From assembly GCA_019090455.1 (NCBI GenBank), contig JAHRWA010000032.1:186001-250000 (forward strand): a stretch of DNA of 64,000 nt. The letters are read 5' to 3'. The notes under the pieces were generated by a model. That model did no database searches and was not told the origin of the DNA. It saw only the letters and a program-made list of their open reading frames with translations. A program made the position numbers and the translations under genes. This DNA is from Pseudomonadales bacterium (lineage in GTDB: Bacteria; Pseudomonadota; Gammaproteobacteria; Pseudomonadales; DC-out160). Of the stretch, positions 1-64,000 are shown one piece after another. Positions within the stretch are counted from its first letter, which is position 1, and each line of letters starts with the position of its first letter.

Positions 1-1065
1 TTAACTTACTCCCGGCTTTAACTCGCCAGAAGCATAACGCTGATACATGGTATCCAATGACAAAGGTTTAATCTTTGAGGCATTACCCGCAGTGCCAAAC
101 GCTTCATAGCGAATAACACAAATATCCGCCATCGCTTTGGTTGTTTCTTTCAGGTATTTCCGAGGATCAAATTCGCTTTTATTTTGCGCTAAGAAACGTC
201 TTATTGCACCGGTAGATGCCAAACGTAAATCGGTGTCGATATTGATCTTCCTAACACCATGCTTAATGCCTTCTTGAATTTCCTCTAATGGCACGCCGTA
301 AGTTTCAGGAATATCGCCGCCATATTCATTGATAATCGACAACCACTCTTGCGGTACTGAAGAAGAGCCGTGCATCACTAAATGGGTATCGGGAATACGC
401 GCATGAATTGCTTTAATGCGATCAATAGCCAAGACATCGCCCGTGGGTGGACGAGTAAACTTATACGCACCATGGCTAGTACCAATAGCAATTGCCAAGG
501 CATCTACATTCGTTGATCTAACAAAATCAGCGGCTTCTTCTGGGTCAGTTAACATCTGCTCCTGCGTCAATTTCCCCGCAGCACCAACACCATCTTCTTC
601 TCCGGCCTCTCCCGTTTCCAGAGAGCCTAAACAACCTAGCTCTCCCTCTACCGAGACGCCACACGCGTGAGCCATTTCCACAGTTCGCCGAGTGACATCA
701 ACATTGTATTCATATGAGCTAGGCGTCTTACCGTCCTCCTCCAATGAACCATCCATCATTACCGATGAAAAACCCAACTGAATGGAACGCTGACAAATCG
801 CCGCTGACGTACCGTGATCCTGATGCATACAGACAGGGATATCGGGAAACTCTTCTATAGCCGCTAAAATGAGGTGCCTTAAAAAAGGCGCTCCCGCATA
901 TTTTCTCGCTCCAGCAGAAGCCTGAACCAAAACAGGACTATCGGTTTGAGTTGCGGCTTCCATAATGGCGCGCATTTGTTCTAGATTATTCACGTTGAAT
1001 GCGGGAACGCCGTAACCATATTCCGCGGCGTGATCCAATAGCTGTCGCATGCTAATTAATGCCAT
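1..1065 (-). CDS. fba: Class II fructose-bisphosphate aldolase
   Basis: Reversible cleavage of fructose-1,6-bisphosphate to DHAP and glyceraldehyde-3-phosphate in the cytoplasm (glycolysis, gluconeogenesis, Calvin cycle). It is a 354-residue TIM-barrel protein. The class II zinc/catalytic motif is visible as H81, D83 and H84 in HQDHGTS, with downstream GTSHGAYKF and a second metal-site region HGSSSVP. The glycine- and acid-rich stretch [19 protein letters not shown] is typical of the long Calvin-cycle type (CbbA-like). ATG at 1065 is preceded by GGGAGA. The stop codon is the first three bases of the window, so the gene is complete. It lies 199 bp downstream of pgk on the same strand; the usual pgk-(pyk)-fba order of gammaproteobacteria is kept. 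Family assignment is secure. Confidence 0.97.
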
Positions 1066-1138
1066 GTTTTTGTCTCCCTTGTTTTCTCAATTTGATCGTG
1101 AATGATGTTCGTCTTTAGCGAATCATTGCTAACTATTC

Positions 1139-1166
1139 ATTTCTTACTGTCTATTTCTTATTGCCT
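1139..1166. repeat. 14-bp degenerate tandem duplication (2 copies)
   Basis: ATTTCTTACTGTCT at 1139-1152 is followed immediately by ATTTCTTATTGCCT at 1153-1166 (12 of 14 identical). It lies in the pgk-fba intergenic space, about 75 bp upstream of the fba start. One of a series of unrelated short tandem duplications in this window. Confidence 0.75.
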
Positions 1167-1264
1167 ATATTTTATAACTAAAGGCTTACTATTAATTCCT
1201 AACGATTGATTCATTACTACTGCCCTTAATCGTCGTCATCAACTGTAGCCCGAAAAACTAATTT

Positions 1265-2449
1265 TCAGTTTTTCTCTTTTGCCCGCTCTTCAAGAACAGC
1301 GACTGCGGGTAATTTCTTACCTTCTAAAAACTCTAAAAATGCGCCACCGCCAGTGGATATATAGGAGATTTTATCCGCCAAGTCATATTTATCCACCGCT
1401 GCCAATGTGTCGCCACCCCCAGCAATTGAGAATGCCTCACTATCCGCTATCGCCAAAGACAAACCTTTGGTCCCTGCGGCAAATTGGTCGAATTCAAATA
1501 CGCCCACAGGTCCGTTCCAAACGATAGTCTTAGCGCTCTTTAATATTTCCGCTAATGCTGCTGTAGTATCGGGCCCAATATCCAAAATCATGTCATCTTC
1601 AGCCACTTCACTGGCAGGCTTTAGAACCGCCGGCGCAGATTCACTAAACTCCGTCGCCACAATCACATCGGTGGGAATAGGAATATCACCTGACTCAATT
1701 AATGCCTTTGCTTGGGGCAACAAGTCCGTTTCATAAAGTGACTTCCCAACGGGATAACCCGCGGCTGCTAAAAAAGTATTCGCGATTCCGCCACCAACAA
1801 TAAGCTGGTCAACCACTTTCGATAGCGATTCCAGTACCGTTAATTTAGTCGATACCTTAGAACCACCCACAATAGCAACGACTGGCTTCTGCGGATTATC
1901 CAAGGCTTTCCCTAACGCCTCTAGCTCACCTGACAACAGAGGACCGGCACAAGCAATAGGCGCGTACTTTGCCACACCATGAGTTGAAGCTTGTGCACGA
2001 TGTGCAGTACCAAAAGCGTCCATCACATAGATATCGCACATCGCAGCCATTTTTTTAGAAAGGCTCTCGTCGTTTTTCTTCTCGCCCTGATTAAAGCGAA
2101 CATTCTCACACAACACCACTTCGCCCTCATTAAGATCAACACCACCCAGCCAATCTTTCACTAGAGGCACTTCACGATTCAGCAACTTGCCAAGATGTGA
2201 AGCCACCGGAGCCAAGGAATACTGTTCATCATATTCCCCCTCAGTGGGTCGTCCTAAATGACTTAGCAAAATGACTTTGGCTCCTGCCTCCAGCGCCTGG
2301 CGAATTGTGGGTAACGCAGCTCGAATTCTAGCGTCACTGGTAACAAGCCCGTCTTTAACTGGCACATTAAGATCTTCGCGAATAAGAACTCGCTTGCCCG
2401 ATAATTCCAGGTCACCCATTTTCAATACTGTATTTGCTGGCACTGTCAT
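1265..2449 (-). CDS. pgk: Phosphoglycerate kinase
   Basis: Catalyses 1,3-bisphosphoglycerate + ADP to 3-phosphoglycerate + ATP in glycolysis; runs in reverse in gluconeogenesis. The 394-residue protein shows the N-terminal substrate-binding pattern ([30 protein letters not shown]), the hinge region [12 protein letters not shown], the nucleotide-binding WNGPVGVFE, and the C-terminal [14 protein letters not shown]. Length matches the bacterial family. It starts at ATG 2449. Neighbours are tkt upstream (85 bp) and fba downstream. The epd/gap gene often found between tkt and pgk in related genomes is absent here. Confidence 0.98.
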
Positions 2450-2476
2450 TCTTACTACTCTCTTCTTGGACGCTGG

Positions 2477-2512
2477 TTCTGTCGTTTTTTCTGTCGCTTA
2501 TTCTGCCAATCC
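2477..2512. repeat. 12-bp degenerate tandem repeat (3 copies)
   Basis: Three head-to-tail units between tkt and pgk: TTCTGTCGTTTT (2477-2488), TTCTGTCGCTTA (2489-2500) and TTCTGCCAATCC (2501-2512). They sit about 30 bp upstream of the pgk start codon, in the short tkt-pgk gap. The unit is unrelated to those of other arrays in the window. Confidence 0.75.
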
Positions 2513-2533
2513 GTCTTTCAATTAGCCCGTAGA

Positions 2534-4516
2534 TTATAAGGAAAGTACCGCTTCAACCACCTTCTCAGTGGTAATCCCAAAGTGCTCATATAGCGCCTTC
2601 GCCGGTGCCGATTCACCGAAAGAATTCATTCCCACAATCGCGCCATCGATGCCGACATATTTATACCAATAATCAGTGATGGCTGCCTCGACTGCGACCC
2701 GCTTAACGCCGGTAGGTAATACCGAAGCACGATAGCCGCTATCCTGTTGATCGAAATGATCTGTACTCGGCATTGAGACGACTTGAATAGAGCGACCTTT
2801 TTTCTCTAATTCAGCAGCTGCTTCCAACGCAAGACTCAGCTCCGAACCCGTAGCAATAATCACTGCATCAGGTTTTGCAGCTCCCTTCACGATGTATCCG
2901 CCTTTCTCAATATTGGCTATCTGCTCAGGAGTCCGATCCACATGAGGTAATCCTTGGCGGGAGAAAATCAATGCACTGGGGCCATCCTTACGTTCGATGG
3001 CTTTTTTCCAAGCCACGGCTGATTCAACCGCATCGCAGGGACGCCACAAAGACATGTTAGGCGTCACGCGCAAACTCGCCATTTGTTCAACGGGCTGATG
3101 CGTCGGCCCATCCTCTCCTAAACCAATAGAGTCATGGGTATAAACAAAAATGGCACGCTGCTTCATCAGCGCGGCCATGCGTAACGCATTACGCGCATAT
3201 TCAACAAACACTAAGAAAGTCGCACCGTAAGGAACAAACCCACCATGCAAGGCCACACCATTCATAATGGCCGACATGCCAAACTCTCGCACACCATAAT
3301 AAACATAGTTTCCATCAGCCTCGTCTTGAATACCTTTACAGCCTTCCCATATCGTGAGATTCGAACCGGCTAAGTCAGCAGAGCCACCGAGAAATTCAGG
3401 TAGCACCGGCCCTAGGGCATTTAGCGTATTTTGAGACGCTTTCCGCGATGCTATTGTGGAAGCGGCTTTGTTGACGTCGTCAATGTGGGCGGCAGCTTTC
3501 GCATCCCAATCTGCGGGCAAATCACCCTCAGATCGGCGAATAAATTCAGCGGCTAATTCAGGGTATGCGCTCTGGTACGCATCAAAGGTTTTCTGCCACT
3601 CTTGTTCGGCTTTCGCTCCTTTTGCTTTCGCATCCCAACCTTTATAAATATCAGCAGGGATATCAAATGCGGGATGAGACCAACCTAATGCTTCACGTGT
3701 TAATTTAATTTCGTCGTCACCCAACGGTGCTCCATGACAGCTTTCTTTACCTTCTTTGTTGGGAGAGCCAAATCCAATAACGGTCTTACAACAAATTAGC
3801 GTCGGCTGATCCGCATTGGCTTTGCCTTGTTCGACAGCGGATTTTATCGCCTCTGCATCATGACCATCCACAGCAGGGAATACCTGCCAGCCATAAGACT
3901 CAAAACGTTTAACCGTATCATCGCTAAACCAACCTTCGACCTCACCATCGATAGAGATGCCATTGTCATCATAAAAACAGATTAATTTACCCAGTTGCAA
4001 GGTGCCGGCCAAGGAACAGACCTCATGAGAGATACCTTCCATCATGCAGCCATCACCGAGAAAGACGTAGGTATTGTGATCCACAATAATGTGCTCAGGG
4101 CGATTGAATTGTGCAGCCAAAGTCTTCTCAGCCATTGCCATGCCCACGGCATTCGCAAGACCTTGCCCTAAGGGTCCCGTGGTGGTTTCAATCCCTTCCG
4201 CAAATCCGTATTCGGGGTGACCGGCTGTTTTCGAGTGCAACTGACGAAAATTCTTAATATCGTCAATGGCTAGGTCATAACCCGACAAATGCAACAACGA
4301 GTACAACAACATAGAACCATGGCCATTTGAAAGCACAAACCGATCCCGGTCATACCACTTAGCGTTTCCAGGATTGTGCTTCAGATTATCATTCCAAAGA
4401 ACCTCGGCTATATCAGCCATACCCATTGGGGCTCCGGGATGACCTGATTTGGCTTTTTGAACTGCATCCATACTTAGAGCGCGAATGGCGTTGGCTAATT
4501 CTCTGCGCGATGGCAT
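2534..4516 (-). CDS. tkt: Transketolase
   Basis: Thiamine-diphosphate enzyme moving two-carbon ketol units in the pentose phosphate and Calvin pathways. Its 660 residues match the bacterial family. Motifs seen: N-terminal [47 protein letters not shown], the TPP motif starting [12 protein letters not shown] and ending near YDDNGIS, and the pyrimidine-domain [15 protein letters not shown] with [19 protein letters not shown]. The ATG at 4516 has AGGAG about 10 bp upstream. It heads a minus-strand tkt-pgk-fba group and is divergent from the metK regulator gene, with a 487-bp intergenic region between. Confidence 0.98.
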
Positions 4517-4875
4517 CAGGGCTTGCTCCTAAACTTGTTCTCGAAAAAGACAAGTCATTTGGTTAGTTGAGTGTCTCGGGTTATAAGCTGCATATCGGCT
4601 GTACCAGATACCGTATTCGTCTCTATTAAGGTGCTAGCAGATAAATAAGGCGCGCTATTGTCTCTCACCTAGTGAAAGGCTTCAATCTGCGCTGACTCTA
4701 TTCTGAGAACTATTTTTCCATCAGGTTGGCAACAACCTAGAGAACAACGGCCTCGATAACAGTGGGATTTTTTCGAAAAAAAAGCGTTTTAGTCATTCCT
4801 AATCAAGCCAACTGCGTCCAGCCTCAGCGAAAATAAACCAACCTATTGTTTTAATTACACTAATATTAGAACTTA

Positions 4876-4905
4876 ATTCTATATCGAAATATTTTGATAT
4901 AGAAT
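4876..4905. promoter_or_regulatory. Perfect inverted repeat, candidate ArsR/SahR-type operator
   Basis: Arms ATTCTATATC (4876-4885) and GATATAGAAT (4896-4905) are exact reverse complements around a 10-bp AT-rich spacer. It lies about 100 bp upstream of the ArsR-methyltransferase regulator and 370 bp upstream of tkt. ArsR-family dimers bind imperfect palindromes of this size and AT content, and SahR-type regulators control their own gene and the neighbouring methionine-cycle genes. The palindrome is seen; its role as operator is inferred. No second copy was noticed directly upstream of metK, ahcY or metF. Confidence 0.6.
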
Positions 4906-4934
4906 AGGACCCTCTGCTACACTTCAGTCCACTT

Positions 4935-4974
4935 ATTACCGCTCACTATTAACCATTACCGTTCACTACCAACA
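4935..4974. repeat. 20-bp degenerate tandem duplication (2 copies)
   Basis: ATTACCGCTCACTATTAACC (4935-4954) is directly followed by ATTACCGTTCACTACCAACA (4955-4974). It lies between the candidate operator and the regulator start, so it probably falls in the 5' leader of that mRNA. Confidence 0.75.
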
Positions 4975-5003
4975 ACTCACTCACTTGGATAAGCCTTCGT
5001 ACC

Positions 5004-5993
5004 TTGACATCAATCTCACCTAGCCTGGACACATCTGATCTGAAAGAGATCGCTGATCTTTGCAAAAGCAGTGGTGATCCGCTGCGCTTAGAAGTTTTGC
5101 GAGCACTTAAAACCGACTCCTACAGCGTCCTAGAATTATGTGACATTTTTGACGTCAAACAATCGAGCATGAGTCATCATTTAAAGATATTAGCTAAAGC
5201 CAATGCGGTGGCCACTCGGCGCGAAGGTAATTCCATATTCTATCGACGGGCACTGGCTCATCAAAGTAAGCCTAGCGGCCGCCTTCTACAGGCACTGTTT
5301 CAATCCGTAGACGCCTCAAAGCTGCCCCAAGCTACCAGTGAACGGATAAAAAAAACGAAATCCCAAAGAGCCAACTTATCACGACATTTTTTCGACAAAC
5401 ACGTATCTCAATTCCAAGAACAACAAGAACTCATTGCCCAATATCATCAATATGCTGGCAGCGCTAAAGATCTATTACTTCATATTGAACCCAACGAACA
5501 TTCCACCGCGTTGGAAATAGGACCAGGACAGGGAGAGTTTTTAAAAGAGCTATCCCCACTCTTTAAGCGCGTTATAGCTTTGGATATCTCTGAGAACATG
5601 CTCAATCAAGCTCAAGCTTTTTCCACCAAAGAAAACTTACACAACATCGATTTTATATTAGGCGACACATTAAAGGCCGCCAACGACGGCATCTGCGTGG
5701 ATCACATTGTTTGCAATATGGTATTGCATCATGTGCCCTCTCCCGCCGACGTTTTTCAAGATTGCACCTCTCTTCTTGAAGTGGGAGGCACAATTGTCAT
5801 AACCGATCTCTGTCGCCACGACCAAAGCTGGGCAAAAGACAGCTGTGGCGATTCCTGGTTAGGCTTCGATCCTGAAGAACTAACAGAGTGGGCCAATGAT
5901 GCCGGCCTAGTAGATCAAGAGAGTTTATATTTGGGGCTCAGAAATGGGTTCCAAATACAGGTACGACGGTTTGATAAAGTAGCAAATAGATAA
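5004..5993 (+). CDS. ArsR-family regulator fused to SAM-dependent methyltransferase domain (SahR-like)
   Basis: 329 residues. Residues about 10-90 form an ArsR winged helix (SGDPLRLEVLRAL, then VLELCDIFDVKQSSMSHHLK as recognition region, then wing RREGNSIFYRR). Residues about 150-325 form a class I methyltransferase fold with motif I ALEIGPGQGEFL and acidic DISENML. This architecture next to metK is known in Proteobacteria; SahR is the described regulator of the S-adenosylhomocysteine cycle and senses SAH. Likely role here: DNA-binding repressor of metK/ahcY and itself, with SAM/SAH bound by the C-terminal domain. The start is TTG at 5004; the next in-frame ATG falls inside the helix-turn-helix, so it is too late. 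No strong ribosome site is seen. Whether the methyltransferase domain is catalytic cannot be told. Confidence 0.85.
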   Translation: MTSISPSLDTSDLKEIADLCKSSGDPLRLEVLRALKTDSYSVLELCDIFDVKQSSMSHHLKILAKANAVATRREGNSIFYRRALAHQSKPSGRLLQALFQSVDASKLPQATSERIKKTKSQRANLSRHFFDKHVSQFQEQQELIAQYHQYAGSAKDLLLHIEPNEHSTALEIGPGQGEFLKELSPLFKRVIALDISENMLNQAQAFSTKENLHNIDFILGDTLKAANDGICVDHIVCNMVLHHVPSPADVFQDCTSLLEVGGTIVITDLCRHDQSWAKDSCGDSWLGFDPEELTEWANDAGLVDQESLYLGLRNGFQIQVRRFDKVANR

Positions 5994-6077
5994 ATCGAGA
6001 AAATCAGTAGAATAATAAACACAAGGCAAATCAACGAACCATTTTATTTTTCATTTAACGTAAAAAGGACCAACAAA

Positions 6078-7238
6078 ATGAGCGAATATTCTTTATTTAC
6101 TTCCGAATCGGTTTCCGAAGGGCATCCCGATAAAATGGCAGATCAGATTTCTGACGCCATACTCGATGCCATTATTGCGGACGACCCCAATTCACGAGTG
6201 GCAGTAGAAACCATGGTAAAAACCGGCATGGTGATCATAGCCGGAGAAGTCCGCACCAACACCTACGTTGATCTAGAGGCTATCGTTCGAGAGGTTGTTC
6301 TTGATATCGGCTATGACAGCAGTGATGTTGGCTTTGATGGCGCTTCCTGCGCGATACTTAACGCTATCGGAAAACAATCTTCTGATATCGCCATGGGCGT
6401 AGACGAAGGTGATAAAAAGGCACTCGGCGCAGGCGACCAAGGATTAATGTTTGGTTACGCTACGAATGAAACAGATGTTCTGATGCCGGCTCCTATCTTT
6501 TATTCCCACCTTCTCGTTGCAAAACAAGCTGAAGTCAGAAAAAACGGAACCCTTGATTGGCTAAGACCCGACGCCAAAAGTCAGGTAACACTACGCTACG
6601 AAAACAACAAACCTGTCGCCGTTGACGCTGTTGTATTATCCACCCAGCATAGCCCTAACATCAGTCATTCTGATCTTTGCGATGCGGTGATGGAACATAT
6701 TATCAAGCCCGTCTTACCCGTTGAGTGGCTACATTCGGATACGCTATTCCACATCAATCCCACCGGCCAATTTATTATTGGTGGCCCCGTAGGCGATTGC
6801 GGTCTCACAGGACGAAAGATTATCGTTGATACTTACGGTGGTATGGCTCGACACGGCGGTGGTGCATTCTCAGGAAAAGACCCGTCCAAAGTTGACCGTT
6901 CAGCTGCCTATGCGGTTCGTTACGTCGCTAAAAACATTGTCGCCGCAGGCCTAGCGGATCGCTGCGAAATTCAGGTCTCCTATGCCATCGGTGTAGCGGA
7001 ACCCACCTCCATTAGCATCGAGACTTTTGGCACAGGTAAAGTATCAGACGCGAAGATTGCCGAAGTCGTTCGTGAGCATTTTGACCTTCGTCCGGGTGGC
7101 CTAATCGATATGTTAGACCTTCGCCGTCCGATTTATCGCGATACTGCGGCATACGGGCATTTTGGTCGAACCGGCTCTAATTTCACTTGGGAACAAACAG
7201 ACAAAGTGGCGGCCATCAAAGCAAGTCTCGGCCTATAA
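6078..7238 (+). CDS. metK: S-adenosylmethionine synthetase
   Basis: Makes S-adenosylmethionine from methionine and ATP with release of PPi and Pi; cytoplasmic tetramer. The 386 residues are the usual length. Signatures seen: N-terminal [18 protein letters not shown], the hexapeptide region [12 protein letters not shown], and the P-loop-like [19 protein letters not shown] at 6078 is preceded by AAAAAGGACC. It lies 84 bp after the regulator and 46 bp before ahcY on the same strand, so all three may be co-transcribed and feed the activated methyl cycle. Confidence 0.98.
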
Positions 7239-7284
7239 TTACTTCTATTGACTGTATTACACTTTTTTTATTAAAGGAAAAACA

Positions 7285-8649
7285 ATGAGCGATTACAAAG
7301 TAGCAGATATCAGTTTAGCCGAATGGGGCCGACGAGAGATTGAAATAGCAGAAACTGAAATGCCGGCACTCATGGCCCTCAGGAAAAAATATTCTGCCGC
7401 CAAGCCATTAGCCAACGCGAAAATTATGGGCTGCATTCACATGACCATACAGACCGCGGTGTTGATCGAAACATTAGTGGATTTGGGCGCGGAAGTGCGC
7501 TGGTCTTCTTGCAACATCTTCTCAACACAAGATCACGCTGCCGCTGCCATTGCCGCCGCAGGCATTCCCGTCTTTGCATGGAAAGGGGAAACCGAAGATG
7601 AGGCATGGTGGTGCATCGAGCAGACTATTCTTAAAGATGGAGCTGTTTGGGATTCCAATATGATCCTTGATGATGGTGGCGACCTCACTCAAATTCTTCA
7701 TGAAAAATATCCCGAAGCTTTGGATAACATTCACGGAATTTCAGAAGAAACCACCACGGGTGTACATCGCCTATTAGAGATGCTGGAAGAAGGCTCCTTA
7801 AAAGTCCCTGCTATCAACGTTAACGACTCGGTCACCAAATCCAAAAATGACAATAAATACGGCTGCCGTCATAGCTTAAACGATGCCATAAAACGCGGTA
7901 CCGACCATTTATTATCAGGTAAGAAAGCGCTAGTCATAGGCTACGGTGACGTGGGTAAAGGTTCTGCCGCTTCATTGAGCCAAGAAGGTATGATTGTCCG
8001 CGTTACTGAAATCGATCCCATTTGTGCTATGCAAGCCTGCATGGATGGATTTGAAGTGGTATCGCCTTATATCGACGGCGTTAACACAGGCTCTCTAGAC
8101 TGTATCGACACTCGTGTTTTAGGCACCACTGACCTAGTCGTTACTTGTACTGGTAACGTCGATGTCTGTGACAAAAATATGCTTCAGTCCCTCAAAAAAG
8201 GCGCGGTTGTTTGTAACATCGGTCATTTCGACAGTGAAATTGATACCAACTTTATGCGTGAGAGCTGGAAGTGGGTCGAGGTTAAGCCTCAGGTTCATAA
8301 AATTTCTCGATCAGCAGAAGCCACTGATTACTTACTTCTACTATCCGAAGGTCGTTTAGTAAATCTAGGTAATGCGACAGGTCACCCGTCTCGCATCATG
8401 GACGGCTCTTTCGCAAACCAAGTACTGGCTCAAATCCATCTTTGGGATAAGAAGTTTGCTGACTTACCCGCAGGCGAAAAGACCCAAGCACTTTACGTTG
8501 AAGTCTTACCGAAAAAGCTAGACGAAGAAGTGGCCGCTGATATGGTAGCTGGCTTTGCTGGTGTCGTTACCAAAATGACAAAAGAACAATCTGACTACAT
8601 TAAAGTCCCTGTAGACGGTCCGTTCAAACCAGAAAGCTATAAGTACTAA
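7285..8649 (+). CDS. ahcY: Adenosylhomocysteinase (SAH hydrolase)
   Basis: Splits S-adenosylhomocysteine to adenosine and homocysteine, removing product inhibition of methyltransferases. The 454 residues include the NAD-binding [13 protein letters not shown], substrate-site [20 protein letters not shown] and the conserved C-terminal KPESYKY. The extra segment of about 40 residues (around 130-175) present in the Pseudomonas/plant type is there. ATG 7285 follows AAAGGAAA. The last codons plus stop are part of a short direct duplication. The gene is followed by two RNA hairpins and metF. Confidence 0.98.
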
Positions 8650-8667
8650 ATCCGTAAGTACTAAATC
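8641..8667. repeat. 15-bp-period duplication of the ahcY stop-codon region
   Basis: AAGTACTAAATC occurs at 8641-8652 and again exactly at 8656-8667, separated by CGT. The first copy encodes the last two residues (Lys-Tyr) and stop codon of ahcY, so the gene end was duplicated into the 3' UTR. The 12 bp are identical, making this one of the youngest-looking duplications here. Confidence 0.8.
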
Positions 8668-8686
8668 AAAAAACACTAACAATAAT

Positions 8687-8729
8687 GGCGTACTCGTGGC
8701 ACCTTCTTAATAGTCGCCACTGAGTACCC
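8687..8729 (+). other. Stable hairpin in the ahcY-metF intergenic RNA
   Basis: GTACTCGTGGC (8690-8700) pairs with GCCAC (8716-8720) and GAGTAC (8722-8727) with a single bulged T, extended by GG/CC at 8687-8688 and 8728-8729. It is followed 22 bases later by the terminator-like hairpin. No match to the conserved core of the SAH riboswitch was recognised. Possible roles are mRNA 3' protection or part of a metF leader. Confidence 0.5.
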
Positions 8730-8750
8730 AAATAAGCAAATATGACAGAG

Positions 8751-8795
8751 ACCCTCTTTCCTTTATTTATTTAATTAAAGACAGGAGGGTTTTTT
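8751..8795 (+). terminator. Intrinsic terminator directly upstream of metF
   Basis: ACCCTC (8751-8756) pairs with GAGGGT (8785-8790), with inner pairing of CTTTA with TAAAG, followed by TTTTTT. Only about 25 bases separate the T tract from the metF ATG. No separate promoter fits in between, so metF needs read-through or conditional antitermination, or initiation upstream within this region. Confidence 0.8.
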
Positions 8796-8819
8796 ATAGA
8801 CACAAATGGAAACACGATC

Positions 8820-9671
8820 ATGATTGGTCAACAACTTCGATTTAGCTTTGAATTCTTCCCACCAAAAACCGATGCGGGATTAGAAAAATTCAGAGTGGTT
8901 CGCTCACAACTGGCACAGTTGAAACCTGAGTTCTTCTCCGTCACCTACGGCGCAGGCGGTTCTACTCGTGACACAACACTGAGCACCGTATTGGAAACAC
9001 AAAACCACTCCGGCATAGCCACCGCACCACACCTCTCCTCGGTGGGTGATACTCGCGACTCCTTGCGACAACTACTGAATCAATACAAGGACGAAGGCAT
9101 TAATCGCATCGTGGCCCTGCGAGGTGATCTTCCTTCAGGAATGGGCGCAACTGGCGAATTAACCTATGCCAGCGACCTCGTGAAGTTTATTCGAGAAGAG
9201 ACAGGAGACCACTTTCAATTAGAAGTGGCAGCCTATCCAGAGGTTCATCCCCAAGCTGTATCTGCCGATGCCGATCTCAAGGCCTTTAAACTCAAGGTAG
9301 ATGCAGGCGCAAACAGCGCTATCACGCAGTACTTCTTCAATATCGAGGCATATCATTATTTTATGGATATGTGCGACAAGGCAGCCATCGACATCCCTAT
9401 CTATCCTGGGATTATGCCCATTACCAATTTCACGAATTTGGCGCGATTCTCTGATAATTGTGGTGCGGAGATTCCACGATGGATACGCAAAAGACTCGAA
9501 GGCTATGGCGATGATATAGAATCAATCAAACAGTTTGGTGAAGAAGTAATCACGCGATTAGTAGAAACACTGATTGATAATGGCGCTCCTGGTATTCACT
9601 TCTACACAATGAACCAAGCCAAACCCATACTAGCAATTTGGGACAACCTCTCTCTAAACGAGCTAGCGTAA
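8820..9671 (+). CDS. metF: Methylenetetrahydrofolate reductase
   Basis: FAD-dependent reduction of 5,10-methylene-THF to 5-methyl-THF, the methyl donor that regenerates methionine. The 283-residue TIM barrel carries FSFEFFPPKTDAG at the N-terminus, TYGAGGSTRD near residue 40, and ALRGDLPSGMG around residue 100, all family signatures. It starts with ATG 8820. It is immediately downstream of an intrinsic terminator, so its expression may be separately controlled from metK-ahcY, although it belongs to the same cycle. Confidence 0.97.
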   Translation: MIGQQLRFSFEFFPPKTDAGLEKFRVVRSQLAQLKPEFFSVTYGAGGSTRDTTLSTVLETQNHSGIATAPHLSSVGDTRDSLRQLLNQYKDEGINRIVALRGDLPSGMGATGELTYASDLVKFIREETGDHFQLEVAAYPEVHPQAVSADADLKAFKLKVDAGANSAITQYFFNIEAYHYFMDMCDKAAIDIPIYPGIMPITNFTNLARFSDNCGAEIPRWIRKRLEGYGDDIESIKQFGEEVITRLVETLIDNGAPGIHFYTMNQAKPILAIWDNLSLNELA

Positions 9672-9744
9672 GCCATTATCAACTCTTCGAATTAATTTAT
9701 AGTAAAGTCAGCTTCCCCTACTTCTCGTTTACTTTATGTACTTC

Positions 9745-9778
9745 CCAATTCAGCTATACTATAGTATAGCTGAATTGG
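9745..9778. promoter_or_regulatory. 34-bp perfect palindrome
   Basis: Bases 9745-9778 read identically on both strands with no spacer. The left half begins CCAATTCAGC and the centre is CTATACTATAGTATAG. It lies 73 bp after the metF stop and about 70-100 bp before the next start. There is no T tract to make it an intrinsic terminator. It could be an operator for the downstream DUF2505-like gene or a cruciform/RNA hairpin; function unknown. Confidence 0.7.
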
Positions 9779-9808
9779 AGTTCGGCCAATGACAACGCCC
9801 TCCATAAG

Positions 9809-9847
9809 AGCTGAGCCTCAATTTTGAGCCACAATCTTGAGCCACAA
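9809..9847. repeat. 13-bp degenerate tandem repeat (3 copies)
   Basis: GCTGAGCCTCAATT, TTGAGCCACAATC and TTGAGCCACAATG follow one another immediately upstream of and into the first possible ATG of the next gene. The last two units differ by one base. Confidence 0.7.
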
Positions 9848-10416
9848 TGATTTTGATGGACGCGGTGCACGACGCTATGAACATACAAGAACAACATTTC
9901 TACGATATCCCTGCTCAAGACCTTATCGAAATATTTCTCGACGAGAGTTACATTCATGCCCGTTGCGATATGCCAGACATAGAAAGTTACACCATTGATC
10001 ACTACGGAGAAAAAGACGGACGCCTTGTTATCTCTCTCACCGCTGAAGTCATCGTAAAATTGCCGGATCAAATCCCGAAAGTACTCAAAAAGTTAGTCCG
10101 TGATCGACACACAATGACCTCCACAGTGGAATGGGAATTAGAGGGAAAAGACACAAGAGTAGGCCATTATCGATTTGCGATGTCTGGGGTACCTGCAGAA
10201 ATTCAAGGCACTCATTCCATCAAACCTCACGGCACCAATGGCAGCGTCAATCAGCTCGACATACAGGTAAAAAGCGCCATACCATTGTTGGGAAAAACGT
10301 TATGTAAGTTTATCGGATCTGAAGTCAAGACTGGATTGACTGACGAATACGATGCGACATTGGACTACATCAATAAGTTTTATCACGATGGAATCGTAAA
10401 GACCGTTAATAGTTAA
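9847..10416 (+). CDS. DUF2505-like (START-superfamily) protein
   Basis: 189 residues from ATG 9847, or 179 from ATG 9877 (MNIQEQHFY), which looks more natural because the upstream ATG lies inside a tandem repeat without a ribosome site. The pattern of an N-terminal beta strand leading into DLIEIFLDESYIHARC, then IVKLPDQIPKVLKKLVRD, VEWELEGKDTRVGHYRF and a C-terminal helix with late VKSAIPLLGKTLCKFIGSEV resembles DUF2505 proteins, a START/SRPBCC helix-grip family with a hydrophobic pocket. The ligand is unknown. It is cytoplasmic, with no signal peptide or membrane segment. A lipoprotein gene follows at 46 bp. Confidence 0.7.
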   Translation: MILMDAVHDAMNIQEQHFYDIPAQDLIEIFLDESYIHARCDMPDIESYTIDHYGEKDGRLVISLTAEVIVKLPDQIPKVLKKLVRDRHTMTSTVEWELEGKDTRVGHYRFAMSGVPAEIQGTHSIKPHGTNGSVNQLDIQVKSAIPLLGKTLCKFIGSEVKTGLTDEYDATLDYINKFYHDGIVKTVNS

Positions 10417-10461
10417 ACCCGAAAAGAAATATAAAAACCAAAATATAAGGTAGTAACATAA

Positions 10462-10953
10462 ATGAAAAAAATAATTTTATTGTCCGCTTTGTCGCTCAAT
10501 TTAGTCGTTGCCTGCGGAGGCGGCAGTGGTGGTGGCGGAACAGCAACTGAACTTCAAGGAACCTGGAATACGACCTGCCTATACAATAGCGTTTGGGACG
10601 TGTACGAAACGACTAGAGTCACCTTCTCAGGTAACTCCTTTGACACTTCCGGTACAGACTATCTCGATTCTGGATGCACTACAGTTGATGATACGTATGC
10701 TACAACAGGCACCTTTGTTATCGGACAATCCTTAACAACCTCTTCCGGCTTAAGTGCCAAAGAAATTGATCTTACAATCCAGACAATTGATGGCGAAAGT
10801 TTTGCATTTGTATTTTACGACATATATAGAATAGACGGTAACAAGCTATTTACAGGAAATACTGGAGGATTTGATGAAGATGAGCATGATGGGACAACCC
10901 AAGAAAAAAGACCTATTGCTTTACTTCTAGATTTACCTAATACAAAAATCTAA
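10462..10953 (+). CDS. Small secreted lipoprotein, unknown function
   Basis: 163 residues. Signal peptide MKKIILLSALSLNLVVAC ends in a type II lipobox (VVAC), followed by a Gly-rich tether GGGSGGGG. The mature part is beta-rich and Ser/Thr-rich with two further Cys. No family was recognised. It resembles the many small Gly-tethered lipoproteins of marine gammaproteobacteria. ATG 10462 has AAGGTAG upstream. It may share a transcript with the DUF2505-like gene. Confidence 0.75.
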   Translation: MKKIILLSALSLNLVVACGGGSGGGGTATELQGTWNTTCLYNSVWDVYETTRVTFSGNSFDTSGTDYLDSGCTTVDDTYATTGTFVIGQSLTTSSGLSAKEIDLTIQTIDGESFAFVFYDIYRIDGNKLFTGNTGGFDEDEHDGTTQEKRPIALLLDLPNTKI

Positions 10954-11010
10954 TAGCGGCTTTAGACAAAAATTAAGTCGGCACTTTATTCAACTAAACA
11001 AACTAAAACC

Positions 11011-11041
11011 CATGGATAGCCAACAAAACTGGCCATCCATG
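11011..11041 (-). terminator. Hairpin between convergent genes, probable terminator
   Basis: CATGGATAGCC (11011-11021) pairs with GGCCATCCATG (11031-11041) with one mismatch and a 9-base loop. On the minus strand it is followed by GGGTTTTAGTTTG, a weak T tract, fitting termination of the methyltransferase gene; the plus-strand T run is poor. Confidence 0.5.
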
Positions 11042-11073
11042 CTCACCCTTTATCAAAAACCCTACCAAGATAC

Positions 11074-12141
11074 CTAAATTTTTATCTCATAGTAAAGATT
11101 GGAAGGGTCGCCCACATCGTGCAATGTAAACTGACTAAAACCACCCGCCTTTGTCATATCCTCCGCGACTTTTGGATGAAAACCCAAAGTCCCTAAACCC
11201 AGGCCATCAGCTTCGGATAAAGCGGAAGACATACACGAGGTAATGGAAAAGGCATACAGTAACGCTAAAGTCGGATTCTTTTGATCGCCAAGAAAACTAC
11301 CCGTACTTTTTATATCTTTTATTAACCACGTCCCATCCGACTTTAACGCTAGACGAATTGCGTCTATCACTAAATCCGGTCTTGTCATATCGTGCATACA
11401 ATCAAAGGTGAGTACGAAATCAAAGGTTTCCTCTTTCGGTAAAGCTTCCCCTTCCACATGATGAAAACTGATATTCGTAAGACCCAACTCTTTCACTCTT
11501 TCCTTCGCTCTTGTTATCGCATGCCCACAGGAATCATACCCGTGAAAATCACTATTGGGATAGGCTTCTGCAAGCGTCATAATTGCCGTGCCCGTGCCAC
11601 AACCCACGTCAGCAACCATGGCATTATTCTCCAACTTTTCTTTCACGCCTTCAATTCGCGGTATGATTTGAGGAATGAGTGCAAGCTTAGTCCAAGGCCC
11701 TAACATTCTTTCGGTGGAGTGAGCGCAAGCAGGACCTTGATCTTGGTAACTAAAACCTAAGCCAGTTTTAAAAGCTTCAATGACTTTTTCAATTCGCTCT
11801 GCACCCAAAGGTTCATTGAACGCACCTACCGCAAATTGAAGACTATCCTCCTCATTGGCCATAACGGCACTGCCAACTTCAGTCAGTTCAAACCGATCAT
11901 GCTCATGATATTCAATAATGCCTGCAGCGGCTTGATTCTTTAACCATTCCAGCAACCAGCGAGGATGGTAATTGGTTTTTTCTGCCAACTCTTCTGCAGT
12001 GACAATGCCTGCCCCCGTTAAGGTTTTATATAATCCTAGCCGATCACCGATATGTATCATCAGAGAGACCATCTCTCCCTGCTTATAAAGCCAGACTTTA
12101 AGAGTGAGGGCTTTTAGTTGTTTTTCATATGCTGTTGCCAT
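11074..12141 (-). CDS. Winged-helix / class I SAM-dependent methyltransferase
   Basis: 355 residues. An N-terminal winged-helix dimerisation-type domain (about 20-110: LGLYKTLTGAGIVTAEELAE, WLLEWLKNQAAAGIIEY) is followed by a Rossmann methyltransferase domain (about 165-330) with motif I ADVGCGTGTAIMTLAEAYP and acidic loop HGYDSCGHA. This is the architecture of Rv2258c-like and O-methyltransferase-like proteins; the substrate is unknown. ATG 12141 has AAGGAG at ideal spacing. Upstream lies a six-unit tandem array separating it from the DUF1643 gene on the same strand. Confidence 0.85.
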   Translation of the reverse strand: MATAYEKQLKALTLKVWLYKQGEMVSLMIHIGDRLGLYKTLTGAGIVTAEELAEKTNYHPRWLLEWLKNQAAAGIIEYHEHDRFELTEVGSAVMANEEDSLQFAVGAFNEPLGAERIEKVIEAFKTGLGFSYQDQGPACAHSTERMLGPWTKLALIPQIIPRIEGVKEKLENNAMVADVGCGTGTAIMTLAEAYPNSDFHGYDSCGHAITRAKERVKELGLTNISFHHVEGEALPKEETFDFVLTFDCMHDMTRPDLVIDAIRLALKSDGTWLIKDIKSTGSFLGDQKNPTLALLYAFSITSCMSSALSEADGLGLGTLGFHPKVAEDMTKAGGFSQFTLHDVGDPSNLYYEIKI

Positions 12142-12167
12142 GAGTGTAAGCTCCTTTTATTTTGTGT

Positions 12168-12264
12168 CCGTTATGGTTTTTTTCGAGTTATGGTTTGTAT
12201 TAATTATAGTTCTTGTGAGTTATCGGTTTTTCGAGCTATCGATTTTTCCAGTTATAGCTTTTGC
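12168..12264. repeat. Six-unit degenerate tandem array (15-17 bp units)
   Basis: Successive units: CCGTTATGGTTTTTTTC (12168), GAGTTATGGTTTGTATT (12185), AATTATAGTTCTTGT (12202), GAGTTATCGGTTTTTC (12217), GAGCTATCGATTTTTC (12233) and CAGTTATAGCTTTTGC (12249-12264). The array fills almost the whole gap between two minus-strand genes and its last unit contains the end and stop codon of the DUF1643 gene. It is the longest array in the window. Confidence 0.85.
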
Positions 12265-12713
12265 GGTCGTAAGTCTGCTTTTAAATACAAAGGATGAGCT
12301 GGCTCACCCGACTTATTCATTTTGAGATAATGTAATTCTGGCACTAAGTCACGCACTTGAGTTGAACGATCTCGGTAGTTACCGTCATTACCCCATGCCG
12401 CCACCACAACACCGGCATCCTTCGCTAACTTTAAAATCCATTTATCATTATTTTTTCCCACCGGATCTGTCACCTTCATCATGTCTTTTGGCGCTGTGGC
12501 ACGATAGGCAAAAATGTTAGACATGACCACACCACCATAGCCCCATGATTTTGCAAAATTCATACAGCGGATTAACGTAGGGTCGTCCTCAGTTTCATCC
12601 GCAGTTGATGGGTTTAAACCAATAAACAGGGCGTACGGGATTTTATCGTCCCAAGTTCGCCAAAGCGCAAACCTATATTTTCTGCACGATGATAGTTTTG
12701 CGCTATTTTTCAC
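12252..12713 (-). CDS. DUF1643 domain protein
   Basis: 153 residues. Hallmarks of DUF1643: YRFALWRTWDD near the start, FIGLNPSTADETEDDPTLIRC around residues 30-50, FAKSWGYGGVVMSNIFAYRAT, and VVAAWGNDGNY. The biochemical role of this small family is not established. The start is GTG at 12713, 7 bp after the crotonase stop, so it is probably translated from the same mRNA. Its stop codon lies within a tandem array. Confidence 0.88.
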   Translation of the reverse strand: MKNSAKLSSCRKYRFALWRTWDDKIPYALFIGLNPSTADETEDDPTLIRCMNFAKSWGYGGVVMSNIFAYRATAPKDMMKVTDPVGKNNDKWILKLAKDAGVVVAAWGNDGNYRDRSTQVRDLVPELHYLKMNKSGEPAHPLYLKADLRPQKL

Positions 12714-12720
12714 TTAACCA

Positions 12721-13506
12721 CTAACGTCCTTTCCAAACCGGATCACGCTTCTCTGAAAAAGCGAGCGGGCCTTCAATGGCATCTTCACTCTCATAAGCTT
12801 TCTCATGTATCATCGAAGCCACCTTAAGAGCATGCCCAGTCACCATATCCATAGCCGCCATTCCGCTGCGTTTTGCCGCTTGTACTGACAAGGGAGCGGC
12901 TGAAGAAATACGCTCAGCTAAGGTACGAGCACGCGCCATCATGGCAGGTACATCAGGTTCAATATAATTAATAAAACCCACCTCGTGAAATCGCTCCGCA
13001 GGCATAAAGTCACCCACTAGCGTTAACTCTGTCACCAAGGCTTGTGGCATTTGCCAGAACAAAGGCATTGCCCAAGGGGAACCACGTCCACGATGCACTT
13101 CAGTAATACCTAACTGAGCACCCGCAACCGCTACGCGCAAATCGCAATTAAGTGACAGCATCATTCCACCTGCGGGTGCAAAACCATTGATGGCAGCAAT
13201 CATTGGCGTTTTGATTTCTCGCATACTGGAAAAAGCGGGATCACCAATTTTTTTCAGTATATCGACCCCTTCATCTCTGCGTACTGCAGCTGCTTGCTTA
13301 AGATCCATTCCGGCGCAAAAAGTACCGCAATCGCTACCCGTTAAAATAGCCACCCGCACATCATCGTCTTCGTCTAGCTCTTTCCAAATTTTATTGAGAA
13401 TTTCAAAGGTCTCGACTAATAAAGCGTTACGTGACTTGGGCCGATTTAAGGTGATAGTCGCGATATGGTTTTCAACTTCATATAAAACAATGTCATCACT
13501 GCTCAT
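12721..13506 (-). CDS. Enoyl-CoA hydratase/isomerase (crotonase family)
   Basis: 261 residues. Crotonase fold with oxyanion-hole segments FCAGMDLKQAAA (about residue 65) and NGFAPAGGMMLSLNCDLRVA (about 105-125), and ITEVHRGRGSPWAMP carrying the position of the second catalytic Glu (E in ITEV). The first catalytic Glu position of classic hydratases (GGG-E) is replaced by Met, so isomerase, hydrolase or other crotonase chemistry is possible. ATG 13506 is preceded by CCAGGAG. It belongs with the acyl-CoA genes further upstream on the same strand. Confidence 0.88.
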   Translation of the reverse strand: MSSDDIVLYEVENHIATITLNRPKSRNALLVETFEILNKIWKELDEDDDVRVAILTGSDCGTFCAGMDLKQAAAVRRDEGVDILKKIGDPAFSSMREIKTPMIAAINGFAPAGGMMLSLNCDLRVAVAGAQLGITEVHRGRGSPWAMPLFWQMPQALVTELTLVGDFMPAERFHEVGFINYIEPDVPAMMARARTLAERISSAAPLSVQAAKRSGMAAMDMVTGHALKVASMIHEKAYESEDAIEGPLAFSEKRDPVWKGR

Positions 13507-13536
13507 GGTTTTAACTCCTGGTTATTATTACTTGTT

Positions 13537-13562
13537 GTTTTTTACGATCGTTTTTTACGATC
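13537..13562. repeat. 13-bp perfect tandem duplication
   Basis: GTTTTTTACGATC occurs twice without a gap (13537-13549, 13550-13562), followed by a decayed third copy beginning TATTTTTTATTGC. It is located 30 bp upstream of the crotonase start codon. Confidence 0.85.
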
Positions 13563-13656
13563 TATTTTTTATTGCTATTCAAGATGTGTTACTAAAGTTT
13601 CTATTACTGTCAATCTTATACTTTGTACTCAATGCTTAATCATTCGAATCGGGTTT

Positions 13657-14082
13657 CTAACTCTTAGCAAACCGAAAACAAGGCAACGTAACGCCCTCTG
13701 CCACTTCTACACCGACCCACTCAACGGGCAGATCAAAATCAACTAATGACAAGTCAGATTCGACTAACCGGCTAATCATTTTTGGCCCCTCATCTAACTG
13801 GACCAATAATACGGCGTAAGGCACATCGGCTTTAAAGGCGGGCCCCGGCGCACGATGAACCACGCTGTAGCTATAGATAACACCTTTCCCGCTAGAGGGT
13901 TTACGGCTCACATTTTCCGACAAACAAATTCGGCACATGGCTTGTTGATAATACTGAACATCACCGCAATCTTCACAATGCTGTAAAAGGAAAACACCCT
14001 CGTTTAATGCTTTCCAAAATTCGGCGCTGTCGCCATCAGCAACGGGCAAAGGCTTGCTGGTATCAAATGGTGAATGGCTCAT
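13657..14082 (-). CDS. DUF35 / ChsH2-type OB-fold zinc-ribbon protein, partner of the thiolase-like protein
   Basis: 141 residues from ATG 14082, chosen because AAGGAG precedes it and its ATG overlaps the upstream stop as ATGA (14079-14082), implying translational coupling. The N-terminal zinc ribbon has C36-x2-C39 and C50-x2-C53 (HCEDCG, CRICL), followed by an OB-fold (GVIYSYSVVHR, VPYAVLLVQLDEGP). Such proteins (PF12172/PF01796) form complexes with SCP-2/thiolase-type partners; in steroid catabolism the pair Ltp2-ChsH2 is a retro-aldolase. Likely an obligate partner of the preceding gene product. A longer in-frame reading to 14187 only extends back into that gene. Confidence 0.9.
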   Translation of the reverse strand: MSHSPFDTSKPLPVADGDSAEFWKALNEGVFLLQHCEDCGDVQYYQQAMCRICLSENVSRKPSSGKGVIYSYSVVHRAPGPAFKADVPYAVLLVQLDEGPKMISRLVESDLSLVDFDLPVEWVGVEVAEGVTLPCFRFAKS

Positions 14083-15254
14083 AATGTCTCCTTTGTCCCT
14101 AATACAGTAGAAGCTTGCGTCGCGAATCCCGCGCCCAGCGTATGCACCATCGATAACTTTGCATCCGGTACTTGGCGGTCGCCACACTCCCCGCGCAATT
14201 GATTAACCATCTCTACAAAATGCAGCAATGCACCGGAAATCCCAGTGTGCGCATAAGATAACAATCCGCCGTGAGTATTAATCGGTAGCGTGCCGCCATG
14301 AGTGATATTGCCATCGGCAACAAAGGGTCCACCTTCTCCCTTTTTACAGAAACCTAAATCTTCCAACATCATGATCACCGTACCTGTAAAGCAATCATAA
14401 ATACCTGCCACATCGAGTTCACTAGGAGTGATCCCCGCCATCTCGTAAGCCTTTTGACTACTGTGGGCCGCGCCAGTATCGACAATAGATGGCGCAAGAA
14501 ATATATGCTCATGACTATAATATTCACCCCCACCCAAAATGTAGATGGGCTCTACATCAAGCTCTCTTGCACGCTCAGCTGAAGTCACGATCAGCGCAGC
14601 ACCGCCATCGGAAATCAAGGAGCAATCCAGTTTATGATAAGGCGTTGTCACCATTTTCGAATTAAGCACATCGTCTACAGTGATAGGGGTTTTCATCTGT
14701 GCGCCCGGCGTTTGGATCGCGTGATTACGGTGACAAACCGCAACCTGTGCCAAATGCTCAGCTGTGGTCCCATACTCCTTCATATGTCGGGCAGCAGTCA
14801 TTGCGAATGTATTGGCAACCGGAATACCAAAAGGCATTTCGTATTGCTGATCCCGACTCTCACTCATAGAACGCAACGACATATCCGGAGACATGCCCGT
14901 CAACAAACTATCCCCGCCAGCGATTAACACGGTATCGGCTAAACCACCCATGACAGCCGCCGCCGCAATATTCACGGACGCCGCCGTAGTGGCACCGGAC
15001 ACTTGCAGGGTGTTTGAAAAACGCGGTTGAATATTAAGATATTCGCTTAAGGCAATACTGAATCGATGGAAAGGCGAAGAAAACGCCATGCCCGTCAGTA
15101 CCCCATCAATCTCCGACTTATCAATGCCTGCGTTTTGAATCGCTTTCTTAGTGGCATCAGCTGCTAAATAAAGCGCGCTTTTACCTGGCACCTTTCCTAC
15201 CTGCGACATTCCGACACCAATAATGGCTGCCTGACCTCTTATGCTTCGTTTCAT
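14079..15254 (-). CDS. Thiolase-superfamily (SCP-x/Ltp-like) protein, possible retro-aldolase
   Basis: 391 residues. The thiolase fold is clear: AAIIGVGMSQVGK at the N-terminus, INTHGGLLSYAHTGISG near 315 (equivalent of NVNGGAIALGHP) and MVHTLGAGF near the C-terminus (His where classic thiolases have Cys). At the nucleophile position LQVSGATTAA has Ser86 instead of Cys, and the C-terminal Cys is also missing. This and the overlapping DUF35 gene match lipid-transfer-protein-type aldolases such as Ltp2 rather than true thiolases. Predicted role: C-C cleavage in side-chain degradation of a steroid or isoprenoid acyl-CoA. The substrate is inferred only from family. Confidence 0.85.
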   Translation of the reverse strand: MKRSIRGQAAIIGVGMSQVGKVPGKSALYLAADATKKAIQNAGIDKSEIDGVLTGMAFSSPFHRFSIALSEYLNIQPRFSNTLQVSGATTAASVNIAAAAVMGGLADTVLIAGGDSLLTGMSPDMSLRSMSESRDQQYEMPFGIPVANTFAMTAARHMKEYGTTAEHLAQVAVCHRNHAIQTPGAQMKTPITVDDVLNSKMVTTPYHKLDCSLISDGGAALIVTSAERARELDVEPIYILGGGEYYSHEHIFLAPSIVDTGAAHSSQKAYEMAGITPSELDVAGIYDCFTGTVIMMLEDLGFCKKGEGGPFVADGNITHGGTLPINTHGGLLSYAHTGISGALLHFVEMVNQLRGECGDRQVPDAKLSMVHTLGAGFATQASTVLGTKETL

Positions 15255-15260
15255 TTTCAG

Positions 15261-15437
15261 TTACTCAGTTGTTTCTAATTCGATGACTGTGGCACCACGC
15301 TCTACATTCTCGCCGGCAACGCACATGACTTTGGCCACTTAGCCGTCTTGATTGGCTTCAATACGCAGTTGGCACGCGTTTCTTTCAGGTAATAGGAAAA
15401 TAAGACCCGAGTTTAACCCGGAGGGCATGACGGCCAT
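15261..15437 (-). pseudogene. Broken biotinyl/lipoyl-domain protein gene
   Basis: Reading the minus strand from ATG 15437 gives a 59-codon frame ending at TAA 15261. The C-terminal part, beginning RIEANQDG, then an in-frame TAA at 15339-15341, then VAKVMCVAGENVERGATVIELE, matches the second half of a biotin/lipoyl attachment domain (pattern A-x-DG-x-V-x2-V-V-x-x-GD-x-V-x-x-G-x-x-L). The N-terminal half is not recognisable as the lysine-bearing half, so the gene is both truncated and interrupted. It starts 5 bp after the PaaK-like gene stop and ends 7 bp before the thiolase-like start, so it was once a member of this operon. Confidence 0.55.
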
Positions 15438-15442
15438 ACACT

Positions 15443-16831
15443 TTACTCCAATTCTGGGATAAGCGGTTTTTCTCTCAAAGTGAGCGCAATTTTTTGGACG
15501 CCAGGTTTCTCGAATGTATCCGGCGCTACAATAATGACCTCAGGCTTAAACGCCAAAGCATTGCGTATTTTAGTGGTGACCTCTGTAATAAGTTCTGCGT
15601 CTTGAGCCGCACTTCGTTGCTCTCCGCGCTCAACTAAAACTTTGAGATTCTGCTGCGTCGTATGCCCTTTGAAGTCGGCGTAAACTCGCATAACACCGTT
15701 TGTTTGTGGTGTCATGGCAACAACGATGTCTTGTATCGCTGAGGGGAATACGTTGACCCCGCGCACAATCAGCATATCGTCAGTACGACCAAAGCAGCGA
15801 ATTTTTGGACCCGTTCGACCGCAGGCACAGCTCGTACCCGTTACAACAACATGATCACCACTACGGAATCGAACGACTGGGGAGGCTTGCCGACCAATGG
15901 CGGTATAAACCAACTCACCCGTTGTGCCTTCTTCGAAAGGAATGACCTTGGAGGTTTCCGGATCGATAAGTTCGACAATAATGTGATCCTGACAAACCAT
16001 GTGCATGCCATCTTGCTCATCACACTCGCCCCAATAGATAACACCCAAATCAGTGCCACCCATCGCCTCGCAGACTTTCGCCTGCCAAGCATCTTCAATC
16101 TGTTTTCGAACCGCAGGAATTCCTCCACCTGGCTCACCACCCACAACTAAACGTTCGACGCCTAACTCATGGGCCTCACAACCTACGACTTCCGGTGCCA
16201 GTTGCGCCATATACAAAAGAAAATTGGGCGTGCCTATTATCGCCTTGGGTCGCAAGTCCGCGCAGGCTCGTAATAATCGATCAGCACCGCCATCCGCACC
16301 GATGGGAATATCAATCGCTCCCATATACTGAATAGATTGCTGACAAGGAATACCGCCGACAAAACCTTTGCTCATGGAAAAACCGTGCAATACCAAATCA
16401 CCAGGACGAATTCCACCGGCAAAAAAACCACGAGCACTCATCTCACTCCATGAGACTATATCGCTTTCCGTTAAACCCACATAAGCAGGGCTACCAGTGG
16501 TGCCGGAAGAGGCCTGCAATTGTACGATATCTTCGATAGCAGCAGCTTGATGCTGACCGAAAGGCGGTGCCGCAGCGAGACTGTCGCGCAAATCTTGTTT
16601 CACGGTAAAGGGGACTTTTTGCAAATCATCGAGAGTACGAATAGAGGAAAATTCAATACCAGCCTGCTTAAATTTATTTTGATAGAGTACCGAGTGGGTC
16701 TCCAAATAAGACATCGTGGCCTGCAGCTTTGCTTCTTGTACTTCGCGTATTTCTTCCTGTGTTGCGGCTTCGATAGGGTGATAATATTGCCTGAACCGAT
16801 AGTCTGCGGCTCCGCGCCTACGATACTGCAT
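15443..16831 (-). CDS. Phenylacetate-CoA ligase-like AMP-forming acyl-CoA ligase
   Basis: 462 residues of the ANL superfamily, PaaK subgroup. The P-loop-like ASSGTTGSPAYVG lies around residue 110, followed by the MGGTDLGVIYWGE motif, TGELVYTAIGRQASPVVRFRSGD and C-terminal-domain hinge GRTDDMLIVRGVNVFPSAIQ. It activates a carboxylic acid to its CoA thioester via an acyl-adenylate; aromatic or steroid-derived acids are typical for PaaK relatives, the exact substrate is unknown. ATG 16831 has AGGAG at good spacing. It is the first gene of the minus-strand acyl-CoA cluster. Confidence 0.88.
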   Translation of the reverse strand: MQYRRRGAADYRFRQYYHPIEAATQEEIREVQEAKLQATMSYLETHSVLYQNKFKQAGIEFSSIRTLDDLQKVPFTVKQDLRDSLAAAPPFGQHQAAAIEDIVQLQASSGTTGSPAYVGLTESDIVSWSEMSARGFFAGGIRPGDLVLHGFSMSKGFVGGIPCQQSIQYMGAIDIPIGADGGADRLLRACADLRPKAIIGTPNFLLYMAQLAPEVVGCEAHELGVERLVVGGEPGGGIPAVRKQIEDAWQAKVCEAMGGTDLGVIYWGECDEQDGMHMVCQDHIIVELIDPETSKVIPFEEGTTGELVYTAIGRQASPVVRFRSGDHVVVTGTSCACGRTGPKIRCFGRTDDMLIVRGVNVFPSAIQDIVVAMTPQTNGVMRVYADFKGHTTQQNLKVLVERGEQRSAAQDAELITEVTTKIRNALAFKPEVIIVAPDTFEKPGVQKIALTLREKPLIPELE

Positions 16832-17610
16832 AGCTGTCTCCTGCGTGCTTGCTCACATAAAAAAAGTCGCCGGGAATGGGTAACGCATAGACCTTGGCAA
16901 CTTGTGCATAAATTAGGATAGATGATGAAATTAACGGCTTAACGAGTTGACATGACTCATACATCAACTCAATAAACCCGAGAGGAATAGTACTCAGTTT
17001 TCTGCAAAACACCAGTGAATTCATGCGCTAGCATCCGCGTAAACAATGAGAATAAAACAGCGATATTGAAATGAATCTGATAGTGAAATAAAACGATGGA
17101 ATGAACTCCAAACTCCCTGGATGATTCGCTTCTCTCCCTCCTCTAAGCTCTTTTTTATTTGCCTAGCTTCATGACTTATCGCACAGCAATAATCACTCAC
17201 AAAAGAATGTAATTTTTTGTGAGACTGCGATATCTCCGTAACCCTAACGATCTCCCCCTCCCTTTAGCTTTCAATAGATTGAAAAGTCGATAGAAATTCG
17301 TTTGATAAGAAGGAGCAAGCCAAACCGAACCGATTAAAAGACCGCTCCTTCATCAAATCGTTTATTATCTGACTATGGTATAGTCTTGCCACTATACTTT
17401 AGAGCGGCTAATTACCTATTAGCCTGACAAAGAAAACAAGAAATTCACAATCATTAAACATTAGATCAGTGTGTTGGTGGCCGCTATATTGAGCTGCCCG
17501 ATAAGAACAAAGTGGCTCGCACCTCTAACATTACAAACCAAACTCTATATAACCGACCAACCCCTAAATCACGATTTTGAGACGCTAAATACAACAGGAA
17601 TAATCATCCT
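16832..17610. other. Long intergenic region between divergent genes
   Basis: About 780 bp without a convincing gene. It must carry the promoters of the PaaK-like gene and the esterase. Visible structure: a long imperfect hairpin at 17301-17357 (TTTGAT and GAAGGAGC pairing with GCTCCTTC and ATCAAA, 27-base loop) and a short inverted repeat GACTAT-GGT-ATAGTC at 17371-17385. A 68-codon frame at 16818-17024 on the minus strand was judged spurious. Confidence 0.55.
17301..17357. other. Imperfect long inverted repeat
   Basis: TTTGAT (17301-17306), a two-base bulge and GAAGGAGC (17309-17316) are complementary to GCTCCTTC (17344-17351) and ATCAAA (17352-17357): 14 pairs around a 27-base loop. It lacks a clear T tract on either side. 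Possibly an RNA element in the leader of the downstream esterase gene, or a binding site. Confidence 0.5.
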
Positions 17611-18930
17611 ATGAAAGAACGACTGACCTTAGACCGAATGAACACGCCAATTTCAAAGCTTGCCACTATTACTAGCCTTATTTTTTTAACAGCCTGTCAC
17701 GATGAAAACGAATTTTGGACAGAAAACTTGGATGTGCCTGGCTTGCCTCAATTTTATGTAGAAACCAAATTGGGGGATCCTGCTGTCTTAGCATGGAACC
17801 GATATAATCTAGAAAAAGAAGTCGGTACAATCCTAGATTTTGATATTTACCCTTTCGTCGATGGCGCTGACTTAAACTCGAGATCGGTCACATTCACTCC
17901 TGAACTTAGCGCTACCTACACCCTGAACGTCGAAGGCACTAAGGGATCACTGCAAGATACCAGCGGTGAAATTATTGTACTACGTGACTACTGTAACGGC
18001 ACAAACACGGAGGGAGAAGATTACTCTGTGGATCTTGATCTACAACTTCCTGACCCAATCGACTTTCCAAACGGCAATTACCCGGTCACTTTATTTATTC
18101 ATGGGGGTGGCTGGAATTCAGGCGACTACTCTCACTTCCACCAATACCTGCCAGAAGCCACTGCTCGGGGTTACGCAGCGGTATCGATAAATTATCGCTT
18201 AAATAATTCCGACACAGTCACTTGGCCTAGTCACATTCAAGATGCGAAGTGCGCCGTGAGATGGTTAAGAGCGAACGCCATTGAACTGGACATTAATCCA
18301 AATGCGATTACCGCTATCGGCCACTCTGCCGGCGCTCATCTCGCCGTCATGTTAAGCGTAACCGATCAATCCGTTCACACCGAACAACAAACATTAATTG
18401 ATAGCTTCAAAAATGTCGGCGACAATTCTGAGTTTGACGATAGCGTGCAGGCAGTCGTCTCCATAGCCGGTCCGCATAATTTAGCAACGCACTATTTCCA
18501 AAATTCTAATACGAATGAAATGTACAACAACTTCTTGGGCGTATCGCCTGTAGATGAAAATGACTTGGTATACGCCCAAGCTTCACCGACTTATTTTATT
18601 GATCCCGAATCAGCAACCATACCCCATCTCATCATTGGCAGCAGTGAAGACAATTTTGTCTCTTCAAAGCAAGCCTGTGAACTGAAACTGGCCCTTGAGA
18701 CAGCAGGTGGAAGCCCTACGATGCTCCTTTATACAGAAGCTGAGCATCAATCCTATGTGGAACTACGCGGTGTCGCCCACTTGATTACGGGTAGGAATGT
18801 GATCGACACCATTGCTAACATTTTCAATTTCACTGACTTTCATTTCAAATCAGGAGCAGACCCTTACACCCATTACACTGTCCCGATTATTGATCAGCCC
18901 GCTTGTGAAGTTATTCTCAACGCAAGCTAA
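17611..18930 (+). CDS. Alpha/beta-hydrolase, lipoprotein esterase
   Basis: 439 residues. Signal sequence with lipobox LTAC (SLIFLTACHDE), so probably a lipid-anchored envelope protein; an internal ATG at 17638 (MNTPISK) gives a tidier signal peptide, but ATG 17611 has AGGAAT upstream. The catalytic domain begins near residue 140: oxyanion motif LFIHGGGWNSGD, nucleophile elbow GHSAGAH (Ser), Asp in GSSEDNFV, His in TEAEHQSY. It belongs to the BD-FAE/HSL-like family of esterases. A strong terminator follows, so it is monocistronic. Confidence 0.88.
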   Translation: MKERLTLDRMNTPISKLATITSLIFLTACHDENEFWTENLDVPGLPQFYVETKLGDPAVLAWNRYNLEKEVGTILDFDIYPFVDGADLNSRSVTFTPELSATYTLNVEGTKGSLQDTSGEIIVLRDYCNGTNTEGEDYSVDLDLQLPDPIDFPNGNYPVTLFIHGGGWNSGDYSHFHQYLPEATARGYAAVSINYRLNNSDTVTWPSHIQDAKCAVRWLRANAIELDINPNAITAIGHSAGAHLAVMLSVTDQSVHTEQQTLIDSFKNVGDNSEFDDSVQAVVSIAGPHNLATHYFQNSNTNEMYNNFLGVSPVDENDLVYAQASPTYFIDPESATIPHLIIGSSEDNFVSSKQACELKLALETAGGSPTMLLYTEAEHQSYVELRGVAHLITGRNVIDTIANIFNFTDFHFKSGADPYTHYTVPIIDQPACEVILNAS

Positions 18931-18969
18931 TTTTACTCGTATATAAGTCATCCTTCGAGAAGTCCTAAA

Positions 18970-19000
18970 AAAGGGCAGGTATCAATACCTGCCCTTTATT
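18970..19000. terminator. Intrinsic terminator after esterase gene
   Basis: Perfect 12-bp stem AAAGGGCAGGTA / TACCTGCCCTTT with TCAA loop (18970-18997), A-rich on the left and TTTATT on the right. It can act on either strand; on the plus strand it ends the esterase transcript. Confidence 0.88.
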
Positions 19001-19210
19001 CTACTCCAATACTTCGTTATAAATCTGGCTCCGCACCATAGACCCCAGAACTTAATAAAGAGTAGTATCGCTAGTCGGCACTCCCTAAGTCAGGCTGGAC
19101 ATAAGCCGACCCAGCTCAATAATAACCAAATGCGGCAGTTAGCAATAAAATCATCATCACGTGATCTCGTAAACTGTTGCACAAAAGTGATAACTCTCAC
19201 GGAGAACAAT

Positions 19211-19855
19211 ATGAGCACTAGCAAGAAAAGTGCAACGGACGTGATTAAACCCTTGTCCCTAGCAGAATCAGAAAAACGCGCAATTGAGGTAGGTCTGCCC
19301 GGGCAAAGTGAACTTCAGTCGACTCTGAGTGATGTCGACTTACCCAAAAATCAACTTTCAGCCTTAAACGTATTTCGAGTCTTTCTACATCATCCGACAT
19401 TAGCCAAAGCACTTGCCGACACCTTAATGATGCTATTAGGCAACGGCAACGTGTTAGACCCACGATTGCGTGAATTAATTATCATGCGCCTAGGATGGCA
19501 AACCGGTTCTAATTACGAGTGGACTCAGCATTGGAAAGTTGCCTTGGTATTCGGCTGCACTGAGGATGAATTAGTAGGATTACGTTCTGATTGGCAACAG
19601 GTCAAAACTTTTGATGGCGCCGATCAAGCCGTACTGCAAGCGACAGATGACATGCTAGAACATGGGCGAGTACTACCTGAAACTCTGCATCTGATAAAAG
19701 AACATATTGGCGGTGAAGATCAGATGCTAGAGGTTGTTGCTGCCATCTGCAATTGGCGGACTTTTTCTCAAATGCTACTGACTTTTGAAGTGGAACTGGA
19801 AGAAGGTGTGGATTCTTGGCCGCCTGACGGGCTAATACCACACAATGCTCCTTAG
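19211..19855 (+). CDS. Carboxymuconolactone decarboxylase (CMD/AhpD-like) family protein
   Basis: 214 residues from ATG 19211 (GGAG upstream); a longer frame from 19130 has no ribosome site. All-helical CMD fold with NVFRVFLHHPTLAKAL, then LDPRLRELIIMRLGWQTGSNYEWTQH around residues 85-110, then GCTEDEL. The CxxC peroxidatic pair of AhpD is absent, as in the subgroup carrying Y-E-W-x-Q-H. This subgroup is common in hydrocarbon- and steroid-using bacteria; its activity is unresolved. Confidence 0.88.
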   Translation: MSTSKKSATDVIKPLSLAESEKRAIEVGLPGQSELQSTLSDVDLPKNQLSALNVFRVFLHHPTLAKALADTLMMLLGNGNVLDPRLRELIIMRLGWQTGSNYEWTQHWKVALVFGCTEDELVGLRSDWQQVKTFDGADQAVLQATDDMLEHGRVLPETLHLIKEHIGGEDQMLEVVAAICNWRTFSQMLLTFEVELEEGVDSWPPDGLIPHNAP

Positions 19856-19858
19856 ATA

Positions 19859-19949
19859 TTAAGCACCAGTGCTTAAGTCTATATTCAATGCTTAGGGCTA
19901 TTCTTTAAATTCGGCATAAACCTTTTTCCTACAGATTAAGGTTTATGCC
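19859..19949. other. Two hairpins downstream of the CMD-family gene
   Basis: TTAAGCAC-CA-GTGCTTAA at 19859-19876, then a perfect 12-bp stem GGCATAAACCTT (19913-19924) / AAGGTTTATGCC (19938-19949) with a 13-base loop. No T tract follows, so classical termination is not evident. They may end or protect the transcript. Confidence 0.5.
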
Positions 19950-19954
19950 AGCCG

Positions 19955-19996
19955 AGCTAAGTTACAAAGAGTAAGTTACAAGAGTTTAGTTACGAC
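19955..19996. repeat. 13-15 bp degenerate tandem repeat (3 copies)
   Basis: GCTAAGTTACAAAGA, GTAAGTTACAAGA and GTTTAGTTACGAC follow head to tail. The last unit reaches the stop codon of the small minus-strand frame ending at 19986. Confidence 0.65.
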
Positions 19997-20279
19997 AATT
20001 CCAGCTAAGGGTCGAAGTTTGTAAATACCACTCACCCCCCACCACCAAGGACATTCTTCTCAACTTGGCCGCAGGTTGTCGTCGGCATCGAAAACCTCGA
20101 GGTAATTGCTGCTTGATCTCCCTTCTATCATTACGCAAACGCCTATCTTTAAATATGCCATCAGAGACAGGCGTCTTGCGAGGCTTCTCAGATCGAGAAA
20201 CAATCGGCGGTTTAAGTATTTTGTTTGAATAAATGTATTTAAGCCCGCTTTTCCGGATCAGGCTCTTCGGATTGTCCAT
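19986..20279 (-). CDS. Small basic hypothetical protein
   Basis: 97 residues, very rich in Arg and Lys, not recognised. It contains KDRRLRNDRREIKQQLPRGF, a DRR-x3-DRR pattern seen in many small uncharacterised gammaproteobacterial proteins. Support for being real: the ATG at 20279 has GAGAGGG at ribosome-site spacing, and the frame is isolated with no overlapping gene. The last 25 residues look less natural, and the 3' end runs into a tandem repeat, so the end may have drifted. Confidence 0.45.
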   Translation of the reverse strand: MDNPKSLIRKSGLKYIYSNKILKPPIVSRSEKPRKTPVSDGIFKDRRLRNDRREIKQQLPRGFRCRRQPAAKLRRMSLVVGGEWYLQTSTLSWNCRN

Positions 20280-20577
20280 TCATGCCCTCTCAAATTAACT
20301 ACAGAAGGTAGAAAAGAAATACATCCCCCACACCTCACTCTAAGTCTTACCACTATAAATATTCGCTGCCCTCACCTCCACCACAATACGTTGCGCATAT
20401 GTATACTTTTGTCAGAGACATCGAATAACTAATATCAGACAGCAGATCACCAACAGCACTTAAGCCATTGGCCTCTTTAAGAAACTCTTAGGCCAATCAA
20501 AGTTGAATACCGTTGCTAACTAGGCAAACTTTAAGTTGCACAGATAACTCTCCAATCTATCGTTTATTGGCGATGAG
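20280..20577. other. Intergenic region
   Basis: 298 bp between divergent small genes. It holds one inverted repeat, ATTGGCCT (20467-20474) / AGGCCAAT (20490-20497), about 80 bp upstream of the haemoglobin gene; nothing else is recognised. Confidence 0.5.
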
Positions 20578-20988
20578 ATGTACAATCACCTAATGACTTC
20601 TACAGACCCAGATATGACAGACCTAGATACGCCCCAAAATATCGATTTATTCATCCACTCGTTCTATAACAAGTTACTCAAAGACGAACTAATGGCTCCG
20701 CTATTTCTAGACCATGCCAATATCGACATAACAACTCATCTCTCCACCATTAGCTTGTATTGGCAAAAAATGCTTTGGGGCGATCCGCAGTACAATAACC
20801 ACACTATGAATATTCACCGAGCAATACATCGTGATCATCCATTTGAAGCCCAACATTTTCGTCGTTGGTTTTTTTATTTTGAACAAACTGCTTCTGAATC
20901 TTTTTCCGGCACGTTCACCGAAAAAGCATTAGATATTGCGCAAAAAATTATTCTGAATATGAAGAAAAGCATGTTAACCATTTCTTAA
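20578..20988 (+). CDS. Group III truncated haemoglobin
   Basis: 136 residues. Globin of the 2/2 fold, group III: LFIHSFYNKLLKDELMAPLF near the start, then SLYWQKMLWGD, the proximal-His region NIHRAIHRDHPFEAQHF and RRWFFYFEQT. Group III globins bind haem and small ligands (O2, NO, nitrite); physiological roles are poorly fixed. A shorter start at ATG 20593 or 20614 is possible. It stands alone, 177 bp before the type VI secretion cluster. Confidence 0.88.
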   Translation: MYNHLMTSTDPDMTDLDTPQNIDLFIHSFYNKLLKDELMAPLFLDHANIDITTHLSTISLYWQKMLWGDPQYNNHTMNIHRAIHRDHPFEAQHFRRWFFYFEQTASESFSGTFTEKALDIAQKIILNMKKSMLTIS

Positions 20989-21165
20989 AAATCTCACCCA
21001 TAAGGTATTGAGATTCCCTTCTCTATCTCGAGTAATTTACTTTGACTCACTGATCAAGTATAAAGTCATAAGTCCACTACCTACTCCCCTCCAGGGAGCA
21101 TCTAATCGACCTGCATCTAAATAACATAGTGGCATTACACAATTAATAGAGAGATCGAATCCCTT

Positions 21166-22284
21166 ATGTCGTCGGAATCCATACTCGATATACCCGCTTT
21201 AATCGCCCCCATCTCTGAAGACACCCCCACCGGTTTAGATTTACGAGAAGAGGCGAGCGCTCAATATTACGCAATAAAGGATGCTCGAAATTCAGCAAGA
21301 ACCAACGAACGCAACCGCCTATTCGATGAAACCGCGACTCAGGGAGTTGATGCCGAATGGCGGACTGTCATGGAAATTGCTCCCCGCATATTGATGGAAG
21401 AAAGCAAAGACCTTGAAATTGCCACCTGGCTTTTAGAAGCTGCAATTCGATACCATGGCTTTAAAGGATTGAGCGAAGGCTTTGAGCTCATTGCTTCTCT
21501 GATAGATCAGTATTGGGACAACCTTTACCCTATACCTGACGAGGATGGTATCGAGACAAAAGTGGCTCCACTCACAGGGCTTAATGGTGAAGGGGGGGAA
21601 GGTACTTTATTAGCGCCTCTACGCAGCGTTCCCTTCACCGATGACACGGGAGCCGGTGAATATAGTTTCTGGCAATATCAACAAGCTCGCGACATCAGCA
21701 GAATTAACGATGACGACGAACGCCAACAACGTATTGCGGCTAGCGGCATCAGCCTCGACAACATTGATCGTGCCGTCAGTGAAACCTCGTCAGAATTCTA
21801 CACTGAAATATTAGCAGACCTATCATCCACATTAAGTCATTTTAAAACAGTCAACGATCTATTAGATGACCACTGCGGTATGGATGCTCCACCGGCCAGT
21901 AATATCCGTCAGACTTTAGAAGAAATCGAAGGAGCGATAAAACATTTAGCCGGCTACAAAATAGACTTACCAATAGATGATTTACCAACGGGCCCAGACG
22001 GCGAAAGTATAGAAGGCACCCCAACAGGTAATACCGCGCAAGGCACGACTACAGCATCGGGACCCGTACAATCGAGAGAACAAGCATTCAAACAATTGGA
22101 ACAAATTTCTCATTTTTTTAAAAACACGGAGCCTCATTCGCCACTATCTTATCTTTTGCAAAAGTCAGTTCGATGGGGAAAAATGTCGCTGCCTGATTTG
22201 ATGAAGGAGTTACTACCTGACAGCTCTGCCTTAGAACATTTCTCAGATCTGACTGGCGTGGTTATTGAGGAGGATGACAATTAG
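21166..22284 (+). CDS. tssA: Type VI secretion protein TssA
   Basis: 372 residues. The N-terminal ImpA domain is seen as PISEDTPTGLDLREEASAQY, AEWRTVMEIAPRIL, KDLEIATWLLEAAIRYHG and LIDQYWDNLYPIPDEDG. A Gly/Thr-rich linker (about 270-300) leads to a shorter C-terminal helical domain with SREQAFKQLEQISHFFKNTEP and SPLSYLLQKSVRWG. TssA caps and coordinates baseplate and sheath/tube assembly. First gene of the cluster; a tandem duplication starts at its stop codon. Confidence 0.95.
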   Translation: MSSESILDIPALIAPISEDTPTGLDLREEASAQYYAIKDARNSARTNERNRLFDETATQGVDAEWRTVMEIAPRILMEESKDLEIATWLLEAAIRYHGFKGLSEGFELIASLIDQYWDNLYPIPDEDGIETKVAPLTGLNGEGGEGTLLAPLRSVPFTDDTGAGEYSFWQYQQARDISRINDDDERQQRIAASGISLDNIDRAVSETSSEFYTEILADLSSTLSHFKTVNDLLDDHCGMDAPPASNIRQTLEEIEGAIKHLAGYKIDLPIDDLPTGPDGESIEGTPTGNTAQGTTTASGPVQSREQAFKQLEQISHFFKNTEPHSPLSYLLQKSVRWGKMSLPDLMKELLPDSSALEHFSDLTGVVIEEDDN

Positions 22285-22317
22285 TAGTGGAATCGAGAGT
22301 AGTACTAAAATCGAGAG
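22282..22317. repeat. 18-bp tandem duplication starting at the tssA stop codon
   Basis: TAGTAGTGGAATCGAGAG (22282-22299; its first three bases are the tssA stop) is followed by TAGTACTAAAATCGAGAG (22300-22317). 14 of 18 positions are identical. Confidence 0.75.
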
Positions 22318-22555
22318 GCTTAAAAATAATTAGGCAATATCCTACAGAAAAAAAGTAACCTAACGACTAAAAACAACTAAGATCAATGTCAGTAGAAAAA
22401 AGCAAGGGTACAAACAACAGTAATATTATTACTTTTGTCCAAGAGGTAATATATTAAACAAGGTCTAATAGGCGTCATGAATTCAACTGAACTCCGGTTA
22501 TCACCTTAAACACAAAGCCTGTAAGCTTACCATTTTAAAGAAAAAGGAAGATCAA

Positions 22556-23065
22556 ATGTCAGATAGCATCCATGATAAATTAAACCGGGTACGCAAACCA
22601 CGCGTGCATATCACTTATGATGTTGAAACAGGTGGAGCCACACAAGAGACGGAACTACCCTTCGTCGTTGGTGTAATGGGTGACTATTCTGGTGACAATG
22701 TTGAGGCTAAGAAATCCTTAAAAGATCGTAAGTTCATTCAAATAGATCGCGACAATTTTGATGACATTATGGGTAAAGTGGAGCCCGGCCTTAATTTAAA
22801 GGTAGAGAACACCATTGAAGGCGGCGACAGCGAAATGGCCGTAGATTTGAAATTTAACTCCATGTCCGATTTCGAACCACAAAATATCGTGGAGCAAATT
22901 GAGCCTCTGAAACAACTTATGGAAGCGCGCAATAAATTGCGAGACTTAATGACCAAAGTAGATCGTTCTGAAGAACTCGAGTCTATATTAGAAGAAGTAC
23001 TGCAAAACACAGCTAAAATACAAGGCCTTTCGGAAGAATTAGGCACCCCATCAGAAGAATCGTAA
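22556..23065 (+). CDS. tssB: Type VI sheath small subunit TssB
   Basis: 169 residues, the usual length. Family signatures: [20 protein letters not shown] at the start, [34 protein letters not shown] and [16 protein letters not shown], with a C-terminal helix. TssB and TssC interlock to form the contractile sheath. ATG 22556 follows AAGGAAG. It is 13 bp before tssC, a tight pair. The 271-bp gap after tssA suggests its own promoter. Confidence 0.97.
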
Positions 23066-23078
23066 GGAGACATCAACA

Positions 23079-24569
23079 ATGAGCGAAGTCGAAAAAGATG
23101 CGGCCGGTGGAGCCGAAGCGGCAGAAGAATCCCTTAGTATTTTAGATCAAGCCATATCCGTCACAAAACAAACTGAACCTGACGCGACTAAGGATTTACT
23201 CAAAAACCTAACTGAACAGGCCATGAATGGCACTCTCACTTGGGATCGCAACCTCACTCAATCCATCACTAAGGCCATCGATGCTATTGATGAGGTTATT
23301 TCAAAGCAACTCGCAACCGTTATGCACGATGATAAGGTACAAAAGTTAGAAGGTTCATGGCGCGGTTTGAACCATCTAGTGATGAATTCAGAAACAGGCT
23401 CCGGCTTAAAAATTCGCATGCTGAATGCCAGTAAGAAAGAGGTTTACAAAGACCTAGACAAGGCTGTTGAATTCGATCAAAGCCAGGTCTTCAAGAAACT
23501 CTACGAATATGAATTCGGCACTGCCGGTGGTGAGCCCTATGGCGCTCTCATTGGTGACTTCGAGTTCACTAACCACCCCAATGACATCGATATGTTAACC
23601 AATATGTCCCATGTCGCAGCAGGTGCATTTTGTCCGTTTATTTCAGCTGCAGATTCGAGCCTATTTGGCTTCGAAGACTATACCGAGCTATCAAAGCCTC
23701 GAGATCTAGAAAAAATATTCGAATCACAGGAATATATTAAATGGCGTAGCTTCCGCGATTCAGAAGATTCCCGGTTTGTTAATTTAGTTATGCCACGAGT
23801 ATTGTCCAGACTTCCTTACGGTGAAGCGACTAAACCCGTCGAAGAATTTAACTACGAAGAATTCCCTCTTGATGCGTCAGGAATGTCCAAGTCAGTTGGC
23901 CATGACGATTACTGCTGGATGAACGCGGCCTACGTCATGGGCACGACTCTCACAGCCTCATTTTCACAAAATGGCTGGTGTACCGCAATCCGCGGTGCAG
24001 AGGGAGGAGGAAAAGTAGAAGGTTTACCCAGCCACTTATTTATGAGTGATGATGGTGACTCCGACCAGAAGTGCCCCACAGAAATAGGCATCACTGATCG
24101 GCGTGAAGCTGAGCTCAGCAAGCTGGGATTCTTACCGCTTTGTCACTATAAAAATACAGATTATTCTGTCTTTTTCGGTGCCCAAAGTACTCAAAAACCA
24201 AAACAATATACTGATCCCGACGCCACAGCCAATGCTGCCATTTCAGCACGCCTTCCCTATATCATGGCTACCTCACGTATTGCACACTACTTGAAAGTCA
24301 TGGCTCGCGATAAGATTGGCTCCTTTATGGAAGCAAAAAACGCAGAAGACTGGCTAAATCGTTGGATTAACGGCTATACCAATAGCAACCCTGATGCTAG
24401 CGCGGATATGAAAGCGCAGTTTCCTTTAGCCGATGCCAAAATCGAAGTCAAAGAAACTCCGGGAGCACCGGGTTCCTATAGCGCTATCGCCTATCTTCGA
24501 CCTTGGCTACAAATGGAAGAGCTCACAGCATCCTTGAGAATGGTTGCAAACATTCCCAAGGTTGGCTAA
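23079..24569 (+). CDS. tssC: Type VI sheath large subunit TssC
   Basis: 496 residues. Typical TssC features: [48 protein letters not shown], a central [21 protein letters not shown], and C-terminal [20 protein letters not shown] with DKIGSFM and [12 protein letters not shown] 23079 is preceded by AAGGAG. Directly downstream is a strong intrinsic terminator, allowing tssBC to be made in excess over the following genes. Confidence 0.97.
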
Positions 24570-24600
24570 TCGGCCCTACTTGTTAGTCATTAAGACCTCT

Positions 24601-24639
24601 ACAAAAAAACGGAATAGACAGTCTGCTCCGTTTTTTTGT
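24601..24639 (+). terminator. Intrinsic terminator between tssC and the second tssC-like gene
   Basis: Thirteen pairs ACAAAAAAACGGA (24601-24613) / TCCGTTTTTTTGT (24627-24639) with a 13-base loop, followed by further T. It lies inside the T6SS gene cluster, so it probably sets sheath-subunit abundance above baseplate genes by partial read-through. Confidence 0.85.
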
Positions 24640-24676
24640 TATTGCGATATCCAATTCAGGGAAACTACCGTCAGCG

Positions 24677-26197
24677 ATGGACACGACTCAACATAATAGC
24701 AATCCACGTAAAACGGATCCAACCGGGAGCAACCACTCTTCGTTCAATAGCCATACAATGAACAAGGAACTCAATCAATTCCTTAAAGATGAAAACCCCG
24801 CCACCGCATTAGGAAGATGGTTTGTACATTTTTCAATTAACAACCGCCCTTATACTGGCGACGATATTCTGATTGCTTTGCTTCAAGATATTGCTTTCTT
24901 AGACGAACTTATCAACGAACAGATCAACGCTGTCCTTCATCATCAAAAATTTCAACAAATGGAAAGCCGTTGGCGTGGACTCGTTATCTTGACCGAGGAA
25001 GCGATGGGTCATCGAAAAATTAAAATAAAGGTTTTGGATATTACTTGGCGAGAAGTTACCAGAGATATTGATAAAGCCTTAGAGTTTGACCAAAGCCAGT
25101 TATTTCAAAAAGTTTATAGCACTGAATTTGGCACTCCCGGTGGTGAACCTTACGGGGTTTTGCTAGGAGATTACACGATTAGCCATAAGCCCACTGCACA
25201 ACATCCGTATAACGACATTTCAACAATGAAGGGACTTGCGCAGGTAGCGGCGGCAGCCTTTTCTCCTTTTATAGCAGCGCCATCTTCGACTCTATTCGGG
25301 CTAAACAATTTCGATGACTTAGCCCGACCTATCGATTTGGCCAGCCTTTTTTCACTGCCTGAATATATACCATGGTCTCGATTAAGGGATAGTGACGATG
25401 CACGGTTTTTGGGTTTGGTATTACCGCGTATTCTTATGCGCCAACCCTACCAAACCCAGCGCGGAGATTTTAACGGCATCTGTTTTAAAGAAAAGCTGGG
25501 TAACAATAAAGAAAATGTACTTTGGGGAAATGCCTGCTTTGCCCTCGGTGCGGTATTAATTAGAGAATTTGCATCCGTAGGCTGGTTTTCACATATCAGA
25601 GGAGCGCCGAGGGATTTTCTCGGCGGCGGTCTGGTCACCCAATTCAAGCCTCAATCCTTTGGCACCGACAGTCCGGGTGTCGCCAAGAAATACCTCACAG
25701 ACGTACTCATTACCGATAACAAAGAACGAGAAATTAGTGATTTAGGGTTTATTTCATTATCTAATAATTACGATACACCTTATGCCACTTTCCACAGCAA
25801 CCCGTCTCTGCAAAAAGCGAAAAAATACACCGAGTACAGTGCCACATTGAATGCAAAGCTCTCAGCGATGCTACAACACATATTATGCGGTTCACGCTTC
25901 GCTCACTACATTAAAGTCATGTTACGTGACAAAGTGGGGTCATTCATTACCGCATCAGACTGTGAAATATTTTTACAAAAATGGTTGAACGAATACACGA
26001 CGGGTAGAGATGATTTAGATTGGGAAACCCAGGCCCTCTATCCATTAAGAGAGGGCAGTGTGGAAGTAAAAGAGATGCCACAAAAGCCAGGGCATTATTG
26101 GAGCATAATCCATTTGAAGCCCCACTACCAAGCAGATCATTTAGTGTCAGAGTTAAAATTGACGACAGAGCTCAATCAAATTACCTCCGCCGCATAA
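24677..26197 (+). CDS. Second TssC/EvpB-family sheath-like protein
   Basis: 506 residues, paralogous to the adjacent TssC: QQMESRWRGLVILTEE, LEFDQSQLFQKVYSTEFGTP, GGEPYGVLLGDYTI, WSRLRDSDDARFLGLVLPRI, then LQHILCGSRFAHYIKVMLRD and VKEMPQKPGHYWSI. Paired TssC paralogues are known in Imp-type clusters (ImpC/ImpD, TssC40/TssC41). No second TssB is present, so it would share TssB or have a specialised place such as at the sheath end. The N-terminal 25 residues are polar and low-complexity; ATG 24758 is an alternative start. It comes 38 bp after an intrinsic terminator. Confidence 0.92.
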   Translation: MDTTQHNSNPRKTDPTGSNHSSFNSHTMNKELNQFLKDENPATALGRWFVHFSINNRPYTGDDILIALLQDIAFLDELINEQINAVLHHQKFQQMESRWRGLVILTEEAMGHRKIKIKVLDITWREVTRDIDKALEFDQSQLFQKVYSTEFGTPGGEPYGVLLGDYTISHKPTAQHPYNDISTMKGLAQVAAAAFSPFIAAPSSTLFGLNNFDDLARPIDLASLFSLPEYIPWSRLRDSDDARFLGLVLPRILMRQPYQTQRGDFNGICFKEKLGNNKENVLWGNACFALGAVLIREFASVGWFSHIRGAPRDFLGGGLVTQFKPQSFGTDSPGVAKKYLTDVLITDNKEREISDLGFISLSNNYDTPYATFHSNPSLQKAKKYTEYSATLNAKLSAMLQHILCGSRFAHYIKVMLRDKVGSFITASDCEIFLQKWLNEYTTGRDDLDWETQALYPLREGSVEVKEMPQKPGHYWSIIHLKPHYQADHLVSELKLTTELNQITSAA

Positions 26198-26267
26198 TCT
26201 GCCGAGTAGACTGAACAACTGGGAGTTATCAGCTATGGCAAAAGACAGGATAGAATAAGCAACCAAA

Positions 26268-26786
26268 ATGGCCTACAACCAGTTCACGCCAAAACGAAAA
26301 ATTCGCCCTTCAATATTGGACCGCCTCATTGATGATGTCCCCGATAAGTTGATGGATGTACTACTATCACCGGAAGACCAAATGCAAGCCCTCAAAGAAA
26401 ATGTTCGGCGTGATATTGAAGTCCTTTTCAATACCCGCATAAGGTCAATATCACCTCACCGAGAAAGCTCTGAATTCGACCAATCTCTATTAAATTATGG
26501 GGTTCCAGACTTAACCACTTTGAATTTAAAGCAACCCGATGAGCAACAAAAGCTATGCCGTCGTCTCGAAGCACAAATACACCAATTTGAGCCGCGATTT
26601 AAAACAGTACGCGTTATCCCAAGAGAAAACATCGCCACCAAAGACAATGACAACCGGTACTTCTCGCTACGCCTTCGCATTGAAGCCACATTACATGCCG
26701 ATCCGGTACCCGAAACCATTGTATTCGATTCGATAATGGAGCCGATCACCCGCACCTTGGATGTGGAGGTGTCTCGTGAGCGATGA
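26268..26786 (+). CDS. tssE: Type VI baseplate protein TssE (gp25-like)
   Basis: 172 residues, gp25/lysozyme-like baseplate wedge protein. Seen: SILDRLIDDVPDK, then LKENVRRDIEVLFNTRI (the conserved R-x-x-L-x-N region), LLNYGVPDLTTLN and a basic-acid-alternating C-terminal beta region with LRLRIEATLHADPVPE. Its 3' end overlaps the start of tssF, indicating translational coupling. Confidence 0.94.
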   Translation: MAYNQFTPKRKIRPSILDRLIDDVPDKLMDVLLSPEDQMQALKENVRRDIEVLFNTRIRSISPHRESSEFDQSLLNYGVPDLTTLNLKQPDEQQKLCRRLEAQIHQFEPRFKTVRVIPRENIATKDNDNRYFSLRLRIEATLHADPVPETIVFDSIMEPITRTLDVEVSRER

Positions 26787-28614
26787 TCTACTGGAATACT
26801 ACGAGAAAGAACTCGCCTACTTAAGACAGTCGGGTGGCCAATTCGCTGAAACTCACCCCAAAATAGCGGGCCGGCTAAAAATCAGCGAAGAGATAGTAGA
26901 GGACCCCCATGTTTCACGGCTATTAGAAGGTGTGGCCTACCTCAATGCGCGCATACAAAAAAAACTGGATGATGACTTTCCCGAATTAACTGATTCCTTG
27001 CTTGAAGTACTGTACCCACATTATTTGCAACCTATACCTTCTACAAGTGTCGTCCAATTCAAGCCCAGCGAAGACCTCGACTGTCGCTATTCTATTGCAA
27101 CCAACACACTACTGGAAACAGAACCTTTTCATGGACAAACTTGCCAATTTGAAACCCGCTATCCGGTACAGCTTTGGCCCATCGAAATATCACAAGTTAA
27201 ATATAGCATCCGCCCTTTTAAAACACCGGGCTCGGAGCAGGTAAAAGGCGCGCAGTCGGTATTACAAATCAGTATACGTTCGACCATAGCGGGCGTTCCG
27301 ATTAAAGAACTGGATATTGATAACATACGATTTTATTTAAGAGGTCAGCCACAACACCGTTTCAAACTTTATGAACAGCTACTGAACAACAATATAAAGA
27401 TAGCCGTTACCTCGGCGGATAAAGAGAGCGAAGAAAAACCTATTTTCCTCACCCGCTCAATTATTCAACCTGTTGGGTTCCGAGATGAAGAAGGTATTCT
27501 ACCTTACCCTCTCAATGCATTTTCAGGGTATCGACTGCTCACGGAGTTCTTTGCCTGTCCGGAGAAATTCCTATTTATTGATTTCAATCAACTGCACTTG
27601 GCGACCCAAAATAACGAAACCGATACGCTCCACCTGTACATCTATTTAGACGAAGCCAATCAAGAATTAGAACGTAACCTAACCGCTGACAATCTTGCTT
27701 TGGGGTGTACCCCGATCATCAATCTCTTTGACCATACCGCTGACCCCATCCCTCTTAACCAGGAGCAATCTGAATACAAAGTGGTGGCGGATATAAGGGC
27801 TAGCGAATGCATGGAAGTTCACTCCATTACGCGAGTAGATGCCATCCAAGCAAATGGAGAAAAGAGAAATATCGCGCCATTGTATCAAACCCCATTTCAC
27901 AACCAGCGCCCGATTGCACAGCATCGGAATGGCGAACATTGGCTATCAAGACGGCAGGAACGCCATGATACGGATGCAACCACGAATACATTAATTTCTG
28001 TCACCGATTTACATTTTCACCAGCTACCGCCCGCTGATGAAACATTAAATATTAAAACGTTGTGTTTCAACCGGAACCTACCCAGCAAACTTCCCTTTGG
28101 CGGCGGCCAGCCAACACTGCTATGCGTGGGCGACACACCCCCCATTCAAAGTATCAGTTGCCTAACTCCTCCCACAGAAGTCATCAGACCGGCAACAGGA
28201 AAGGCCGCTCAATGGAAACTCATATCTCATCTAAATCTGAATCACTTGAGTTTAGGGAATAGCCCAGAGGCTCTACTGAGTTTAAAAGAACTGCTAAATT
28301 TATATAATTTTAATTCAACCGCGAGTTCACAAGCGTTAATAGATTCAATTATTAAATTACATATTGCACCTACCACCGCACCGATTACGGTTTCAGGTAA
28401 AACAACATTATGCCGCGGCACAGAAATCATTTTAGAACTTGACGACAGTCTATTATCCGGCACCAATGCTTATCTCTTCGCATCAATACTGGAATATTTC
28501 TTCGCGCTACATTGCTCGATAAACACATTTACTCGGTTAATTGTCAACATTAAAGGTAAGGACGGAGCTCTTAAGAAATGGCCACCGCGCGCGGGCGAAA
28601 AAGCCCTAATTTAA
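26776..28614 (+). CDS. tssF: Type VI baseplate protein TssF
   Basis: 612 residues from GTG 26776, chosen because GGAGGTG precedes it; an upstream ATG at 26761 lies within tssE and has no ribosome site. The N-terminus DDLLEYYEKELAYLRQSGGQ and FAETHPKIAGRL, RLLEGVAYLNARIQKKLDDD, FPELTDSLLEVLYPHYLQPI are classic TssF. TssF with TssG and TssE builds the baseplate wedge. It overlaps tssE by 11 bp and tssG by 37 bp. Confidence 0.95.
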   Translation: MSDDLLEYYEKELAYLRQSGGQFAETHPKIAGRLKISEEIVEDPHVSRLLEGVAYLNARIQKKLDDDFPELTDSLLEVLYPHYLQPIPSTSVVQFKPSEDLDCRYSIATNTLLETEPFHGQTCQFETRYPVQLWPIEISQVKYSIRPFKTPGSEQVKGAQSVLQISIRSTIAGVPIKELDIDNIRFYLRGQPQHRFKLYEQLLNNNIKIAVTSADKESEEKPIFLTRSIIQPVGFRDEEGILPYPLNAFSGYRLLTEFFACPEKFLFIDFNQLHLATQNNETDTLHLYIYLDEANQELERNLTADNLALGCTPIINLFDHTADPIPLNQEQSEYKVVADIRASECMEVHSITRVDAIQANGEKRNIAPLYQTPFHNQRPIAQHRNGEHWLSRRQERHDTDATTNTLISVTDLHFHQLPPADETLNIKTLCFNRNLPSKLPFGGGQPTLLCVGDTPPIQSISCLTPPTEVIRPATGKAAQWKLISHLNLNHLSLGNSPEALLSLKELLNLYNFNSTASSQALIDSIIKLHIAPTTAPITVSGKTTLCRGTEIILELDDSLLSGTNAYLFASILEYFFALHCSINTFTRLIVNIKGKDGALKKWPPRAGEKALI

Positions 28615-29801
28615 TCGATCGGCTCGTAACTGAGCCTGGCGATTTCCCTTTCGTTCAAACCATTCGATTGATTGAACGACTTACGCTCGGCCGCAATTCG
28701 GGAAAAGAACCCGTCAAATTAAAACCCATAGGTGGATATCATCACCCGAAACTAGAGTGTATTTATTTTAATGCTGAAACCGCCCTGCTATTTCCTGTAG
28801 GAGAGGTATCACAGCTGACGCAAAGCTCAGCGGACGGACAGAACAACAATTGGAATATTACCGTTTCTTTTATGGGATTAATGGGCCCTAGCGGAGTATT
28901 GCCTTACCACTATTCGGAACTCATTGTTCAACGCTTGAGGTTGAATGATCTTAGCATGCGGGACTTCTTCGACATGCTCAATCATCGGATTATTTCACAT
29001 TTTTATCGAGCCAGTATTAAATACAAAATGTTGCCAAGCTTTGAAAGAAGCCATCTCATTAGCAAAAGCCCCTCCATCGATATAACACAAAAAAGCCTAG
29101 CTAGCGCGCGCCCTACTCACCAACATAATCAAAGCCAAGCGCTACTCGCTCTCGCTGGTTTGGGTGATAGCTCACTTCAAAACCGTTTATCTCTCAGTGA
29201 TGACGCACTCATTAGCACCAGCGGTTTTCTACAACAACAGATACGATCGGTTAAGAATCTAGAGCAAATCATAGAATTTCACTTCGGAATAAACGCGACA
29301 ATTGAACAGTTTCAAGGAGAGTGGAAAAGCCTACAACCCGACTTTCAAACGAAGATCTCAAACAGTCCAGATGCAGGTAATATCACCGTTTTTGGGATGA
29401 ACAACGTTTTGGGAAAGAACACGATACTGGGCAAGAAAGTATGGCAAGTACAGGGCAAGTTTTCCGTAATGTTACAGCCGAAAAGCTGGGATGAATTCAT
29501 GGACTTTTCACCGGACAGCCTACAACTAAGAGCCATGGAAAATTTAATTCACCTTTATGTGGGTATCGAATTAGATTTCGATTTCACCATTCGATTTGAC
29601 GTAAATCAAATACCCAGAGCACAATTAAAACAGCCGAAAATTCAAACCCAAAAAAGCGAAAATCAGCCTCTAAGACTAGGCTGGAATTGCAAAATAGCCA
29701 ACAACATTCAAACTAGACACAGCAAACCTCAATTAGCATCAAACAATAACTCTGACGTATTCATTCGAGTCACTCGAAGAGCAATGCAACAAACAGCCTA
29801 A
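28578..29801 (+). CDS. tssG: Type VI baseplate protein TssG
   Basis: 407 residues. Family features: DRLVTEPGDFPFVQTIRLIE, the FMGLMGPSGVLPYHYSELIV stretch near residue 100, FFDMLNHRIISHFYRAS, and C-terminal GIELDFDFTIRFDVNQIP. The last 50 residues, rich in Gln and Asn, are less typical. ATG 28578 has GGAG about 11 bp upstream and lies inside the end of tssF. Confidence 0.94.
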   Translation: MATARGRKSPNLIDRLVTEPGDFPFVQTIRLIERLTLGRNSGKEPVKLKPIGGYHHPKLECIYFNAETALLFPVGEVSQLTQSSADGQNNNWNITVSFMGLMGPSGVLPYHYSELIVQRLRLNDLSMRDFFDMLNHRIISHFYRASIKYKMLPSFERSHLISKSPSIDITQKSLASARPTHQHNQSQALLALAGLGDSSLQNRLSLSDDALISTSGFLQQQIRSVKNLEQIIEFHFGINATIEQFQGEWKSLQPDFQTKISNSPDAGNITVFGMNNVLGKNTILGKKVWQVQGKFSVMLQPKSWDEFMDFSPDSLQLRAMENLIHLYVGIELDFDFTIRFDVNQIPRAQLKQPKIQTQKSENQPLRLGWNCKIANNIQTRHSKPQLASNNNSDVFIRVTRRAMQQTA

Positions 29802-29812
29802 AGGAAATGGCA

Positions 29813-32539
29813 ATGATAAACCTTAATTTAAAATCACTCATTGAACGCTTAAACCCACACCTAAAAAGCAGTCTTGACGGTGCGGCGGGTCTTTGTATGA
29901 ATCGCTCACAATACAGTGTTGAAATTGAACATTGGTTATTAAAAAGCTTGGAAACGGGTAACACTGATTTACGAACTCTCTTAGACAAATATGATGTGAA
30001 TCGCAATAAACTAGAAAGCGATATCACCAAAACCGTGGATCAATTTAAGAATGGTAATACTCGTGCTCCATCCCTCTCTTCCAGTTTGGTAGATGCCATG
30101 AAAAATGCTTGGATGATGGCATCCGTTGATTTCGGTCATTCACAGATCACCTCCGGTCACCTACTGACTGCACTGCTGGCTGACGATAATTCTCGCAATC
30201 AATTAGTCGCCTCTTCTAAAGAATTTAACAAAATCGCTCCAGACTCCATCCACGAATTCGCTCCGTCTATTGTGGGCAGTACTGAGGAGTCGGCGCAAAC
30301 GACTTTTACAGGAACAACTGATAGCGCAACAGGCGAAGCAACCAGTGCAGGCAAACCTAGCTCGACCCCCGCCTTAGACAAATTCACCATTGATCTCACT
30401 GCTAGAGCCAAAGAAGGCCACATTGACCCGGTACTCGGGCGAGACCAAGAAATTAGGCAGATCATTGATATCCTAACGCGACGCCGTCAAAACAACCCCA
30501 TCATGACAGGAGAGGCCGGAGTGGGTAAAACGGCAGTAGTGGAAGGCTTCGCATTACGTATTGCCGCCGACGATGTCCCTGAGCCGCTAAAAAATGTTGT
30601 TATCCGCACTTTAGATTTAGGTCTATTGCAAGCGGGCGCCAGTGTAAAAGGAGAATTTGAAAACCGGCTTAAATCGGTTATCAGTGAGGTCAAATCATCC
30701 CCTCAATCAATCATCCTCTTCATTGATGAAGCCCACACAATGATTGGAGCTGGTGGCAAAGAAGGTCAAGGAGATGCCGCAAACCTACTCAAACCCGCCC
30801 TTGCTCGTGGAGAATTACGCACTCTAGCCGCCACCACTTGGGCAGAATACAAAAAGTACTTTGAGAGAGACCCTGCTCTCACCCGCCGTTTCCAAGTCGT
30901 CAAGGTTGATGAGCCCAGCGAAGATAAAGCGATCAAGATGATGCGCGGCATTTCAAAATCCTTAGAAAAACACCACAAAGTACGTATCTTAGATGAAGCC
31001 ATCAGCGCATCAGTTCACTTATCACATCGATTTATTGCCGGTCGCCAACTTCCAGACAAGTCAGTCAGTTTGTTAGACACAGCTTGTGCTCGCGTCGCCC
31101 TGAGCCAAAGCGCAACCCCAGGCCTGATCGAAGATCTTAATCGCTTACATAGAGAAGCTGCCGCTACAATCTTGGCGATCGAAAAAGAAAATGCAGCCAC
31201 AGGTATATTTGAAGAACAATTAACAACCCTTGCCGAGCAACAAAAAGAGCATGAAGCAGAATTAGAAAAACTTAACAGCCAGTGGCAAACTGAAATAGAG
31301 CTCATTACTCAGATTCGCGAATTACGTCAGACTCTAGAAAGTAGCTTTACCGAAACTAACCCGAGTACAGAGACTGACGAAAATAAGAAAGAGCAGCAAA
31401 CTGAAGCAACAGACCCTCCTCTCTCTGCGGCTCTCACTGAAGAAGAAAGAGATAAGCTACGCGAACAATTGGCCGCCATCACCAAAGAGCTTACCGATAT
31501 TCAAGGAGAAATTCCCTTGATGCAGCCTGCTGTTGATGCACAAGCGATAGCCGAAGTGGTTGCCAATTGGACCGGCATTCCCATGGGCAAAATGGTCCGA
31601 AATGAAATTGAAGCCATTTTAGGACTAAAAGAACAGCTAGAAAAACGCATCATAGGACAACCTCACGCGCTTGCTGCGATTGCACAAAACATCAGAACAT
31701 CTCGTGCGGGCTTAATGGACCCACGCAAACCTATCGGGGTTTTCCTCATGGTGGGTTCCAGTGGTGTAGGAAAAACCGAAACCGCACTCGCATTAGCTGA
31801 CACACTTTACGGTGGTGAACACAACGTCACGACCATTAACATGTCAGAGTTCAAAGAAGAGCACAAAGTTTCCATGCTGGTAGGCTCTCCTCCAGGTTAC
31901 GTGGGGTATGGTGAAGGAGGCGTATTGACCGAAGCCGTTCGACGCAACCCCTATAGCATTATTCTTCTCGATGAAATGGAGAAGGCACACCCCGGCGTAC
32001 AAGATGTCTTTTACAATCTCTTTGACAAAGGTACGATCAAGGATGGAGAGGGGCGCGATATCGACTTTAAGAACACCGTCATTATCATGACCTCCAATGC
32101 GGGAGAAGAAGAACTTCGCAAGATATGCGCGACAAATGAAGACCGACTATCCCCAGAAGAGTTAATGGATGAATTCCGCCCTGAGCTATTAAAGTTCTTT
32201 AAGGCGCCCTTCTTGGGTAGAGCACAACTTATTCCCTACTACCCGTTAAGGGACCAAGAGTTAAAGAAAATTTGCGCTATCAATATGCGTCGCATTGAAA
32301 AACGCCTACGGGAACACTATGATGCCGATTTCAGCTACGATGATGCAGTACTGGATCAAATAGTAGACCGCTGCCAAGAGGTGGACACCGGAGCACGTAA
32401 TATCGAGAACATCCTTAATCGAACGATGTTGCCTGAATTAGCTAGCCTTTGCTTAGTGAGAATTGGTGACGATAAGGCAATCAATCGTGTCCACATTAGC
32501 GTTTCTGACGAGGGCACATTTGAATACGAGATAAATTAA
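29813..32539 (+). CDS. clpV: Type VI sheath-recycling AAA+ ATPase TssH/ClpV
   Basis: 908 residues from ATG 29813; an ATG two codons earlier (29807) sits too close to AAAGGAA. Clp N-domain (about 1-150), a low-complexity linker (about 155-185), AAA1 with Walker A GEAGVGKT and Walker B ILFIDEAH, a middle coiled-coil region (about 430-540) with an acidic insertion, and AAA2 with GSSGVGKTETALAL and LLDEMEKAHP. ClpV disassembles the contracted sheath using ATP. It is 11 bp after tssG. The linker holds a 21-bp tandem duplication. Confidence 0.96.
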   Translation: MINLNLKSLIERLNPHLKSSLDGAAGLCMNRSQYSVEIEHWLLKSLETGNTDLRTLLDKYDVNRNKLESDITKTVDQFKNGNTRAPSLSSSLVDAMKNAWMMASVDFGHSQITSGHLLTALLADDNSRNQLVASSKEFNKIAPDSIHEFAPSIVGSTEESAQTTFTGTTDSATGEATSAGKPSSTPALDKFTIDLTARAKEGHIDPVLGRDQEIRQIIDILTRRRQNNPIMTGEAGVGKTAVVEGFALRIAADDVPEPLKNVVIRTLDLGLLQAGASVKGEFENRLKSVISEVKSSPQSIILFIDEAHTMIGAGGKEGQGDAANLLKPALARGELRTLAATTWAEYKKYFERDPALTRRFQVVKVDEPSEDKAIKMMRGISKSLEKHHKVRILDEAISASVHLSHRFIAGRQLPDKSVSLLDTACARVALSQSATPGLIEDLNRLHREAAATILAIEKENAATGIFEEQLTTLAEQQKEHEAELEKLNSQWQTEIELITQIRELRQTLESSFTETNPSTETDENKKEQQTEATDPPLSAALTEEERDKLREQLAAITKELTDIQGEIPLMQPAVDAQAIAEVVANWTGIPMGKMVRNEIEAILGLKEQLEKRIIGQPHALAAIAQNIRTSRAGLMDPRKPIGVFLMVGSSGVGKTETALALADTLYGGEHNVTTINMSEFKEEHKVSMLVGSPPGYVGYGEGGVLTEAVRRNPYSIILLDEMEKAHPGVQDVFYNLFDKGTIKDGEGRDIDFKNTVIIMTSNAGEEELRKICATNEDRLSPEELMDEFRPELLKFFKAPFLGRAQLIPYYPLRDQELKKICAINMRRIEKRLREHYDADFSYDDAVLDQIVDRCQEVDTGARNIENILNRTMLPELASLCLVRIGDDKAINRVHISVSDEGTFEYEIN
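30308..30349. repeat. 21-bp in-frame tandem duplication in clpV linker
   Basis: Units at 30308-30328 and 30329-30349 encode TGTTDSA and TGEATSA. They lie in the flexible region between the ClpV N-domain and AAA1, where length change should be tolerated. About two thirds of the bases are identical, so it is a weaker case than the intergenic arrays. Confidence 0.5.
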
Positions 32540-32832
32540 TATCACTAAAACAACAGCCGTAGATTAATAATGGCTATTCTGTTCGCTTCGATTCATACAA
32601 GTTATTGCAAAATCAAACATAAAATAACTTGTATGAATCCACCCTCAGCAGCTTCAACTCTGCACTGCTATCCTATACGACTGTATTAAAAGGAAATATA
32701 ACCTAGCTCTACTCTCTCGCCCAATAACCTTCCGATACCACCATCACATCGAGTCTATAACTCGCACCTTTACACTCTAAAACCTGTCGTCCAAAATACT
32801 AATATAACGATGAATTCGAGCACTGTAGATCC
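32540..32832. other. Intergenic region clpV / response regulator, with a 17-bp inverted repeat
   Basis: 293 bp. The notable element is GATTCATACAAGTTATT (32590-32606) whose exact reverse complement is at 32623-32639, separated by 16 bases. No T tract follows, so it is not a standard terminator. The remaining sequence shows nothing recognisable; promoter of the response regulator presumably lies here. Confidence 0.7.
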
Positions 32833-33624
32833 ATGACAACATTATCTATATCTGACCTATCGATCCTCTTAGTTGAGGCATCAACGCCACAAAGTAAGGC
32901 CATCTCGTCCACGCTCACCGAAGCTGGTATTAAAAATATAACAACGGCTACATCGGTTAGTGCCGCATTAATTGCCATGGAAAAAAATGTTCCAGATCTT
33001 GTTTTTAGCGCGATGTACTTTGAACACGGTACGGGTACAGATTTAGTAACAATCATTCGAAGTCACTCTAAATATGCAGAAATACCTTTTATTTTAATCT
33101 CCAGTGAAAAAAATCGTGATGCATTAGACCCGGTCAAACAAGCAGGTGTTGTCGCTATTCTTCCCAAACCTTTTGAAATCAGCGCATTAAAAAAATCACT
33201 CTTTTCCGCAATCGATTTCATCGATCCCAGTGAATCTAGCTCAATTGAATTCGATATCGCTAACTACAATATATTGGTGGTTGATGACAGTCCTTTGGCA
33301 AGAAAACACATAATACGGGTACTCAACACATTAGGGCCATCAAACATAGAAGAAGCCACCGACGGACTTGAGGCTACTCACATGATAGAACAGACCGTAT
33401 TTGATTTGATTGTGACGGATTATCACATGCCGAATATGGATGGTAACGAGTTAGTTAATTACATTAGAAACGAGTCGAACCAATCTAACGTACCCATTAT
33501 GATGGTCACATCCGATAGCGAAACTGCGCAGTTAGGTGCCATTGAGCAGGATGGGTTTTCAGCCCTATGCGATAAGCCCTTCGACCCGAATACAGTATTG
33601 AACCTACTTCAGAACATAATTTAA
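32833..33624 (+). CDS. Response regulator with two receiver domains, the first degenerate
   Basis: 263 residues, no output domain. REC1 (about 10-130) has LLVEAS where DD is expected and Ala60 in PDLVFSAMYF at the phospho-acceptor position, but keeps Lys112 (LPKPF). REC2 (about 145-262) is complete: VVDDSP (D151, D152), phospho-acceptor D196 in VTDYHMPNMDG, MVTSDS and CDKPF. It lies between clpV and hcp on the same strand, so it may tie T6SS activity to a phosphorelay through protein contacts. The kinase is not in the window. Confidence 0.9.
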   Translation: MTTLSISDLSILLVEASTPQSKAISSTLTEAGIKNITTATSVSAALIAMEKNVPDLVFSAMYFEHGTGTDLVTIIRSHSKYAEIPFILISSEKNRDALDPVKQAGVVAILPKPFEISALKKSLFSAIDFIDPSESSSIEFDIANYNILVVDDSPLARKHIIRVLNTLGPSNIEEATDGLEATHMIEQTVFDLIVTDYHMPNMDGNELVNYIRNESNQSNVPIMMVTSDSETAQLGAIEQDGFSALCDKPFDPNTVLNLLQNII

Positions 33625-34016
33625 TCTGCGTGATTTTCAATACTAAACCCCCATCGTTACTCACAACCTATGTTTTGAAAAAAGCACCTCAGGCTCTATT
33701 GTCTTATTCTGTCTATGCGACTACCTTGCTACTGCCGCTTTGAATAACCAACCGAAAAGGTAATAGACCCTCTTTTGTCACGCTCAATTTTAGAATAGAG
33801 ATCGGATTTATCCGACGAAGAATAGAACCGCGATATTTGTGTAATAAATCACACTCAAAACGTTGGCAATTAACGTTGGCAACCCTTCTCAGACCGGCTG
33901 GAGTTTGTAATACTTATTCACATGGCGAGACACAAAATCAATCGCTAAAACAAGGTTCAAAACACGTTTTACTAAACCACTCAACTACAACTAATACTGA
34001 AATCAAGGAATACGAC
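33625..34016. other. Upstream region of hcp
   Basis: 392 bp before hcp, expected to hold its promoter and a long leader. It includes a 13-bp tandem duplication at 33859-33884. An in-frame extension of hcp back to 33837 exists but has neither a ribosome site nor any Hcp similarity. Confidence 0.55.
33859..33884. repeat. 13-bp tandem duplication upstream of hcp
   Basis: AACGTTGGCAATT (33859-33871) then AACGTTGGCAACC (33872-33884), 11 of 13 identical. Confidence 0.75.
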
Positions 34017-34505
34017 ATGGCTATTTACATGAACTACGACAAGAAACGCATCAAAGGCAACGTTACCGCTGAAGGCTATCAAGAAACTATTAATGTAAAC
34101 TCATTCTCTTGGGGAGTGGGACGCGGAATTTCGATGGAATCAGGTGCGATCGCTAACCGTGAAGCAACTCGTCCTAGTCTTAGTGAAATCACCATTTCTA
34201 AAATAATGGATAATTCCACACCAGGCTTATTTAAAGAATCCGTTTCTGGTGACGCTGGAGCAGAAGTTGTTATCGAATTTGTTGCCACCGGCGCCAAGAA
34301 AATTGAAACATATATGAAATACACACTAACAAACTGTCTGGTAAGCAGCTATTCCGTGTCAGCAGACGCAGAAGGCAAGCCCGTCGAATCACTTTCCTTG
34401 AGCTACACAAAAGTACTTATGGATTACTGTGCCGCAGACGCAACCAACAAATCAGGAAGCTCAAACAAGCTGGGCTACGATCTGACTAAAGGCGCTCCTT
34501 GCTAA
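34017..34505 (+). CDS. hcp: Type VI tube protein Hcp
   Basis: 162 residues from ATG 34017 (AAGGAA upstream). Hcp1/DUF796 fold: MAIYMNYDKKRIKGNVTAEG, VNSFSWGVGRGISMESG, EITISKIMDNSTPGLFKESV, and the late beta strand ESLSLSYTKVLMDYCA. Hexameric rings stack into the inner tube and carry small effectors. Normal length, without a fused toxin domain. Confidence 0.97.
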   Translation: MAIYMNYDKKRIKGNVTAEGYQETINVNSFSWGVGRGISMESGAIANREATRPSLSEITISKIMDNSTPGLFKESVSGDAGAEVVIEFVATGAKKIETYMKYTLTNCLVSSYSVSADAEGKPVESLSLSYTKVLMDYCAADATNKSGSSNKLGYDLTKGAPC

Positions 34506-34542
34506 TAGACAGCAACTTAGTAGAGTAAGGGGGCCATACTGT

Positions 34543-34570
34543 GAATGGATAATGCTAGCGTTATCCATTC
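34543..34570 (+). other. Perfect 10-bp hairpin in the hcp-vgrG gap
   Basis: GAATGGATAA (34543-34552) pairs with TTATCCATTC (34561-34570) around an 8-base loop, 38 bp after the hcp stop. No T tract. It could stabilise the 3' end of the abundant hcp mRNA or attenuate vgrG. Confidence 0.6.
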
Positions 34571-34761
34571 GGCTCCTCTCTCCCCCCTACAGCGTCAATC
34601 AATCATTTGCATTCAACCAACAACTATTCAATCAGTGCAACCAGCTACGATCAAGTTTTTAAGTTCAACTTTCAAATACCCAATTAACCTAATATCGTTT
34701 CTTAAACCATCTGAACTTACCCAATCTCTATTTCAACCACAACTATATTAGGGGAAATTGA

Positions 34762-36777
34762 ATGGCCATTTTCACTCAAGACGACAGATTATTACGGTTT
34801 GACTCTTCGCTTGGAAAAGATGAGCTAATACTCCACGGATTACACGGTGAGGAACAAGTCTCCCATCTATTTCAATTCGACCTTGAATTATCTTCTGCTA
34901 GCACAAATCTACAAGCTGAAGACATTGTCGGCACTATTGCTAACATCGAAATTCACAATAACTCAGACAATAATATACGCTACGTTAACGGCATAATTTC
35001 CCGTTTCATAGCCGGTCGATTAGCAGGTGGTATTCGCCACTATCGTGCCCAGATGGTCCCTAAGCTTTGGTTTTTGCAGCACAGTAGTAATTGCCGAATA
35101 TTCCAAAGCCAGAGTGCTAAAGACATTATCACTGACATTTTGCAACAGCATGGTTTATCAAAATTTGAATTCCGATCCATTACCTGCGAAACAAGAGAGT
35201 ATTGCGTTCAATTCGCTGAAAGTGACTTTCAATTCATTTCTCGGCTGTTAGAAGAAGAAGGCATCAGTTACCATTTTATTCACCAGTCCAACGATCATCA
35301 GCTGGTTTTCACTCAAAGCAATCAATCCTTTGAACAATGTATCGAAGCTGAAGCCATTTGCGACTACGGCACTCGGCCTGGCGAGAACTACATATCCAAT
35401 TGGGAAAGACACTTCAATTTCACTTCAGGAAAGTGGAGTCACAATGATTACGATTTTTTATCGCCCGGAAAAGGCCTAAAGACAGAAGCCAAGACCATCA
35501 TCAATTGGCCGTCCAACGCCGCTCTAGAGCATTATGATTATCCAGGCCGCTATGCTGAATCAAGTCAAGGAAAGACCCTCACCAAATACCGAATGGAGGC
35601 TGAAGAAGCTCAACACGATGTAGTGGAAGCACAATCCAATTGTGCCACCTTCTATGCAGGTGGCCGATTCAAGGTAAAGGAGCATCCCAGCCCTGATGAC
35701 AAAGATAATTACCTCATCACCAAAACTACTCACACCGCCAGCGACATCATGGGAGAACAGGGTACGCCAAGCTATAACAATACCTTCAGCTGCATTCCGC
35801 AAGCCAATGCCTTAAGACCAACTTCAAAAACGCCGAAACCATTTATTCACGGGATGCAAACCGCCGTCGTTGTAGGCCCTTCAGGAGAAGAAATTTATAC
35901 GGACGAACACGGCAGAGTGAAAGTACAATTCCATTGGGATAGAAATGGAAACAATGACGACAAATCATCTTGCTGGATCCGAGTTAGCCAAACATGGGCA
36001 GGCAAAAAATGGGGGGCTTTTTTTACTCCCCGTATCGGCCACGAAGTCTTGGTGAGTTTTATTGATGGCGACCCGGACCGACCCATTATTATGGGTAGCG
36101 TCTACAATGGCGACAATCAAGCCCCTTATGCATCTGCCAAATCTCAAAGTGGTTTCAAATCACACTCCACCAAAGAAGGCGCTACATCGGACTTCAATGA
36201 GCTTCGCTTTGAAGACAAAAAAGACGCTGAAGAAATCTACCTACAAGCACAAAAAGATTATGTACGACACGTAAAAAACTTAGAGAAAGCCACCATAGAC
36301 GGTCAACAGGAACAACAAATAAAAGCAGATCGCATCATCACAGTCACCGAAGGAAATGAAACCCACACCATAGAAAAAGGCGACCAAGCCTTCACTCTAA
36401 CTGAGGGCTCTCGGGCAACGACAATCGGTAATGATGATGACACGACAATCAGTAACAATAATACAATCGATGTTGGGAATGACAATAGCCTCACTATCGG
36501 CAATGACCAAAAAACAGAAGTTACTGGTGCTTCAACTTTAGAGGCCAAGGAAATAAAACTCACAGGCAAGCAAAAAATTGAGCTAAAGGTGGGGGGCAGC
36601 AGCATCAAAATAGAATCGACAGGCATCACCATCAAAGTAGGGGGAAACAGTATCAAGCTAGATCCAGCGGGTGTTACGGTAAAGGGCACCATGATTAAGT
36701 TGGATGGCAGCGCAATGACAGAAGTAAAAGGAGGTGCAATGGTCAAAGTGCAAGGTGGAATAACCATGATTAACTAA
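34762..36777 (+). CDS. vgrG: Type VI spike protein VgrG
   Basis: 671 residues. The gp27-like part (about 1-370) has LLRFDSSLGKDELILHGLHG and ISRLLEEEGISYHFIH. The gp5 OB-fold (about 380-460) has TDEHGRVKVQFHWDR, CWIRVSQTWAGKKWG and GDPDRPIIMGSVYN. The C-terminal beta-helix repeats (about 520-671) are rich in Asn, Asp, Gly and Thr and end in VQGGITMIN with no extension, so cargo must be carried by PAAR or adaptor proteins. ATG 34762 follows GGGGAAA. Confidence 0.97.
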   Translation: MAIFTQDDRLLRFDSSLGKDELILHGLHGEEQVSHLFQFDLELSSASTNLQAEDIVGTIANIEIHNNSDNNIRYVNGIISRFIAGRLAGGIRHYRAQMVPKLWFLQHSSNCRIFQSQSAKDIITDILQQHGLSKFEFRSITCETREYCVQFAESDFQFISRLLEEEGISYHFIHQSNDHQLVFTQSNQSFEQCIEAEAICDYGTRPGENYISNWERHFNFTSGKWSHNDYDFLSPGKGLKTEAKTIINWPSNAALEHYDYPGRYAESSQGKTLTKYRMEAEEAQHDVVEAQSNCATFYAGGRFKVKEHPSPDDKDNYLITKTTHTASDIMGEQGTPSYNNTFSCIPQANALRPTSKTPKPFIHGMQTAVVVGPSGEEIYTDEHGRVKVQFHWDRNGNNDDKSSCWIRVSQTWAGKKWGAFFTPRIGHEVLVSFIDGDPDRPIIMGSVYNGDNQAPYASAKSQSGFKSHSTKEGATSDFNELRFEDKKDAEEIYLQAQKDYVRHVKNLEKATIDGQQEQQIKADRIITVTEGNETHTIEKGDQAFTLTEGSRATTIGNDDDTTISNNNTIDVGNDNSLTIGNDQKTEVTGASTLEAKEIKLTGKQKIELKVGGSSIKIESTGITIKVGGNSIKLDPAGVTVKGTMIKLDGSAMTEVKGGAMVKVQGGITMIN

Positions 36778-36845
36778 TTCCCTATATTTGGAGACAACCT
36801 CGATTCTAGCCCTACTAAAACCAACTTCAATAACTGAGTGATATC

Positions 36846-37403
36846 ATGAGCCAATTGAAAAAAATCACTGCGGAAAAAGCCACCGACATCACCCAACATT
36901 ATGAAATGGAAGAAGAGGCCGCAGATCAATTAAACAAAAATACCAGCATGGTTCCATACGATTTTATTACTTTACTGCTAAGACAAGAGCTTTATAGTGA
37001 AGCGGTAAAATTTCTCGCCCACGCGCTCCCAAAAAGAAGATCCGTTTGGTGGGCCAGCCTTTGCGCACGGACCGCCCCAGAGGAACAGACCAATACCCAA
37101 GCGCTAATCGCGGTTCAAAGATGGGTTCAAGAGCCCAACGAAGAGCACAGGAAAAACTGTTTTAATCTTGCCGAAATGGATCAACTCAAATCGTCGGCAA
37201 GCTGGGCGGCTCTCGCAGCTTTTTGGTCTAGTGGTAGCATCGCAGATGACTCAATTGCACAAATCCCACCGCCACCATTCCAATACGCTCTTGCAGTAAC
37301 AGCCGCCGTAAATCTCGCTGCAGCTGCACACCCTTCAGTAAACGATGCCTTCAAGATGCTTTTGCAAGAAGGCTTGGACATCGCTAACGGGCGCGAGGAA
37401 TAG
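36846..37403 (+). CDS. VgrG-associated protein (DUF6931-like), putative T6SS adaptor
   Basis: 185 residues, soluble and helical. It contains EAVKFLAHALPKRRSVWWAS and LCARTAPEEQ, which I associate with the DUF6931 family encoded between vgrG and PAAR genes; I hold that family name with moderate certainty. No enzymatic motif, signal or membrane segment. Its position suggests a chaperone/adaptor for spike loading. The start ATG 36846 has no strong ribosome site. The PAAR gene follows after 5 bp. Confidence 0.7.
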   Translation: MSQLKKITAEKATDITQHYEMEEEAADQLNKNTSMVPYDFITLLLRQELYSEAVKFLAHALPKRRSVWWASLCARTAPEEQTNTQALIAVQRWVQEPNEEHRKNCFNLAEMDQLKSSASWAALAAFWSSGSIADDSIAQIPPPPFQYALAVTAAVNLAAAAHPSVNDAFKMLLQEGLDIANGREE

Positions 37404-37408
37404 TCATC

Positions 37409-37702
37409 GTGAGTAAACCAGCCGCACGTATTCTCGACATGCATGTTTGCCCCATGGTAACTGGCGTCGTGCCACATGTAGGTGGACCTATAGTCGCACC
37501 AAGCGCGCCCACGGTTCTATTGGGCAATATGCCTGCAGCGGGAATGGGGAGCGCGGTAACCTGTGTCGGGCCCCCAGACAGCATCGTGGTAGGTAGTGCC
37601 ACCGTACTTATCGGAAAAAAACCCGCCGCTCGGATAGGAGACAGCACTGCTCACGGGGGCGCTATTGTTGTTGGCTGCCCTACAGTATTGATTGGCGGCT
37701 AG
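37409..37702 (+). CDS. PAAR-domain spike-tip protein
   Basis: 97 residues from GTG 37409. PAAR repeats are seen: PAARILDMHVCPMVTGVVPH, VGGPIVAPSAPTVLLGNMPA, then KKPAARIGDSTAHGGAIVVG. His and Cys residues (H12, C14, H23, and H in TAHGG) fit the zinc-binding tip. It is a stand-alone PAAR with no toxin fusion. It is co-transcribed with the DUF6931-like gene and vgrG. Confidence 0.95.
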   Translation: MSKPAARILDMHVCPMVTGVVPHVGGPIVAPSAPTVLLGNMPAAGMGSAVTCVGPPDSIVVGSATVLIGKKPAARIGDSTAHGGAIVVGCPTVLIGG

Positions 37703-37720
37703 AAAATTAAATTGATCGTG

Positions 37721-37772
37721 TCTATCCTTAAGATCAATCCTTAAAACCAAACCTTAAGGTCTACCCTAAAAA
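37721..37772. repeat. 13-bp degenerate tandem repeat (4 copies)
   Basis: TCTATCCTTAAGA (37721), TCAATCCTTAAAA (37734), CCAAACCTTAAGG (37747) and TCTACCCTAAAAA (37760-37772), exactly in register, starting 18 bp after the PAAR stop codon. Confidence 0.85.
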
Positions 37773-37863
37773 CCCACGCTACCTTGCTAGAATATATTGT
37801 TTGAACGGTTACAATTAATTTAGTTATAACAAGCAACCAGAATTTGGCACTGAGGGAGTCCCT

Positions 37864-38484
37864 GTGACAAGCACAAAACACATAAATAAGAAATTGACCT
37901 TTATAACATCCCCCCCTATTAAAAAGCTGATATTTTCACTTTTAGGGATGATCGTTATTTCTCTCCAAGGTATTAATCTCAGCCTAGCCGGCGAAAGCCC
38001 CTTGATGGAAAAACCCAAATATGATCGACAATGGTATATCGGTGGCGGTAGCGGCCTTTCCGATCCACTTTTTGAAGATATTGATAACGGAATTCGTTTA
38101 GACGCGTACACAGGTATTGAAGTTTCCGAACAAGTCGCTGTCGAAGCAGGCGTCATTCATCTAGGTGAATTCGACAGTAGCGCTAACAACAGCCTAGACA
38201 TCAACGGAGTCACTATGGCACTACGCGGCATAAACCGTATCAGTCCATTTTCCTCGCTGTATATGAAATTAGGAATTTTAGCCTGGCGCGTGGAACCAAC
38301 ACTGTTCTTGAATAACACTCAATTGGCGACCAGTACTGAATCAGGTCAAAGTTTATGGCTTGGATTTGGGCTGGCTTTACATTTTGGAAGACATTTTACC
38401 ATTTGGTCTGGAGCCGATCATTTTTCTCAGGTAGATAATGTTGATATCAACAGTTATTCCGGTGGAGTTCAATTTAGTTTTTGA
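37864..38484 (+). CDS. Outer-membrane beta-barrel protein (OmpA/opacity-like)
   Basis: 206 residues from GTG 37864 (GGGAG upstream). A signal sequence (KKLIFSLLGMIVISLQGINLS, cleavage near SLA-GE) precedes alternating amphipathic strands: RQWYIGGGSGLSDPLF, IRLDAYTGIEVSEQVAVEAG, VTMALRGINRI, SLYMKLGILAWRVEP, and the terminal strand VQFSF ending in Phe, the barrel-assembly signal. It looks like an eight-stranded barrel. It follows the T6SS genes on the same strand; a T6SS role is possible but unproven. Confidence 0.75.
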   Translation: MTSTKHINKKLTFITSPPIKKLIFSLLGMIVISLQGINLSLAGESPLMEKPKYDRQWYIGGGSGLSDPLFEDIDNGIRLDAYTGIEVSEQVAVEAGVIHLGEFDSSANNSLDINGVTMALRGINRISPFSSLYMKLGILAWRVEPTLFLNNTQLATSTESGQSLWLGFGLALHFGRHFTIWSGADHFSQVDNVDINSYSGGVQFSF

Positions 38485-38548
38485 GATTTTTCTAGTCGAT
38501 TGCAAAAGCAGATGAAACCCTCTTAGTTTAATAATTCAGGTGATGAGT

Positions 38549-39802
38549 ATGATAAGTCACGTTGTAAAGCGATACTGTTTAATACCCATGAGCATATTCT
38601 TAATATCATGCAATGAAGAATCGCTTAAAGACGAATACACCAATGATGTTTGCGGCGTCGCTGCAAGCCAGTTTGAAATCAATTTCACTCCCTTCAGCCC
38701 CAATAGCTCAACACCAGTCACCGATACTGGAACATTGGCTTCTGCAATATCGTTCGAGGACTCTCGATTAATAAGCACTTCCATACCGATACCGAGTAAT
38801 CCGACTGGGGGCTCTCTCTCGCTACCGTTGTCTGTCACTATTTCCGACAATTCATCCAGTCACATTCAAATTACACCTAGCGGACTGCCTTCGGGATACC
38901 ATATATCTTCAGTGATGGTGCAATTCGCCGGTACTAGCCAACATTTCCTCATCCCTATTGATCCAGATGCAGCCGACATTGCAGCTGCAGTTGCAGCCGT
39001 TAAAGCACAACAAAGCCTGATATCGGATGACGAAGCCGCAGCGGCTCAAGTCTTTGCTGATGCAGGTGGTGTAACAATAAAACTCTCCGGACCGTCAAGC
39101 GGTAGCTCTGGCACACCACTGATTCAAGGAACAGTACCTGGAGAGATTGTCGTTTCTTCGTCCCTCAGCATAGCGGCATTTTTAAGTCCAGATAATGCCA
39201 CTGACCCTGATTATTCACAGGATACCTGGGATGGCATAGATGACAGTACATACTGGACATCAACCGCTACGATGGGAACCACTGCTGTATTTGTTGGCAC
39301 AGGGACCTTTCAAACAAGTCTTACCTGGTCTACCGGCATAACCGACGGAACCGGAACCTCCTCTGACTTATTGGCAGTGGATTTAGATCTTCATATTACT
39401 GAGCCTGATACTACAGAAATTTACTTCTCCAATAAAACTTCAGATAGTAGCGGAGAACTTGATACTGATAATGTACTGGGCTTTGGTCCAGAAAACATTG
39501 TTTATACCGAAGACCCTCCAGAAGGCAGCTACTTAATCGAAGTAGTCTATTTTGATAATGGCACTTCGAATTTGATCCCAACCAATTGGACGGTTTCCGT
39601 TACGGCATGTAACTCTAGCCAAACCTACACGGGATATATCACTGTCAAAACCACGCCGAGAACAGTCGTTCAATTCACGATAGAAACAGGCTGCACTCTG
39701 CCCAATCCCGAAGACCTCGATCCCATAATCACATTAGATCTACCACCTGTTCCCAACATTTGGGAGCAATCTGAACTCTGTTCTGCCGATGCAGCAGAAT
39801 AA
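38549..39802 (+). CDS. Secreted lipoprotein of unknown function
   Basis: About 417 residues. Signal peptide ends in lipobox LISC (SIFLISCNEE). ATG 38549 is preferred because AGGTG lies 8 bp upstream; GTG 38540 and ATG 38543 are in frame. The mature protein is Ser/Thr/Asp-rich and beta-rich, with an Ala-rich helix around 150-180 (DAADIAAAVAAVKAQQS). A C-terminal domain with LAVDLDLHITEPDTTEIYFS, SSGELDTDNVLGFGPENIVY and GSYLIEVVYFDNG resembles the DUF2135/YfaP-type beta-sandwich. Function unknown. Confidence 0.75.
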   Translation: MISHVVKRYCLIPMSIFLISCNEESLKDEYTNDVCGVAASQFEINFTPFSPNSSTPVTDTGTLASAISFEDSRLISTSIPIPSNPTGGSLSLPLSVTISDNSSSHIQITPSGLPSGYHISSVMVQFAGTSQHFLIPIDPDAADIAAAVAAVKAQQSLISDDEAAAAQVFADAGGVTIKLSGPSSGSSGTPLIQGTVPGEIVVSSSLSIAAFLSPDNATDPDYSQDTWDGIDDSTYWTSTATMGTTAVFVGTGTFQTSLTWSTGITDGTGTSSDLLAVDLDLHITEPDTTEIYFSNKTSDSSGELDTDNVLGFGPENIVYTEDPPEGSYLIEVVYFDNGTSNLIPTNWTVSVTACNSSQTYTGYITVKTTPRTVVQFTIETGCTLPNPEDLDPIITLDLPPVPNIWEQSELCSADAAE

Positions 39803-39803
39803 A

Positions 39804-39827
39804 AAAAGCAGCCTATTGGCTGCTTTT
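39804..39827. terminator. Bidirectional intrinsic terminator
   Basis: AAAAGCAGCC-TATT-GGCTGCTTTT, a perfect 10-bp stem with a 4-base loop flanked by A and T runs, between the convergent lipoprotein gene and rubredoxin-reductase gene. It can terminate both. Confidence 0.9.
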
Positions 39828-39858
39828 CAAAAAGCTCAGCTCAGACGATAAGCCGTAC

Positions 39859-41235
39859 CTAACCCAGAATAGGAGGCAATAGCTTTTGCAAAGCTGCCTT
39901 CTCTCTAATACCTTCACCGGTTAACGCAAAACCGATAATTTTACCGTTCGGGCTTAAGAACCGGGCTACAATATTAGCGCCGTCTTCCTTAATATCCCAC
40001 TCACCTGCAGAACCATGCGGAGCCGGTGACACCACTACGGGACAAGCTGGTGTTTTAATGGTAACTGGCATTGCCGGGTATTCCACCTCAGTAGGCGATC
40101 CCGCTAATGTTTTCCCTAAAGCTCTAGCACCTGCCATCAAGGGAGCAACATAAAATAATACGTTACCTTCAACTTCTGCACAGTCACCCAGCGTATACAC
40201 ATTTGAAGCCGAAGTTTCCAGTAATCGATTGGCTTTAATGCCTCGATTCACTTCGATGCCCGCTGAAACCGCCAACTCTATTCGAGGCCTAACACCAACG
40301 GCACAGACAACGATATCAGCTTCAATAGTGGCCCCATTGTCCAATGTCGCAACAACACCTTTCCCTGATTTATTGACTTCAGTTACTAAATTACCAAAAT
40401 GGAATTTACAGCCCAGATCTTCCAAGGCACCTTGAACCGCTTTTCCAGCCACTTCCGGAAGCAAAGTAGGCAAACTATACCCAAGAGGATCAACGGCTTC
40501 GACTTCGAAACCGCCGTTCACTAAATCGTTAGAAAATTCAGAACCGATCAATCCACCGCCGATTATAAGAACTTTCTTCGCTCCAGCTTCCTTTATTGAG
40601 CTACGGAATTTACCGTAATCCATTAAATCATTAATGCTATATACCAGATCAAGCCCATCACCTTTCAAAGGCGGACGAATGACATCAGCTCCCCATGCCA
40701 AAACCAATTTATCGTAAGGCAGTACAGTGTCACCATCCAGCTCAATGGTTTGTGCATCAGTGTCTATCTTAGTCACACTCGTCATCGTTCGAACTGATGC
40801 TTGCAAATGGTCGCCCATTTTAGCCGCATCGGAGGTGGCCAAGTCATCTGCTGTGGATTTTTTAGTAAACCCAGTTGATAACATGGGTTTAGAGTAGTTT
40901 CGGCCATCGTCACTAGTGATAAGAACTAAAGGAGTTGTTTTATCTCCTTTACGAAATTCCTTAGCCAAAGAGTACCCTGCTATTCCTGTCCCAATAATAA
41001 TGACTGGGTTATCTACAGTGCCCGCGTCTTTTGCGGCATCTTGTTGCGGTGCAGCTTCTATACTAGATTCTTCAAGTAACTCAAAATCTTCTTTGCCCAC
41101 TCCACAATCAGGGCAGAGATAACTATTAGGGACATCAGCCCATAGAGTACCGGGTTTTATACCATCATCAGGTGACCCTTCAGCCTCGTCATACACCAGA
41201 CCACAAACAATACATTCATACTTACTCATCGACAT
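39859..41235 (-). CDS. Rubredoxin-rubredoxin reductase fusion
   Basis: 458 residues. An N-terminal rubredoxin (about 1-55) has the iron site CIVCGLVYDE and CPDCGVGKEDFE. A linker (about 56-75) leads to an FAD/NAD(P)H pyridine-nucleotide oxidoreductase (about 76-458) with FAD GTGIAGYSLA, NAD GGGLIGSEF and FAD TLGDCAEVEGN. In other bacteria these are separate proteins (RubA/RubB, AlkG/AlkT) feeding electrons to alkane hydroxylase or to oxygen and peroxide detoxification; here the chain is in one polypeptide. No hydroxylase is nearby. The second ATG (41229) has better spacing to AAGAGG than the first. Confidence 0.92.
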   Translation of the reverse strand: MSMSKYECIVCGLVYDEAEGSPDDGIKPGTLWADVPNSYLCPDCGVGKEDFELLEESSIEAAPQQDAAKDAGTVDNPVIIIGTGIAGYSLAKEFRKGDKTTPLVLITSDDGRNYSKPMLSTGFTKKSTADDLATSDAAKMGDHLQASVRTMTSVTKIDTDAQTIELDGDTVLPYDKLVLAWGADVIRPPLKGDGLDLVYSINDLMDYGKFRSSIKEAGAKKVLIIGGGLIGSEFSNDLVNGGFEVEAVDPLGYSLPTLLPEVAGKAVQGALEDLGCKFHFGNLVTEVNKSGKGVVATLDNGATIEADIVVCAVGVRPRIELAVSAGIEVNRGIKANRLLETSASNVYTLGDCAEVEGNVLFYVAPLMAGARALGKTLAGSPTEVEYPAMPVTIKTPACPVVVSPAPHGSAGEWDIKEDGANIVARFLSPNGKIIGFALTGEGIREKAALQKLLPPILG

Positions 41236-41606
41236 ACCTCTTTTCTGTCATCTAAATCACGCTTTCGTATGGACCAACGATGCTATACAACTCCATTGTG
41301 ATGTTGACTATACATATAGCTAGTAGCTAGGCGGTCAACCCTACCCTCAGAATTCCTCTATTGCAACCTACATTCGGTCAAAACATACACGAAGCAGAGA
41401 ATAGTATACCGCTGCTAAAAACAATAAATTTGATCTCTAATTAGGCTCATCTTACAAGTTAGAGATTAATTACCCGACCCACTGTTATTCAATTTCTTCG
41501 ATTCCAGGTTGTCCCTACTCAATGAGTTTGGTATTACTAGCCTCCTTGAAAAATAAGGTTTTACTCAGAAAAATCACCTAATCACAATAAACAGAGGATA
41601 GATTCA
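41236..41606. other. Divergent intergenic region
   Basis: 371 bp between the rubredoxin fusion and the SDR gene, holding both promoters. It shows a 7-bp repeat AGCTAGT-AGCTAGG near 41319 and an inverted repeat ATCTCTAA (41433-41440) / TTAGAGAT (41459-41466). No ORF. Confidence 0.5.
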
Positions 41607-42374
41607 ATGGCTAGATACACAGATAAAGTCGTGGTAATTACCGGCGGAGCCGGTGGTATCGGCATTGCAGCAGGACAGCTATTTGCTGACGGTGGAGCGA
41701 AAGTATTATTAGTCGATCTCAATGAAGACTCTCTAAAATCAGCAGCCAAACAAATCAACTCGGACAACGTCAGCTATTGCGTTGCCGATGTCACCCAGCC
41801 TGAACAAGTAGAGGCCTATGTAGACACCGCAGTGACGCGCTACGGAGGCATAGACTGTTTCCTCAATAATGCAGGAGTAGAAGGCGTAGTAACTCCCATC
41901 ACGGATTATCCGGTTGAAGTCTTCGATAAAGTCATTGAAGTGAATGTTAAAGGGGTATGGTTGGGCTTAAAATACGTTATGCCCGCCATGAAGAAGCGCG
42001 GCGGAGGCAGCATTGTTATCACATCATCAGTCGCAGGTGTGATTGGTAGCCCAGGTCTATCTGCCTACGTCACGAGCAAACATGCTGTCATTGGGATAAT
42101 GCGTACCGCTTCTCTTGAGGGCGCGGCCGATAATATTCGAGTCAACACAGTCAACCCAAGCCCCGTTGATACACGCATGATGCGCTCATTGGAAGAAGCT
42201 GTAGCACCCGGTGCAGCAGAACAAGCGAAGCAAAGTTTTGAAGCTGGAATTCCTTTGCAACGTTACGGATCCCCAGAAGATGTTGCCAACATGATGGGCT
42301 ATCTATGCAGCGACGAAGCAAGCTTCTGCACTGGCAGCGTTTACATGGTGGACGGAGGCAGTACTGCTACGTAA
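41607..42374 (+). CDS. Short-chain dehydrogenase/reductase
   Basis: 255 residues, classical SDR. Cofactor motif TGGAGGIG (about residues 11-18), VDLNED (Asp favouring NAD), NNAG, catalytic Ser in ITSSVAGV, Tyr and Lys in SAYVTSKHA, and a C-terminal CTGSVYMVDGGSTAT. The substrate cannot be read; related enzymes oxidise alcohols in steroid, terpene and sugar metabolism. It is followed by an epoxide hydrolase on the same strand at 130 bp, possibly one pathway. Confidence 0.92.
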   Translation: MARYTDKVVVITGGAGGIGIAAGQLFADGGAKVLLVDLNEDSLKSAAKQINSDNVSYCVADVTQPEQVEAYVDTAVTRYGGIDCFLNNAGVEGVVTPITDYPVEVFDKVIEVNVKGVWLGLKYVMPAMKKRGGGSIVITSSVAGVIGSPGLSAYVTSKHAVIGIMRTASLEGAADNIRVNTVNPSPVDTRMMRSLEEAVAPGAAEQAKQSFEAGIPLQRYGSPEDVANMMGYLCSDEASFCTGSVYMVDGGSTAT

Positions 42375-42504
42375 GTCATAGCGTATGAGTTTAAGCGATG
42401 ACCCCGACCTGGATTGCGGCAATAGAAATAACAACCATAAAGCACCACAACTCACGCTATTACGCGATCCAATTCCTAGCTAATAAGGAACATAGGCTAT
42501 TAAC

Positions 42505-43641
42505 ATGAAAAAGTTCTCAATTGACATTCATCAGTCCCAAGTGGACGATTTAAAACAAAGACTGAATCAAACTCGATGGCCTGACCAGGTAGGCGACCCT
42601 TGGCAATATGGCACCGAATTAAATTACATTAAGGACCTCTGTGTTTACTGGGGAAATGAATTTGATTGGTATCAACAACAATCCCTATTAAATCAGTTTG
42701 ACCAATACAAAACCGAGATAGAAGATTTTGATCTCCATTTTATTTATCAAAAAGCGGTAAACGGTAAAGGAATCCCTTTGCTACTAACTCACGGCTGGCC
42801 AGGGTCTGTGTGGGAATTCTATAAAATAATCCCTCTCCTCACAGATCCGGAATCACACGGAATAGATTCAAAGTACAGTTTTGACGTCATCAGCCCATCA
42901 CTACCCGGTTACGGATTTTCCAGTGCCGCGAAGTTGCCCGGCTGTGATGCAAAAAAAATGGCAACACTCTTTAATCAATTGATGAAGAAATTAGGATATG
43001 AGACGTACATGGCACAAGGCGGTGATTGGGGAGCCATTATCACTAGTTGGATTGGCGCCCAATATCCCGATGCAGTCAAAGGCATCCACTTGAATATGCT
43101 CGCCGCTCGCCCTCCAAAAGACAATCCCATGCAGGGTGTCACTGAAGCTGAGATGGAGGATTTAATGCGTAGCAAAGAATTCCAGGACAAAGGCACGGGT
43201 TATCAAAAGATTCAAGGCACCAAACCCCAAACTCTTGGCTATGGACTAAATGATTCCCCCGCCGGACTTGCAGCATGGATTACAGAGAAATTTCACGCGT
43301 GGACCGATTGCAATGGCAGCATAGAAAACGCAGTCAACCGCGATGAGCTACTCACCGACATTTCCATATATTGGTTTACCCAAAGCATCACATCATCCAT
43401 GCGTTTGTATTACGAGGTATTTGGAAACCCAAAAGGCGGAATGGCCGAACGGATAGACGTACCCACAGCCTATGCAAAATTTCCCCAGGAAATTATGCAT
43501 CCTCCTCGTGTTTGGGCGGAACAGACTTATAACATTCAGCAGTGGAATGAAATGGATAAAGGCGGGCATTTTGCCGCCCTGGAGCAACCTCAATTACTGG
43601 CAGAAGACATTCGGAAACTCACTGCTAACATTTGGACCTAA
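42505..43641 (+). CDS. Epoxide hydrolase (EHN plus alpha/beta-hydrolase)
   Basis: 378 residues. The N-terminal EHN domain has KKFSIDIHQSQVDDLKQRLN, QTRWPDQ and YIKDLCVYW. The alpha/beta-hydrolase core has the oxyanion HGWPGSVWEFY, nucleophile Asp in GGDWGAI, and catalytic His in GGHFAALEQP. It belongs to the microsomal/juvenile-hormone-type epoxide hydrolase family, converting epoxides to diols. No signal peptide. ATG 42505. Confidence 0.93.
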   Translation: MKKFSIDIHQSQVDDLKQRLNQTRWPDQVGDPWQYGTELNYIKDLCVYWGNEFDWYQQQSLLNQFDQYKTEIEDFDLHFIYQKAVNGKGIPLLLTHGWPGSVWEFYKIIPLLTDPESHGIDSKYSFDVISPSLPGYGFSSAAKLPGCDAKKMATLFNQLMKKLGYETYMAQGGDWGAIITSWIGAQYPDAVKGIHLNMLAARPPKDNPMQGVTEAEMEDLMRSKEFQDKGTGYQKIQGTKPQTLGYGLNDSPAGLAAWITEKFHAWTDCNGSIENAVNRDELLTDISIYWFTQSITSSMRLYYEVFGNPKGGMAERIDVPTAYAKFPQEIMHPPRVWAEQTYNIQQWNEMDKGGHFAALEQPQLLAEDIRKLTANIWT

Positions 43642-43664
43642 AATCTTTTTTTGACTGGAATTGA

Positions 43665-43711
43665 GACTGTTTGGGATTATTCAGATAAGAAACAGAATAC
43701 CACAAACAGTC
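43665..43711. terminator. Inverted repeat between convergent genes
   Basis: GACTGTTTG (43665-43673) and CAAACAGTC (43703-43711), 9-bp perfect arms with a 29-base loop, flanked by AATT on both sides. It is probably a transcription end for one of the two converging genes. T runs are weak. Confidence 0.4.
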
Positions 43712-43730
43712 AAATTCGAACTTCACCGTT

Positions 43731-44039
43731 TTACAATATTTTTGCGTACGCGATAATTACGGATACGCTAAGCAACAATCCACCAATAAAAACCATGAAA
43801 TAACCTGATCGCCCCCAGATACTCGATGCTTGAAAATACCGCATAAGGCCCCAAGGAATCATCAATAGAAAAACAAAATAAACTACATACGGCTGTCCCC
43901 ACGACTTTACAAATCGAGTAGAAGCGTGAACATCAAGTGATACTAAAGCGTAACTATAGGTTATGAATGTTCCAATCAAAAGAACGCCCATAATCGCGCT
44001 CATCATGCCGACACAAACACTCTTTTTTCTCTCGCTCAC
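43731..44039 (-). CDS. Small integral membrane protein
   Basis: 102 residues, three predicted transmembrane segments: VCVGMMSAIMGVLLIGTFIT, YVVYFVFLLMIPWGL and YFMVFIGGLLLSVSVIIAYA. No family was recognised. It is 70 bp downstream of the membrane spermidine-synthase-like gene on the same strand, so it is probably co-transcribed and may work at the same membrane site. Confidence 0.7.
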   Translation of the reverse strand: MSERKKSVCVGMMSAIMGVLLIGTFITYSYALVSLDVHASTRFVKSWGQPYVVYFVFLLMIPWGLMRYFQASSIWGRSGYFMVFIGGLLLSVSVIIAYAKIL

Positions 44040-44109
44040 GATAAGTCACCTCTCCAACACTGATACAAAACTTCGGCCTAATTATTAAATGCGGGATTAA
44101 CACAACCTT

Positions 44110-45834
44110 TCAAGATTCATCTCCAACCTGAAAACTATAACCACCTTCGCTTCCCCAGGACTGCTGATGATAGTGATACAACTTCAAGCTATTCATGGTA
44201 TTCACCTCAACCTTATCAACATTCCGATAATAGTTAGCTGAAAATTCAAATGCTGAATCCATCAATGGGAGAGTGACCCACTTCACTACCGGTAACTGAT
44301 GTTCACTTTGTTTCATTTGTCGCCGGGGGGAATGGGATAGAGGTGTTGCGATGGTCCAACCCCACTGACCGAATGTGGGAACGTTTTGCTGGTACTGCTC
44401 TACACCTGAAAACCCTGCCGCTTTAATTGTTTTCCCTATGGATAAAAAAACAGATTTAGCATGATAGGGGGAGTTACTTTGCACCACCATTGCACCATCA
44501 CCAGCCAGCAATTTTTTCAGTTTAGAATAAAACAAAACCGAATAGAGCTTATTCAAATCAGGATGATTCGGATCTGGCAAATCCACCACGACTACGTCAA
44601 ACCGTTCACCTTGACTTAAGAGCCTATCAATATAAAGAAAAGCATCTTCTGAAATCGCTGTAACACTGTCGTGACTTAAACTTGATTGAGTAATATTTTG
44701 AATACGTTGTGATAAGGATTTAGACATATTCGATTCTGGATATCGAAACAAATCCACCAGTTGTTCATCAAAATCTACCAACGTCACCTGTCGCGGCTCC
44801 CACTTTAAAATTTCTCTCAATGCAAGACCATCGCCACCACCGATAACCAAAATGGAATTTGACCGCGCTGAGACCATAAATGCAGGATGTACTAGCATTT
44901 CATGATAGACGTGCTCATCCATTGAGGAAAACTGTAAATTACCGTTAATATAGAAGTCGACAATATCTGGCTGAAATGCAGCAACCGAATGGCGGGTAAA
45001 TACTAAATTTTGATGTTCCGTATGCTGTTGATAAACCACCTCATCGAGATAGAGCATATTCTCAAGTCTTGCCTGCCACTGCCCCCCATAGATATAAACA
45101 AGAACCACAATAATCATCAAAAGCCCATGAGCAAAAACGAGCTTTCTCACACCCTCTATAAATTGACGAAACCGATATAGAAATACCAAGCCAACCGTTA
45201 CATTAAGTGAAGCCGTTAATGCGGCAGCCTGATTTATTTCTAACTTCAGCATCAACAAAACCCACAGGGCAGCTCCCACACCAGCACCAATATAATCTGC
45301 ACCATAAATAGTTCCCGCATTGTGCTTTATATTTTGGCCATAATATTCTTCTCGAATTCGTGCCATCAAAGGAATTTCCATCCCTAACAAAAAACCCAGA
45401 AAAAAACCAAATACATAGGGCAACAACATGCTGGCCTTTAATAGCAGCGATGCTCCCCCTTCTGAAAAAGCAAGGTTAACCGCTATGTGATAATGATCGG
45501 AAATCAATTGCGGCAACAAGTGGGTATAACCGATTAATGCAGAAAGAATTAAAATGGTACAAGAACCCAATAATGCAACGCTCACTTCCAACCAGGCAAA
45601 CACGGTGTAACATCGATTGAACCGGCGTGCATAGAATGCACCGCAGCCCATAGAGACAATCATAATTCCAATGATGGAATAAATGGCAGACTCCATTGAG
45701 CCCAACACTCGGCCAGCGTAGTGGGACAATAGATACTCATAAATCAAACCGCAGCCCGCTAACACACCCATTATGCTAATAAGTATAATATCGTTAACTA
45801 TCAGCGTTGGCGCTTTCGCTTGAGGCTGCATCAT
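44110..45834 (-). CDS. Membrane-anchored spermidine-synthase-like protein
   Basis: 574 residues. The N-terminal half (about 10-270) contains about seven transmembrane helices (starting LIVNDIILISIMGVLAGCG). The C-terminal half (about 290-540) is a SpeE-type Rossmann domain: GGGDGLALREILKWEP, VTLVDFDEQLVDL, EDAFLYIDRL and VVVDLPDPNHPDLNKLYS. This long form is widespread; its true polyamine or other aminopropyl acceptor is not settled. It is separated from the upstream gene by a strong minus-strand terminator, so it has its own promoter. Confidence 0.88.
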   Translation of the reverse strand: MMQPQAKAPTLIVNDIILISIMGVLAGCGLIYEYLLSHYAGRVLGSMESAIYSIIGIMIVSMGCGAFYARRFNRCYTVFAWLEVSVALLGSCTILILSALIGYTHLLPQLISDHYHIAVNLAFSEGGASLLLKASMLLPYVFGFFLGFLLGMEIPLMARIREEYYGQNIKHNAGTIYGADYIGAGVGAALWVLLMLKLEINQAAALTASLNVTVGLVFLYRFRQFIEGVRKLVFAHGLLMIIVVLVYIYGGQWQARLENMLYLDEVVYQQHTEHQNLVFTRHSVAAFQPDIVDFYINGNLQFSSMDEHVYHEMLVHPAFMVSARSNSILVIGGGDGLALREILKWEPRQVTLVDFDEQLVDLFRYPESNMSKSLSQRIQNITQSSLSHDSVTAISEDAFLYIDRLLSQGERFDVVVVDLPDPNHPDLNKLYSVLFYSKLKKLLAGDGAMVVQSNSPYHAKSVFLSIGKTIKAAGFSGVEQYQQNVPTFGQWGWTIATPLSHSPRRQMKQSEHQLPVVKWVTLPLMDSAFEFSANYYRNVDKVEVNTMNSLKLYHYHQQSWGSEGGYSFQVGDES

Positions 45835-45868
45835 ATTAATTCACACTTCAAAGCCAAAAACCTAAAAA

Positions 45869-45897
45869 AAATGCCCAATAATTTATATTGGGCATTT
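45869..45897 (-). terminator. Intrinsic terminator of the metal-dependent hydrolase gene
   Basis: Perfect 12-bp stem AAATGCCCAATA (45869-45880) / TATTGGGCATTT (45886-45897) with a 5-base loop. On the minus strand it is followed by eight T, the orientation needed for the gene ending at 45946. Confidence 0.92.
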
Positions 45898-45945
45898 GAA
45901 ATGACAACGACTATTGATCAAACCTACCAAACTACCAATAGGGCA

Positions 45946-46893
45946 TTAAGCGGCTTCTGCAATCAATTTTCTAACATGTGCGTACGCTTGCTTCATATCA
46001 CCAGACTCAGCGTAAGCCGATTTCCATTCAGCATAATGCTTAGGATGCCCGGTCGACCAAGGATGAAAACCTGGCTTAAAGTAATCCAAAATTGGCGGCG
46101 CAATACGTCGAAAAAGTCCGTTCTTACCAAGAAACCGTTTGTATCCTTTTTTCATTTCTGACACATCGGTTAACTTCTTGTCTTTTGCCAATATCATTGG
46201 AACCGTTAAAGCCAAATAAGCACCAAGGACAGGAATAATCGTAACCATAGCGAGTGAGCGAGTCAGGTAATCACCATTGGCAACTTCTTGATAAACATCC
46301 CATGCCACCGCTTTATGTTCTGCTTCTTCCAGTGCATGCCATGCATATAATGAAGCAATCGTTTCGTCAGCATTATCAAAAAGTTCAAAATCAGTGTTAT
46401 AAACATCTTCCGCCAAAGTAGCAGTAAAATGTTCAGCCGCTACCGTTGTAGCCAATAGAAATTTTCTGGGCGAATGCTTGGTTACCAATTTAATTGCCTT
46501 GGTAATAGTTTCGTACATGGCTTCTGCGTTAATGCCTTGATCCATTAACAAATCATTGAAGTTTGCATGCCCTAAGCCATGCTGTCCCTCTTGATAGTTG
46601 AATTTTTTAACTTGCTCAACCAACGTTGGATCTTTAATTTCACTTTTATAGTTTCGGATTGATTCGATAAACATGCGCTCGCCTTCAGGAAAAGCCAACT
46701 GTAGTGCATCGAAGAATCGAGTCGTAAAATACTCTCCCTGCCAGTTTCGAGGAATATCTTCGCCAAAGGTAAGCTCTACTTTCCGCGCTATCAAAGTATG
46801 ATCTTCTGGCGTCAGTTTACGAGAATCAAATGAAGAAACCTTTTTCTCATTTCCCACTGACTTCGAGTTCATGTAGTCAACACTTGCTACCAT
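45946..46893 (-). CDS. Ferritin-like metal-dependent hydrolase (PF10118 family)
   Basis: 315 residues. Helical di-metal pattern: Glu in FPEGERMFIESI, FNYQEGQHGLGHANFN, TTVAAEHFTATLAE and AWHALEEAEHKAVAWDVY supply spaced Glu and His ligands as in PF10118 (annotated metal-dependent hydrolase, probably a di-iron four-helix bundle). Hydrophobic segment around 215-235 (VTIIPVLGAYLALTVPMIL) suggests membrane association. Start ATG 46893. Its promoter overlaps a large inverted repeat, so it is probably repressor-controlled. Confidence 0.88.
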   Translation of the reverse strand: MVASVDYMNSKSVGNEKKVSSFDSRKLTPEDHTLIARKVELTFGEDIPRNWQGEYFTTRFFDALQLAFPEGERMFIESIRNYKSEIKDPTLVEQVKKFNYQEGQHGLGHANFNDLLMDQGINAEAMYETITKAIKLVTKHSPRKFLLATTVAAEHFTATLAEDVYNTDFELFDNADETIASLYAWHALEEAEHKAVAWDVYQEVANGDYLTRSLAMVTIIPVLGAYLALTVPMILAKDKKLTDVSEMKKGYKRFLGKNGLFRRIAPPILDYFKPGFHPWSTGHPKHYAEWKSAYAESGDMKQAYAHVRKLIAEAA

Positions 46894-47379
46894 CGTTACT
46901 TCTCCGTTCTATCAAAACGTTTAAAAAAACTGCTATTAGCTAAATAAATTTGCGCTTCGTCGTTCATAGACATCCCTAGTTTGTAAACAAGGGACCCATT
47001 ATAAATCTTGTTTACAGTCCTCAAGGCTTGACGAAACTTACACACTTTGTCGTATCGAGGCAACTGTCTATATGACTAAACAGCCTTATACTGGTCACAT
47101 CACGTCACACCAACAACAACCCATTCATCTACAAATCGAAATAATATCAATCACTTACAATGACTTAAAAAACAATCACTTCCATTCAACACCTTAAAAA
47201 AATACATCAGCATACCAAATACCATCAAAAACACACCGACTTAAACTCTCGATAGAAGCTCACTTTTAGATCGATATCACACTTACAGCACCTAACTCTA
47301 AGACTCTCAATGAACATCAAAGATTATCCATTCGTCCTTGACTACACTCTAATAAGATAACAATCCGGTAGGTATTAGA
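46894..47379. other. Divergent intergenic region
   Basis: 486 bp between the metal hydrolase and the cNMP-domain gene. It contains the minus-strand promoter/operator at 46982-47016. The remainder is A/C-rich with no ORF or repeat recognised. Confidence 0.55.
46982..47024 (-). promoter_or_regulatory. Promoter with flanking inverted repeat (candidate operator)
   Basis: TGTAAACAAG (46982-46991) and CTTGTTTACA (47007-47016) are exact reverse complements, 15 bp apart. Between them on the minus strand is a perfect -10 TATAAT. TTGAGG about 15 bp upstream could act as -35, just outside the right arm. Arms on both sides of the -10 are typical for repressors of the TetR or similar class. Promoter direction points to the ferritin-like hydrolase gene starting at 46893. 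Confidence 0.6.
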
Positions 47380-48186
47380 ATGTATCTTGAATCAAGCTAT
47401 TCCGAATCTTTTGAATCATCTGATCTGAAAAGCAAAGAAATTTGTCAGGATTTACTGCAATTATTAACCCCTCTTGAGGGACCAAAGGACTATTCGGAAA
47501 TTGATGATCTATTCGGTACTCATTGGCCGAAGGATCAATTCTACGTGGTTACTGATGGATGCATAAGTTTCGAGCTCAATGGCGATGCTTTATTTCACTT
47601 TGATGACGGGGACATGATAGGGCTACTACCGCTATTTGGCTTTACAGAAGGCCATTATACAACGGACCAATTTGTCCAACTGCAGGCTTATCACATCTCT
47701 AATCTACAAACTGTTATCAAGGAGTCCGGACAAGCCTTGCTACTGTGGAACCAATGGCAAGCCAGCAACATCAACAAACTCATCATTCTCTACAGCCTCA
47801 ACACTCAGGACAAAAACAGGGCTGCCTTAGGGTTCACACATTACAGCGAAGGAGACGTCATAATTACCGAGGGCGAGCCTGCTACGGAAGTCTATGCAAT
47901 AGTGGAAGGACATGCCGAAGTGATTGTCAATGGGGTTAAAGTGGGAGAAGTGCTAAAGGAAGAAATATTCGGCGCAATGGCTTTACTCACAAACAGCCCT
48001 CGCTCCGCTACTGTTATCGCAACAGAACGCTGCACCGTTCTAGTGGTACCTAGAAATCAATTTCAAACATTAATGCAAACGCACCCCAACATCTGTGTCA
48101 ACCTACTTGAAAGTTTAGCCAGGAAAATAGTATCCCTGAATCAACGCGTTTTACTTTTGCAAAACCAAGACACGTCCTTAACTTAA
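47380..48186 (+). CDS. Cyclic-nucleotide-binding-domain protein without DNA-binding domain
   Basis: 268 residues. The C-terminal cNMP-binding beta-roll (about 150-260) has YSEGDVIITEGEPATEVYAI, EGHAEVIVNGVKVGEVLKEE, FGAMALLTNSPRSATVIAT and CTVLVVPRNQFQTLM. The N-terminal half (about 35-140) looks like a second, degenerate roll (GCISFELNGDALFHFDDGD, MIGLLPLFGF). There is no helix-turn-helix, so it is not a CRP-type regulator by itself. The PRSATV segment resembles the phosphate-binding cassette, but ligand is unknown. Confidence 0.85.
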   Translation: MYLESSYSESFESSDLKSKEICQDLLQLLTPLEGPKDYSEIDDLFGTHWPKDQFYVVTDGCISFELNGDALFHFDDGDMIGLLPLFGFTEGHYTTDQFVQLQAYHISNLQTVIKESGQALLLWNQWQASNINKLIILYSLNTQDKNRAALGFTHYSEGDVIITEGEPATEVYAIVEGHAEVIVNGVKVGEVLKEEIFGAMALLTNSPRSATVIATERCTVLVVPRNQFQTLMQTHPNICVNLLESLARKIVSLNQRVLLLQNQDTSLT

Positions 48187-48198
48187 ATCTGACGAAAA

Positions 48199-48234
48199 AA
48201 AACGGCAGCTAGGCTAATCACCCACTACCGTTTT
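48199..48234 (+). terminator. Probable intrinsic terminator after the cNMP-domain gene
   Basis: AAAACGGCAG (48199-48208) pairs with CTACCGTTTT (48225-48234 region) with one mismatch and a 16-base loop, followed by TTTTCTTC. Confidence 0.65.
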
Positions 48235-48288
48235 CTTCAGCTTTACAGTTGTTACGCTTTCGCAGCTCTAACTAAAGCAACAAACTGA

Positions 48289-49482
48289 TTAGCCTTCATA
48301 AGCTTCAAATAATCCCGCAGCACCCATTCCGCCACCAACACACATAGTGACCAAACCGAACTGCTTCTTTTGACGCTGTAATTCACGTGACAGATGACCT
48401 ACCATACGAGAACCACTCATGCCAAATGGATGACCAATACTAATAGAACCACCATTCACATTATAACTATCAGTCTTGATACCTAACTTATCACGACAGT
48501 AGACAGCTTGAGATGCGAAGGCTTCATTTAATTCAATAAGATCGATATCATCGATATTCATTCCTTTTGAACTAAGCAATTTGGGCACAGCAAATACGGG
48601 ACCAATACCCATTTCATCCGGCTCACAACCTGCGGTTACAAAACCACGGAAATAGGCCAAAGGCTTCAACCCTAACTCTTTCGCTTTTTCAAGGCTCATC
48701 ACCAATGTGACAGAAGCGCCATCAGACAGCTGAGAAGAGTTACCCGCCGTAACAGAACCGGCTTCGGCATCAAATACGGGCTTCAATCCCGATAAACTTT
48801 CAATAGTCGTTCCCGGACGATTACATTCATCCTTATCTACTGTCACTTCATGCTCGGTCACCTTTCCAGACTCTTTGTCTTTCACTGAGTACGTGACAGT
48901 CATAGGAACAATCTCATCTTTGAACAATCCCGCTTCTTGAGCAGCAGCTGTTCTCTGCTGGCTTAGCAGCGCCAATTCATCCTGAGATTCACGGCTAACG
49001 CTATAACGTTTAGCAACCACTTCTGCCGTTTGACCCATGGCCATGTAGAGACCAGGGAATTCCTGAAACAATTTATTATTCATCACGCCATCAGTGTTCA
49101 TTTTTGTTTGAGTCAAAGTAATGTTTTCAACACCACCCGCCATCACAACATCAGAACATCCGCTACCTATTTGTGTCGCAGCAATCGCAATACTCTGCAA
49201 ACCTGAAGAACAATAGCGATTTAAAACCATACCGGGAACTTCAACAGGCAGATTTGACAGCATTGCTGAATTTCGCCCCAAGTTCATGCCCTGCACACCT
49301 TCAGGCAGACCACATCCCAAAACAACATCTTCAACCGCACCGGGGTCTAAGCCAGGGTTTCTTGCCAACAACGCATCAATACAGTGAGCTGCCATATCAT
49401 CTGATCGAGTCATATTAAAGCTGCCCCGATAAGACTTGGCCAAACCAGTTCTAACGCTATCTACAATCACTACATCTTTCAT
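48289..49482 (-). CDS. Acetyl-CoA acyltransferase (beta-ketothiolase)
   Basis: 397 residues from ATG 49482 (GGGAGA upstream); the frame can be read to 49560 without a ribosome site. All thiolase catalytic elements are present, in contrast to the thiolase-like gene at 14079: nucleophile Cys in [35 protein letters not shown], and C-terminal [14 protein letters not shown]. FadA/PcaF-like, for the last step of beta-oxidation. The neighbouring acyl-CoA ligase suggests fatty-acid use. Confidence 0.94.
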
Positions 49483-49886
49483 CTCAATTTCTCCCACTAT
49501 ATTTTTTTGAGCGCTAGTTTTAGGAAACGAAGCGCGGTAATGTACAGGTAACAAGGGCATCGCTTACAACCTTTGAATGCGATGAATAACTTTCATTATT
49601 CTCTCTTATGGTTAATCCAACCCACCACTTAACTCGCTTAGTGCGGCTAGATCCCCCCGAACCTGGAGGTACTCTACAGGAAGCAAAGAAACCTTGCTTA
49701 AGAGACTGCCAATTTAATGCCTCAGATCTACCCATTTATCCTTATTGCTCCCACTTCCTCGATCCAAAGAGGACATTTTCCTTCCGAGATCCAGCATCTT
49801 GGCAAGACCTGATTACAAATAACACAGGCAACAATACCAACCAATATTCTGGATTATCACAAAAAGATCATCGGAAACTCGATTAT
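49483..49886. other. Intergenic region
   Basis: 404 bp upstream of the thiolase and downstream of the MBL gene, both on the minus strand. A 108-codon plus-strand frame (49608-49934) has no ribosome site and overlaps the MBL gene end. No repeat or RNA was recognised. It should contain the thiolase promoter. Confidence 0.5.
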
Positions 49887-50831
49887 TTAAAGAGACGAAT
49901 CAATGATGCCTATCCAAGTTTTGGCATTCAATAGCCCTTTAGCCCAGTCATCCCAATGATCACTCAACCCTTTTTCCTGCATCTGTGTCACGGACAATCC
50001 CTTCGCTTTCATGGCTTGTACCTCAGCAGTGGTTCCCGATAACATATCAATAAACGAAATCAAGTCTAACTTGGTCGCCAACGGACCATGCCCTGGAATA
50101 ATCAAACTTGTCTCATTCATGAGAGACAATATGCCTTTGAGGTTTTTTGTCATCATGAGCACATTCCCGCCGTTCTCCACATCAACAAACGGGAAGATGC
50201 CATTAAAGAAATGATCACCTAAATGAAACACATTGGCCTTCTTAAAATACACAATGGAATCACCATCAGTATGACCGGAGGGCAAATGTATCAACTGCAA
50301 TTGCTCATCATTAATATACAAGCTCAGGGCTTCACGAAAAGTCACTGAGGGGAGCGCCACCTCAGGATACGGTTCTGATACCATTCCAAACGCTTTAATC
50401 TCTTGTCGAGTCATCAAACGTTGGCGCACATTCTCATGGGCAACGATGCTCGCCTCTAAACCCATCACATGATTACCCCCCGTATGATCGCCATGCCAAT
50501 GTGTATTAATAATATAACTCAGCTTTTCAACACCACCGAAAGGAACAAGTGCTGCGGTTAAGGCATCAGACATACTGGCGTAATCATCATCTATTAACAC
50601 GATTCCCTCTTCACCCACTAAGACACCAATATTCCCCCCCTTCCCTTGCAGCATCTTAATGTTACTGGTGAGATCAAAAACCTGATAGCTACCCTCTGGC
50701 GCATGATGACTATCTGCAGCTCCTGCTTTACTAGCATCGGCTTTACTAACTTCAGTTTTACTAAGAACAGTTGTACTGATAATACAGCTAAGTAAGAAAC
50801 CCAATAAAAAACGCTTTCGTATTAAACTCAT
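49887..50831 (-). CDS. Secreted MBL-fold metallo-hydrolase
   Basis: 314 residues. N-terminal signal peptide (RKRFLLGFLLSCIISTTVLS) followed by a Lys/Ala/Ser repeat region (about 24-40). The metallo-beta-lactamase fold has the zinc motif NTHWHGDHTGG, His in PSGHTDGDSIVYF and His in IPGHGPLATK. Periplasmic; related quinoprotein-relay MBL or SoxH-like proteins have varied substrates. A 15-bp tandem array encodes the region just after the signal peptide. Confidence 0.9.
   Translation of the reverse strand: MSLIRKRFLLGFLLSCIISTTVLSKTEVSKADASKAGAADSHHAPEGSYQVFDLTSNIKMLQGKGGNIGVLVGEEGIVLIDDDYASMSDALTAALVPFGGVEKLSYIINTHWHGDHTGGNHVMGLEASIVAHENVRQRLMTRQEIKAFGMVSEPYPEVALPSVTFREALSLYINDEQLQLIHLPSGHTDGDSIVYFKKANVFHLGDHFFNGIFPFVDVENGGNVLMMTKNLKGILSLMNETSLIIPGHGPLATKLDLISFIDMLSGTTAEVQAMKAKGLSVTQMQEKGLSDHWDDWAKGLLNAKTWIGIIDSSL
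50725..50784. repeat. 15-bp in-frame tandem repeat (4 copies) in the MBL gene
   Basis: GCTTTACTAGCATCG, GCTTTACTAACTTCA, GTTTTACTAAGAACA and GTTGTACTGATAATA (plus-strand reading). On the coding strand they give five-residue units related to KADAS, KTEVS and TTVLS at the end of the signal peptide and start of the mature protein. Confidence 0.8.
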
Positions 50832-50984
50832 ATTTCTCTCCTAAGGAATCATAATTATCTTGAGCGAGTTTATCATCGGATGCACTGATAAACTGAAAAA
50901 TAAACCCCATCAAAAATTCAGGGTTGCCTTTAACGTCAAAAAAAGTAGTATCACTCTTCGCCTTTTACCGCCAGGGAGAGAATC

Positions 50985-52574
50985 ATGACACTTTTATCCA
51001 GCATTGATCATGCAAAACAATTTATGGAAGTCGGACGCGACATTCCAACACTGTTGGCAAGCTGGGTCAGTCGTACACCCGATAAACCCTTCTTAATTTG
51101 GGAACCTTTCTCAGGCGAATCGAAAACCTGGACCTACCAAACCTTCTCCGACGATATCAATTCATTAGCATCCAGCCTATCCAAGCGAGGGGTCAAGCAA
51201 GGCGATGCCGTACTCATCCATATGGAAAACAGTCCCGAGTTCCTGTTGAGTTGGTTCAGCTGTGCGCTTTTAGGTGCCATAGCCGTATCCACTAATACTC
51301 GCAGTGTCGCCCGCGACATGACATATTTCTCTGACCATGCTGAAGTGGTCTGCGCACTCACACAACCTCAATTTGCAACGTTAGTTTCGGAATCAGCGCC
51401 CAATCTTTTATTTCTCGCCGTTACTGACAACAATGCCGGCGAACAAGCAACAACTCCTGCTGGCATAGAACATATTCCTTTTAGCGAGCTACTCCAAGAA
51501 ACAGATCCCTGTCCAACAAGAGAGGTCAGCCCCATGGCCGACCTGGGCATACAGTTCACATCAGGCACCACCTCACGCCCGAAAGCTGTCTTATGGACTC
51601 ATGCCAATGCCATTTGGGGCGCTCACATGAATGCCATGCACTTTCGTTTACGCCAAACTGATACCACGTTAATTGTTTTACCTTTGTTTCACACCAATGC
51701 GCAATCCTATTCCATGCTCGCTTCTTTGTGGGTAGGCGGTACCATCGTATTGCAACCTAAGTTTTCAGCATCACGCTTTTGGGACGTCTCGGTTAGGAAC
51801 CAATGCACCTGGGTTTCCCTTATCCCTTTTTGCGTTAAAGCCATTCTCCGCCAAGCAGTACCCGACACTCACGCCTATCAAATGTGGATCACCGCCGTTC
51901 AGTTAGATTCCGTCGAAAAAGCCGTCGGAGTCAGAACCGTCGGACTCTGGGGAATGACGGAAACCATCACTCACGGTATCGTCACTGATCCTCACCAACC
52001 TAGCCCCAACATGTCTATTGGACGCGCCAGTCCAGGGTATGACATCGCAGTACGCAACGAAAAGGGCGACCTGATATTACCCGGTGAAAGAGGACGGCTC
52101 TATATTCGAGGCACCCGAGGCGTATCCCTGTTTAAGGAGTACTATAAAAATGCCGAGGCAAATGCCAGCAGTTTTGATGAAGGTGGATGGTTCGACACCG
52201 GTGATTTAGTTCGCATGGGAGAAGCAGGAGAACTGTATTTTTCTGACCGAGATAAAGACATGCTCAAAGTGGGCGCTGAAAACGTCGCCGCGTCCGAAGT
52301 CGAAGCCGTCATTATGGAGACAGGACTCGTGGGCGAATGCGCGGTAGTAGGACAACAACACTTTATGCTCGACGAAGTCCCCGTGGTCTTTCTTATTCCA
52401 AGAGAACCGGGAATTGAAAATATCGAAAGCAAGATTATCGACGCTTGTCGAAAAAACTTACCCGACTTTAAAGTGGTGAGAAGTGTGTTTATCGTAGATG
52501 ACTTCCCCCGATCCACTCTGGAAAAAATCGCTAAAAAAGAACTCCGTGACAGGCTGGAAAAAATAACAGAATAA
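50985..52574 (+). CDS. AMP-dependent acyl-CoA synthetase/ligase
   Basis: 529 residues, ANL superfamily. P-loop FTSGTTSRPKAVLWTHAN (about residue 190), LPLFHTNAQSYSM, the A5-type GLWGMTETITHG, DTGDLVRMGEAGELYFSDRD and hinge KDMLKVGAENVAASEVE, and the C-terminal catalytic Lys region STLEKIAKKELRDRL. Resembles the CaiC/medium-to-long-chain ligase group; the acid is unknown. It is divergent from the MBL gene. ATG 50985 with GGGAGAG upstream. Confidence 0.93.
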   Translation: MTLLSSIDHAKQFMEVGRDIPTLLASWVSRTPDKPFLIWEPFSGESKTWTYQTFSDDINSLASSLSKRGVKQGDAVLIHMENSPEFLLSWFSCALLGAIAVSTNTRSVARDMTYFSDHAEVVCALTQPQFATLVSESAPNLLFLAVTDNNAGEQATTPAGIEHIPFSELLQETDPCPTREVSPMADLGIQFTSGTTSRPKAVLWTHANAIWGAHMNAMHFRLRQTDTTLIVLPLFHTNAQSYSMLASLWVGGTIVLQPKFSASRFWDVSVRNQCTWVSLIPFCVKAILRQAVPDTHAYQMWITAVQLDSVEKAVGVRTVGLWGMTETITHGIVTDPHQPSPNMSIGRASPGYDIAVRNEKGDLILPGERGRLYIRGTRGVSLFKEYYKNAEANASSFDEGGWFDTGDLVRMGEAGELYFSDRDKDMLKVGAENVAASEVEAVIMETGLVGECAVVGQQHFMLDEVPVVFLIPREPGIENIESKIIDACRKNLPDFKVVRSVFIVDDFPRSTLEKIAKKELRDRLEKITE

Positions 52575-52600
52575 GGCAAAAACAAAATCCATTTATTTCT

Positions 52601-53053
52601 CTAACGAGGCAAGGAATCTAAACCCAGATCACCTGCCTCCTGTACCACCAAGAAAAAGAAAATCCAAATAACCGATAGAACAACATTACTGGTGGCAAAA
52701 AAGAAAAGCCGATGAAGCACATTGTTATACGTTAAATGCACCAAACTGTGCATGATCCGCAACACCACATAAACCCACGCCAAACCTAGCGTGACAGGGC
52801 TCAAGCCCGAAAACAAATACAGCACAATACAAACCACATAAAACAAAACCGGCAATTCCAATAGATTCATATAGTTTCTATTCGGAATACTCACCTGAGC
52901 CGGCACATTATCTGATTCGCCTAATTTAAAATCATCAGCATTAATCTGTTGGGATCGAACCGCCTTAACCCGCTGATAAGGGATCATCAACAAAACAAGA
53001 AAGGTCCAAGCAACCAACGCCAACATGGGATACATAATTTGAATTGAATTCAT
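52601..53053 (-). CDS. MAPEG-family membrane protein
   Basis: 150 residues with four transmembrane helices: MLALVAWTFLVLLMIPYQRV, LLELPVLFYVVCIVLYLFSG, LGLAWVYVVLRIMHSLVHLT and NVVLSVIWIFFFLVV. The motif RNYMNLLELPVLFY and RIMHSLVH match MAPEG (membrane-associated eicosanoid/glutathione) proteins; bacterial members are mostly uncharacterised. ATG 53053. It is convergent with the acyl-CoA ligase and lies downstream of murU on the same strand. Confidence 0.92.
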   Translation of the reverse strand: MNSIQIMYPMLALVAWTFLVLLMIPYQRVKAVRSQQINADDFKLGESDNVPAQVSIPNRNYMNLLELPVLFYVVCIVLYLFSGLSPVTLGLAWVYVVLRIMHSLVHLTYNNVLHRLFFFATSNVVLSVIWIFFFLVVQEAGDLGLDSLPR

Positions 53054-53070
53054 CTCAGTAATACTCGAGC

Positions 53071-53122
53071 TTGTTGTAATTTATTGTTGTAATTTATTTT
53101 TGCAATCTACGGTTGCAATCTA
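53071..53122. repeat. 13-bp tandem repeat (4 copies) spanning the murU stop codon
   Basis: TTGTTGTAATTTA twice (53071-53083, 53084-53096; identical), then TTTTTGCAATCTA (53097-53109) and CGGTTGCAATCTA (53110-53122). The rightmost unit encodes the last murU codons and the next contains its stop, so the coding end seeded the array. Confidence 0.9.
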
Positions 53123-53844
53123 TCATTCAAGTCTCGTAAACGTTCAGGTGTACCCACATCCAACCAATAACCAGAATACTTTTCTCCCGCCACTTTACCT
53201 TCCTTTATCCAAGCTCTAAGCAGCGGCGCCAAAGGCCGCCTTCCCGAATCAACATCCTTGAACAAAGAAGGACAATATAAACCGACACCACTATAAGTTA
53301 ATGACTCGCCGGCCTCCATACTTAATAGCGCGCTCCCACACGTTGAAGCGGAAGGAATAGATGTCGATAAAGAATCGGAATCTAATCGAAAATCACCCGT
53401 CACATTATGCTCTGGATTCGTCACCATCACCAAATGCGCCAATGGACAGCCCTCCTTCGACAACCCTCGCTGCTGAGCCAACTGAACCAAACGATCCAGC
53501 GAATAATCAATCCACACATCACCATTGAGTAACAAAAAGGGCTCATCCCCCAACAGCGGCAACGCATTGACAATACCACCGGCAGTTTCCAGTGGTTCCG
53601 CTTCATAGGAAATATGCAATTTCTTATCGCTGTATTCTTCTGTACTGAGAAAAGCCTCGATCTGCTCAGCAAGATAAGACACGTTAATCACTATCTCATC
53701 GCAACCGGCTTTAAACAGACGTTCTATGTGATGGGCCAACAGAGGTTTACCCTGCACGTCCAACAAAGGCTTGGGAGTATGATCCGTCAATGGACGCATT
53801 CGACTGCCTAAACCTGCGGCCAAAATCATCGCTTTTATCGGCAT
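53107..53844 (-). CDS. murU: N-acetylmuramate-1-phosphate uridylyltransferase
   Basis: 245 residues. Nucleotidyltransferase signature ILAAGLGSRMRPLTDHTPKP, then LLLNGDVWIDYSLD (metal Asp) and a C-terminal GYWLDVGTPERLRDLND. Next to amgK this identifies MurU, which makes UDP-MurNAc from MurNAc-1-P in the peptidoglycan recycling route that bypasses MurA and therefore lowers fosfomycin sensitivity. It follows amgK by 37 bp, and that gap is itself a tandem duplication. There is no clear ribosome site before ATG 53844. Confidence 0.92.
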   Translation of the reverse strand: MPIKAMILAAGLGSRMRPLTDHTPKPLLDVQGKPLLAHHIERLFKAGCDEIVINVSYLAEQIEAFLSTEEYSDKKLHISYEAEPLETAGGIVNALPLLGDEPFLLLNGDVWIDYSLDRLVQLAQQRGLSKEGCPLAHLVMVTNPEHNVTGDFRLDSDSLSTSIPSASTCGSALLSMEAGESLTYSGVGLYCPSLFKDVDSGRRPLAPLLRAWIKEGKVAGEKYSGYWLDVGTPERLRDLNDRLQP

Positions 53845-53878
53845 AGTTGAATGATAAAATAAGTTGAATTATAAATTG
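53845..53878. repeat. 17-bp tandem duplication between amgK and murU
   Basis: AGTTGAATGATAAAATA (53845-53861) and AGTTGAATTATAAATTG (53862-53878), with a partial third copy AGTTCATTCG covering the amgK stop codon. It fills the entire gap between the two genes. Confidence 0.8.
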
Positions 53879-53881
53879 AGT

Positions 53882-55003
53882 TCATTCGTCTTCAAAGTCA
53901 CTGGGTTCGAATTCAAGACAATGTGTTTCTTGAAACCACTGTGAAGCTAATCTATTTTTTTCGAATAAAGCAGGCAAAACAACCTCACGAATGCTTTCAG
54001 CAAGCGCATTTAACACAATATGTTCATCACAAACATCCAACAAATAACGCAGCGTGCGAGGGATATCGGGAAGATATCCCGGCTTTGCATCTCGACAATT
54101 AAGTCGCGCAAAAATACCAATCGCTTTTAGATGACGTTGCGCTCCCATTAAATCAAACCATTCCCTAAATTGTGCTTGCCCAATCGATGAATCCAACAAA
54201 CCCTTTTGTTGCAGCATTTTTCGCGACTGCACAAGACATGCCTCGACCCGAGAGAGTGGCCACGCCACATAACAATCTTTTAATAACGAAACAATATCGT
54301 AAGTTATTGGCCCCACCACTGCATCTTGAAAATCAATCACCCCCAAAGTACCAGAGGCCGTTATCATTAAATTACGAGAATGGAAATCTCGGTGCACAAA
54401 CACTTGGGGTTGCTCTAAAGCAGACTCAACCAACAAGTTAAATACCGGCTCCATTATTTTGGGGTCCACATTGACTTCCAAATACTCAGTCAAAAACCAA
54501 TCTGGAAATAATTGCATTTCATCGAGTAACTTTGTCCGGTCGTAATGTTTTGGCTGATCTCTTAGCTTTAATTGATCAGAAGACTCATTGCTAGCGCTCT
54601 CCCCCATACATGACATTATCGCCGGTAAACAACCGAGCGCCTGGCCATACAACATTTCAACATTCGACAGGCTTAAAGTATCCAACAGCAATTCGTCACC
54701 AAAATCACTTAACAACATAAACCCTTGATCATAATCAACAGCAAAAACTTCAGGCACCGCAACTCCTGCAGCCAATAATGTCTTAGCGATGGAAACAAAC
54801 GGTTTGCAATCCTCCTGCGGTGGCGGCGCGTCCACGGCAATCAAATCACCAGTATCGGCTTTGGTTTTCAATCGGAAATAACGCCGAAAGCTAGCATCAC
54901 CTGAGACCACCTCCAATTCAATAGAACCAGCCCCCCCCACTCGCGCTTCGGCTTCTTCTTGCTGCGCCACCCACTCAGTGAGCATATCTAAACGACAATC
55001 CAT
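53882..55003 (-). CDS. amgK: N-acetylmuramate/N-acetylglucosamine anomeric kinase
   Basis: 373 residues from ATG 55003 (alternatives ATG 54985 and GTG 55048; no clear ribosome site for any). Aminoglycoside-phosphotransferase fold: VVSGDASFRRYFRLKT with the nucleotide loop, LLSDFGDELLLDTL, catalytic FVHRDFHSRNLMI and metal-binding GVIDFQDAVVGPITYDIVSL. It phosphorylates MurNAc at C1 for MurU. Position divergent from lptD matches the Pseudomonas arrangement. Confidence 0.92.
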   Translation of the reverse strand: MDCRLDMLTEWVAQQEEAEARVGGAGSIELEVVSGDASFRRYFRLKTKADTGDLIAVDAPPPQEDCKPFVSIAKTLLAAGVAVPEVFAVDYDQGFMLLSDFGDELLLDTLSLSNVEMLYGQALGCLPAIMSCMGESASNESSDQLKLRDQPKHYDRTKLLDEMQLFPDWFLTEYLEVNVDPKIMEPVFNLLVESALEQPQVFVHRDFHSRNLMITASGTLGVIDFQDAVVGPITYDIVSLLKDCYVAWPLSRVEACLVQSRKMLQQKGLLDSSIGQAQFREWFDLMGAQRHLKAIGIFARLNCRDAKPGYLPDIPRTLRYLLDVCDEHIVLNALAESIREVVLPALFEKNRLASQWFQETHCLEFEPSDFEDE

Positions 55004-55259
55004 AGAATTCAATCCAATCAAGACAATCTTTACTGTTAAATCCAACACTTAAGCAATAAGTGTACTCTATATTTCAAATTCGAAGCGCAGTAAGAATAGA
55101 GTCCCTCGAGAAACAACAGGCCAATCATTCGGCCTGGCTATATTGGCCCTGACCAGTATTTAATGAATATGGGTCGAAAAAAGCACCACTCTTCAGTAAT
55201 ATACAGCCTCAACCGGCATCACCGATATCAAGCCGCAAGGAAACCCAACCATCAAATTT

Positions 55260-57623
55260 ATGAAGTCCCATGTCTTGCGAGCTGCCCCTACGCCAGACTT
55301 AGCACTGTTAACTTCAATCCCGTTATTACACCGACATAGACTACTGGGTTCAATACAGCGCTTAGTACTGTGCGCACTGCTGAGTTCATTTTTTACACAA
55401 ACATTAAAAGCCGCTGAATTGCTCGCCAGTGATTGGCAGATCATGACACCTCAACAACGCCAACAAGCCTGTGAAGAAAATCAACCCTACTGCTTATGTC
55501 ACGGTAGATATCAGGAACCTCCTCGTGTTGATCTCGGACTCAGCAGCCCAGATCCTGCCGCACTATTCGCCGCCGCGAACAACTACTCGATCAATGAACA
55601 AGGCGTTGCCGAACTCAAAGGCAATGCGATTCTGCAGCAGCAAGACATGCAGGTGGAAAGCGAAACCGTCACGTTGGATAGAAAAAACAACCTGCTCACC
55701 ATAGAAGGCCAAGCTCGGTTCCGCCAAACGGATTTCTTACTCTTAGGTGAACGAGCTGAAATCAATTTGGAATCAAAAGATGCGCATTTCTCTGAAGCAA
55801 AATACCTCACCCACTCAAAGGGCCTCAGGGGAGACGCTAACGAAATTCAAATAAAGGGGAATGGCGGTCTCATTATTAAAGATGGAAGTTACACCAGCTG
55901 CGAGCCCAACGATAATACCTGGCACCTACAAGGTAATGAAATCAGCTTAGATAGAGAAAGTGGCTGGGGCACAGCCAAACACATGACGCTTAACGTGAAA
56001 AACATACCTATCTTTTATTCTCCCTATTTTAAATTCCCTATTGATGATAAGCGGCATACCGGATTTCTCTACCCTCGATTCAATGTCAGAAAGCCGGATT
56101 TGGCCACTCCCTACTATATCAATATTGCCCCCAACTACGATGCCACCCTCACACCGAGACGCATTGGTCGCCACGGCGAAATGCTAGAAGGGCAATTTCG
56201 CTACCTCACCCCTATGGCGGGGTTAGGGGAAATCAATTTCGGCTTTCTTATTAACGACAGCGAACTTAACTACGAGGATAGAAAACTCTTTAACTGGACT
56301 CAAACCAGTCGTTGGAATGAGCGCTGGAGTGGCGAGGTTGATGTCAATTATATCTCTGATAACGAATATTTCGATGATTTTGATTCAGAATTCTCCATTC
56401 AAAGCATCTCCCATATAGAGCGAAAAGCCGCATTGTTTTACAACGACGCTAACTGGCAATTTAGCACCCGAGTTCAAAGTTATCAGACTGTTGATGACCT
56501 CGTACTGCCCTCAACACGCCCCTATCGTCGACTACCTGAAATTCGCCTCAAAGGAGACCAGCTACTCATTGGCACTCCCAGCTCAACCAGTCAAATACAC
56601 TGGATCAACCGGTTAGAGTATGTTTATTTCGAACAACAATTTGATATCAATGCCCCTTACGCACATCGCGTCAATCTAAACACTGCCATTGAATGGCGAC
56701 TGCGCTGGACTTGGGGTCACCTGATACAAAGCGCTCGCTTTCAGCATACCCACTACCGGCTCAGTGGCGATCTCAACGCCAACCAAAAAGAAAGAGATCT
56801 CAGCGCACCTATCTCCAGCCTTGATGGTGGTTTGATATTCGAGCGCGCCTTTAGCATTCACAACAAACCTTGGATACAAACACTAGAGCCCAGACTCTTT
56901 TACGTCAAAATCCCTTTAGAAGAGCAAGCTGACATCCCGCTTTTTGATACTTCCGCTCTCACTTTTGGCTACAATCAACTGTTCAGGGAGAATCGATTTT
57001 CCGGCGGAGACCGCCTTGGTGATACCGACCAGCTTTCTGTGGGTCTCACTACCCGCTTTATTGATAGCTCCCAAGGCCGAGAAATACTCACCCTTAGTGC
57101 GGGACAGATTCTCTATTTTAAAGACCGACATGTACAATTAGAAGAAAATACCACCGAGGTGAATAGTTTAGAACGCTCCGCTATCGCAGTGGAGATTAGC
57201 GCACGGCTCAATGCTAGAACGCGCCTCTCCTCTGGTGCCGTTTGGAAAGAAGAAATAAACACCTTAGAAAATGCGAGCTTTACCGCTGAATATAAAGTAT
57301 CCGACAAACAGCACTGGAACTTAGGCTACCGCTATCGAGTCAAAGACACCAGTGACCGAATCGCCCAAGCTGATCTATTATTTAGCCAGAAAATTAATCA
57401 CAATTGGCGCTTCACCGGCCTCTGGCATTTTGATCTAGAAAACAATTCCACGGTGGAGCAAATGACGGGCTTAGTCTACGAAAGCTGCTGTTGGAATAGT
57501 AGTTTCGTCTATCGCCGCAAAATCAATAACGCCAGCAGCGATGAAGATGCACGCGAAAACGACTATGGTTTCTTTATCGAAATAGAATTGAAAGATTTGA
57601 GTGGCATCAAAATCGAGATATAA
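55260..57623 (+). CDS. lptD: LPS-assembly outer-membrane protein LptD
   Basis: 787 residues. Signal region (QRLVLCALLSSFFTQTLKA), N-terminal OstA/LptA-like jellyroll (about 100-230: NAILQQQDMQVESETVTLDR), then a large C-terminal barrel (about 250-787). Cys positions include CEENQPYCLCHG at the mature N-terminus and the paired CC in YESCCWNSSFVYRRK near the end, as expected for the disulfide-linked family. With LptE (not here) it inserts LPS into the outer leaflet. ATG 55260 lacks a good ribosome site, so the exact start is uncertain. First gene of lptD-surA-pdxA-ksgA-apaH. Confidence 0.95.
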   Translation: MKSHVLRAAPTPDLALLTSIPLLHRHRLLGSIQRLVLCALLSSFFTQTLKAAELLASDWQIMTPQQRQQACEENQPYCLCHGRYQEPPRVDLGLSSPDPAALFAAANNYSINEQGVAELKGNAILQQQDMQVESETVTLDRKNNLLTIEGQARFRQTDFLLLGERAEINLESKDAHFSEAKYLTHSKGLRGDANEIQIKGNGGLIIKDGSYTSCEPNDNTWHLQGNEISLDRESGWGTAKHMTLNVKNIPIFYSPYFKFPIDDKRHTGFLYPRFNVRKPDLATPYYINIAPNYDATLTPRRIGRHGEMLEGQFRYLTPMAGLGEINFGFLINDSELNYEDRKLFNWTQTSRWNERWSGEVDVNYISDNEYFDDFDSEFSIQSISHIERKAALFYNDANWQFSTRVQSYQTVDDLVLPSTRPYRRLPEIRLKGDQLLIGTPSSTSQIHWINRLEYVYFEQQFDINAPYAHRVNLNTAIEWRLRWTWGHLIQSARFQHTHYRLSGDLNANQKERDLSAPISSLDGGLIFERAFSIHNKPWIQTLEPRLFYVKIPLEEQADIPLFDTSALTFGYNQLFRENRFSGGDRLGDTDQLSVGLTTRFIDSSQGREILTLSAGQILYFKDRHVQLEENTTEVNSLERSAIAVEISARLNARTRLSSGAVWKEEINTLENASFTAEYKVSDKQHWNLGYRYRVKDTSDRIAQADLLFSQKINHNWRFTGLWHFDLENNSTVEQMTGLVYESCCWNSSFVYRRKINNASSDEDARENDYGFFIEIELKDLSGIKIEI

Positions 57624-57695
57624 GCTATACACTACTAGGCTAAAACCTCATGACCCCAATGGCAATTATTACCCTTTAACCCATTAGAGAATCAA

Positions 57696-59105
57696 ATGAC
57701 CATTATGCTAACAAACTCGTTAACTGCTTTTTTTAGGATGAACAAAGGGGCCATTACCACTGCCAAGGTGGTAACAGTGACATTCACTTTCGTCTTTGCA
57801 ACAACCGTATTCACAACGGCCTTATTCCCAACAGCGGTGTCTGCCAACACTGAGTCCGCGATAGACCAGATAAAACCCGCCACTCAAAGCACTCCCGTGG
57901 ATAGAGTCATCACCATTGTAGAAGATGAGGTCATTCTAGAGAGTGAGCTATTTGGTCGCATTAACGATATTAAAAAACAAATCAAAGGACAACAACGACA
58001 AGTACCTCCCAACGACATTCTCATAAAACAAGTTTTAGAGAGATTGATTATAGAATCTATTCAAATTCAGCTAGCGGGGTTAATGGGCGTCAGAGTGGAC
58101 GACAATGAAGTTAACATTGCCATGAAAAATATCGCTAAGCAGAACGACCTAGACATAGAGCAATTTAAAGCCGCAGTGGAATCCGACGGATTATCTTATC
58201 GTTCTCTTCGAGATCAAATACGCCGAGAAATCACCATCAATCATGTGAGGCAGCGTCGAATTAGTGCTCGCGTGAGAGTCACTGAACAGGATATCGAAAA
58301 CTTTCTCGACTCCAAAGCTGGTAAGACCGAACTCGCCGCTGATTATCGATTAGGTCATATCCTCATCCCGTTACCCGATGCGCCCTCTAGCAGTATGCTG
58401 GCAAAAGCCCAAGGTTTGGCAATGGATATTTATAATCAGCTACAAGAAAACCCCGATCAATTTGAGCAAATAGCCATATCGGTATCCTCTGGACAAAAAG
58501 CACTAGAGGGCGGCGATCTCGGGTGGCGCACCCCCGCACAACTGCCCACCATTTTTTCCGACACTGTCCTGGGAATGCAAACAGGCGAGATAGCCAAACC
58601 CATCAAGAGCGCATCTGGATTTCATATTATCAAGATCAGCGATAAACGCGGCGGTTCCACTTTATTCGTCGACCAAACAGAGGTCAGACACATCCTCGTC
58701 AAACCCAATGAAATCCGTAGCGATGCCGATGCCGAACAATTAATACAAGATATCCATCAACGAATTAAAGAGGGTTTCGATTTCGCCGATTTAGCGAAAA
58801 CCTATTCCGATGATCCCGGTAGCGCACTCACTGGTGGTGACTTAGGCTGGGTATCACCGGGTGCCATGGTTCCCGAATTTGAAGAGATGATGAAAAACAC
58901 GAAAGTCAATGAAACGTCAAATCCATTTCGCAGCCAGTTTGGATGGCATATCCTCCACGTCAACAATCGTCGTAACCAAGACATGAGCGAAGAATATAAA
59001 ATGGGCCATGCCCGCAATTTAGTGCGTAAAATAAAATTTGAAGAAGAGTTGCAAGTTTGGTTACGGGAAATTAGGGAAGAGGCTTTTGTTGAAATCAAAA
59101 TCTGA
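57696..59105 (+). CDS. surA: Periplasmic chaperone/peptidyl-prolyl isomerase SurA
   Basis: 469 residues from ATG 57696; ATG 57738 (MNKGAITTAK) gives a more regular signal peptide and is preceded by TTAGG. The hydrophobic region is unusually Thr/Phe-rich and made of a 15-bp tandem array. Mature protein: SurA N-domain (VDRVITIVEDEVILESEL through HVRQRRISARVRVTEQD), parvulin domain 1 (about 215-310, YRLGHILIPLPD), parvulin domain 2 (about 325-425, EVRHILVKPNEI, GGDLGWVSPGAMVPEFEE) and C-terminal helix. It escorts outer-membrane proteins including LptD. Confidence 0.95.
   Translation: MTIMLTNSLTAFFRMNKGAITTAKVVTVTFTFVFATTVFTTALFPTAVSANTESAIDQIKPATQSTPVDRVITIVEDEVILESELFGRINDIKKQIKGQQRQVPPNDILIKQVLERLIIESIQIQLAGLMGVRVDDNEVNIAMKNIAKQNDLDIEQFKAAVESDGLSYRSLRDQIRREITINHVRQRRISARVRVTEQDIENFLDSKAGKTELAADYRLGHILIPLPDAPSSSMLAKAQGLAMDIYNQLQENPDQFEQIAISVSSGQKALEGGDLGWRTPAQLPTIFSDTVLGMQTGEIAKPIKSASGFHIIKISDKRGGSTLFVDQTEVRHILVKPNEIRSDADAEQLIQDIHQRIKEGFDFADLAKTYSDDPGSALTGGDLGWVSPGAMVPEFEEMMKNTKVNETSNPFRSQFGWHILHVNNRRNQDMSEEYKMGHARNLVRKIKFEEELQVWLREIREEAFVEIKI
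57798..57842. repeat. 15-bp in-frame tandem repeat (3 copies) in the surA signal peptide
   Basis: GCAACAACCGTATTC, ACAACGGCCTTATTC and CCAACAGCGGTGTCT encode ATTVF, TTALF and PTAVS, building the end of the hydrophobic core and the cleavage region (near VSA-NTES). Confidence 0.65.
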
Positions 59106-60159
59106 TAAGGCAACGCAAGCACCTCCACACCCTGTCATTGCCCTAACACCGGGAGAGCCTAGCGGCATCGGGCCAGACCTGGCAGTACAAGTTGCCCAAG
59201 TCCAGCAAAACTACCCTCTTGTTGTCATCGCTGACCCGGATTTATTGATAAGCCGGGCAAAGCGACTGAACTTTCCTCTTAAATTAAAGGAATATCCGGC
59301 ACAAGATCAAAGCCTAATAACAGAAGCGCAGACGCTGTATGTAAGCCCCGTTAAAATGCCTGCACCCAGTGAAGCTGGCACTTTAAATCCCGACAATAGT
59401 CAATACGTACTCGATACCTTGACGCTAGCTTGTCAAGGCTGCCAATCAGGTCTGTTTGACGCGATGGTAACAGGCCCTGTGAACAAGTCCGCGATCAACG
59501 CTGCAGGAGTTGACTTCACTGGCCATACTGAGTTTTTGCAAGAGCTCACGAACACCGAACAGGTGGTGATGATGTTAGCCTGCGATGGACTGAGAGTCGC
59601 GCTGGTCACCACTCATCTGCCCTTAAGCCAAGTCGCCGAATCGATTACTGAGAAAAAATTAACACAGATCATTCGTATCACCGATAACGCCCTTCAAACT
59701 CAATTTGGCATAGAGCATCCACGATTAACCATATGCGGATTGAATCCCCACGCTGGAGAAAGCGGGTATTTAGGGCGAGAAGAAATTGACATCATTGAAC
59801 CCTGCTTGGCTCAGCTAAGGGAACAAGGGCATCTCCTAAAAGGGCCTTTACCGGCGGATACCTTATTCACGCCCCCCATTTTGGAATCCACCGACGCTGT
59901 CATTGCCATGTATCATGATCAAGGTTTACCAGTGCTAAAATACAAGGGATTTGGAAATGCCATCAATATCACCTTAGGCTTACCCATCATCAGAACATCC
60001 GTAGATCATGGGACAGCACTTGAGTTGGCTGGCACAGGCAAAGCAAAAACCGGCAGTCTACTCGCTGCGCTGAATCAAGCTGTAATAATGGCGACAGAAT
60101 CGTTAACAACGACATTAACGACGAACTCAACCACAACATTAACAGCCCTTAACTCATAA
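59089..60159 (+). CDS. pdxA: 4-hydroxythreonine-4-phosphate dehydrogenase
   Basis: 356 residues from TTG 59089, chosen because GGGAAGAGG lies 6 bp upstream; this start is inside the end of surA (17-bp overlap), so translation is coupled. Vitamin B6 synthesis enzyme; metal/substrate motifs: TPGEPSGIGPDLA, GPVNKSAIN, GHTEFLQEL, GLNPHAGESGYLGREE, AMYHDQGLPVLKYKGFG and SVDHGTALELAGTGKA. The C-terminal tail (about 22 residues, ending SLTTTLTTNSTTTLTALNS) is made of a 12-bp tandem repeat and is not part of the usual fold. Confidence 0.94.
   Translation: MKSKSDKATQAPPHPVIALTPGEPSGIGPDLAVQVAQVQQNYPLVVIADPDLLISRAKRLNFPLKLKEYPAQDQSLITEAQTLYVSPVKMPAPSEAGTLNPDNSQYVLDTLTLACQGCQSGLFDAMVTGPVNKSAINAAGVDFTGHTEFLQELTNTEQVVMMLACDGLRVALVTTHLPLSQVAESITEKKLTQIIRITDNALQTQFGIEHPRLTICGLNPHAGESGYLGREEIDIIEPCLAQLREQGHLLKGPLPADTLFTPPILESTDAVIAMYHDQGLPVLKYKGFGNAINITLGLPIIRTSVDHGTALELAGTGKAKTGSLLAALNQAVIMATESLTTTLTTNSTTTLTALNS
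60103..60150. repeat. 12-bp in-frame tandem repeat (4 copies) at the pdxA 3' end
   Basis: TTAACAACGACA, TTAACGACGAAC, TCAACCACAACA and TTAACAGCCCTT. They encode four-residue units LTTT, LTTN, STTT, LTAL and extend the protein just before the stop codon at 60157. Confidence 0.8.
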
Positions 60160-60193
60160 CCACTCTTAAACCCTAAACGATGAACATGTATCA

Positions 60194-61078
60194 ATGAGCA
60201 ATAACAAAAAACCTCGCAAGAACTCTCACAGACAAACCGAAGGTCATCAACCTCGCAAACGATTTGGCCAGAACTTCCTCCACGATACTCGCATTATCCA
60301 ATCCATTTTATCTGCCATCAATGTGCAAGCAGAGGATCACATCGTTGAAATCGGTCCTGGTTTGGGTGCGTTAACAGATGGATTGTTAGCGGACTGCGGA
60401 AAAATGGACGTGATAGAGTTGGACAAAGATCTCATTCCACATCTTGAAAACCGTTTTGGTCAAAGCCCTGCATTCCAAATTCATTCTGCCGATGCACTCA
60501 AATTTGATTTTGCATCGCTCGCACAAAAAGAAGCAGGACAACAGTCGCAGCAAGAAGCGGATCAAAAAGGGCTGAATCAAAACAAAATCCGAATTGTTGG
60601 CAACTTACCTTATAATATTTCAACCCCTTTAATCTTCCACTTATTGTCTCAAAGCCACTGCGTGCAAGACATGCATTTCATGCTTCAAAAAGAGGTGGTT
60701 GACCGACTGTGTGCTGCGGTGAGTGAACCCGCCTATGGTCGGCTCGGTATTATGGTCCAGTACCACTGTCAGACAGAAAGAATTCTTCGTGTGGGTCCTG
60801 GCGCTTTTAATCCACCACCCAAGGTAGATTCCGCCGTGGTCAGGTTAACGCCTCACAAACAAAAACCGGTAAGCGCCCAAAATGAAGCCCTATTATCAAA
60901 AATCATCACCGCTGCGTTTAATCAACGCAGAAAAACCATCAGGAATGGATTAAAGAAACTAGCTGATACTGCTCTTCTAGAGGCAGCGGGCATTGACCCT
61001 GGCGAAAGAGCCGAAAATGTCGCGCTCACCCAATTCGCAATTTTAGCGGATCTGTTACACAATGAAAAAACGCCCTAG
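60194..61078 (+). CDS. rsmA: 16S rRNA dimethyladenosine transferase
   Basis: 294 residues (also called KsgA). Dimethylates two adjacent adenosines in the 3'-terminal helix 45 of 16S rRNA. Seen: RKRFGQNFLHDTRIIQSILS, motif I VEIGPGLGALTDGLL, VIELDKDLI, and the NLPYNISTPLIFHLL signature. The protein is longer than usual owing to a Gln/Glu-rich insertion (around residues 110-130) between the acidic SADALKFDF strand and NLPYN, built of a 24-bp tandem repeat. In E. coli and Pseudomonas apaG follows; here apaH follows directly. Confidence 0.96.
   Translation: MSNNKKPRKNSHRQTEGHQPRKRFGQNFLHDTRIIQSILSAINVQAEDHIVEIGPGLGALTDGLLADCGKMDVIELDKDLIPHLENRFGQSPAFQIHSADALKFDFASLAQKEAGQQSQQEADQKGLNQNKIRIVGNLPYNISTPLIFHLLSQSHCVQDMHFMLQKEVVDRLCAAVSEPAYGRLGIMVQYHCQTERILRVGPGAFNPPPKVDSAVVRLTPHKQKPVSAQNEALLSKIITAAFNQRRKTIRNGLKKLADTALLEAAGIDPGERAENVALTQFAILADLLHNEKTP
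60522..60569. repeat. 24-bp in-frame tandem duplication in rsmA
   Basis: Units at 60522-60545 and 60546-60569 encode QKEAGQQS and QQEADQKG, a polar insertion in a surface loop before the catalytic NLPY motif. The units are diverged. Confidence 0.6.
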
Positions 61079-61153
61079 TATAAATCACCTCATTAACGAT
61101 CAATTTAATAAGTGCCCTTTTATGATGATTCCCTTTCAATTTATTTCCGCTCT

Positions 61154-61963
61154 ATGACGACTTACGCCATCGGTGACGTACAGGGTTGCTTTAAATCATT
61201 AATGAGCTTGATGGACAAAATTGCCTTCAACCCCAATCAAGACTGTCTTTGGTTTGCCGGTGATCTCGTCAATCGAGGTCCCAAATCGCTAGAATGCCTA
61301 CGGTTCATAAAACAACAACCTAACGTTAAAGTAGCACTAGGCAATCACGACCTACATTTAATTGCGCTGCAACTGACAAACACCCCCCCAAAGAAAAAAG
61401 ACACATTTGATGACTTGATGGCCGCACCGGATTATGCCGAGTTGGTGGACTGGCTGAGGCAACAACAACTGCTGGTTTATGATAAACAACTGGATTTTTG
61501 CATGACGCATGCGGGCGTCCCCGCTATTTGGTCGCTGAAACAAGCACGCCAATACGCGAAAGAAATCGAAACAATATTGCGCGGTGATGAAGCCAAGGAA
61601 TTCGCAATGCATATGTATGGCAACAAACCCACAGCATGGCACGACGACCTGGCGGGAATGGACCGGTATCGCGTCATCACCAATTACTTCTCACGTATGC
61701 GTTTTATTGATAAAAAAGGGAACTTAGAATTAACCACTAAATCCCGGGCAATAAAGACGACGTCTGGATATAAAGCCTGGTTTAAATTTAAAAGCCCAGC
61801 GATGGAGAAAACACGAATTTTATTCGGCCACTGGGCCAGTCTTGAAGGCATCACTAACAATAGTCGCGCTTTTGCTTTGGATACCGGTTGCGTCTGGGGC
61901 GGACAACTCACTGCGCTTTGTCTTGAAAACGAAACCCTGATTAGCGTTGATGCGGTAGATTGA
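61154..61963 (+). CDS. apaH: Bis(5'-nucleosyl)-tetraphosphatase, symmetrical (ApaH)
   Basis: 269 residues from ATG 61154; a GTG at 61112 would add 14 residues with no homology. Calcineurin-like metallophosphatase hydrolysing Ap4A to two ADP: IGDVQGCFKSLMSLMDKI, WFAGDLVNRGPKSLECLRF, ALGNHDLHLIAL, and late GHWASLEGITNN with DTGCVWGGQLTALCLE. It comes 75 bp after rsmA, without the apaG gene usual at this place. Confidence 0.95.
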   Translation: MTTYAIGDVQGCFKSLMSLMDKIAFNPNQDCLWFAGDLVNRGPKSLECLRFIKQQPNVKVALGNHDLHLIALQLTNTPPKKKDTFDDLMAAPDYAELVDWLRQQQLLVYDKQLDFCMTHAGVPAIWSLKQARQYAKEIETILRGDEAKEFAMHMYGNKPTAWHDDLAGMDRYRVITNYFSRMRFIDKKGNLELTTKSRAIKTTSGYKAWFKFKSPAMEKTRILFGHWASLEGITNNSRAFALDTGCVWGGQLTALCLENETLISVDAVD

Positions 61964-61979
61964 GTCATACGAAATACTC

Positions 61980-62059
61980 ACCTGCTTTAGTTTTTTTCCA
62001 CCTGCTTCTACTTCCTTGCACCCGCACTAACTTCCTTGAATCTGTGCTAACGATAACCA
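61980..62059. repeat. 20-bp degenerate tandem repeat (4 copies)
   Basis: ACCTGCTTTAGTTTTTTTCC (61980), ACCTGCTTCTACTTCCTTGC (62000), ACCCGCACTAACTTCCTTGA (62020), and a weaker ATCTGTGCTAACGATAACCA (62040-62059), in exact register, starting 16 bp after the apaH stop. Confidence 0.85.
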
Positions 62060-62080
62060 AAGCGAATACGCTTCAACCAA

Positions 62081-62108
62081 ACAATCTATCGAAAACAATC
62101 TACCGAAG
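62081..62108. repeat. 14-bp tandem duplication
   Basis: ACAATCTATCGAAA is directly followed by ACAATCTACCGAAG (12 of 14 identical), just downstream of the 20-bp array. Confidence 0.75.
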
Positions 62109-62301
62109 TCATCGATCAGCACAAAATACGCGCACCGATAACAACCCCCCTTTTACAACTCCCGCCATTTAAATAAAACAAAATCAAGAAATATTTTATT
62201 TTTTTCCATTTTACCGCCTAAAGCCTACTATATTGAATATTAGAGCATGCAAACATTTGATTTCTTCCACGGGAAATAGAACGTTATAAGGGCATCCACC
62301 T

Positions 62302-64000
62302 ATGAGCATCTTTACACATTATTTAGATCGGTATGAATCCCAACAAGAAGAAGAATACACCATTCAAGAATACCTCGATATTTGTAAGAACGATTCCAAC
62401 AGCTATGCCACGGCCGCAGAAAGATTACTAGATGCCATCGGTGAACCCGAGTTAGTCGACACCTCCAAAGATCCACGCTTAAGCAGAATTTTCTCCAATA
62501 AAATAATTAAACGCTACCCCGCCTTCGACGAATTTTACGGCATGGAGGAATGCATTCAACAAATTGTTTCTTACTTCAAACATGCGGCGCAAGGTCTGGA
62601 AGAAAAGAAACAAATACTCTATCTCCTCGGTCCTGTTGGTGGTGGTAAATCTTCGCTGGCAGAAAAGCTAAAAGACTTAATGCAGAAAGTACCTTTTTAC
62701 GCCATTAAGGGCTCGCCTATTCAAGAGTCCCCGCTGGGATTATTCGACCCTAATGAAGACGCTGACATACTCGAAGAAGAATACGGTATTCCGCGACGCT
62801 ATATCAAAACCATTATGTCGCCTTGGGCCGTCAAACGCTTGCATGAGTTTAATGGTGATATTTCCAAATTTACGGTAGTGAAACTCTATCCTTCCATCTT
62901 AGATCAAATCGCAATCTCTAAGACGGAACCCGGAGATGAAAACAACCAAGATATTTCCGCCTTGGTGGGTAAAGTCGATATTCGACAGCTGGAGGAGTTT
63001 GCTCAAAATGATCCAGATTGTTACTCCTTTTCCGGTGGTTTGTGTAAAGCCAATCAAGGTATGCTCGAATTTGTTGAGATGTTTAAAGCTCCGATCAAGG
63101 TACTACACCCTCTCCTGACTGCGACTCAAGAAGGCAATTACAATAGCACTGAAGGTTTAGGCGCCATTCCCTTCGAAGGCATTATTCTGGCTCACTCGAA
63201 TGAGTCGGAATGGCAAACTTTTAGAAACAACAAAAACAATGAAGCGTTTATCGACCGAATTTATACAGTCAAAGTGCCCTACTGTTTGCGCGTCATTGAA
63301 GAAATCAAGATTTATGAAAAACTACTCAAACACAGCTCTTTGGCCAACGCTCACTGCGCACCCGACACCTTAAAAATGCTTGCTCAGTTCACGGTTCTGT
63401 CCCGCTTGAACGAGCCAGAAAACTCCTCGCTCTATTCGAAGATGCGAGTTTACGATGGTGAAAACCTAAAAGACACTGACCCCAAAGCAAAATCTCTACA
63501 AGAGTATAAAGATGCCGCGGGTGTCGATGAAGGCATGAATGGTCTCTCGACACGCTTTGCCTTTAAGATTTTGTCGAAAGTATTCAACTATGATCATTCC
63601 GAAATAGCAGCGAATCCCGTTCATTTACTGCACGTATTAGAGACTCAAATAGAGCAGGAACAGTATCAAGCTGAAATCAGAGACAAGTATTTACGCTTTA
63701 TCAAAGAATACCTGGCCTCTCGCTATGTGGAATTTATCGGCAAAGAAATTCAAACCGCTTACTTGGAATCGTATTCCGAATACGGACAAAATATTTTCGA
63801 TCGCTTCGTGACTTATGCCGACTTCTGGATTCAAGACCAAGAGTTTAGAGATCCCGATACCGGAGAAATATTCGATCGTGGTTCGCTAAATGATGAGCTA
63901 GAGAAAATCGAAAAACCAGCGGGCATTAGCAACCCGAAAGATTTCCGTAACGAAGTGGTTAACTTCGTATTACGCGCGAAAGCGAATAACGCAGGTAAAA
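62302..64000 (+). CDS. prkA: PrkA-type serine protein kinase (3' end outside window)
   Basis: 566 codons are read without a stop; the family is about 640 residues, so roughly 70 residues lie beyond the window. It starts MSIFTHYLDRYESQQEEEYT at ATG 62302. The AAA+ core has Walker A GPVGGGKSS (residues 110-118), SPIQESPLGLFDP, IPRRYIKTIMSPWAVKRL, SFSGGLCKANQGMLEFVEMF and EGIILAHSNESEWQTF. The C-terminal PrkA kinase-like domain begins around 400 (FIDRIYTVKVPYCLR precedes it). In other bacteria it works with YeaH/SpoVR partners in stress response. The Pseudomonas order apaH-(glpE)-prkA is kept. Confidence 0.96.
   Translation, partial: MSIFTHYLDRYESQQEEEYTIQEYLDICKNDSNSYATAAERLLDAIGEPELVDTSKDPRLSRIFSNKIIKRYPAFDEFYGMEECIQQIVSYFKHAAQGLEEKKQILYLLGPVGGGKSSLAEKLKDLMQKVPFYAIKGSPIQESPLGLFDPNEDADILEEEYGIPRRYIKTIMSPWAVKRLHEFNGDISKFTVVKLYPSILDQIAISKTEPGDENNQDISALVGKVDIRQLEEFAQNDPDCYSFSGGLCKANQGMLEFVEMFKAPIKVLHPLLTATQEGNYNSTEGLGAIPFEGIILAHSNESEWQTFRNNKNNEAFIDRIYTVKVPYCLRVIEEIKIYEKLLKHSSLANAHCAPDTLKMLAQFTVLSRLNEPENSSLYSKMRVYDGENLKDTDPKAKSLQEYKDAAGVDEGMNGLSTRFAFKILSKVFNYDHSEIAANPVHLLHVLETQIEQEQYQAEIRDKYLRFIKEYLASRYVEFIGKEIQTAYLESYSEYGQNIFDRFVTYADFWIQDQEFRDPDTGEIFDRGSLNDELEKIEKPAGISNPKDFRNEVVNFVLRAKANNAGK

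Follow-up and report, generated by a model that had tools for sequence, protein, structure and literature searches.

A probable leaky terminator between ahcY and metF in a SahR-type methionine-cycle operon of a Pseudomonadales bacterium

In the window analysed here, a stretch of 64,000 nucleotides from a Pseudomonadales bacterium, sahR, metK, ahcY and metF follow one another on the + strand, and the gap before metF holds two hairpins, A and B. Because hairpin B, with a good T tract, sits inside the operon, partial intrinsic termination lowering metF is regarded as the likeliest explanation; I put at roughly 0.58 the probability that the four genes form a single SahR-controlled operon in which hairpin B and its T tract act as an internal intrinsic terminator of incomplete efficiency, lowering metF relative to metK and ahcY. 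A promoter upstream of sahR, controlled by SahR, would drive sahR-metK-ahcY-metF as one unit; most transcripts would end at hairpin B, as sahR-metK-ahcY mRNA capped by a hairpin, and read-through into metF would occur in a fixed proportion of cases, so that metF expression would stay below that of metK and ahcY. Hairpin A might protect the 3' end or act as a spacer, and would not be essential.

Gene order and the upstream operator

The operon and its operator comprise the following features.

4879-4902, no strand assigned: SahR-type operator, a palindrome of 24 bp containing ATC-N10-GAT, in front of the ArsR-methyltransferase gene
5004-5993, + strand: probable sahR, with an ArsR HTH N-terminus and a methyltransferase C-terminus (Pfam HTH_20, HTH_5, Methyltransf_11)
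6078-7238, + strand: metK (TIGR01034 above cut-off)
7285-8649, + strand: ahcY (TIGR00936 above cut-off), stop codon at 8647-8649
8820-9671, + strand: metF (TIGR00676 above cut-off), ATG at 8820

The ArsR-methyltransferase gene adjoins metK-ahcY-metF in relatives too, the neighbourhood being conserved. The operator, CTATATCGAAATATTTTGATATAG, is palindromic at 22 of 24 positions and is the sole match without mismatches in the genome; since a reversed control gives three matches with up to 3 mismatches, other matches to the pattern are at chance level. Of the 17 named relatives, 16 have a counterpart in front of their orthologous gene (palindrome score of at least 16/24, reached by 0.9% of shuffles), the 17th scoring 14, and no SahR operator occurs inside any of 68 ahcY-metF gaps. 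As presented in the sections of Leyn et al. 2014 (PMC4239095) devoted to it, SahR is a regulator of the ArsR family that responds to SAH and has a palindromic motif of 20 bp, the ATC-10 nt-GAT consensus is common to SahR and SamR in gammaproteobacteria, and the core regulon includes sahR, ahcY, metH, metF and metK. The gammaproteobacterial operons described there share with the present one the ArsR-family regulator, the ATC-N10-GAT operator and the metK/ahcY/metF targets, but those sections describe no ahcY-metF hairpin or terminator. With an ArsR-type gene linked to SAM-cycle genes and an ATC-N10-GAT palindrome upstream of it, the window's regulator is predicted to be SahR. Since the operator recurs upstream of sahR in relatives and is absent from the gaps, methionine-cycle control would most simply be placed at the promoter upstream of sahR.

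Two hairpins before metF and their fate in a congener

The ahcY-metF gap spans 170 nt (8650-8819) and contains, or borders, the features below.

8685: small ORF of 12 codons, over hairpin A
8686-8730, + strand: hairpin A, a bulged stem (fold -20.5 kcal/mol, z -5.75)
8742: small ORF of 10 codons, covering the 5' arm of hairpin B
8742-8771, + strand: weak promoter-like pair, ATGACA-18 nt-TTTATT, picked by eye, below the scanner's rule and not favoured
8747-8794, + strand: hairpin B, a predicted intrinsic-terminator stem-loop (fold -18.0 kcal/mol, z -4.79)
8790-8795, + strand: terminator T tract, TTTTTT, read from the sequence and partly paired in the full fold
8803-8822, + strand: ribosome-binding region and ATG of metF, which align with conserved counterparts in the congener

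For each hairpin, none of 200 dinucleotide shuffles folds as well, so that the two stable hairpins with a T tract described in the earlier note stand up to folding. In hairpin B, an outer stem pairs 8747-8758 with 8783-8794, and an inner stem of 5 bp (8761-8765/8776-8780) closes a loop of 10 nt; a simple terminator scanner missed it, its loop limit being 8 nt. A stable GC-containing stem is directly followed by a T-rich tract, as in intrinsic terminators, and the stem is kept in the congener (see below); the identification as a terminator, already proposed from the sequence, is therefore likely. Taken on its own, this feature of the window is an ordinary intra-operon terminator. Counted from the end of the T tract, the metF ATG is 24 nt away, in agreement with the 25 or so bases given before. 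The related claim that metF must be reached by read-through holds in the form that it would most easily be so reached, and mainly by that route, from the SahR-type promoter upstream, the operator being located there and hairpin B being terminator-like.

Among the 24 codirectional gaps of 40-300 nt in the window, the ahcY-metF gap is the second most structured (z -4.6), the first being 32540-32832 (z -5.6, -52.6 kcal/mol). A dispersed repeat of the REP or MITE kind was considered and rejected, a 180-nt query covering the gap matching only itself in its own genome at E <= 0.001, a search that short diverged copies could escape. Downstream of metF, the gap 9672-9846 also folds well (z -4.3) and holds a perfect 34-bp palindrome (9745-9778) that lacks a T tract and may serve as an operator or mark the end of a transcript; the following ORF on the + strand is at 9847. 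At the other end of the gene, a five-codon ORF, METRS (8806-8823), runs across the metF start in another reading frame; its counterpart in the congener, MEPRS, has the same layout and one residue different, possibly reflecting no more than conservation of the metF ribosome-binding region.

One genome of the same genus (G001) was compared, in which metK-ahcY-metF is kept on a short contig that stops 42 codons into metF. Its ahcY-metF gap is 149 nt long and has no aligned counterpart of hairpin A; hairpin B is found at the same place, with the stem AAGACCCTCTT/AAGAGGGTCTT, and folds at -20.3 kcal/mol in a stretch of 61 nt (z -4.97), the whole gap reaching only z -1.69. By eye, all 11 pairs of the stem are kept, 3 of these with a one-sided, pair-preserving change with respect to the window and 0 being broken; no two-sided compensatory change was seen in this comparison. 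The T tract, TCTTTATCT, is weaker than that of the window. As the congener has B without A, the two hairpins do not travel together, and, both small ORFs being missing as well, B is the conserved part; hairpin A would appear to be species-specific. Comparative folding, one of the checks suggested beforehand, thus speaks for the stem of hairpin B, which is kept, and not for hairpin A, which is lost.

The ahcY-metF junction across the order

The gene metF was found in 244 of the 293 genomes of the order. From about 150 metF matches listed, 80 longer stretches were hand-chosen, mostly one per genus (10 of them from the same genomes as loci fetched before), which together with the window and the congener make 82 loci. 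The two genes lie at most 400 nt apart in 75 of these; left out were L162, L164, L166, L168, L171 and L172, which had no ahcY match, and L173, with a gap of 2011 nt. Eight of the 75 gaps are shorter than 40 nt and were excluded from folding, leaving 67, and two of the latter, exceeding 300 nt, were excluded from the z-scores, leaving 65.

A hairpin folding at -12 kcal/mol or below is present in all 67 ahcY-metF gaps of at least 40 nt (64.6% in shuffles), the median best being -24.3 kcal/mol, as compared to 22 of 43 metK-ahcY gaps (34% in shuffles) and 5 of 25 sahR-metK gaps (16.8% in shuffles). Likewise, the median z is -3.59 for ahcY-metF (58/65 at z <= -2), -1.78 for metK-ahcY (18/41) and 0.02 for sahR-metK (3/25); in the 26 named loci of the order, the 17 ahcY-metF gaps have a median z of -3.42 versus -1.38 for 56 other codirectional gaps. 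The best hairpin starts at a median of 10 nt past the ahcY stop. Terminators by the loose test occur in 22 of 67 gaps against 24.9% in shuffles, and by the strict test in 8 of 67, the window being one of the eight (shuffles: 13 of 335); downstream of the best hairpin T makes up a fraction of 0.254, close to the gap average of 0.245. T tracts are thus not general, which in most relatives rules the hairpin out as a canonical terminator and makes a role in mRNA stability or processing more likely there. From lineage to lineage the hairpins have unrelated sequences, and Marinobacter-type gaps, about 12 nt long, have no hairpin.

Palindromes are contained in the 112-nt ahcY-metF gaps of three loci (L020, L022 and L039), presumably resembling known dispersed gammaproteobacterial repeats and suggesting that the junction accepts palindromic inserts. 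In a related family, f28, the gaps of L006-L008 and L021 carry a dispersed element, other copies of which were fetched as L202-L231 and which is absent from the window genome. It consists of a shared core, some 55 nt long and with two small hairpins, between near-perfect inverted arms that are copy-specific: 27 of the 30 fetched copies have arms of at least 20 bp in which no more than 3 positions mismatch, the median length being 27 bp, and the inner 20 nt of the left arms show a median identity of 35% between copies. The core pattern is found in 6 of 10 f28 genomes, with 1-12 matches each, and has 0 matches in a reversed control, in G000 and in G001; a scan of viral contigs for the core gave 0 matches, and a literature search found no element resembling it.

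A hairpin in 67 of 67 gaps, lineage-specific in sequence and usually without a T tract, suggests a device that marks a boundary or sets stoichiometry rather than an aptamer, at least in this hand-picked sample. A tentative extension, to which I would give somewhat poorer than even odds, is that selection in the order maintains a strong hairpin at the junction whatever its sequence, with fresh terminators, palindromes or inserted repeats renewing it lineage by lineage; such a sequence-free boundary would split metK-ahcY (SAM/SAH recycling) from metF (folate-linked remethylation) in mRNA amount.

The same recurrence bears on an alternative in which the hairpins act mainly after transcription, capping and stabilising the upstream mRNA or marking a processing site, so that the metF RNA decays separately and termination is minor. 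That all 67 gaps have a hairpin, mostly lacking a T tract and placed close behind the ahcY stop, is what such a role would lead one to expect, and protective RNA structures are stated, in the portion of PMC5927463 concerned with them, to influence the mRNA ratios within E. coli operons; the window version, however, does carry a good T tract and is among the few that pass the strict test, which makes this alternative unlikely here. For the leaky terminator itself count hairpin B with its six T, the stem kept in the congener, the operator upstream, and ahcY-metF gaps that are more structured than metK-ahcY, sahR-metK and other codirectional gaps; against it count the lack of general T tracts in the order, the weaker T tract of the congener and the hairpin-free gaps of the Marinobacter type.

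A separate promoter, a sensing leader and known systems

Alternatively, hairpin B might be a complete terminator of sahR-metK-ahcY, with a metF promoter overlapping it; transcription of metF would then begin in its loop or in its 3' arm, and the metF transcript could not form the stem. The loop is AT-rich and the pair at 8742-8771 is available; such a promoter need not fit wholly in the 24 nt past the T tract, and the earlier argument that this space leaves no room for a separate promoter is accordingly not strict. The one candidate pair, however, has hexamers that are not kept in the congener and was not reported by the scanner; promoter-like matches in the region number 9 versus a shuffle mean of 11.8, and the SahR operator is missing from every gap. 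An own metF promoter is, on balance, quite improbable.

The suggestion that the gap is a sensing leader for a methionine-cycle metabolite fared poorly. At gathering score, Rfam gives 0 matches in the whole window, and down to E 10 the gap gives 5, all to unrelated families below their cut-offs and at chance level; the proposed covariance-model search with the SAH, SAM and SAM-SAH families thus returned no aptamer match. For the SAH riboswitch (Rfam RF01057), none of the thresholds tried gives a match in the window, in line with the remark that its core is not seen; according to the relevant part of PMC4239095, ahcY and metF can be under the control of that riboswitch in betaproteobacteria and in some gammaproteobacteria. 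In nascent RNA ending before the 3' arm of the terminator, the 5' arm pairs upstream with a probability of at most 0.06, and with the 3' arm barred the best fold is 14-15 kcal/mol weaker; no antiterminator is therefore apparent, folding of the gap RNA having revealed no mutually exclusive pairing. A leader-peptide attenuator was rejected, the ORFs at 8685 and 8742 having neither a clear ribosome-binding site nor methionine runs and both being lost in the congener. Nor was the conserved sequence or structure core of a riboswitch or attenuator found, hairpin A being lost in the congener and the order-level gaps being unrelated: a search of the gap sequence in 56 relatives gave 2 matches, the window itself and one of 32 nt near the ahcY end. 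Metabolite sensing by the gap shows no sign in these sequence comparisons, and the literature searched on ahcY/metF operons, terminators and riboswitches gave no report of an ahcY-metF hairpin. A regulated attenuator, in which a metabolite, a protein or the translating ribosome would switch hairpin B for metF, can point to a position before a methionine-cycle gene, to two hairpins and to small ORFs overlapping hairpin A and the 5' arm of the terminator, but with these results against it and the operon already under a SahR-type operator it is very improbable.

Partial termination inside an operon has precedents. According to the part of PMC9045158 dealing with them, internal terminators have been shown experimentally to set transcript ratios in a clostridium, their efficiency depending on U tail and stem. 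The terminators of Ruminiclostridium ABC importers treated there resemble the present one in that a stem-loop with a T-rich tail separates codirectional genes, that the upstream genes are presumably required in larger amounts, that the stem has an unpaired region in its middle and that the tail pairs partly with the 5' side; they differ in phylum and pathway, and termination has been shown there and is predicted from sequence here. The metXZ terminator-antiterminator element, as outlined in the corresponding part of PMC4239095, also concerns a methionine gene and a terminator-like hairpin not conserved in sequence; it differs in having six conserved sequence blocks, none of which was seen in the ahcY-metF gap.

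To sum up, one SahR-type promoter and one leaky internal stop would offer a simpler, testable account in place of the riboswitch suggestion. The recurrence of hairpins across the order, as judged from folding statistics in a hand-picked sample, would be of more interest than the single feature of the window: that almost all relatives whose gap is long enough have structure, but no conserved sequence, at this one junction may provide a clean case for studying how within-operon expression ratios are maintained in bacteria.
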